The notes under the pieces were generated by a model, which saw nothing but the letters and a program-made list of their open reading frames with translations, was not told where the DNA came from and ran no database searches. Made by a program: the position numbers and the translations under genes. A stretch of DNA of 28,351 bases. It comes from a virus. How positions within the stretch are numbered: the first letter of the stretch is position 1; every line of letters begins with the position of its first letter. This document shows positions 1-28,351 of this stretch, piece after piece. The stretch is taken from positions 1-28,351 of the IMG/VR virus record IMGVR_UViG_3300034418_010924. One strand, 5' to 3'.

Positions 1-152
1 AATACTCAAGAGCCTCAACAATTGAATAACAACATGACATTATGTGCATTCTGTGCACTAATTTACTTTTCACTGACTAGGGTTGACTTATTCCTTAGCG
101 GGTGCAGGTTCTGTATACGCTACGAATAGGCCAGCCCTTCTCAATTTGTAGG

Positions 153-170
153 GTGATCATTAGTGATCAC
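153..170. promoter_or_regulatory. 7-bp perfect inverted repeat (operator or hairpin)
   Basis: GTGATCA, a 4-base TTAG spacer, then TGATCAC form a perfect dyad. It lies 78 bases upstream of the first start codon at 248. It could be a binding site for a dimeric repressor or an RNA hairpin; without a T-run it is not a terminator. Confidence 0.5.
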
Positions 171-177
171 GACTCTC

Positions 178-219
178 TCCCTGAACCTATTTGGTTCACT
201 GAGGGACTCAATCCCTTTT
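178..219 (+). promoter_or_regulatory. Competing hairpins, attenuator-like
   Basis: TCCCT (178-182) plus GAACC (183-187) can pair with GGTTC (193-197) and AGGGA (202-206). The same AGGGA can instead pair with a second TCCCT at 212-216, over a 5-base loop and followed by TTTC. The two structures exclude each other, as in an attenuator, but the downstream stem is only 5 bp and the T-run is short. This is inference from pairing alone. Confidence 0.35.
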
Positions 220-247
220 CATTTACATCAACTTACAGGTGATTCTC

Positions 248-559
248 ATGACTGATTTTGATTGCCACGCGGCGACTGAACTTGATCTTTACGCTCGCAA
301 TTTCTCCGGCGTTCACTACAACTCCGTCGGCAAATGTTTATCTAAGTTCCACCAACGTGGTGACTTTAACTATGAACGCGCTGTTAAATATATCGAACGC
401 AACTTAGTTACTCCGGCTGCCAAAGATTATTTGCTCACACAATGCAGCATGACACAGAACTTACGTAATACCTTCCCTAAATCTATGCGTATGTTTGTAT
501 CTGAGCAGCTAGTTAGCAGCTTCCGCGCAGAATTTGAACTTGGTAACTACTGGGCTTGA
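248..559 (+). CDS. Small phage protein of unknown function (103 aa)
   Basis: First gene of the rightward small-gene train. I chose ATG 248 because an AGGTGA Shine-Dalgarno lies 6 bases upstream; a GTG at 239 is also in frame. The 103-residue product is soluble, with no signal or membrane segment. Its central part (around ERAVKYIERNLVTPAAKDY and the following FPKSMR) resembles small uncharacterised proteins I recall from marine phages and plasmids, but I cannot name a family. It is followed after 2 bases by the next gene, so translation is probably coupled. Function unknown. Confidence 0.75.
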   Translation: MTDFDCHAATELDLYARNFSGVHYNSVGKCLSKFHQRGDFNYERAVKYIERNLVTPAAKDYLLTQCSMTQNLRNTFPKSMRMFVSEQLVSSFRAEFELGNYWA

Positions 560-561
560 TT

Positions 562-834
562 ATGTCTAATTTCACCACAGAAAGTGTTGACTTGCCTTCT
601 CATTGGGCGAGTTATCTGATCAACGGCGATGCGTCTTCGTTCTCACTAAATGATGACGGAGGTGAAGAAGAGATAGCCCTAATTGATAAGATCATCGAAG
701 ATCTTGGCTGGGGAGATCCTACACATACCTCAGAAGAATCAGGGTTTATGAAATATCATGACGCACATAATTATGGTGTGCTTGCTTCTGACTGCCTTAC
801 TTATTACTTTCTAGTTCCTTCTTCTGCATCATGA
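562..834 (+). CDS. Small acidic hypothetical protein (90 aa)
   Basis: Starts at ATG 562, two bases after the preceding stop (TGATTATG junction). The 90-residue product is acidic in its middle (DDGGEEE) and rich in aromatic residues near the C-terminus; it has no recognisable motif, signal or membrane segment. The stop overlaps the next start as ATGA, pointing to translational coupling. The call rests on operon position and length; no function can be given. Confidence 0.6.
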   Translation: MSNFTTESVDLPSHWASYLINGDASSFSLNDDGGEEEIALIDKIIEDLGWGDPTHTSEESGFMKYHDAHNYGVLASDCLTYYFLVPSSAS

Positions 835-1037
835 TTCAAACTGACACTCGATACGCACAGCCAACTGTGTTTAAGGTCACCACAACCTTGGAGGACAAAT
901 ACATTCAATTAGATACGCATGGCGACGTATCAGAAATGAACAGTGCTACTGGCAAAGTCGGTAACACTTTTATGCGTGTTGTTTCGTATGTATCGAACGA
1001 CGCCGCTGTTTATGAAACTATTGAGTGGGAGGATTGA
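831..1037 (+). CDS. Small hypothetical protein (68 aa)
   Basis: ATG 831 overlaps the previous stop (ATGA). The 68-residue product looks beta-rich: VFKVTTTLEDKYIQLDT, then MRVVSYV. It has no catalytic motif that I recognise. It ends two bases before the next ATG, within the GGAGG that serves as that gene's ribosome binding site. Function unknown; early phage region protein by context. Confidence 0.6.
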   Translation: MIQTDTRYAQPTVFKVTTTLEDKYIQLDTHGDVSEMNSATGKVGNTFMRVVSYVSNDAAVYETIEWED

Positions 1038-1039
1038 TC

Positions 1040-1339
1040 ATGACTAACATCGACCGCCTCAACGTCCCTGGTGTGGATGCACCTTACTCTCGTGTTCGTT
1101 CTATTGAACTTGCCGATCGCGAATCGTTCGCGTTGAGGGTATCAATGGATGATCCAGATAAGTGGATCAATTGTGTATACGAGAACTCACGATTCGCCAC
1201 TTTCATGTGGCACAAATCTGAGGGAAAGATGCTGCTAGTTACAGCAAACAATCGCCTGGGTAAGTTCCGCAAACAGAACTGTAAATCCATGGATGAGTTC
1301 TGCACCAAAGTCAACAACTATCTCGCCAAACAATCATGA
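1040..1339 (+). CDS. Small hypothetical protein (99 aa)
   Basis: The start is ATG 1040, preceded by a strong GGAGG 11 bases upstream that sits inside the end of the previous gene; an in-frame GTG at 1025 lies before that site and is less likely. The stop codon forms part of a TGATCATG-type junction upstream and an ATGA overlap downstream. The protein has mixed secondary structure, a basic C-terminal half and no recognised motif. Function unknown. Confidence 0.65.
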   Translation: MTNIDRLNVPGVDAPYSRVRSIELADRESFALRVSMDDPDKWINCVYENSRFATFMWHKSEGKMLLVTANNRLGKFRKQNCKSMDEFCTKVNNYLAKQS

Positions 1340-1515
1340 GCCACACTGAAATTCACTGGGTTTGCGTTGGTTACGATACCAAGAAGCATATGAACGATGC
1401 TCTTGGTTATCTAACTGATACAGCTACACAAGCTGAGGCTAAGTGTAAGCAATTGCATCCTAACTTCGAGATCTATTACACATGTCGCCACGATCAATGG
1501 GAGGCTAATCGTTAA
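1336..1515 (+). CDS. 59-aa hypothetical protein
   Basis: This ORF fills the gap between two neighbours exactly: ATG 1336 overlaps the preceding stop (ATGA), and its TAA is followed two bases later by the next ATG. The product starts MSHTEIHWVCVGYDTKKHMN and contains a second Cys-containing stretch near the end (IYYTCRHDQW). Amphipathic, no membrane segment. The precise junctions on both sides are the main support; function unknown. Confidence 0.65.
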   Translation: MSHTEIHWVCVGYDTKKHMNDALGYLTDTATQAEAKCKQLHPNFEIYYTCRHDQWEANR

Positions 1516-1517
1516 TC

Positions 1518-1748
1518 ATGAGCACACTTAAACTCCCTAGCTACGGCGAACTGCACACAATTATCCTGCCTGATGGACAGGAAATTGAGATTGATCTGCG
1601 CGACAGAAACGACGTGCAGTTGTTTGTTAACAACAGCTCTGGCGATTGCTACGAGTCTGTGTCAATCAAAGACAACGATTGCGAAGGCAACCTTATCGAT
1701 GACCATCCATCATTATCTGCTGCTGAACGTAACCCTTCCCTTTCTTAA
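1518..1748 (+). CDS. Small acidic hypothetical protein (76 aa)
   Basis: ATG 1518 follows the previous TAA by two bases (TAATCATG). The product is acidic, with an N-terminal beta-like half (TIILPDGQEIEIDLRDR) and a polar Asp/Ser-rich C-terminal half. An alternative reading frame (1573-1791) is longer-reaching but lacks coupling signals and crosses the next gene's start, so it was not chosen. No recognised domain. Confidence 0.6.
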   Translation: MSTLKLPSYGELHTIILPDGQEIEIDLRDRNDVQLFVNNSSGDCYESVSIKDNDCEGNLIDDHPSLSAAERNPSLS

Positions 1749-1750
1749 TC

Positions 1751-1960
1751 ATGAAACGATTCCTCGCTTTGTACTTTCACCACGTCGATGAACACAACAT
1801 CAAGAAAGAACATATGTATATCTATGCGAAAGATATATCTGAAGCATTAAGCAAATGGTCTGCTATCTCGTCTAAGAACGATCAGTTAGTGCACCTAACT
1901 CCTTACCTAACAGTAGACGAACAGTGGAAAGAATACGAGGCAAGGAAAGCATCACAATGA
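1751..1960 (+). CDS. Small hypothetical protein (69 aa)
   Basis: ATG 1751 follows the preceding TAA by two bases, again as TAATCATG. The pattern is a beta strand with an aromatic run (LALYFHHVDE), then an amphipathic helix (ISEALSKWSAISSKN). This resembles the many small phage proteins that pair one strand with an 'A..F/W' helix, but no family name can be given. Its stop overlaps the start of a 29-aa membrane peptide (ATGA). Confidence 0.6.
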   Translation: MKRFLALYFHHVDEHNIKKEHMYIYAKDISEALSKWSAISSKNDQLVHLTPYLTVDEQWKEYEARKASQ

Positions 1961-2046
1961 TTACTATCTTATTTCTAGTAACTTGTTGGGCACTAATCAT
2001 GTTCTGCTGTTATTGTCTTTTCGCTATCAACCCACAGGAGTATTAA
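1957..2046 (+). CDS. 29-aa single-span membrane peptide
   Basis: ATG 1957 overlaps the preceding stop (ATGA); TAA at 2044 is followed two bases later by the next ATG. The 29 residues are almost entirely hydrophobic from position 2 to 23 (MITILFLVTCWALIMFCCYC and onward), with a short polar tail NPQEY, so this is one transmembrane helix with three Cys. Its last codons (CAG GAG) also supply the GGAG ribosome binding site of the next gene. It could be a small inner-membrane effector, or a translated spacer; the two-sided coupling favours a real gene. Confidence 0.55.
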   Translation: MITILFLVTCWALIMFCCYCLFAINPQEY

Positions 2047-2048
2047 TC

Positions 2049-2243
2049 ATGCAGCCAAAGAAGATCAGACGGATTGTCGTCACTCGAACCGTTATCTATG
2101 ACGTTGATTGTTTCGAACGAGACAGCAACACGTTAGGTAAACCTATCGGCGACGAACATTTCAAAGACTTTGTAGTTACCCACGCTGACAAAGATCTATC
2201 TAATCCCTTTATCTACACACAGGAGGTTGAGATTAAATCATGA
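2049..2243 (+). CDS. Small hypothetical protein (64 aa)
   Basis: I chose ATG 2049 because GGAG at 2037-2040 is spaced 8 bases away; an in-frame TTG at 1983 lacks such a site and would run through the membrane peptide. The product opens with a basic segment (MQPKKIRRIVVTR) and has an acidic C-terminus. No motif recognised. The stop overlaps the next start (ATGA). Confidence 0.6.
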   Translation: MQPKKIRRIVVTRTVIYDVDCFERDSNTLGKPIGDEHFKDFVVTHADKDLSNPFIYTQEVEIKS

Positions 2244-2455
2244 GCACTTCACTCGAGCTACAGCAACGAGTCGATAAAGCTTGCGAAAACTTTATCACTG
2301 AGATCCAAGAATGTTTGGAGGTTAACGAGAAGCTGAATGAAATGGATAGTGATCAACGTCTCTTCTTTATAGAGACTGAGGTTCTACCTATTCTCGACGA
2401 CATCATTAACTACGATCCGACTGAACAAACACCGTACGAATTCTTTCACCAGTAA
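2240..2455 (+). CDS. Small acidic helical protein (71 aa)
   Basis: ATG 2240 overlaps the preceding stop; GGAGG lies about 13 bases upstream. The product is acidic and probably all-helical (LELQQRVDKACENFITEIQE, then EVNEKLNEMDSDQ), with no transmembrane part. It closes the first coupled run of ten genes; the next 160 bases hold no clear gene. Function unknown. Confidence 0.6.
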   Translation: MSTSLELQQRVDKACENFITEIQECLEVNEKLNEMDSDQRLFFIETEVLPILDDIINYDPTEQTPYEFFHQ

Positions 2456-2513
2456 GAACAATGACTAAGCGCAAAGGCTAAGTACGTCACCGCTTCCCGC
2501 TAACGCGGAGCCA

Positions 2514-2552
2514 ACTCACACAACACACTCACACAACACACTCACACATCAC
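2514..2552. repeat. Three tandem 13-bp C/A-rich repeats
   Basis: ACTCACACAACAC occurs twice in direct succession (2514-2526 and 2527-2539), followed by a third copy with one A-to-T change (2540-2552) and then ATCATCATGG. The tract contains no G and should be unstructured as RNA. It lies between two small-gene groups; a short ORF (2560-2613, 17 aa) begins right after it. It may be a binding site or a translation-enhancing leader; role unknown. Confidence 0.7.
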
Positions 2553-2617
2553 ATCATCATGGTTGCTTACAACGCTGCGCGACGCTTCAAGAATCTCCTG
2601 GGGATGTTTTAGTTGCC

Positions 2618-3157
2618 ATGCTCAAAGTAACTAACAGGACTAGAGCTTCAAAGACAGCAGGGAAATTTATCTACTGCCCGCACTGTGGTTCTCAACATCG
2701 AGTCTTTCACTTCGCTTGGTCAGCTATTGAGTGCACTGACTGTGGGAACTGCTCAGGTAAATGCGAGTATCTACTGGAGAAGCCCACGCTGCCTAAGAAA
2801 GATCGACCAGTGATCGCTCTGATCTTCGATCGCAGCTTCTGGAGCTTCATTGACAAGTTCAATGAGCACATTCTCTATGACTACGGCCACGAACTTGTAG
2901 AAGTAGATAGCAGCGGAACACGAACCGCATGGCACTACCGACCCATAGGAAACGATGACTACGATTCAGCGGAGGATTTACCTCTGTGGGTCTGGGATGA
3001 CCTGCGCGAGTATCTCTCATTGAGACATAACATGATCCCAGAAGATCTAAGCGTCTGTAGGCGCATGGTTGACCCTGGTCTTGGCATAATGCTGCCGGAA
3101 GACATAGAAATTCTCAAACAAGGTGGACTTCCCGATGGCTGCATCCGAGCAAAGTGA
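2618..3157 (+). CDS. Zinc-ribbon protein with C-terminal extension (179 aa)
   Basis: The N-terminal 45 residues form a zinc ribbon: CPHC at 20-23 and CTDC at 39-42, preceded by a basic KVTNRTRASKTAGKF segment. I recall short stand-alone ribbon proteins with the same YCPHC...FHFAWSA layout in cyanophages. Here about 130 further residues follow, with a hydrophobic strand (RPVIALIF), an acidic loop and a helical end, which I do not recognise. Zinc binding is a fair inference; nucleic-acid binding or protein interaction is only a guess. No clear ribosome binding site precedes ATG 2618. Confidence 0.7.
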   Translation: MLKVTNRTRASKTAGKFIYCPHCGSQHRVFHFAWSAIECTDCGNCSGKCEYLLEKPTLPKKDRPVIALIFDRSFWSFIDKFNEHILYDYGHELVEVDSSGTRTAWHYRPIGNDDYDSAEDLPLWVWDDLREYLSLRHNMIPEDLSVCRRMVDPGLGIMLPEDIEILKQGGLPDGCIRAK

Positions 3158-3197
3158 ATAAGGTAAGGTGTCGTCTACGTAACTGCAGTTTGAAAAC

Positions 3198-3422
3198 ATG
3201 GCTAAAGACAAACCACTTTCAAAGGAAGAAGTACAGGAGGCTGCTGATCTTTTCTTCGAATCTTTCGCGATCATTCGAACCGGAATGCCTGATGGATCTA
3301 CAACGGAAGACACCCTAAAGGTGCTCGAATATGTAGCCAAACTGGCTATCAAGATGAGAATCGATCGAGAACGTGAGAAGCTTTCTAGCTTTGGCTACAT
3401 GAAAGAGGTTAACGAACTGTAG
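3198..3422 (+). CDS. Small helical hypothetical protein (74 aa)
   Basis: Starts at ATG 3198 without an obvious Shine-Dalgarno sequence. The charged N-terminus (MAKDKPLSKEEVQEAADLF) leads into two amphipathic helices and a basic stretch (KMRIDREREKL). Soluble, no recognised family. It ends 4 bases before the stop of an oppositely oriented short ORF (3427-3546). Confidence 0.6.
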   Translation: MAKDKPLSKEEVQEAADLFFESFAIIRTGMPDGSTTEDTLKVLEYVAKLAIKMRIDREREKLSSFGYMKEVNEL

Positions 3423-3426
3423 TAAC

Positions 3427-3546
3427 TCAAATCAAACGCAACCTATCATCACCGTGACCTGGCTTCTCAACAGCATTATTAACCTTTTGTTTATCCACCC
3501 GCCACGCAAACAAAGCCCGTCTAACCTGATCCCAAAGCGAATCTAA
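3427..3546 (-). pseudogene. Leftward 39-codon ORF lacking an in-frame start
   Basis: The leftward strand of this otherwise empty gap reads as plausible protein: SLWDQVRRALFAWRVDKQ, then a tail ending VEKPGHGDDRLRLI. I have a weak recollection of this tail in small cyanophage proteins. No ATG, GTG or TTG opens the frame near its beginning; a TAG lies a few codons upstream. An ATG at 3550-3548 is one base out of phase (ATG TTT A GAT TCG), so deleting a single A would give a complete short gene. It may be a frameshifted gene, a non-standard start or a sequence error. Confidence 0.4.
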
Positions 3547-3548
3547 AC

Positions 3549-3749
3549 ATGACTAACACCGGGAACATGCCGACCTATCGGAATCTATTGCACATTCTCA
3601 AGGTTTTAGACAAAGAACAGTTGGACTGTGTTCCCACAATCTACAATGCTGCGACTGACGAGTACTTACCAATAGACAGGTTTGTGTTTGCGTCAGGCGA
3701 GGATAAAATCCTTGCGATTGATCACCCCTATTTCCGCGTCGATTCATGA
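3549..3749 (+). CDS. Small hypothetical protein (66 aa)
   Basis: ATG 3549 shares a CATG with the antisense ATG of the leftward ORF just described. The product (MTNTGNMPTYRNLLHILKVL and onward) has the pattern of small phage proteins that begin with a short helix followed by 'DCVPTIYNAATDEYLP', a strand-turn-strand layout; the family is not named. The stop overlaps the next start as ATGA. Confidence 0.6.
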   Translation: MTNTGNMPTYRNLLHILKVLDKEQLDCVPTIYNAATDEYLPIDRFVFASGEDKILAIDHPYFRVDS

Positions 3750-3913
3750 CCACAAGGCCTTTTATCATTCGATATCGAGACGCAGATAACAATCTGACGA
3801 AAACACACATCACAGCATCAGATTCAGTTGAAGCAATTCAAAAATTCAAACAAGATCATAAGTTCAATCTGATTTACGCCTGCATTCCAGATGACTTCGA
3901 ACCCTGTCCCTGA
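3746..3913 (+). CDS. 55-aa hypothetical protein
   Basis: ATG 3746 overlaps the preceding stop (ATGA), and the frame stays open to TGA 3911-3913. The product is MTTRPFIIRYRDADNNLTKT followed by a helix with SVEAIQKFKQDHK and a final strand. This beta-beta-helix-beta layout with an 'A...FK' helix is common in short phage proteins. It overlaps the next gene by 23 bases. Function unknown. Confidence 0.6.
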   Translation: MTTRPFIIRYRDADNNLTKTHITASDSVEAIQKFKQDHKFNLIYACIPDDFEPCP

Positions 3914-4301
3914 AACTAGTTCTAACTCTAGGAACGACGTGACAAAAATCGAGTCGGAGATGCTTGAAGCTATTAAAGAGCTTAAAGACTGGAAGAAGCA
4001 AAATACACGAGTAGAGATTATCGATTTTCCTGGTATTGAGAAACGTGCGAACGTTTATCTTTACTCCAAATGTGTATGCAAACTCACTGAGGATGAAATA
4101 GAGATAAACCATCGCGGTTTTATGACTAGCACCACAAAATCTAGGCTTAACGCATTACTCAACGAATTCAACGGATCCGTGCAAATCGTTCAGATCAAAG
4201 GGGTGTGGTATCTAAAGATGAAGCACCCACTTAAAGAGTTTTCTTTCTCTTGGAAGGTAATCCCCTCCCACGCTCAACCTTTTACTTTCAAACGAATTTA
4301 A
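3891..4301 (+). CDS. Hypothetical phage protein (136 aa)
   Basis: ATG 3891 is the first in-frame start and overlaps the previous gene by 23 bases. Residues 1-45 are charged and helical; the C-terminal half holds a segment GFMTSTTKSRLNALLNEF followed by two strands ending in VWYLKM. I recall 'GG(W/F)xTxTTKxxxN' as a recurring core of uncharacterised small phage and plasmid proteins, so the C-terminal part probably belongs there. No enzymatic motif. Followed two bases later by the next ATG. Confidence 0.65.
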   Translation: MTSNPVPETSSNSRNDVTKIESEMLEAIKELKDWKKQNTRVEIIDFPGIEKRANVYLYSKCVCKLTEDEIEINHRGFMTSTTKSRLNALLNEFNGSVQIVQIKGVWYLKMKHPLKEFSFSWKVIPSHAQPFTFKRI

Positions 4302-4303
4302 TT

Positions 4304-4507
4304 ATGTCAAACACTCACGAAATCTACAGCGAAGCGATTCTGTTCATTCTCGATTCACTCAGCCCAACAGAAAGAATCCAGCTTAAAGACGATTTACGCC
4401 TCAAGCTGGATCGATCTTATGAACTTCACGCCTCCACGCTGCAAGGCTTGAAAAAGCTAGAGGAGCTGATCAAGGTAAGCGATTACACCAGGCAGATAGG
4501 AGATTGA
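4304..4507 (+). CDS. Small helical hypothetical protein (67 aa)
   Basis: I chose ATG 4304, two bases after the previous stop, over an upstream in-frame TTG. The product is helical and charged (SNTHEIYSEAILFILDSL, then RIQLKDDLRLKLDRSYEL). Its stop (TGA 4505-4507) is immediately next to the stop of the leftward gene at 4508, a tail-to-tail junction with no gap. Function unknown. Confidence 0.6.
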   Translation: MSNTHEIYSEAILFILDSLSPTERIQLKDDLRLKLDRSYELHASTLQGLKKLEELIKVSDYTRQIGD

Positions 4508-4666
4508 TCAGTACGCTCTAGAGCGCACATAAGGCACTCCTCGGTACACAAGAACATTACGCCCATCGCGGATGTTCATCTCACGAGCTTGGGTTTCAAT
4601 CCGCTCGCGCTCGATTCGTGCTTCCTCACGCTTTTTGTTGAGGTGTTGGACAACAGCAGTAGTCAT
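4508..4666 (-). CDS. 52-aa leftward protein with a YRGVPY motif
   Basis: A leftward ATG at 4666 opens a 52-codon frame ending exactly next to the preceding gene's stop. The product has a charged helix (HLNKKREEARIERERIETQA) and a C-terminal YRGVPYV motif; YRGVxY also marks the short DUF4278 proteins of cyanobacteria, so a distant link is possible. A rightward ORF across the same bases (4589-4852) has no start signal and an implausible composition. Together with the ORF at 3427 this is one of two leftward mini-genes inside the rightward train. Confidence 0.6.
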   Translation of the reverse strand: MTTAVVQHLNKKREEARIERERIETQAREMNIRDGRNVLVYRGVPYVRSRAY

Positions 4667-4736
4667 GACAGTGTTTTTGTAGTCATTGCTACTTTAAATG
4701 ACCAAACTATTTTTTGTAAGTTCCCCAGGTTACACA

Positions 4737-4949
4737 ATGAGCAAACTCAACAAACTTGTCCCTACAGTCCTAACCCTGCTAATTGGAGCAGGTTGTGGAG
4801 CGCTAGGTGTAAGAGGGATGCAGATGACATTGAACAAGGCAGAAAGAGCTGAGTGCGAAAGAGTTCAGTACAGAAAATTGGTTCACCTGACCACGGTCGT
4901 TGGTGACACGTATCACTGTTTGCCTTCTTATTACTTCAGGAATCAATGA
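4737..4949 (+). CDS. Small membrane-anchored protein (70 aa)
   Basis: I chose ATG 4737 because CCAGG lies 8 bases upstream and the protein then starts with a short basic segment before a hydrophobic stretch (KLVPTVLTLLIGAGCGALGV, about residues 6-25). This is one transmembrane helix or an uncleaved signal anchor; the Cys is not in a proper lipobox. An ATG at 4698 would add 13 residues. The rest is charged with two further Cys. The stop overlaps the next start (ATGA), so it is coupled to the MarR-like gene. Confidence 0.55.
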   Translation: MSKLNKLVPTVLTLLIGAGCGALGVRGMQMTLNKAERAECERVQYRKLVHLTTVVGDTYHCLPSYYFRNQ

Positions 4950-5254
4950 GACTCTCACGCTTCCTTAAACTCGCTAACGACATGTGCGAAGGCAGTCTCT
5001 GTTTTCAACAGTTCGTAGTGTTGACAGTCATTGCTGAAGAGCATCCTCTACCCATCGTCCGCTCAAAACTAGGGCAGACTCCTGCGCTGATGGAGACACC
5101 TAGAGCGACAATCTACAGACTCGTCAAGAATCTCATAGACAAAGGCTTGATCACAACAGGACAAGAATCGGAATCGGGAGACAAAGATAAGCGATATTCC
5201 TCTGTTTACCTGACAGGGAAAGGTCTTAACCTGTGGCAGAACTATGAAAGCTAG
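4946..5254 (+). CDS. MarR-like winged-helix DNA-binding protein
   Basis: The 102-residue product has the MarR order: an N-terminal helix, FQQFVVLTVIAEE (helix 2), a recognition region ATIYRLVKNLIDKGLI at about residues 52-67, then a charged wing (SGDKDKRYSSVYLTGKG) leading to the last helix. MarR proteins bind palindromic DNA as dimers; a full MarR has about 140 residues, so this is a short version lacking much of the dimerisation helices. It could regulate phage promoters. ATG 4946 overlaps the preceding stop (ATGA). Confidence 0.7.
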   Translation: MRLSRFLKLANDMCEGSLCFQQFVVLTVIAEEHPLPIVRSKLGQTPALMETPRATIYRLVKNLIDKGLITTGQESESGDKDKRYSSVYLTGKGLNLWQNYES

Positions 5255-5271
5255 AAAGGAGCCCACGCTGC

Positions 5272-5463
5272 ATGGTAAGAAAACCTCTAAGCATTTGTTT
5301 TATTGAGACATACTGTCGCTTGCCGCCAAAGCACCAGGCGCACACAATAGAAAGCTTTAAGTCAGCGTTAGATAATCTAGATCCCAAGGAAGATGCTGAT
5401 GAAATTCAGATGACGAAGGAGGCTATTAAGACCCTTTCAGAATTAGCGGGGACAATCAACTAA
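5272..5463 (+). CDS. Small hypothetical protein (63 aa)
   Basis: ATG 5272 is preceded by AAAGGAG, a strong ribosome binding site. The product starts MVRKPLSICFIETYCRLPPK and continues as an acidic helical segment (DPKEDADEIQMTKEAIKTL). No signal, membrane span or recognised motif. It closes the small-gene train; a terminator-like hairpin lies 40 bases downstream. Confidence 0.6.
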   Translation: MVRKPLSICFIETYCRLPPKHQAHTIESFKSALDNLDPKEDADEIQMTKEAIKTLSELAGTIN

Positions 5464-5502
5464 TTGTCACAACTAAAGCAGTTTTATTTTTAGATAGTAA
5501 AT

Positions 5503-5519
5503 ACCGTTAAAACGGTTTT
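5503..5519 (+). terminator. Possible weak Rho-independent terminator
   Basis: ACCGT, a 4-base TAAA loop and ACGGT form a 5-bp stem followed directly by a run of four T. It lies between the end of the small-gene train and the secreted-protein gene at 5534. The short stem makes it weak. Confidence 0.4.
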
Positions 5520-5533
5520 CTCATTAGCTATCC

Positions 5534-5872
5534 GTGCTGAAGTCTCTTCTCGTCGCCTCCGCTCTTTTAGTGGCTGGTTCATCCGCTACTGCCGGCGAGG
5601 TATATGTGAACCCTGAATTCAACGCTGGAGTAGGCACCGACTCTGGTTTCGGTTCAGCCATTTTGGAAACTCACGTCGGCTATGAGTTCGACAACGGCAT
5701 TTACGTGCAAGCAGGTCCCGCAGTCACCTTCCCCGACGGCGGCGAGAGCGACATCGAGCTTTCCGGCAAAACTGGCTTGTCTCACGGTCCTCTGTACGGC
5801 GAAGTTTCATTCATCACTGGCGATGACGAACTGAATCTCGGTTTTAAGGCCGGGGCTAAGTTCTATTTTTGA
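5534..5872 (+). CDS. Secreted beta-strand-rich, porin-like protein (112 aa)
   Basis: Starts with GTG 5534; an in-frame TAG just upstream excludes a longer form. Residues 1-20 are a signal peptide (MLKSLLVASALLVAGSSATA, Ala-X-Ala type cleavage). The mature part is a series of alternating strands with Gly turns, ending in Phe (AGAKFYF), as in small outer-membrane barrels. I recall short secreted proteins of this layout in cyanophages. At about 92 mature residues it is shorter than an 8-strand barrel usually is. It could act in the host envelope; its job is unknown. Confidence 0.65.
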   Translation: MLKSLLVASALLVAGSSATAGEVYVNPEFNAGVGTDSGFGSAILETHVGYEFDNGIYVQAGPAVTFPDGGESDIELSGKTGLSHGPLYGEVSFITGDDELNLGFKAGAKFYF

Positions 5873-5876
5873 GGTA

Positions 5877-6059
5877 ATCAAATGGCTTTACTACGGTGAA
5901 GCCTTTTACCGAGTAGTTGTGGTCAACTGTGTACGCCCGGAAAACTGGGAGTATTGTTGGCCACCTACTTGGCTCGTGCCTTACGTCTACGATTTGATCG
6001 AGTACTACTCAACTCCTCCATACAGCAAGGAAAGAACGTATCTTGAGGAAAATTATTGA
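5877..6059 (+). CDS. 60-aa aromatic-rich ORF with no standard start
   Basis: This frame reads as real protein: WLYYGEAFYRVVVVNC, then a Pro/Trp-rich part and a charged tail ending EENY. It has no ATG, GTG or TTG before its conserved-looking beginning; the only candidates are ATC 5877 or ATT 5865. A GAGG at 5871 sits correctly for ATG 5882, but that ATG is in another frame and stops after five codons. Either translation begins at a rare codon, or one base differs from a functional copy (ATC instead of ATG). An internal GTG would give about 46 residues. Confidence 0.45.
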   Translation: MKWLYYGEAFYRVVVVNCVRPENWEYCWPPTWLVPYVYDLIEYYSTPPYSKERTYLEENY

Positions 6060-6103
6060 CGCGCTAGCAGTTACCGGCTTAAAGCTACCTTTCTGAAACA
6101 CAC

Positions 6104-6124
6104 AGGAGTTAAAAACTCCTTTGA
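6104..6124 (+). terminator. Terminator-like hairpin
   Basis: AGGAGTT (6104-6110), a 3-base AAA loop and AACTCCT (6114-6120) form a 7-bp stem, followed by TTTGATT. The T-run is short, so termination may be partial. It separates the secreted-protein unit from the long leader of the RavA/ViaA-like operon. Confidence 0.5.
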
Positions 6125-6332
6125 TTAATATTCTGTTCTTTTATATACATACAGTTAACGTCATTGTGTTTAATTCTTTCTTTGTATGAAAAAGTTTTTA
6201 AATAAGAATTTCTGTTTATGCTATCGCTTTAAAGCATACGGATGTAACGAAAGGCACATGGTTGACAGCAGCTAGCTATGTCGTTACAGTAAGCTCAGTG
6301 ACGAACAAGTCACTCCATAACACACCAACAAC
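6125..6332 (+). promoter_or_regulatory. Long A/T-rich leader with inverted repeats before the AAA+/VWA operon
   Basis: The 208 bases carry no credible gene; a 28-codon ORF at 6186 has no supporting signal. A palindrome GCTTTAAAGC lies near 6230. TGTAACGA (6243-6250) is repeated inverted as TCGTTACA (6281-6288), 30 bases apart. AGTGAC (6297-6302) pairs with GTCACT (6309-6314), ending 19 bases before the start codon. The arrangement suggests a promoter with operator sites or a structured 5' leader for the operon starting at 6333. Confidence 0.45.
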
Positions 6333-6749
6333 ATGAAAATCGAAAAACTCCAATCCAAGGCTCGCGACAGCGCAAGGTTGTGGGCAGCATGCGATGAAGC
6401 GCTTGCTCAAGTAGACGAAGCTTTCGGAACTCCTTGGCAAGCCTCCAGGGACATTCTCAACACCGCACTAACAGTCGCAGAGAGCAGAGGCTTCGAACTC
6501 GAAGAACTACAGGGTCCAGACTCGCCTTTCCGCTTTCCAGATATCGGCACTCAGGTAATCGTCCGCGTTTCTCGGTTGCCTGTTCCATGTGACGAGCTAG
6601 CAAAGCTCGACATGCGCATTGAGAAAATCGAAAGAGAGTTAAAGCTTCTCAAAAACAAGCGTAAGAGCTTGTTAGAAGAGCTCAAAATTAGAGGGCTCGA
6701 CTTCATTACAGCCAAAATCACCACGGCGTACAAGCACATCACCAAATGA
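6333..6749 (+). CDS. Coiled-coil hypothetical protein (138 aa), first gene of the AAA+/VWA operon
   Basis: Starts at ATG 6333 after a structured leader. Residues 1-60 are helical and Ala-rich, a central part is Pro-rich, and about residues 90-125 form a strongly charged coiled coil (RIEKIERELKLLKNKRKSLL). No catalytic motif is visible. The stop overlaps the next start (ATGA), so it is co-translated with the 401-aa protein and, by context, belongs to the RavA/ViaA-like module, perhaps as an adaptor. Family not recognised. Confidence 0.65.
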   Translation: MKIEKLQSKARDSARLWAACDEALAQVDEAFGTPWQASRDILNTALTVAESRGFELEELQGPDSPFRFPDIGTQVIVRVSRLPVPCDELAKLDMRIEKIERELKLLKNKRKSLLEELKIRGLDFITAKITTAYKHITK

Positions 6750-7951
6750 GTAATTCTGAAGTTTTCATCCTCCACTGCTCTGTAAACGCCTCAGTTAGAC
6801 AGAGTGTACAGATTGCATTCGAAGATTACAAACTTCCTCAGTCTGTGATCGACACACTTAAACGAGCGAACGCGCTATCTATTAGACCTAACTTGTCGAG
6901 CGCTTTAAAGACGTACCTCGATGAGCTTCGTCTACTTCAAAAATATCTTTATCGAGACTGTACTATCTCCCACGGGGATATTCATTTTCTTCATCCTGAT
7001 TATTTCGAAGATGCCATGAGCCGCATCGACGAGATAAAGGCTAAGACAAATGACTTCAACAGCTCTCTTAAAGAGATGTGGGCAGAAGAGTTCGGTAAGT
7101 GGCAAGCGACCATAGACGACTTCTTCTCACCGTTGTTTCAGGATCAACAGCAGCTCACAATAGTTCGAGAGGCGTACATGAAAATTTTCCCTACAGCGAA
7201 AGAATTTTCAAGCCCGATCAATGTTTGCGTAGTAGGTCCTTACCCAGCGTCACTTGAAAGAGTTGATGACCCTAGTGATATTGCTGACCAGATGCAAGAC
7301 AAAGCTGCGATTAATACTGCAGAAGTTCTGGAGGCGGCTAGAAAAGGTGCACTCGACATAAGTCTAGGTAAGATCGCGGATCTTCTAGATGACCTAGACG
7401 CTCGACCAGCTAATAAGGTTGGTGACCGTGTGCTTTCAAGCAACCCTAAGCGAAGAGGCACATGGCAGTACATTTACTCACACTTAGAACTCTCCTCAAA
7501 GCATTGTCCTGCTCTCAAGGGAATCACCGCACAGGTTAAAGAGCTGATCGCAGTTGGTGAAACAATGCGTGACGCTCCTAAAGGTGTTGAGAGGGTAAAT
7601 GCTTTTAGGCGATACTCTGAGGTGCGACAAAACATTCGCGACGAAGCTACCAGCATCGTTAAAAGCCAAGATTCCTCAAAAGGATTCGAAGCTCTGCAAA
7701 TGTCTTTGACACTTTCAAATTCTTACGAAACTCTTCTTCAAACAATTCCCAACTGCAAATCACTCGATGACTTACAGAACCTCGAAGACGAAATTGAAGC
7801 CCAGACCGGTGTATATAAACACCGTGCGAAGCACCTGCAGCAAATTTTTGGCAAAACTAAGGAACTTCTGGTTGGAGCTTCCCTCATGGAAGCAGCTTCT
7901 GAGGAGCTTAAAACAACAGAAGTCAACTCCGTCTCGGACTGCGACTTTTGA
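6746..7951 (+). CDS. 401-aa helical partner of the MoxR/VWA pair (DUF3150-like?)
   Basis: ATG 6746 overlaps the preceding stop. The protein is predicted by eye to be almost entirely helical, with one hydrophobic strand near residue 156 (INVCVVGPYPASL). It has no transmembrane segment, Walker motif or catalytic signature. Phage MoxR/CobS-type ATPases are often accompanied by a helical protein of the DUF3150 type; the order here (helical protein, AAA+, VWA) fits that pattern, but the family assignment is an inference from context and layout. It may be the substrate-selecting or scaffold part of the complex. Confidence 0.65.
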   Translation: MSNSEVFILHCSVNASVRQSVQIAFEDYKLPQSVIDTLKRANALSIRPNLSSALKTYLDELRLLQKYLYRDCTISHGDIHFLHPDYFEDAMSRIDEIKAKTNDFNSSLKEMWAEEFGKWQATIDDFFSPLFQDQQQLTIVREAYMKIFPTAKEFSSPINVCVVGPYPASLERVDDPSDIADQMQDKAAINTAEVLEAARKGALDISLGKIADLLDDLDARPANKVGDRVLSSNPKRRGTWQYIYSHLELSSKHCPALKGITAQVKELIAVGETMRDAPKGVERVNAFRRYSEVRQNIRDEATSIVKSQDSSKGFEALQMSLTLSNSYETLLQTIPNCKSLDDLQNLEDEIEAQTGVYKHRAKHLQQIFGKTKELLVGASLMEAASEELKTTEVNSVSDCDF

Positions 7952-8014
7952 ACGACTAATTTATGCCAAATCAATCGACATTCAACGTAAACCTCAACGC
8001 AAATTCTTTTGATC

Positions 8015-9196
8015 ATGGACACCTTTACTTTCACTGAATTACAGAACTTTCGTGCGAGCCTCAATCTTTCTTTTCTTGAAAGAACTGACGTTATCGATGG
8101 TGTGCTCGCCTCGATAATTACAGAGCAAAACTGTTTTCTTTTTGGCGCTCCTGGAACTGGTAAGTCTGAACTCGTTCGAGAGGTATCTAAAGGATTTGAT
8201 GGTTCAAAGTTCTTTAGTTACTTACTTTCTCCTACCACGGATCCTTCTGAACTTTACGGCCCCGTGGCGGTGTCAAAGCTGCTAGAAGATGAGTATACCC
8301 GCGATGTTTCCGGATACCTCCCGGATAGCAATATTGTTTTCCTCGACGAGCTTTTTCGAGGGAGCTCCGCCGTTCTCAACTCGCTTTTACAAGTTCTGAA
8401 CGAGCGCACCTTTAATAACGGCAAAGAACTAATACAAACAGAAATCAAATCAGTAGTAGCAGCAACTAACTCTTTTCCTTCTGAAGAATCACTTCAAGCA
8501 TTCTGTGACCGCTTCTTGTTCCGACCGACAATCGAAGGTCTTAAAAAACCTACTAGCAAACGGAAGCTTTACGGTTGGGCTCTCGGTGGAAATAGACCGT
8601 CTGTGATTTCAAAGTTGACTATGGATAGTTTGAAAACTTTGAAGGTAGCGACAGAGCAAGTCGAGGCTTCTGATGAGTTCATCGATATCTTTACAGAATG
8701 CATGGACATGCTCGAAAGCAGGGGCATCATTATTTCCGACCGTCGTCGAGTACAGGTACTGAAGTTCCTCAGAGGTTGGGCAATCGTACAGGGCGAAGAC
8801 ACGTTACACGCTGAGTACCTTCACTCCACTCTTCATCACATCGTGTACCAATCAGAAGAAGATGTTGCGACGATCAAAGAAGTAGTAGATCAAGTTGTCC
8901 CCACGGCTGACAAATTTATTAGGTCGGCACAGAGAGCATCAAATGCTTTGATGAATGAGTTCAACACCCTAAGGACTCGATCATTAGGGAGCATCCCTGA
9001 AGTAAATGGTCACATTCAAAAACTAAAAAAACTTCTTTCAGACCTACGTCAGGTCGCAAACAGCGCAGAGAGTGCTTTAGACGACGGCAAAATGCGTTTC
9101 ACTCCCGCTTCCAGGATGAAGGCTACGAAAGTCTGTCAAGAAATTAACCACAACATCGATCAAGTAGCAGAAGCTCTTTCTAGGTATCAAAAATGA
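8015..9196 (+). CDS. MoxR-family AAA+ ATPase, RavA-like
   Basis: Start ATG 8015 (TGATCATG context); 393 residues. Walker A GAPGTGKS ends with Lys50-Ser51; Walker B IVFLDELF has Asp111-Glu112; sensor-1-like region VVAATNSFP; arginine-finger region FCDRFLFR at about 164-170. The stretch between Walker A and B (SPTTDPSELYGPVA, then LPDSNIVFLDE and LLQVLNERTF) follows RavA, the MoxR subfamily in which a hexameric chaperone-like ATPase works with the VWA protein ViaA. The C-terminal part is helical. The stop overlaps the start of the VWA gene (ATGA), strongly supporting a two-protein complex. Its phage role is unknown. Confidence 0.88.
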   Translation: MDTFTFTELQNFRASLNLSFLERTDVIDGVLASIITEQNCFLFGAPGTGKSELVREVSKGFDGSKFFSYLLSPTTDPSELYGPVAVSKLLEDEYTRDVSGYLPDSNIVFLDELFRGSSAVLNSLLQVLNERTFNNGKELIQTEIKSVVAATNSFPSEESLQAFCDRFLFRPTIEGLKKPTSKRKLYGWALGGNRPSVISKLTMDSLKTLKVATEQVEASDEFIDIFTECMDMLESRGIIISDRRRVQVLKFLRGWAIVQGEDTLHAEYLHSTLHHIVYQSEEDVATIKEVVDQVVPTADKFIRSAQRASNALMNEFNTLRTRSLGSIPEVNGHIQKLKKLLSDLRQVANSAESALDDGKMRFTPASRMKATKVCQEINHNIDQVAEALSRYQK

Positions 9197-10734
9197 ACAA
9201 ATACTCTGAGATTGTCAGACTCGCAGACTCTGAACCGTTAGTGATCACGGTTTCCGCTTTAACAGACTTTCTTTGGCCAGAGTTTGTCCGCGAAACAAAG
9301 CCCCAGGTTAAGTACTTCACAGACCGCTTTGAGATCAGGCAACTAAGCAGGTTTGGAAAAGAGTTGTTTGAGCTTTTCTATTCAGGTGGCGATGTAAAAC
9401 CATTAGTGTCTCTCGAAGACGCAGAGAATTATTTCCGAGCCAAACAAGGCGGCCAAGTAGTAGACGCTCCTAAAGGATTCAAACCAGAAAATACTTTCTG
9501 GAACAATGTACTCTTAGACGTCACGAACAGCCCTGTTTATTCTGCGATCCGAGAAAATTGTCTTGGTAAACACTTTGAGTCGGGTAATACAGCAGTTTGT
9601 GTTTTGAACGAACTTAGTGAAGTTCTTAATGAGATGTTGTCCGAAGACAATAGTGTTTACCAAGCTATGACAGAGCTAACGCAGAATCTTGAAGACTTGC
9701 GTCAGAAATTTGTCGAAGCTATGCAGGCTGGTGACACACGAAAAGCTGCCGAACTTAGGCAAGAAGGAAAAGAGTTAGGACAGCAAATTGAAAATATTCT
9801 CGATACACATCATTCTCGATTCAAGGCTGACATCGAGCAGTGCATCGAGAAAGCTCAAGAAGAAGCACAAGCCATTCAGGACTCACTTAATTCGTTAGCG
9901 GGCGACCACGAAGGCTTCGGGGTTCGTCTCGACGACATCAAGCAAAAGAAAGAGCTAGCTAAAAAACTAAGTAAAAATAAGAAGCTTATGCAGCTCGCCA
10001 AAAGACTGGGAGGAATGAAACAAGCATGGACTAAAAGATTTCGTGCGAAAAAGAGTAGATCTAGTTTTAGTGACATTGTCGGGGCGAAAATGTCCGATGA
10101 CATCACGAAAGCGTTTCCGTCTGAGATTGCACTAGCCGCGACTAAAAAAGGAAAAGCTTTATTCGCATATAAACTTTCCCAAAAAACTATCCTCACTAAA
10201 GACTTTGAAGCAAAAACCCACGAGCTAGACCAAGGCCCTGTTGTTATGTACGTAGACATATCGGGCTCTATGGCAGGAGATTCGGAACTTTGGTCTAAAG
10301 CAATCGCTTATGTAGTCGCTGAACAGTGCTCAAAAGACAATCGGGAGATTCAAATACACCTCTTTGATTCAGCAGTAAACCAAAGCATTGTTTTAGAGCC
10401 ACGCTCGCAGAGCACTGAGGAGCTTCTTCAATTTTTAATGGAGTGGTTTAGTCGAGGCGGCACTTCCTTCGACCAGGTAATGAAGCATGCTTATGGTTGC
10501 GCCAGTATCGACCCAAAAGCTGACTTGCTGATTATCACTGACGGAGAGTGTCAAGTAACGGACGCCACTGTGCGTAAGTTCAATATTTTCAAGGACACAA
10601 ACGAGTTAGATGTCCACGCTTTCTGTATTGGGAAAAAAAGTCACAGTCTCACGAGATTCTGCGACTCTGTTCACCTGGTAGATATCGAAGAGGACACTGA
10701 GAGCTCTGAACTAATACAAAACGCCATAAGCTAA
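9193..10734 (+). CDS. VWA-domain protein, ViaA-like partner of the AAA+ ATPase
   Basis: The 513-residue product has a helical N-terminal two-thirds with a long charged coiled-coil region (about residues 155-270) and a basic stretch, then a C-terminal von Willebrand A domain. The metal-ion-dependent adhesion site is complete: DISGS at Asp355-Ser359, Thr424 in GGTSFD and Asp450 in ITDGE. This architecture (helical front, VWA at the end) is that of ViaA, the partner of RavA. ATG 9193 overlaps the ATPase stop. An intact metal site suggests that it can bind a ligand or substrate for the ATPase to act on. Confidence 0.88.
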   Translation: MNKYSEIVRLADSEPLVITVSALTDFLWPEFVRETKPQVKYFTDRFEIRQLSRFGKELFELFYSGGDVKPLVSLEDAENYFRAKQGGQVVDAPKGFKPENTFWNNVLLDVTNSPVYSAIRENCLGKHFESGNTAVCVLNELSEVLNEMLSEDNSVYQAMTELTQNLEDLRQKFVEAMQAGDTRKAAELRQEGKELGQQIENILDTHHSRFKADIEQCIEKAQEEAQAIQDSLNSLAGDHEGFGVRLDDIKQKKELAKKLSKNKKLMQLAKRLGGMKQAWTKRFRAKKSRSSFSDIVGAKMSDDITKAFPSEIALAATKKGKALFAYKLSQKTILTKDFEAKTHELDQGPVVMYVDISGSMAGDSELWSKAIAYVVAEQCSKDNREIQIHLFDSAVNQSIVLEPRSQSTEELLQFLMEWFSRGGTSFDQVMKHAYGCASIDPKADLLIITDGECQVTDATVRKFNIFKDTNELDVHAFCIGKKSHSLTRFCDSVHLVDIEEDTESSELIQNAIS

Positions 10735-10761
10735 GACAAAGAGTAAAGCGGGAGTTTACGT

Positions 10762-11136
10762 ATGAGTTATCTCGGCGAGATCATAGGAGAATTAGAAAAA
10801 ATTAGCGCTAAATACAAACAAAATAAAGACGCAGCTGCATTCACAGCGTGGATTGCCTCGTGTTTAACGCAGGTAGAGGAAACGACAAAGATGTGCTCTT
10901 ATGAAAACCGACTCATAACTTACTTAGCAGGTCCAGAGATTTTCAATGTCTTGGTCATTGGTATGGACGGCAGCCCTAAATCAGAAAGGACAATCCGACT
11001 CCAACCATATATTACAAAAAATTATTCTTGCGATACCCTAAAAGAGCTTCACGGTGTCATTACATGCACTGCATACGAACTGTGCAACATAGTGCAAGAG
11101 ATCGAAAGTGAAATAACTAAGACGCGCTCCTATTGA
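10762..11136 (+). CDS. Hypothetical protein (124 aa) in the AAA+/VWA operon
   Basis: ATG 10762 follows a GGGAG site by about 9 bases; 27 bases separate it from the VWA gene. It is mostly helical, with Cys residues at several points and no signal or membrane segment (MSYLGEIIGELEKISAKYKQ at the start). No family recognised. It shares the transcription unit of the ATPase and VWA protein, since no terminator lies between them, so it may be an accessory part. Confidence 0.6.
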   Translation: MSYLGEIIGELEKISAKYKQNKDAAAFTAWIASCLTQVEETTKMCSYENRLITYLAGPEIFNVLVIGMDGSPKSERTIRLQPYITKNYSCDTLKELHGVITCTAYELCNIVQEIESEITKTRSY

Positions 11137-11167
11137 CGATTCAAAGAATGTCATTACGCTGGACGAG

Positions 11168-11950
11168 TTGATTGCCAACAACATGCAAGTCAAATTTGAA
11201 ATTGCAGGAGTCCAGCTGAAGGAGTCCGAAGCCAAGACCCTGTTGTCTATTGGAAACACAATGCCCACTCTCACCGTGGATCTATTGGATCACGTAGATG
11301 TGAAACTTCTGGATAGCGGCAAGCTTTTCAACCTGAGCATTGAGAAGAAGCACCCAGAGTTAGCAGCAATTGCGGCTAAGCTAGCGATCACAGGACCAAT
11401 TAAAGCACCAAAGAGGAAGGTAAAGCGGAACAGCCTGAGCGAGCTGGAAGTCAAGAAGATCTCCCTTGACGAAGCTCTTGACAGCCTTTGCACTTCCACA
11501 AGTCTTAGAAATGTAGGAGCTGCGATGATTCTGCAGTCCTTGGCGAACACAAACAAAGCAACTATTCGTCAGATCGCTGTCGATCAAGTAAATAGCCTTT
11601 GGGATCAAGACGTCTCAACAAAGTCAGAACTGTTTCTTGGTTTTCACAGAGCACAAGGTCGTTTTGCTCCTTTCGTCTCGAAAGCTAAAAAAGGTTTGAT
11701 CACCTATCATTCCTCACCTTTGTACAGCGCACTTCGAGACGGAACTGCGTGGCTAAAGCAAGCCGGGTTCTTAGAAGTCACTGAAGGAACTGAATTTGGT
11801 TCTGTAGACAAAAAGCTAAACGGAGTTGAGCGTCACCTTCAGCGCAAGGTCTACACCCTCAGCCTCTCGGAAAGCGGTGAGGTGCTCGCCGACACCTGGG
11901 CCGACATTAGTGATTTCACAGTTAACTTCTGGAACAATCGGTTGGTTTGA
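11168..11950 (+). CDS. 260-aa protein, winged-helix-like C-terminus, last gene of the operon
   Basis: The start is uncertain: TTG 11168 and ATG 11183 are both possible, and the frame stays open and protein-like further upstream to an ATT at 11132. The N-terminal part is mixed alpha/beta, followed by a basic linker (APKRKVKR) and helical segments. Near the end, LYSALRDGTAWLKQAGFLEV and a later beta-like stretch (RKVYTLSLSESGEVLAD) look like a winged helix. I infer possible nucleic-acid binding. It is closed 21 bases later by a strong terminator. Confidence 0.6.
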   Translation: MIANNMQVKFEIAGVQLKESEAKTLLSIGNTMPTLTVDLLDHVDVKLLDSGKLFNLSIEKKHPELAAIAAKLAITGPIKAPKRKVKRNSLSELEVKKISLDEALDSLCTSTSLRNVGAAMILQSLANTNKATIRQIAVDQVNSLWDQDVSTKSELFLGFHRAQGRFAPFVSKAKKGLITYHSSPLYSALRDGTAWLKQAGFLEVTEGTEFGSVDKKLNGVERHLQRKVYTLSLSESGEVLADTWADISDFTVNFWNNRLV

Positions 11951-11971
11951 CGAAAGTCAAGCTAAGCTCAG

Positions 11972-11999
11972 AGGACCGCAAATGAAGCGGTCCTTTTTT
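11972..11999 (+). terminator. Strong Rho-independent terminator
   Basis: AGGACCGC, a 7-base loop and GCGGTCCT form a perfect 8-bp G/C-rich stem ending in six T. It ends the RavA/ViaA-like operon. It finishes only 5 bases before the polymerase start codon at 12005, leaving no room for a separate promoter or leader downstream of it. Confidence 0.9.
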
Positions 12000-12004
12000 A
12001 TGTC

Positions 12005-13900
12005 ATGAACATCAATTACGTCACCACACGGGCTGAACTCGAAAAGGCTCTGGCCGAGCTGTGGACATTACCAAAACTCTGTGCTGACTTTGAGACGACT
12101 GGACTAGACGCTCGGGTGCATGAGCCCAGGCTTTTACAACTGTGTACTACACAAGAAGACGTAGAAGACAGAACTGTTTATGTAATCGATTTTTTCAAAT
12201 GCAAAGATACTGATGGTTTAAAAGCGTTGATCGAATCTCGAGAAATGCTTTTACTTCACAACGCGAACTTCGATTTACAGTTCTTTTTAAAACTAGGTAT
12301 AGATTTCAAGAAAAAGATTTTTGATACTTTTATAGCGGAGCGATGCTTACGTGCAGGATACAAAGAGAAAAAAGTTAGCCCTAAAACTGAAAAAGTTTTC
12401 TTCGGAGACGTTAGTTGTTCGCTGAAAGCTGTTGTTGAGAGACGACTTGAAATTGAAATCTCTAAGGAACAACAGGTATCAGACTGGAGCGTCGAGGAAC
12501 TGTCTTTAGATCAGATCGAATACGCAGCTAAAGACGTCGACATACTCCCTAAAATCGCTTCACTTCAATTACAAGAGCTAGCTGCTGAAAACTTGCTAGA
12601 TGTATATGCTCTCGAGAGTAAAGTTATTCGCCCGGTGGCACTTATGTGTCACTATGGTTTCGGTGTCGATGTCACTAAGGTAAAAGCTCTGCAAGCTCTA
12701 AAGCAGCAAGAACTTGACACAGCGACTAAATTATTTTGTGAGTCCCTTGATCGGCGATTACCTGATGAACATAAGCTCCCACGAAGAGCTGATGGTACGA
12801 TCGCCATTGGCAAGAACGCAAAAAAAGAATTCAATCCTGGATCTAATACACAGTGCGTCCGATGTTTCAACGAGATCGGAACTGCTCTGCCAGTTGACGC
12901 AAGAACTGGAAAACAAACTTTGTCTCAGGTTGCATTAAGCGAGTTCGATAGTGACGACGAAACTTTAAACCTTTTAAGGAAACGAACAAAACTCGAAACG
13001 GCGTTAGCACACGTAGAAAAAATTATCACCAACATAAATCCTGTGTCTACAAGGATGCACAGTGGTTACAATACCTACGGAGCCAATAGCGGTCGTTTCA
13101 CAAGCTCTGGATCCAAAAGAGTTACCGGAAATAAAAAGAAAGATAATTGGGGTATCAACATTCAACAGGTCCCAAGAGATAAAGAATTCAGAGAATGTTT
13201 TATCCCCACAAAAGGATTCAAATTCGTTATTGCTGACTACTCACAAATTGAACTGCGCTTAGCGGCTGAGTTGATTGGGATACCTCAGATGATCGAAGCA
13301 TTCCAGAACGGAGCTGATTTACACACGCTGACGGCAAGTCTCATCTACCACGTCCCGCTCGAAGAGGTAGAAAAATCCCAGCGCCAAATGGGTAAAACTC
13401 TTAATTTTGCTTTGCTTTACGGTATGGGTTTTAAAAAGTACAAAACATATGCTGCTAGTTCAGGAAACATCATTTCACTGTCTGAAGCAAAAGTGGCTCA
13501 CTCTGGGTTCCACAGGGCTTACCCTCGTTTGAAAGAATGGCACCGCGAACGTAATGCAATGGTTCAAGATGGGTGGACATACGTACGTACGCCGATCGGG
13601 CGACGGAGACTTTTAAGCTACGACGACGCAGCTATGACTACCTGTGCGAATACTCTGATTCAAGGTGCGGGAGCCGATATCTTGAAGCTTGCTATCGCGA
13701 GACTCGGAAAACTTGTTAACAAGAATTTCCGCCCTATCGCCACGGTGCATGATGAACTAATATTTGAGGCTATCGAATCCGAAGCGGAGCACTACAAGGA
13801 CGTTTTAGAAACTGAAATGAGACTTGCAGCGGAGTCGGTTTTGACTAAAGTTCCCGTTAAATGCGACGCCAACATCGGCGACTCCTGGGCTGAAAAATGA
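12005..13900 (+). CDS. polA: Family A DNA polymerase with 3'-5' exonuclease
   Basis: The 631-residue protein replicates phage DNA. The exonuclease domain (about 1-200) has Exo I ADFETTGLD (Asp28, Glu30), Exo II HNANFDLQ and Exo III YAAKDVDIL, all of the DEDDy type. The polymerase domain has motif A DYSQIELR, motif B RQMGKTLNFALLYG and motif C VHDEL. The residue equivalent to E. coli Phe762 is Phe468. The 5'-3' nuclease domain of bacterial Pol I is absent, as is usual for phage enzymes. ATG 12005 has no Shine-Dalgarno and lies 5 bases behind a strong terminator. The stop overlaps the next start (ATGA). Confidence 0.95.
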   Translation: MNINYVTTRAELEKALAELWTLPKLCADFETTGLDARVHEPRLLQLCTTQEDVEDRTVYVIDFFKCKDTDGLKALIESREMLLLHNANFDLQFFLKLGIDFKKKIFDTFIAERCLRAGYKEKKVSPKTEKVFFGDVSCSLKAVVERRLEIEISKEQQVSDWSVEELSLDQIEYAAKDVDILPKIASLQLQELAAENLLDVYALESKVIRPVALMCHYGFGVDVTKVKALQALKQQELDTATKLFCESLDRRLPDEHKLPRRADGTIAIGKNAKKEFNPGSNTQCVRCFNEIGTALPVDARTGKQTLSQVALSEFDSDDETLNLLRKRTKLETALAHVEKIITNINPVSTRMHSGYNTYGANSGRFTSSGSKRVTGNKKKDNWGINIQQVPRDKEFRECFIPTKGFKFVIADYSQIELRLAAELIGIPQMIEAFQNGADLHTLTASLIYHVPLEEVEKSQRQMGKTLNFALLYGMGFKKYKTYAASSGNIISLSEAKVAHSGFHRAYPRLKEWHRERNAMVQDGWTYVRTPIGRRRLLSYDDAAMTTCANTLIQGAGADILKLAIARLGKLVNKNFRPIATVHDELIFEAIESEAEHYKDVLETEMRLAAESVLTKVPVKCDANIGDSWAEK

Positions 13901-14418
13901 ATTTAGTAACTATCTGGCTACCCGAAAACGAAAACCGCGAGGTGTTCACAGCAAAGACTGACAGCGGTTACGTCGGATGCGTAAAGATGGATAAGTGCAC
14001 AATTATGACTAGAGAATTCTTCGAGAAGCCTCTAGTGGCAGCGAATGCAGCTAGAAGATTAAGTAAAACACTGAAAGAAAACGGACTGGTAAAAGAAACA
14101 GTAAAGGTTAAAACACAAAAAGTTAAAGAGACAAAACCAAAAACATTAGGTAAGTTAACAGGGAAGCTATTTACGGATGAGCAGCGCTGTAACATGCCGC
14201 TACTCAGTTTCCAAGAAGTATGGGTAGTCACTCGTGAAAACGAGTACGTTCTCGACTGTCTAAATACAGAGAAGAAACTTTTATGCTCTTACACCGACGA
14301 TAGACAAGCAGCTAAACGTTTTAAAGATTACGAAGAGGCAAGGCGTGTTTCTACAACACTAAAAGGTGTTGTGGGTCCAGGATTCAATATCAGCCGATAT
14401 TGGCTGAAAGTAAGCTAA
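13897..14418 (+). CDS. Hypothetical protein with a duplicated small domain (173 aa)
   Basis: ATG 13897 overlaps the polymerase stop. The protein has two similar halves joined by a basic, Thr/Lys-rich linker (about 65-95). Half one runs from WLPENENREVFTAKT to a helix with ANAARRLSKTL; half two runs from VWVVTRENEYVLDC to a helix with YEEARRVSTTL. The pattern (strand, 'sensor' loop, then a helix with A/E-ARR) resembles small phage proteins occurring as single domains. Function unknown; coupling to the polymerase suggests expression with replication. Confidence 0.65.
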   Translation: MNLVTIWLPENENREVFTAKTDSGYVGCVKMDKCTIMTREFFEKPLVAANAARRLSKTLKENGLVKETVKVKTQKVKETKPKTLGKLTGKLFTDEQRCNMPLLSFQEVWVVTRENEYVLDCLNTEKKLLCSYTDDRQAAKRFKDYEEARRVSTTLKGVVGPGFNISRYWLKVS

Positions 14419-14446
14419 ATTAAGGTATATGTAAGTATGTTTGAGC

Positions 14447-15535
14447 ATGACCGCTCTTCGTTATAGCAAACCAATGATGTCTGGTCTGCGTAAAGCAGGT
14501 CGATTATTTGGATTAGACCTAGCGAGTTTGTTTGACGACGACGGCGAAGCTACAAGTGGTGATTTCGCTCCCGCTCTCCAGTTTCAAACGACTGCAAAAG
14601 GAAAAGGTCAAGGTTTATTCTTTCGTCCGCAACAGCAGAACGCAGTAACTACGACGCTTAACCTAATCCCACGAAGGCAACAGTTAGACGCGCCAAGTGA
14701 AATTGAAGCACCTTCTCTGCCCTCAACCCCAACTACCCCGGAAGTAGAAGAGGAAACCCCAGAGGTCGAGGAGCAGCGTAAGTCACTGCGTGACATCGCA
14801 TCCGAGTACGGGGCAACTGCGTTGTTCGGTCACCAAGACTATAAGAAAGCCACGCAAGAGTACGGTTACGATCCAAGTGAAATTAAAGCGTATCTGGAAG
14901 AAAATCCTTATATGCTTGCGTCAACCAATCGAGCTGGGCGAGCAGGTGGTTTATTCGAAGAACTTTCTAGAGGACAAGTAGATCTTTCCAAAGCTACGAC
15001 TCGCGAATACGCAGAAAAAGCGGCTTCATTCAAACCAGCTGAAGGTCAAGGATCAGACATTCAAGCTTTTAAAACTGCGCAGGACTACGCTGGTTCGCCT
15101 CAGATTTCAACTGGTTTTGGTCAAAGCGCTCAGTACTTCGGTGGGGAAGACCTTAAAGCCGCTCGGATGTCTGGTTACGACGATGCAGCAATCAAGTCTT
15201 TCTTAGAGAAAAACCTGGAGTTGGTTCGCGGTCCTAATGCTCCAGGTGGATCTAGCGAAATCGGTCAGATGCTCGCAGAATTTAAACCTCAACAAACGAA
15301 CACCGGAGGATTTCAAAATACTGTGAATGATGTAGACAGAGGAGCAGCCGCGATCGGAACAGGTGCAGGGCAAAGTGCTCAGTACTTCGGCCACGCGGAC
15401 GTAGAAAAGGCTAAAGCAGGTGGAGCAAGTAACGAACAAATCGCTGCGTACATTAAAAACAATCCAGGACTACTCCGAGGTGGTAATGTCGCTGGTGGGG
15501 GAGGTCTTTATGATGAATTTAAGCGATACATGTAA
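14447..15535 (+). CDS. Three-repeat protein, possibly virion-associated (362 aa)
   Basis: ATG 14447 is preferred over an in-frame TTG two codons earlier. The first 100 residues are low-complexity and rich in Gln, Pro and Glu. Three related repeats of about 55 residues follow, at roughly 125-180, 227-282 and 308-362: each starts with 'A(L/Q)(F/Y)FG', then Asp, an Ala helix, a 'GY/GAS' turn, an Ile helix, an 'N..L/M' cap and a Gly-rich tail. Copies two and three share SAQYFG exactly. Function unknown; the repeat style is that of phage structural or linker proteins. Confidence 0.65.
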   Translation: MTALRYSKPMMSGLRKAGRLFGLDLASLFDDDGEATSGDFAPALQFQTTAKGKGQGLFFRPQQQNAVTTTLNLIPRRQQLDAPSEIEAPSLPSTPTTPEVEEETPEVEEQRKSLRDIASEYGATALFGHQDYKKATQEYGYDPSEIKAYLEENPYMLASTNRAGRAGGLFEELSRGQVDLSKATTREYAEKAASFKPAEGQGSDIQAFKTAQDYAGSPQISTGFGQSAQYFGGEDLKAARMSGYDDAAIKSFLEKNLELVRGPNAPGGSSEIGQMLAEFKPQQTNTGGFQNTVNDVDRGAAAIGTGAGQSAQYFGHADVEKAKAGGASNEQIAAYIKNNPGLLRGGNVAGGGGLYDEFKRYM

Positions 15536-15541
15536 TTAAAA

Positions 15542-15661
15542 GTGTCCAAACTATTTAAAGAACTCAAATTTTGGTATAACCTCTACCGAGCCGTGAGATT
15601 GCTGGACTCTGAAGAACGCAAGTCGCTCCTCAGGTTCCAGCCAAGCAATGACGTCTACTGA
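15542..15661 (+). CDS. 39-aa small protein, GTG start
   Basis: The short gap between two genes holds a frame from GTG 15542 to TGA 15661 that reads as a natural amphipathic protein: MSKLFKELKFWYNLYRAVRL then SEERKSLLRF and a polar tail. It overlaps the next gene by 14 bases, in line with the dense packing here. There is no clear Shine-Dalgarno. Function unknown. Confidence 0.5.
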   Translation: MSKLFKELKFWYNLYRAVRLLDSEERKSLLRFQPSNDVY

Positions 15662-16202
15662 GAGATACAAGCTCACAGTAATAAAAAGAGACTGCCGAAC
15701 CAAGCTCGGGATAAGAGCTTTAGACGCTGCCCATGCGCAAGCGCAAGGACTAGATATAGCGAGGAGCCTCGGGGCAGAAAGATTTGAGCTCGGCTACGGC
15801 AAAGCGAGACAATCTATTCTTGGAAATTTATATGAGAAGCTTGCTTATAACGACTTTGAGCACGAACAATGTTTTGAATGGGTCGGATCGCTTACTAACA
15901 GAACCCCTTCTGTCTACGCTCTCGGCGCCCGCTACTACGTGCGACCTTTGATACTGGGATACTTAGATATAGAACGAGATGAGACAGTTAAGAATACTTG
16001 TGGTAACTATAAATGCATCAACCCATACCACAATCAATATTTAAAATCAAAAAACTCTAAGTTAGGTAGCGGAGACCTGCGAATTCTCCTAGCATTTCGA
16101 AGCCAAGGCGCTAGCGCAACGCAAATCGCCAAGGCACTTAACGTACACCGATCAACGATCTACCGAACTCTCAAAAATGAACGTCTTTTTGCTGGGGATT
16201 AG
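15648..16202 (+). CDS. HNH-endonuclease-like protein with C-terminal HTH
   Basis: The 184-residue product carries an HNH-type zinc segment, CGNYKCINPYHNQYL at about residues 122-136, where 'C..xC.NPxH' follows the 'H.C.N..C.NP.HL' pattern of phage HNH enzymes. The usual upstream His is not obvious (VKNTCGNY), so catalysis is uncertain. Residues 155-178 form a helix-turn-helix (ATQIAKALNVHRSTIYRTL) like those of homing endonucleases and resolvases. It overlaps the genes on both sides (14 and 26 bases). It could be a domesticated homing endonuclease or a DNA-binding regulator. Confidence 0.6.
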   Translation: MTSTERYKLTVIKRDCRTKLGIRALDAAHAQAQGLDIARSLGAERFELGYGKARQSILGNLYEKLAYNDFEHEQCFEWVGSLTNRTPSVYALGARYYVRPLILGYLDIERDETVKNTCGNYKCINPYHNQYLKSKNSKLGSGDLRILLAFRSQGASATQIAKALNVHRSTIYRTLKNERLFAGD

Positions 16203-16824
16203 GATCACAGACACAGCGCAAGTCGAAGACGGAAAGGTCAACGTCATCGCTGAGTCTCTTCCCTCCTCCAATAAGCGAGTCGCAACTAAAGTCCAACTAA
16301 TCCAAAAGGAGGACCACTATGTCGGCAAACTGCTCAAAGATCTGAGCGAAAAGCAAGAAGTACTTGCAATTGGTCCGACTAAGGCCACGCCGGATGGTGT
16401 AATCCAAATGCAGCCGATGCTGGTTGTTACACCTGAGAACTTCAGCGACATCCTTGCCATCAACACCTTTATGGCTTGCGGTGGTCTTGGGCCTAGAACT
16501 GAGGAGAACGAAGTCGGCGACTCAACTGTCACAAACCGTTCGATTGCTTGGCAAGCTCCCGACGACAACGAAACTAACTGGTTCAAGCTGACGGCTTGGA
16601 ATCAGCACTCAAAGCAACTTGCTGAACTCCCTAACGGCACTCCAACAATTGCAGTTGGTCGAGTCAGTACAAGCGAAAAAGACGAGAAGCAGTATTTGAA
16701 CTATGCAGTAGATCAAATTCTGTATCTCCCCAAAGGCACGAAGTCCGCGCCTAAGAAAGCAGCCGACCCCGACAAAGGACAGGTCTCTGCAGCGGCTATT
16801 GGTTCAATTAACTTTTCTCTCTGA
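16177..16824 (+). CDS. ssb: Single-stranded DNA-binding protein
   Basis: The C-terminal two-thirds of this 215-residue protein show the OB-fold pattern of bacterial SSB: NTFMACGGLG, then TNRSIAWQAP, NWFKLTAWNQHSKQLAEL, and TPTIAVGRVSTSEKDEKQYL. About 90 additional residues precede this segment. The C-terminus is a Lys/Ala/Ala-rich linker ending INFSL, not the acidic DDDIPF-type tail, so contacts with host proteins may differ. It would coat ssDNA during replication with the polymerase and primase-helicase. It overlaps the HNH gene by 26 bases. Confidence 0.75.
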   Translation: MNVFLLGIRITDTAQVEDGKVNVIAESLPSSNKRVATKVQLIQKEDHYVGKLLKDLSEKQEVLAIGPTKATPDGVIQMQPMLVVTPENFSDILAINTFMACGGLGPRTEENEVGDSTVTNRSIAWQAPDDNETNWFKLTAWNQHSKQLAELPNGTPTIAVGRVSTSEKDEKQYLNYAVDQILYLPKGTKSAPKKAADPDKGQVSAAAIGSINFSL

Positions 16825-16830
16825 TCAATC

Positions 16831-17637
16831 ATGGTTTTTATCGCTGGACAATTTGCGGCTGATGAAATTCTTTGTCAGGTCCCACCGCACACACTCCGTA
16901 TCGATCTTCAGCAACGTCGCTGGAAGTCGGATACGGATCCCGATCAGGCAATCACAGATTCCAATGACAACGGAATCCCTATTTCATTTGTACTGCTCGG
17001 GTTTACTCCCTTCTATGGGAACCTCGGTATGCGAAACCGTCAGGAGTTCATTCGGGTCGCGTTTATTGGTGTTGACCCTACTCATCGTCTGCTTCCTAGT
17101 CGATGTGTTGCAACTGCTGTTATCTCTGGCAAGAGTAGTCAAAAGAACTTCATCTCGTATTTTCAGACCTTATACAACAACCGCATTAACGTTGCGGAGG
17201 TAGTCACGCAGACTAAGTTCGTTCAGAAAAGTTTTACTCAGACTGACCCCACAACGGGCGCAGATACGGGTAAGGTCAATTACAACGTACTCGAATTCGT
17301 TGACCGACCGGCTAAAGACGACGAAGAAAAAGCCCTCATTAAAGATATTAACGAGTGGCTCCAAGGGGATGGAGGAGATCTGGTATCAAGTGCACTTCGT
17401 TCTCATATCTCCGGTGCGAATCTGGTTGAGTTACCTCTCGGATCAGACCACGCGGAGATTAAGGCGGCTTTTGACGAAAAGCATCCTCAACTTGAAGGAG
17501 ACAAGGCTGTTGGGCTCAGTGCTCTACCCGCAGGCGCTGGTGAACCCAAATCCACCCCTCCCGAAGTCAAATCAGAAACCAAAGAATTGACCAAGGAACA
17601 GAAGGAAGCGTTGAAAGCAGCGGGGTTATCGGTGTAA
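16831..17637 (+). CDS. Hypothetical protein (268 aa) paired with SSB
   Basis: ATG 16831 follows the ssb stop by six bases and closes the operon before a strong terminator. The N-terminal 170 residues appear beta-rich (IPISFVLLGFTPFYGN, VRVAFIG-like strands); the C-terminal 60 are Glu/Lys/Pro-rich and disordered, ending in a charged helix (KELTKEQKEALKAAGLSV). I do not recognise the family. Its place after SSB suggests a role in DNA replication or recombination; this is inference only. Confidence 0.65.
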   Translation: MVFIAGQFAADEILCQVPPHTLRIDLQQRRWKSDTDPDQAITDSNDNGIPISFVLLGFTPFYGNLGMRNRQEFIRVAFIGVDPTHRLLPSRCVATAVISGKSSQKNFISYFQTLYNNRINVAEVVTQTKFVQKSFTQTDPTTGADTGKVNYNVLEFVDRPAKDDEEKALIKDINEWLQGDGGDLVSSALRSHISGANLVELPLGSDHAEIKAAFDEKHPQLEGDKAVGLSALPAGAGEPKSTPPEVKSETKELTKEQKEALKAAGLSV

Positions 17638-17662
17638 ATTACGAGTTCCACACACCACATCT

Positions 17663-17692
17663 AAGCCGTTGGTTAACCCCAGCGGCTTTTTT
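17663..17692 (+). terminator. Rho-independent terminator closing the ssb unit
   Basis: AAGCCGTTGG, a 6-base loop and CCAGCGGCTT form a 10-bp stem with one G-T pair, running into six T. It ends the rightward polymerase-ssb unit. Its T-run overlaps the stop codon of the leftward nblA-like gene. Confidence 0.85.
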
Positions 17693-17930
17693 ATTTCTCA
17701 AGAAGGGTCTTCAAGTTCGGAAGATCAACTCCCATGTCTGATACTTCCTTAGCCAAGTTTTTGAAAAGTCTTTTCTGAACAAGGAAGTTAGCGTGAAGCA
17801 GATCTAAAATCTCAACTAAGTCTTCCTTCTTGTCTACCTTCTGTGCACGGGACATAAAATTATGATGATAAAACTGTTGTTCTAACGTCATATACTCACT
17901 CAACCTTTTAACTAGATCATTCCCATCCAT
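17691..17930 (-). CDS. nblA: NblA-like phycobilisome degradation adaptor
   Basis: Residues 14-62 follow the NblA pattern: MTLEQQF (14-20; NblA proteins carry L..EQQF near the N-terminus), then a helix, a short turn, and a second helix with LVEILDLLHANFLVQKRLFKNL. NblA dimers bind phycobiliproteins and recruit the ClpC protease, which degrades the antenna. Known NblA proteins have about 60 residues; this one has 79, or 66 if translation starts at ATG 17891 (Met14). Known nblA genes occur in freshwater cyanophages and one uncultured marine lineage. It is alone on its strand, between a terminator and a divergent gene whose ATG shares CATG with its own. Confidence 0.75.
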   Translation of the reverse strand: MDGNDLVKRLSEYMTLEQQFYHHNFMSRAQKVDKKEDLVEILDLLHANFLVQKRLFKNLAKEVSDMGVDLPNLKTLLEK

Positions 17931-18456
17931 GAGCTTCTACCGGGTTCCCGACAATATCCTCAATCCTATTGTGAAAAAGGATTTTTTATCAGGACGGATC
18001 CTGTTACCTCTTGACACCGATGGACAGCTGGAGTCTCAGCTAAGGTCTCAGGGATACACAGATTGCATCAGGGCAGACAATGATACCGATCACCTCGATG
18101 CTGCTTGGTGGAAAGGCTTACCTAAGTTCGATTGGACCTTGGCGATTACCCAAGGTGTCCGTGGAAACATCCAATGGATCATCGAACCCGGTTACGAACT
18201 TGCTACTAGGGGTCTTATTATTCTTGACCGCTTGACGTTTCTAGAGCCCACACGGGCAAGATCAGAATTTTTACTTGAGAAACCTTTGTCCAACCTTATT
18301 ATTTTGAACCCAAGGCCTGTATTTCGTGCTGACCAAAGACAAACAAAAGACTCTGTAACTTCTGTGTGGATGATATATGACAAAACGATTTCAAAAGGTA
18401 AAGGGACAAATATTGATTTCGATGTAAGCTGGCAACGACCAAAATCCTTTTTATGA
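17929..18456 (+). CDS. Degenerate DNA-methyltransferase-like protein (175 aa)
   Basis: The overall layout is that of phage class I SAM-dependent DNA methyltransferases. The C-terminal half keeps RLTFLEPT (101-108), LNPRPVF (126-132) and DSVTSVWMIYDK (141-152), which I recall from that family. However, the SAM-binding motif is changed (LLPLDTDGQLE at 25-35 in place of a D-P-x-G-x-G type loop), and the catalytic NPP(F/Y) is missing: residues 68-76 read FDWTLAITQ where DWxxTNPPF is expected. I infer a catalytically inactive relative with a new role, or an active enzyme of different chemistry. ATG 17929. Confidence 0.6.
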   Translation: MSFYRVPDNILNPIVKKDFLSGRILLPLDTDGQLESQLRSQGYTDCIRADNDTDHLDAAWWKGLPKFDWTLAITQGVRGNIQWIIEPGYELATRGLIILDRLTFLEPTRARSEFLLEKPLSNLIILNPRPVFRADQRQTKDSVTSVWMIYDKTISKGKGTNIDFDVSWQRPKSFL

Positions 18457-18460
18457 GAAA

Positions 18461-18772
18461 ATGAAAGGCAGGTTGCAACTCCTCTTGAGTCAGTGGATTG
18501 AAACACAACAAGAAACAAATAAGAAACTAGATACCATTGCGTCGCTTTTGGTGAGTAGCCAGATACTGCAAGAGTGTGTAGGTCACGACGGACAAGCTAG
18601 GGCGGCTGATGAAACTGCTGAATTAGTCGCAGATTCATTCTCTGCAGCTCGTTGCCTACTCAGCGAGTTAGATCAAAGAAACAGAGACTTTGAATACCAA
18701 AAGAGTGAGTTCTTTATCGAAGAAGAGAGCAGTGAAAACAGAGACAATGGCAACGGTCTAGCTCAGTTCTAG
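18461..18772 (+). CDS. Acidic helical hypothetical protein (103 aa)
   Basis: ATG 18461 lies four bases after the preceding stop. The product starts with an amphipathic segment (MKGRLQLLLSQWIETQQETN) and a heptad-like helix, with an acidic, Asn/Glu-rich C-terminal tail (IEEESSENRDNGNG). No membrane span or catalytic motif. By position it is expressed with the nuclease and primase-helicase. Function unknown. Confidence 0.6.
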   Translation: MKGRLQLLLSQWIETQQETNKKLDTIASLLVSSQILQECVGHDGQARAADETAELVADSFSAARCLLSELDQRNRDFEYQKSEFFIEEESSENRDNGNGLAQF

Positions 18773-18792
18773 TATTAAGTAAAAGAAAAAAT

Positions 18793-19581
18793 ATGGATAC
18801 ACGTAAAACTATTAACGGTCTTCGGCACTACAAGTGCCCAGGAGTACCTGACTACCTTCCTTCAGTCACTTCAATTTTAAGTAGTACTCAATCAGCGAAG
18901 ACGCAGCAAAAGCTGGCTCATTGGAACATCATGAACCCAGGAGCTGCAGATGCTGCAGCAGCACGAGGGACTTGGATCCACGAAGCAACTGAAAACCACA
19001 TCAGAGGGTTAAGAGTTGTCCCACCAGAAGCTTATGCTCCTTTCTGGAAAGGAGTGCCCGAAAGAGTCGATGAAATTCTTGAAGGCGGAAGGGTGCTCTG
19101 GTCTGAGCGACCGTACAACCAACCGAGTTGGTCTAAATATGTCGGGGATGATGGCGTAGGAAGAATCTTTTATTACGACGAAAATACTAAGCACGGTTAT
19201 GCAGGTTGCTGTGACCTTATCTATATGGATAACAACGCAGAGATTGTTCTAGCTGACTTCAAGACGAGTGCAGGTCCCTACAGTGCTAGATTTCCGAATA
19301 AAAAATCAAACGTTGACGATAAAACTAAGAAAGCACTTATATCGGGAGTATTCAAAGTAAAGAAAACACGATTACAATTAGCTGCCTACAAACTGGCGGC
19401 TGAAGCATGCTTAGGTATCAAGATAAATAAAACACAAATTATCGTGTCGACCCCGATGGAAGATTATCAAACTCAGGTCTTTACGTTCGGCGAGAGCGAG
19501 GTTGAAAAAGACGAGATCGCGTGGCTGGCCCTTGTCGATAAATTCTTTAACGAAGTACGACCTAACGCCGCCAAGTCTTAA
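18793..19581 (+). CDS. PD-(D/E)XK nuclease, RecB/Cas4 type
   Basis: The 262-residue product has the ordered motifs of the RecB-family nuclease fold: RGTWIHEATE with His63, GYAGCCDLIY with Asp141, ADFKTS with Asp155 and Lys157, and QLAAY with Gln195 and Tyr199. These residues bind metal and cleave DNA in exonucleases of this type. Length fits a stand-alone phage exonuclease; no helicase or annealing domain is fused. Neighbouring replication genes suggest a role in recombination, end processing or host DNA degradation. There is an A-rich stretch but no clear ribosome binding site before ATG 18793. Confidence 0.85.
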   Translation: MDTRKTINGLRHYKCPGVPDYLPSVTSILSSTQSAKTQQKLAHWNIMNPGAADAAAARGTWIHEATENHIRGLRVVPPEAYAPFWKGVPERVDEILEGGRVLWSERPYNQPSWSKYVGDDGVGRIFYYDENTKHGYAGCCDLIYMDNNAEIVLADFKTSAGPYSARFPNKKSNVDDKTKKALISGVFKVKKTRLQLAAYKLAAEACLGIKINKTQIIVSTPMEDYQTQVFTFGESEVEKDEIAWLALVDKFFNEVRPNAAKS

Positions 19582-19647
19582 AACTTCGTCTTTAAGCCTG
19601 CCGAAACCCGAAATTTAAGGCAGAATGGTGGGACAACAAAACACGTC

Positions 19648-22419
19648 ATGCAATTCATTTGTTCGGTAAACAGCAAAGTAGTCAGTGCGCTTGACGCTGT
19701 TACGGGCAAAATTGAAGAAGGTGGTGACTTTAGATCTTTCAACAGTAACTGGAAGTCGAAAGAGCTTGATGCCTTAGGTATCGCCGATGAGGTTGCACTC
19801 AGGAAAGGACTCTGCGCGTGGCATTTAGTTGACGGCAAGAGGGTTAAAGACGGCACCGGTTTAATCCACGCTGGTCTGATTATTATCGATATTGATAACC
19901 AGGCTGACGGTAAAGATAAAGACGGAAACAAGATTCAGAAACAGGAGCTGACTTGGCAAGAAGCTCAAGAACTGGATATCTGTAAGAAGTATTTATCACT
20001 TGCCTATGATTCTCCATCCACAACGGAATCGTGGCCTCGCTTTAGGCTTGTTTTCGGCTTAGAGAAACCTATCATCGATGGTGAGTTTTACCAGTGGTTT
20101 ACTCGTGCAATCTCAAAAGATATTCCTGGTTCTGATATAAGAGCAACGCAAGTTCCTAACCTTTTCTACGGAACTAAATCTGCAGAAGGGCTCTTAACAA
20201 TCACAGACAAATTTATCCCAGCTGAAAAGATTGACGAAGCCTTAAAAGTATTCCATTCACTTCCGAAGGAAGAAAAAGGTGATCGCTTCGATGTGGTTGA
20301 AGCGTTAAACAATGTAACTGTAGAAGAAGATGGAATCGACTTTGAAAAACTTCTAGCAAAATCTGTTGCAGATATCCTTCACGGAAAGCCCGTCGACGAC
20401 AGAAGCCTTGCCGTTACAAGAGCTGTTAAAGAAATCCTGGGTTGGACTAATTGGCTTCGTGACAAAGGGATCTCGTCACGGGTCTCACCCTTGACAGTAG
20501 CACATCGTGCGTTCTATGCTGTCTATGCGTATCCAGCGGAGGTAGACGGCAAATTTACACGCATCGTCGAAAGCATCAGAGATGTTGAGGCGATCAGACC
20601 AGCTATTGTTATGGCATCGGAGCATGACGATATTGCAGCCTGGAAAAGGCTGAAATCCGTCAATATCGATGTCTTTAAGGATGTCGCACCTGACGAAATC
20701 CAAGAATCGGTAAAACAAGCACGAGCTAAAGCTATCGATTCCATTTTGACTTTCGATGACTTTTCGCTGGACGAAAAAACTTCGGTGTCGCACACAACAA
20801 CATCAACAAAAACAAAAATGAAAAACTCAGAAACTTCTGTCCCTGAGACACCAGCTCAGTTAGTCAACCTGCAGAATGCACAGCAGCAAAACAGAGCTTT
20901 TGCCGAAAACGATGTAGCTGAGATCATCGCTACAAACCAAGGGGATAACTACCTTTACGACAGCACCCACGACAATTTCTACACCTACGACGAAGACAGC
21001 GGAGTCTGGTACGTCCAGGACGAAATGCATGTCAAGCGAAGGATTGTTAACGCCCTAGACACCTTTGTTTCAGCTGGAGTGCTCCCCAAGTACGCAGCAT
21101 CAACAGTAAACAGTGTTTACGCGATGCTTCAAGCCAAGATGCTTAAATCTCTGGACGGAGGACGGACAAGCATTTTCAGCAAGGGCAGAAAACACATACC
21201 TTTTGCTAACGGAGCTTTAGACAGCGACAACTTTGAATTCAAACCTGGAAAAAACAAAGAACTCTATTTCAGGTCTCGCCTTCTCTACGACTGGGACCAA
21301 GACCGCGAGTGCCCCAAGTTTTTGGCTTGGATGGATGCGTCACTTCGTCAGGGTCAAGCAAAACTAATTCAAGCGTTTGCTCGAGCGCTTCTTACTGGCT
21401 ACACGTCAGGTGAGCGGTTCTTGCACTTAGTAGGACCAGGCGGCACAGGTAAGTCGACGATGCAGCAGCTCATGATTGCTCTCGCGGGATTCAATAGCAC
21501 CCACACGTCGAGCTTGGAATTAATCGAGATGAATAAGTTCGAGACTTACAACTTGATTGGCAAAAGACTACTCCTCCTTACTGACGAATCAAATTACAAC
21601 AAGCGGATGGACGTGCTCAAAAAGCTGACTTCAGCTTCGGACACTCTGCGAGCTGAACGGAAGTACGGAAAAGAAATTATTAGCTTTAAGCCTGAGTGTT
21701 TGGTGTGCATAGCTAGTAACGAACACATCAGCTCCAACGACTCGACCAGCGGTCTGGAACGACGTCGCCTGACAATTGTTATGGACAAGGTTGTCCCAGC
21801 TAGTCAACGTCGCCAGCTTCTTGACGTCTATGACGACAGGCTCGAAGGAGAGTTTGTGGAAGAGCTTCCAGGCATTGTTTCTTGGGCTCTCTCAATGTCT
21901 TTTGCTGAGATGAGGGATGTATTAGCTAACCCTGTTAAGCATGCGCCTTCGCTAGCGCAAACGAATATCGATGCCCTTGTCTTTAACAATCAGTATGTGG
22001 CTTGGATGGCTGAGTGCTGCTTATACGCTCCTAACACAGCCACACATGTCGGACGAGGCGCCGCCAGACCAAGTACTGACGAATCTGAAAAAGGGATGTT
22101 CGTCAAAAACTCCTACAGCGAGCTCTATGCAAGTTACGCAAACTTCTGTAAATCATGTGGGTACAAACCTGCTGCTAAACCTCGCTTCGTAGAAAGAACA
22201 CTAGAAACTCTGTGCAACATCCTTAAGTTGCCTCATTGCAAAGCAACAACCAAATCGGGAATGCCGGCTATTAAGGGTTTGCGTCTGAAACCTTTTGATC
22301 TAACATCGGATCGCGCCTCTCATGGTGACACGAGGCTTCCGAACCCTGTGGAGTTTGCCCAGGAGCCCGATTTTTCTAAGTGGGAAACTAGTTTTCAAAA
22401 ACACGATGCCGACACCTAA
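19648..22419 (+). CDS. Primase-helicase: PrimPol-like N-terminus and SF3 (D5-like) helicase
   Basis: The 923-residue protein has two parts. The N-terminal 200 residues show a primase-polymerase-like DxD (LIIIDIDNQ, near residue 77), PRFRLVFGLEKPI and a following VPNLFYG, as in phage and plasmid AEP primases. The C-terminal part is a superfamily 3 helicase: Walker A GPGGTGKS with Lys602, Walker B RLLLLTDES, and motif C CLVCIASNEHI followed by a Arg pair (LERRRL). Between them lies a low-complexity, Thr/Lys-rich linker around residues 380-400. It would prime and unwind DNA at the phage fork. Overlaps the next gene by 14 bases. Confidence 0.88.
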   Translation: MQFICSVNSKVVSALDAVTGKIEEGGDFRSFNSNWKSKELDALGIADEVALRKGLCAWHLVDGKRVKDGTGLIHAGLIIIDIDNQADGKDKDGNKIQKQELTWQEAQELDICKKYLSLAYDSPSTTESWPRFRLVFGLEKPIIDGEFYQWFTRAISKDIPGSDIRATQVPNLFYGTKSAEGLLTITDKFIPAEKIDEALKVFHSLPKEEKGDRFDVVEALNNVTVEEDGIDFEKLLAKSVADILHGKPVDDRSLAVTRAVKEILGWTNWLRDKGISSRVSPLTVAHRAFYAVYAYPAEVDGKFTRIVESIRDVEAIRPAIVMASEHDDIAAWKRLKSVNIDVFKDVAPDEIQESVKQARAKAIDSILTFDDFSLDEKTSVSHTTTSTKTKMKNSETSVPETPAQLVNLQNAQQQNRAFAENDVAEIIATNQGDNYLYDSTHDNFYTYDEDSGVWYVQDEMHVKRRIVNALDTFVSAGVLPKYAASTVNSVYAMLQAKMLKSLDGGRTSIFSKGRKHIPFANGALDSDNFEFKPGKNKELYFRSRLLYDWDQDRECPKFLAWMDASLRQGQAKLIQAFARALLTGYTSGERFLHLVGPGGTGKSTMQQLMIALAGFNSTHTSSLELIEMNKFETYNLIGKRLLLLTDESNYNKRMDVLKKLTSASDTLRAERKYGKEIISFKPECLVCIASNEHISSNDSTSGLERRRLTIVMDKVVPASQRRQLLDVYDDRLEGEFVEELPGIVSWALSMSFAEMRDVLANPVKHAPSLAQTNIDALVFNNQYVAWMAECCLYAPNTATHVGRGAARPSTDESEKGMFVKNSYSELYASYANFCKSCGYKPAAKPRFVERTLETLCNILKLPHCKATTKSGMPAIKGLRLKPFDLTSDRASHGDTRLPNPVEFAQEPDFSKWETSFQKHDADT

Positions 22420-22957
22420 AGCATTTCCTCTCACTATCTTTTTCGGTGGTGCTGCGGCGATTGCCACGGCGTTAACAGCTCCTCAGTTTGTTGGCGCCCC
22501 TCTCAGCTTTATTGGCGGTGCGCTGGCCGGCATCTCAATCGCAGACAGAAAAGCTTTGCGAGTTCGAGAAGGCTCTGACGTTGCTCACCGAGTAAGTGGA
22601 GCGTTTAGTGCTTTGTACGAAAGAAACCGTGGTCTTATCGACCCAGTCGAGCTTTCGTTTGTAGCAAACGTGAGCTTGGATCAGTCGTATGATTTTCTAG
22701 TCGCCCTAGCTGAAACCACTGGGGCCACTAAAATTAATAACAAACAGGGTATTGGAGCTGTCTTTAACTTTCCGCACAGCGCAAACGTTTTAGACGAATT
22801 GACAAAAAATGCTCAAAACTGGGCACAGCAGCAAACTGCTGCACTTACCCAAGAACTTGAGCAGCATCGTCAAATGATTCGTGCAGCCCAACTAGCTCAT
22901 GTTACGGCTCCACGTCAGGCTCCTACCCCTGAAAATCCTTGGAAAGAACCGTCTTGA
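22406..22957 (+). CDS. Membrane-anchored hypothetical protein (183 aa)
   Basis: I chose ATG 22406, 14 bases inside the end of the primase-helicase gene; an in-frame GTG-type start further upstream would run inside that gene. Two hydrophobic stretches near the N-terminus (PLTIFFGGAAAIATALTA and APLSFIGGALAGISIA) with Gly/Ala spacing look like a helical hairpin in the membrane. The remaining part is soluble, with a helical, Gln-rich coiled coil (about 130-170) and a Pro-rich end. Function unknown; a membrane-recruitment factor for replication is one possibility. Confidence 0.6.
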   Translation: MPTPKAFPLTIFFGGAAAIATALTAPQFVGAPLSFIGGALAGISIADRKALRVREGSDVAHRVSGAFSALYERNRGLIDPVELSFVANVSLDQSYDFLVALAETTGATKINNKQGIGAVFNFPHSANVLDELTKNAQNWAQQQTAALTQELEQHRQMIRAAQLAHVTAPRQAPTPENPWKEPS

Positions 22958-23154
22958 GTAGCGCCGAACCAGAATACACGGTCGACATGGTCGCCGACGG
23001 AACAATGTATCGTGTAGCCGTAGAAGAGGACGGTATTATGTGCGCGACATATGTGTCGAGCATGCACCTTGTTGAAGAAAAAGTACCGTATCTGCGTCAG
23101 AAGGTACGGGATATTGCCCGAGAAGCTTTTCTGAAGGATAGAGAAGATGTCTGA
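22954..23154 (+). CDS. Small acidic hypothetical protein (66 aa), TTG start
   Basis: The most likely start is TTG 22954, which overlaps the preceding stop as TTGA; another TTG at 22939 and ATG 22987 are alternatives. The product carries two beta stretches (YTVDMVADGTMYRVAVEE) and a C-terminal charged helix. It overlaps the next gene by 8 bases. No family recognised. Confidence 0.55.
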   Translation: MSSAEPEYTVDMVADGTMYRVAVEEDGIMCATYVSSMHLVEEKVPYLRQKVRDIAREAFLKDREDV

Positions 23155-23335
23155 GGAAGAATTCCAAGATCAATTTGATCAAGAAGTCGAGAAACTCTCA
23201 GAAGAGGATCAAAAACTTCTTGATCAAGCCTTGGCAAATTTGATGGGGTTTATCGAGGAAGAAACTACCATCGGTTACTGGATCGAAGAAGATCAAGAAA
23301 TATCAGACAAAAATCGCCAACCATCCAACGAATGA
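23147..23335 (+). CDS. Very acidic small protein (62 aa)
   Basis: ATG 23147 overlaps the previous gene by 8 bases. The product is extremely acidic (SEEEFQDQFDQEVEKLSEED, more Glu/Asp later) and helical, of the kind seen in DNA mimics and small phage inhibitors, but no such function can be assigned. Its last 43 bases overlap the end of the leftward thyX gene. Confidence 0.6.
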   Translation: MSEEEFQDQFDQEVEKLSEEDQKLLDQALANLMGFIEEETTIGYWIEEDQEISDKNRQPSNE

Positions 23336-23988
23336 TCGTCTGTAGCCACAACGGCTTTGATCACGGTGGGGAGCTCTAAACCGAGGATCATCGCGATCTG
23401 ACGAGCGATCATCTGGTGCTCTAGCTGCGTGTCTTCCTTGGCTCTCAGACCTACGTAATGCACCCAAGAGCGCACAGAACCGTTTGCGTGGAGTCTGGTG
23501 GGTGTATACAGAGGAAGAATATTTCTGGCGCATTCCCGTGCCACGCCCGCCTCTAGCATGTCCTGATACAAAGAATAAAGTTGCGCGTCGAGCAAGTAAA
23601 TTCGATCGCGGAACTGAGCTAAGAGATGGGGGTCAATCTCTTCGGTACTGGACTGACGATTTTTCTCTGCCTGTTTTCGGATATGAAACTCAGAGGGACG
23701 GTCATGGATATCGCCCGGAATAGTGTCAAAAGGATTTGTGTATCTCTGCGACAGCTCCTGGAAACACAGAGATTTATGGCGAATCAGCTGAGCCGAGATT
23801 GCCCTCGAAGTAATAATTTCGAAACTGACGTTCGCTTGCTCAAGAATGGACCAGTGTCCATGTTTGATGCAGTAAGAAAGTAGTCTGGCGTACTCTTCTC
23901 GATCAGGGTTCGAAGTCGAGACTCGGGCGTGACGAGCAATTACTTTTTCTGCATCGGGCGTAATCCAGTCCAGCTTTACCGAGTGCAT
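23293..23988 (-). CDS. thyX: Flavin-dependent thymidylate synthase ThyX
   Basis: ThyX makes dTMP from dUMP with methylene-tetrahydrofolate, NADPH and FAD. The signature RHR-x7-S appears as RHKSLCFQELS (Arg70-Ser80), with Lys in place of the third Arg. Other family marks: an N-terminal RVSTSN, GHWSILEQANVSFEI (His45 region) and, near the C-terminus, ARNILPLYTPT and HQMIARQIA. The length of 231 fits the family. Many marine cyanophages carry thyX. Transcribed leftward; its 3' end overlaps the acidic gene by 43 bases. Confidence 0.93.
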   Translation of the reverse strand: MHSVKLDWITPDAEKVIARHARVSTSNPDREEYARLLSYCIKHGHWSILEQANVSFEIITSRAISAQLIRHKSLCFQELSQRYTNPFDTIPGDIHDRPSEFHIRKQAEKNRQSSTEEIDPHLLAQFRDRIYLLDAQLYSLYQDMLEAGVARECARNILPLYTPTRLHANGSVRSWVHYVGLRAKEDTQLEHQMIARQIAMILGLELPTVIKAVVATDDHSLDGWRFLSDIS

Positions 23989-24017
23989 GCCCGAAGTTTG
24001 ACTCGGATCACACTACC

Positions 24018-24158
24018 TCAGCTGCGTGGAAATGTCTGCTGATAACGCAAGCGAGAAGTAAGTTCTGAAGGATTACTTACTGCTCGAACCATATCGGAAG
24101 GACGCATGCCGAGAGCCATACCTGCTAAACGAGTAGGACCCATTTGCTCGCTACGCAT
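24018..24158 (-). CDS. 46-aa small protein in the leftward unit
   Basis: A leftward ATG at 24158 lies two bases after the stop of the 169-aa gene and opens 46 codons (MRSEQMGPTRLAGMALGMRP, then SDMVRAVSNPSELTSRLR). The composition is that of a real basic, Met-rich protein, with a possible Shine-Dalgarno (GGGGG) upstream. It is followed by thyX after 29 bases. Function unknown. Confidence 0.5.
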   Translation of the reverse strand: MRSEQMGPTRLAGMALGMRPSDMVRAVSNPSELTSRLRYQQTFPRS

Positions 24159-24160
24159 CG

Positions 24161-24670
24161 TCACTTTTTACCCCCGAAGAACTGTTCTTGTAAGGAGATA
24201 TCATCGGCACGACGATAGTCCTGGGCGTACATCATTTGATTGGGGTCCTGAGTGTTCAGGAAGTTTTGCTGGGGCAAAAGAGTCAAAGCTTGAACATTGC
24301 CACGCATGGTCGGGTCCTGAGCCATCGCTGTCTCGGCGATGTACTGCTCCTTAGGGATGTCGACAGCGCGTTCAGGGAGGGGAAGATCTTTGTGGTTGTA
24401 ACCTGCAGGTCCCGTCATTTGGGCCGACTTAGTGATGTTCCCTTCTGCGTAAGGCAGAGGGTTTACAGGCGATCGAAAGTAGGTGCCCTGATCGATGTTG
24501 TACTGAGTGAAGACTCGGTTTACATCGTCGGTATAAGCTTGCCTGCGTGCAGTAATACTGATGTCATCATTCATATAAGCCGCAGGGTTTGCCATAGGCA
24601 TCCCCAAAGGCTTAAGACCGGGCATAGGTCCAAGACCACCGGGTCGCTGTAAAAAATTAGTTTGTTCCAT
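24161..24670 (-). CDS. Hypothetical, probably structural protein (169 aa)
   Basis: Leftward, from ATG 24670. The product is rich in Pro, Gln, Met and Asn, with no signal or membrane span: FLQRPGGLGPMPGLKP at the start, then a helix-poor region with PAGYNHKDLPLPERAVDIPK, and QFFGGKK at the end. This composition resembles small virion or tail-associated proteins rather than enzymes, but no family is recognised. An AGTTAAACTAGATC sequence lies directly upstream and may be part of a promoter. Confidence 0.6.
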   Translation of the reverse strand: MEQTNFLQRPGGLGPMPGLKPLGMPMANPAAYMNDDISITARRQAYTDDVNRVFTQYNIDQGTYFRSPVNPLPYAEGNITKSAQMTGPAGYNHKDLPLPERAVDIPKEQYIAETAMAQDPTMRGNVQALTLLPQQNFLNTQDPNQMMYAQDYRRADDISLQEQFFGGKK

Positions 24671-24679
24671 AGATCTAGT

Positions 24680-24916
24680 TTAACTCCGTTTAGGCTGTCG
24701 CTCGCGATTAGTTTTTTCTTTAATTACCCGAATATTCGAAGAGTTGTTGTTCTCCGGGTTGAAATCTTTGTGATCGACTTCTTTTCCGTCCCCCCTAGAT
24801 ACTCTGCCAGACCTTTCCAAATGTCTACGAGCTTTGTTACGCGCAGCTCGACGTTTCTTTTGGCGTTCAGTACCATGGTAATCATTATATTCTTTTTTGT
24901 AATCACGTTTTGCCAT
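24680..24916 (-). CDS. Small HNH-like protein (78 aa)
   Basis: I chose ATG 24916; a TTG two codons upstream is an alternative. The N-terminal half is extremely basic (AKRDYKKEYNDYHG, then RQKKRRAARNKARRHLE); the C-terminal half has GDGKEVDHKDFNPENNNSSN and a following IRVIKEKTNRE. The 'DH.d.nP.NN..sNl' motif is that of a large group of short HNH-type proteins in cyanophages. The His-Asn residues suggest a metal-dependent nuclease, perhaps with a packaging role, but activity is not proven. Leftward, divergent from the gene at 24964. Confidence 0.7.
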   Translation of the reverse strand: MAKRDYKKEYNDYHGTERQKKRRAARNKARRHLERSGRVSRGDGKEVDHKDFNPENNNSSNIRVIKEKTNRERQPKRS

Positions 24917-24963
24917 ATACAAATTCTACAATCCTTTAAACTAAATTATCAGCTTCAAATACT

Positions 24964-25593
24964 GTGCCCGTACCAAATACCTCTCCAAACATCGGTGGTT
25001 GGTATCAACAACTTGATCGAAAGTTGGGAGGTGTTCTGCCTGGAGGAGGGACACCAATACAGCCAGAAGTTTTAAATCGACTCCCAGGGCCAGTTAACCT
25101 TGGTTACAGGTATGCAACGGGAACAGGAAATAAAGATCTAGAACTTTCACAGCAGTTTATGAGAGGAGCTGTTGAAGAAGCTTTAAAAAAAGGTCCAATG
25201 CGACCAGGTGAAGTTAGGGCTGTAAACCCTTATTCGACGGACTACCCAACACCTGGTATCGATACAATTCCAACAGCTCTAGGTCAGCCCACACTGGGAG
25301 ATACAAATCCGAGTGCGGCTCCATACCGATACACACTTGGTCGTTACAACGTATATGACGAAGGTGACCGGTACGTTGTGCGCGATAGATTCGACTTAGA
25401 GAATGAGATGGAACCTAAATCTTTAACACAACCAGGCAGGCAAGTAGCAGAAGGTGTGTTTAGAAGTCTCATTGGTGTAATCGACCCCACGGAGTTCCTG
25501 CGAGCCTACTTAAACTTCAGGCAGAATCCTCCAGCAGGGTACGACATCGAATTTTCGGTGCCAAAAAGCTACGGGACTAACGTCGGTCCCTAG
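24964..25593 (+). CDS. Hypothetical, probably virion protein (209 aa)
   Basis: Starts at GTG 24964; no nearby ATG is in frame. The first 110 residues are rich in Pro and Gly (NTSPNIGGWYQQLDRKLGGV, LPGGGTPIQPEV). A central strand-rich part with TLGRYNVYDEGDRYVVRDRF follows, which I recall as 'YTLGxFxV' patterns in phage structural proteins. The C-terminal part is helical. It is the only rightward gene amid leftward ones and overlaps the convergent gene by 17 bases. A TAAACTAAAT motif lies about 20 bases upstream. Confidence 0.6.
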   Translation: MPVPNTSPNIGGWYQQLDRKLGGVLPGGGTPIQPEVLNRLPGPVNLGYRYATGTGNKDLELSQQFMRGAVEEALKKGPMRPGEVRAVNPYSTDYPTPGIDTIPTALGQPTLGDTNPSAAPYRYTLGRYNVYDEGDRYVVRDRFDLENEMEPKSLTQPGRQVAEGVFRSLIGVIDPTEFLRAYLNFRQNPPAGYDIEFSVPKSYGTNVGP

Positions 25594-25795
25594 GAAGTAA
25601 GCGATCTAAAGTCGCAACAGCATCGAAGTGCATGTCGCGCTGTTCTTCACCGCATGCGCGGCACCACTCATCCCACAAGCCGGTGTAAAGACCGTTGTCG
25701 CGCCCAGATTGTTCGTAAAGATATTGAATAAATTCTGCTTTTTGATTTTCTTTGTCGATGTCCCAGTTCTTGTAAATCTTGGTGTAATCAGTCAT
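25577..25795 (-). CDS. Small hypothetical protein (72 aa)
   Basis: ATG 25795 overlaps the stop of the peptidase gene (ATGA), so it is coupled to the lysis cassette; a TTG further upstream is less likely. The product (MTDYTKIYKNWDIDKENQKA and onward) is helical, rich in Trp, Tyr, Asp and Cys (WDEWCRACGE). No membrane span. A spanin- or lysis-regulator role is possible only by position. Confidence 0.6.
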   Translation of the reverse strand: MTDYTKIYKNWDIDKENQKAEFIQYLYEQSGRDNGLYTGLWDEWCRACGEEQRDMHFDAVATLDRLLPRDRR

Positions 25796-26658
25796 TGTTT
25801 GGCTTGAATGTACCAACCGGAACTGTAGCCCTTTTCGAGCATCCAGCGAGGACCTAAGTACTTTTTGGAATATTTCAGATACGCACCGTTTTTAGATGTG
25901 TAAACACCACTAAAACAGTCAAGCTCCCCCAAAGGGTCGTTAACAATAATATTTTCCTCGTCTTTGGTCAGCCCCACGGCGCAGATCCAGTGTCCAGAAC
26001 CCATCGGGTTCTCAACAGGGCCGAAATGCAAGATACCCATAGGAACTGGAACACCTTGTCTTAGTAAATTTTGAATTGTCTCCCAATTACCGTCCTGCCT
26101 AAATTCAGCGTTAACACCGTACTGATCGAGAGCTTTTATCTGAACCCAGGCCTCGGTGCCTTCACCGATATCACTTACGTCCTCAAAGTATTCTTCCCAA
26201 TCGTTAAAAGCATCCGGCCTTAAAGTCTTAAGTAACATGGCACAACTACTGCTGAAGCAAGTTCTATCTACATCATCAAAGTCGCTTCTAGCCGAGTAAT
26301 AAGGTGTGCTTAGTTGAATATGATGCCTTGGTTTATACTCTATTTTTTCATCTAAATCATTTATTACTTTCCAATCAGGAGCATAAAAAAACCAACTTTC
26401 TTTAGTGTCGCCCTTTAAGACTACTTCTCTATAGAGAGATCTTGCCGTAGTAGTAATCTGTTCCCATTCCCAAGCAGCATTCTTGGGCACAAATAACTTT
26501 TCTTCGGGTTCGATAGACCTATGATCGGCAGGGAGCCGTGTGAGCCATGTATCTTTCTTTGCAAGTAGAGACTGACCAAGAAGTGGATGCTTATCAGCAC
26601 CGATCAAGATCTTTCCTTCTCTTTTCACACTTTTTGACCGTTTCCTCAATGGAGACAT
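25792..26658 (-). CDS. C39-like papain-fold peptidase, candidate endolysin
   Basis: The 288-residue protein has an N-terminal basic part, an SH3-like or wall-binding-like middle with LFVPKNAAWEWEQI and SWFFYAPDWKVI, and a C-terminal papain-like domain. Catalytic candidates are Cys in VDRTCFSSSCAML (near 136-140), His in GSGHWICAVG (near 225) and Asp in IIVNDPLGE (near 243), the C39/NlpC-like order. Adjacent to a three-helix membrane protein, it is most easily read as the peptidoglycan-cleaving endolysin; a virion-associated or prohead-type peptidase remains possible. The start may lie further in, since a 50-aa ORF overlaps its first 65 bases. Confidence 0.7.
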   Translation of the reverse strand: MSPLRKRSKSVKREGKILIGADKHPLLGQSLLAKKDTWLTRLPADHRSIEPEEKLFVPKNAAWEWEQITTTARSLYREVVLKGDTKESWFFYAPDWKVINDLDEKIEYKPRHHIQLSTPYYSARSDFDDVDRTCFSSSCAMLLKTLRPDAFNDWEEYFEDVSDIGEGTEAWVQIKALDQYGVNAEFRQDGNWETIQNLLRQGVPVPMGILHFGPVENPMGSGHWICAVGLTKDEENIIVNDPLGELDCFSGVYTSKNGAYLKYSKKYLGPRWMLEKGYSSGWYIQAKQ

Positions 26659-26746
26659 AATAAGAGGAAGAAGTACGACCGCCTTCTTCCATAGATTCTT
26701 TTATTTTTTCAGCAAAGAAGCACTCCAGATCAGAGGGGTCGTTCAT
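26594..26746 (-). CDS. 50-aa ORF bridging holin-like and peptidase genes
   Basis: Leftward ATG 26746 overlaps the stop of the membrane-protein gene (ATGA), and the frame ends inside the peptidase gene, overlapping 65 bases. The product (MNDPSDLECFFAEKIKESME, then YYVSIEETVKKCEKRRKDLD) is charged and helical with three Cys. It has no membrane span. The coupling favours translation; the overlap raises the question of whether the peptidase starts downstream of Met1. Confidence 0.5.
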   Translation of the reverse strand: MNDPSDLECFFAEKIKESMEEGGRTSSSYYVSIEETVKKCEKRRKDLDRC

Positions 26747-27111
26747 GGTCCACGTAACTCAGTCACTCTGCTTCGAAAATTATCAACTAGCAACGCAATA
26801 GCAGTAGCTCCACATCCTGTAACTAAAGCCTCTGACCACACTGGGCCAAAGTGAGTCGGATGAGTTACTAAATCACTTATAAATGTGAAAAAACCAATCA
26901 GGATAGCACTTTTTACGGCATTAACTTTCTTAAGAAGTAAGCAGCATACAGAGTAAGCTATAGCAGCCCTTATTCCTGTGTAATACGCTGTGACAACATG
27001 AGACCAACTGATGATACTAAGGTCACCTTGAGTCATTGCGACCATACAAGGCACCCAGGCTTCCCCGAACTTCTCAGGGAAGCTGTTTATCGCTCTAACC
27101 AAGCGGTTCAT
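26743..27111 (-). CDS. Three-helix membrane protein, candidate holin
   Basis: The 122-residue product has hydrophobic stretches at about 38-60 (VVTAYYTGIRAAIAYSVCCL), 67-82 (VKSAILIGFFTFISDL) and 92-109 (ALVTGCGATAIALL), with a basic C-terminus (RSRVTELRGP). Size, three spans and location next to a peptidase are those of a class I holin, which permeabilises the inner membrane at lysis. No sequence signature of a known holin family was identified. Transcribed leftward, with the peptidase downstream of it. Confidence 0.6.
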   Translation of the reverse strand: MNRLVRAINSFPEKFGEAWVPCMVAMTQGDLSIISWSHVVTAYYTGIRAAIAYSVCCLLLKKVNAVKSAILIGFFTFISDLVTHPTHFGPVWSEALVTGCGATAIALLVDNFRSRVTELRGP

Positions 27112-27140
27112 AAAAACGAGACACCAGATCTGTTTTAGAT

Positions 27141-27539
27141 CTAGGCCACTAATGCAGTCACTCGGTACTCAGAAGCACTGCGATCAGTGCGGTGGACGTA
27201 AAGGGTTGCCGTGTCGCCCGAAGTCACGGAAAAAGCCACACCGCTGTTCTGGCGGCGAGTCATTTTCGGTGCTTCAGCAGTTCCGTCTTCGACTCCATCG
27301 GAACCAACAACAGTGATACCGCTAACCCCAAAGGCTTCTGCCTCCAGAAGAAAAGTTGCGAGACCGGTACTGCCGTAAGTAATCTCATAAACGTCTGAAA
27401 GAGGGTACTTACCGTCACCGGCAAAGGAACGATACGAGTTAACAGTCACACTCAACCCGTTTTGAGTGCGGATCTGCCCGAATCGGGTGATGCCAGCAGG
27501 AGCAGCACCCAACTCACGGTTAAAAGTAGCTTCTGCCAT
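27141..27539 (-). CDS. Hypothetical beta-rich, probably structural protein (132 aa)
   Basis: Leftward from ATG 27539. The product has a short helical start (MAEATFNRELGAAPAGITRF), then repeating beta segments: GLSVTVNSYRSFAGDG, VYEITYGSTGLATFL, AFSVTSGDTATLYVHRTD. It has no Cys, signal or membrane span and looks like a virion protein with an Ig-like or jellyroll-type fold. It lies divergent to the tail-fibre-like gene across a 63-base control region, which supports late expression. Confidence 0.6.
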   Translation of the reverse strand: MAEATFNRELGAAPAGITRFGQIRTQNGLSVTVNSYRSFAGDGKYPLSDVYEITYGSTGLATFLLEAEAFGVSGITVVGSDGVEDGTAEAPKMTRRQNSGVAFSVTSGDTATLYVHRTDRSASEYRVTALVA

Positions 27540-27540
27540 C

Positions 27541-27583
27541 GTTTAGAAGAACATCTTTTGTATTTATTCTAAACTAAATACAA
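27541..27583. promoter_or_regulatory. Divergent control region with 8-bp inverted repeat
   Basis: GTTTAGAA (27541-27548) is repeated inverted as TTCTAAAC (27567-27574), 18 bases apart. The right half merges into TAAACTAAATACAA. The TAAACTAAAT stretch recurs upstream of the rightward gene at 24964, and a related TAAACTAGAT lies upstream of the leftward gene at 24670. On the leftward strand ATAAATACAAA is also present. I infer divergent late promoters with a shared operator-like dyad. Confidence 0.45.
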
Positions 27584-27602
27584 ATGGCATTCCTCCACTC
27601 TT

Positions 27603-28052
27603 ATGGGTAAGCGAGATCTCGATACCTCCCGACAATGGGGGCGTGAAATTATAAAAACAAGCGAGCTTCAGAAGTTTGATTCAGCTCCAGAAAACGCGAT
27701 TTTCGCTGTAATCGATCCTAACTACATCGCAGCGGATGCTCAGCCGCGTCAGATGACATTAAGCGGGATCATGAGCTCCGCTGTAGCGCTGAATCTTGTC
27801 GGTGCTCCCGCAGCCAGCGGTGAATCGGTTTCGATCGCAGCCGGTTCAGGAATTTATATCACCCAAAGCGGCACCTATCAAGTAATTAACGCCGATGCAG
27901 TAAGCGGACTGGAATACGCAGGTACGATTAATTTCGCAAACACCTCCGGCGCTCTCTATAAATTCAAAGGCGACGGCACAAATGACGGCGCAATCGTCCT
28001 TAATTGCTCACAGAACCTACACACTGACCCTCCCATACGCGGCAGGCACTGA
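27603..28052 (+). CDS. Tail-fibre-like protein, 5' part up to a frame break
   Basis: Starts at ATG 27603 and ends prematurely at 28052 (149 aa). The N-terminal part (DTSRQWGREIIKTSELQKFD) and the Gly/Ser/Ala-rich repeats with TLSGIMSSAVALNLVGAP look like a marine phage tail protein. Near the end, GTNDGAIVLNCSQNLH is the well-known core 'G.I.LNC..N.H' that in such proteins continues into 'YTLTLP...G..GQ.L'. That continuation exists, but in another frame (from about 28015), so the reading frame changes near 28010. The last 11 residues before the stop are therefore probably not native. Confidence 0.65.
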   Translation: MGKRDLDTSRQWGREIIKTSELQKFDSAPENAIFAVIDPNYIAADAQPRQMTLSGIMSSAVALNLVGAPAASGESVSIAAGSGIYITQSGTYQVINADAVSGLEYAGTINFANTSGALYKFKGDGTNDGAIVLNCSQNLHTDPPIRGRH

Positions 28053-28351
28053 AGGCCAGGTTTTAGCCACGAGCGGCACCGGTCAGCTGTATTTCACAGA
28101 CCAGACTGGCGGAGGTGGCGGCGGGGGCAGCGGCGAATTCGTTGAGTTCAAGGCTCCCGTTTTCACCACGCTCAATGATCCTGATCCGGTCAACCAAGGC
28201 GAGACTTGGGCAACGACGGGCACCCAGCTCGACGAAGCATATCCAGGGATTGCTTTCTACGCTTACGATTACACCGGATCGGGCACCTACACTGACGTCA
28301 GCAGTACCGGAAACATCGGTGGTCAGGAGGATACTCCAGGAACTTATACGA
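28015..28351 (+). pseudogene. 3' continuation of the tail-fibre-like gene in another frame, off window
   Basis: The frame shifted by one base relative to the 27603 ORF reads TYTLTLPYAAGTEGQVLATS, then QLYFTDQ and a seven-Gly hinge before SGEFVEFKAP and a beta-rich, Asp/Thr-rich domain. It is open with no stop up to the window edge. This is the standard continuation of the preceding segment, so the two form one gene broken near 28010 by an indel, a deletion, a programmed frameshift or an assembly error. No start codon with a ribosome binding site precedes it. Confidence 0.6.

Follow-up and report, generated by a model that had tools for sequence, protein, structure and literature searches.

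In cyanobacteria, NblA is a ClpC adaptor of ~60 aa that hands phycobiliproteins over for degradation, and the host protein forms dimers organized as four-helix bundles (PMC7966870). Phage-encoded NblA is already known from Ma-LMM01, PaV-LD, S-TIM5, S-SCSM1, and uncultured marine phages; the marine cyanophage examples comprise S-TIM5, S-SCSM1, cyanopodoviruses, and the uncultured lineage that Nadel et al. described in 2019 (PMC9602691). Expression of phage NblAs in cyanobacteria leads to the loss of phycobilin (PMC9602691 and references therein). A later article also concerns the NblA of marine phages (Nadel et al. 2025, Nature 648:434-442).

The window analyzed here is the whole of a 28-kb IMG/VR record (28,351 nucleotides), in which a short leftward open reading frame (ORF) had been described, from the letters alone, as an NblA-like gene within a replication region. 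Genes neighboring this ORF were used to search viral contigs, which yielded more than 150 related loci; the conserved upstream gene at 16831–17637 was one of the markers that served in finding them. The features of the window that bear on the argument are as follows.

12005–13900, plus strand: family A DNA polymerase; best GenBank phage matches are Pseudanabaena phages
16177–16824, plus strand: SSB-like protein (Pfam SSB 20.0 bits, under the cut-off)
16831–17637, plus strand: convergent upstream gene, 268 aa, a conserved marker of the lineage
17663–17688, plus strand: terminator-like hairpin and T-run of rho-independent type, terminating the upstream rightward gene, with its T-run directly next to the stop codon of nblA
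17691–17930, minus strand: nblA-like gene, 79 aa (start codon ATG at 17930, last base of the stop codon at 17691)
17745–17888, minus strand: stretch aligned to positions 3–49 of the 50 of Pfam NblA (20.2 bits against a cut-off of 25, E = 2.6e-5 in this genome)
17928–17931: CATG, in which the start codons of nblA (minus) and the divergent gene (plus) overlap by 2 bases
17929–18456, plus strand: divergent partner gene, 175 aa, with a weak match to a family of phage DNA methyltransferases (E = 8.5e-4)
18793–19581, plus strand: phage exonuclease (phrog_298)
19648–22419, plus strand: primase-helicase, DUF5906/VapE/D5-like; best GenBank phage match is Synechococcus phage S-EIV1
25792–26658, minus strand: endolysin

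The coordinates, strand, and length first given for the leftward ORF all proved exact. It is the sole minus-strand gene within a rightward block, and both of its flanks, the terminator and the divergent gene at 17929, were found where the preliminary description had placed them. The name "replication region" is also correct, because the neighbors encode an SSB-like protein, an exonuclease, a D5/VapE-type primase-helicase, and a family A DNA polymerase. A DNA similarity search of this region against phages gave no match. On its own, the terminator call is weak, since the scan returned one match where shuffled sequences give 1.1; in one relative (L036), the nblA stop adjoins a similar inverted repeat, GC-rich and with a T-run behind it.

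The assignment to NblA is carried by profile comparisons that agree in both directions. The best Pfam match of the window protein is NblA (PF04485; 20.3 bits, E = 8e-4), and it spans 47 of the 50 profile positions. The window protein itself stays below the curated cut-off of 25; orthologues pass it, including the syntenic copy in six long relatives. Seventeen of 32 orthologues match NblA (best E = 1.6e-10), and every other family draws at most one of the 32. When the family profile was compared with 177,635 PDB sequences, the top two were the NblA structures 1ojh (Anabaena, E = 0.001) and 3cs5 (S. elongatus), and hhalign of the family against 12 reference NblAs gave 94.6% with E = 6.7e-8 over 59 columns. 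As a control, all loci together supplied 9,708 distinct ORFs, among which a reference NblA profile ranked the window family first, with E down to 1.5e-9, and the first unrelated ORF appeared at ~0.2. The window ORF scores 17.5 bits with a reference NblA profile, and 5,000 shuffles of its own sequence reach at most 12.7. The motif MTLEQQF lies at residues 14–20, and LVEILDLLHANFLVQKRLF, a stretch of the second helix, at residues 38–56. With tblastn, the window protein has no meaningful match in GenBank phages; a search of 50,697 phage records with one member of its sister clade placed nine of ten matches in phages carrying an NblA of the Ma-LMM01/MaMV group, each of them individually weak (E = 0.2–1). 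The sequence range of viral NblA is now wider than default profile cut-offs pick up.

The NblAs of the Microcystis phages Ma-LMM01 and MaMV-DC, to which the sister clade is matched best among GenBank phages, resemble the window protein in being phage-encoded, in their 79 aa, in their LxLEQ...helix-loop-helix core, and in having an N-terminal extension. They differ in an identity of only ~40% over 48 residues, in the sequences of their N- and C-terminal extensions (the N-terminal one being unrelated), in the type of phage, and in the gene neighborhood, where nblA lies beside nrdA. The length of 79 aa had been called unusual; it is not so for a phage NblA, because that of Ma-LMM01 is annotated with the same length. 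The NblAs of Anabaena (1ojh) and S. elongatus (3cs5) share the core profile match and have counterparts to their L51 and K53 in the window protein, whereas cyanobacterial NblAs are ~60–65 aa long, do not have the N-terminal helix that the window family conserves, and carry W-x-L as their tail where the window family has LPxxxxLL. Marine cyanophages with nblA are likewise aquatic cyanophages, and activity of their NblAs has been shown by others; tblastn with the window family found no match in S-TIM5, S-SCSM1, or the cyanopodovirus isolates. The window NblA is an apparently new, divergent, slightly extended, and lineage-wide form of phage NblA.

The host had been proposed to possess phycobilisomes. 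Independent support for a cyanobacterial host comes from the endolysin, which matches 107 phage records in GenBank, every one of them a Synechococcus phage or another cyanophage. Indeed, a phycobilisome-bearing cyanobacterial host is well supported, since the best matches of the endolysin, the primase, and the polymerase are all cyanophages, and it is probably a Synechococcus-like cyanobacterium. A host or prophage search of GTDB genomes with the polymerase alignment returned just two distant, unrelated matches, and a tRNA, sought as a further clue to the host, was not found. Profile searches of the long relatives (up to 86 kb) for psbA, CpeT, and a tyrosine integrase found none of the three; the lineage therefore looks lytic and departs from the common photosystem-gene strategy. 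The uncultured marine nblA lineage mentioned above reportedly has lysogenic potential, in contrast to the window lineage, where the tyrosine integrase was not found.

An AlphaFold2 (AF2) model built from a 32-sequence alignment (mean pLDDT 91) predicts helices at residues 3–11, 16–29, 35–65, and 73–78. The second and third of these match the helix-loop-helix of the NblA core (residues 14–62) with correct boundaries, so that the predicted monomer agrees with the two-helix fold first proposed, while the N-terminal helix 3–11 and the C-terminal helix 73–78, which follows an LP at residues 70–71, lie outside the core. Both an NblA profile match and a two-helix fold, whose joint absence the preliminary description had named as evidence against its reading, were found. 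Foldseek searches of PDB and BFVD and VIA-align with the AF2 monomer, a tiny helical one, gave no informative match. We take L51 and K53 of Anabaena NblA to be phycobilisome-contact residues; their counterparts in the window protein are L59 and K61, and these positions hold L or I in 69 of 69 members and K or R in 53 of 69, respectively. The LPxxxxLL tail is also conserved, with LP in all 69 aligned members and an exception in one further relative (L085), which has LS. Reference NblAs carry W-x-L after the key lysine, and no W-x-L stands in register in the window family. It is the conserved tail, and not the length, that is distinctive of the window NblA. Conceivably, the tail alters the target or serves to dock the protease.

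Taking the homology, selection, synteny, predicted fold, and host signature together, we consider it highly probable that the product of this gene is a divergent NblA of phage origin that takes part in dismantling the phycobilisome during infection of a cyanobacterium. Given the homology, the protein most likely acts during infection as known NblAs do, breaking up the phycobilisome in the role of an adaptor to Clp. We infer that, upon infection of a phycobilisome-bearing cyanobacterium, the 79-aa protein would dimerize through its helix-loop-helix, helix 2 would bind phycobiliproteins with its C-terminal half (L59/K61), and the host ClpC-ClpP protease would be recruited; the ensuing disassembly of the antenna would free amino acids and reduce the capture of light.

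Some of the same observations would also suit an NblA-derived adaptor whose target has changed, such that other host proteins are fed to ClpC-ClpP and the new C-terminal tail provides the specificity. The retention of LPxxxxLL in nearly all members, unlike the W-x-L of reference NblAs, is in keeping with this idea, as is a lineage without psbA or CpeT. We nevertheless regard it as improbable, because the presumed phycobilisome-contact residues are retained and because known phage NblAs with differing tails still cause phycobilin loss (PMC9602691).

Conservation among the relatives bears on whether the ORF is a gene and on what it does there. Of 88 distinct syntenic regions, 86 have an intact ORF between the same flanks; 85 of these were counted by script, and the remaining one, L085 with its LS for LP, was identified by eye. 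The two broken copies have lost 46 bp (L037) or carry a 1-bp shift (L113), which may reflect real loss or assembly error. Identity among family members drops to ~30%, and pN/pS of the ORF is 0.14–0.32, indicative of purifying selection, with values of 0.19–0.41 for the N-terminal and 0.16–0.45 for the C-terminal codons. Of 69 distinct copies, 65 retain the CATG overlap, and the nblA start codon is therefore fixed. With intact copies in nearly all regions, purifying selection, and a start overlap that is kept, this is a real gene and part of the core of the lineage. Translation from M14 (an internal start giving 66 aa, AAAAGG lying ~10 nt upstream) was considered and rejected, since the sister clade has L at this position; the retained CATG overlap and the purifying selection at codons 2–13 also count against it.

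The start overlap could be viewed differently, namely as a regulator–target arrangement in which the ORF encodes a small helical regulator of the divergent partner gene that is merely NblA-like. The start–start overlap is typical of coupled divergent genes, and the AF2 monomer has no Foldseek match to NblA. Such a regulator is nonetheless very unlikely: the protein has no helix-turn-helix or other DNA-binding match, NblA alone draws matches from two or more members (with a profile–profile E that rounds to 7e-8), and the deepest relatives (L181, L184, and L186) retain the ORF without the overlap. Although the ORF is short, opposed to its neighbors, overlaps a start codon, and is broken in 2 of 88 copies, the notion of a spurious antisense ORF across a regulatory region is already contradicted by its low pN/pS, the length maintained in 86 regions, and its conserved helix pattern.

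As a consequence of the overlap, the ribosome binding site and promoter region of either divergent gene fall within the coding sequence of its partner, and the CATG has been retained despite deep divergence. In a single relative (L155), ~0.9 kb of extra DNA lies between the upstream gene and nblA and contains a nucleotide-sugar epimerase-like ORF (MDKTINLVTGGAGFLGSHLIDRLMQAG...).

To return to the reading as a phage NblA, the gene is near-universal in a large, uncultured, psbA-less cyanophage lineage and is not a sporadic auxiliary gene there, which suggests that antenna dismantling belongs to the core program of these phages.

The Pfam NblA profile also matches a second place in five long relatives, ~28 kb from the first and on the same strand, and a second match lies on the corresponding side in G006. 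The window stops short of the position expected for this second gene. The family comprises proteins of 75–80 aa (GLTLEDDFTLTRLKN...CRERAYKSVM) in at least 63 contigs, and the following copies were located.

L239, 5992–6225, plus strand: second NblA-like ORF
L196, 10059–10301, minus strand: second NblA-like ORF
G003:46501, G008:46861, G007:42697, G004:68167, and G005:81699: second NblA-like ORF

The evidence that this second protein is homologous to NblA is modest. About half of its members match Pfam NblA, with E ~1e-3 at best; hhalign against the reference NblAs gives 51% and E = 1.6e-4; and in the reference-profile scan of ORFs it is the best family after the window family. AF2 predicts a helical hairpin of medium confidence. 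The gene is flanked by one for a minor tail protein and one for a tail lysozyme, which makes a structural role no less likely. We put forward only tentatively, and as rather unlikely, the idea that the phages of this lineage have a pair of divergent adaptors of NblA type, one in the replication module and one in the tail module. If true, the two might differ in timing or in the part of the antenna they act on, or might form a heterodimer like NblA1/NblA2 of Synechocystis. The LPxxxxLL tail, like the putative second protein of NblA type, offers a testable handle on the differences between viral and host NblA.

Three further features of the window were observed. The plus-strand gene at 5534–5872 encodes a small protein that appears to have a signal peptide and shows an alternating pattern like that of a beta-barrel (MLKSLLVASALLVAGSSATAGEVYVNPEF...); it may be a phage-borne protein of outer-membrane type. 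At 8009–10734, also on the plus strand, a MoxR-type AAA+ ATPase is encoded beside a VWA-domain protein, and an Aphanizomenon cyanophage is among the best phage matches of the ATPase. Finally, a ThyX-type thymidylate synthase (Pfam Thy1, 136 bits) is encoded on the minus strand at 23293–23988.
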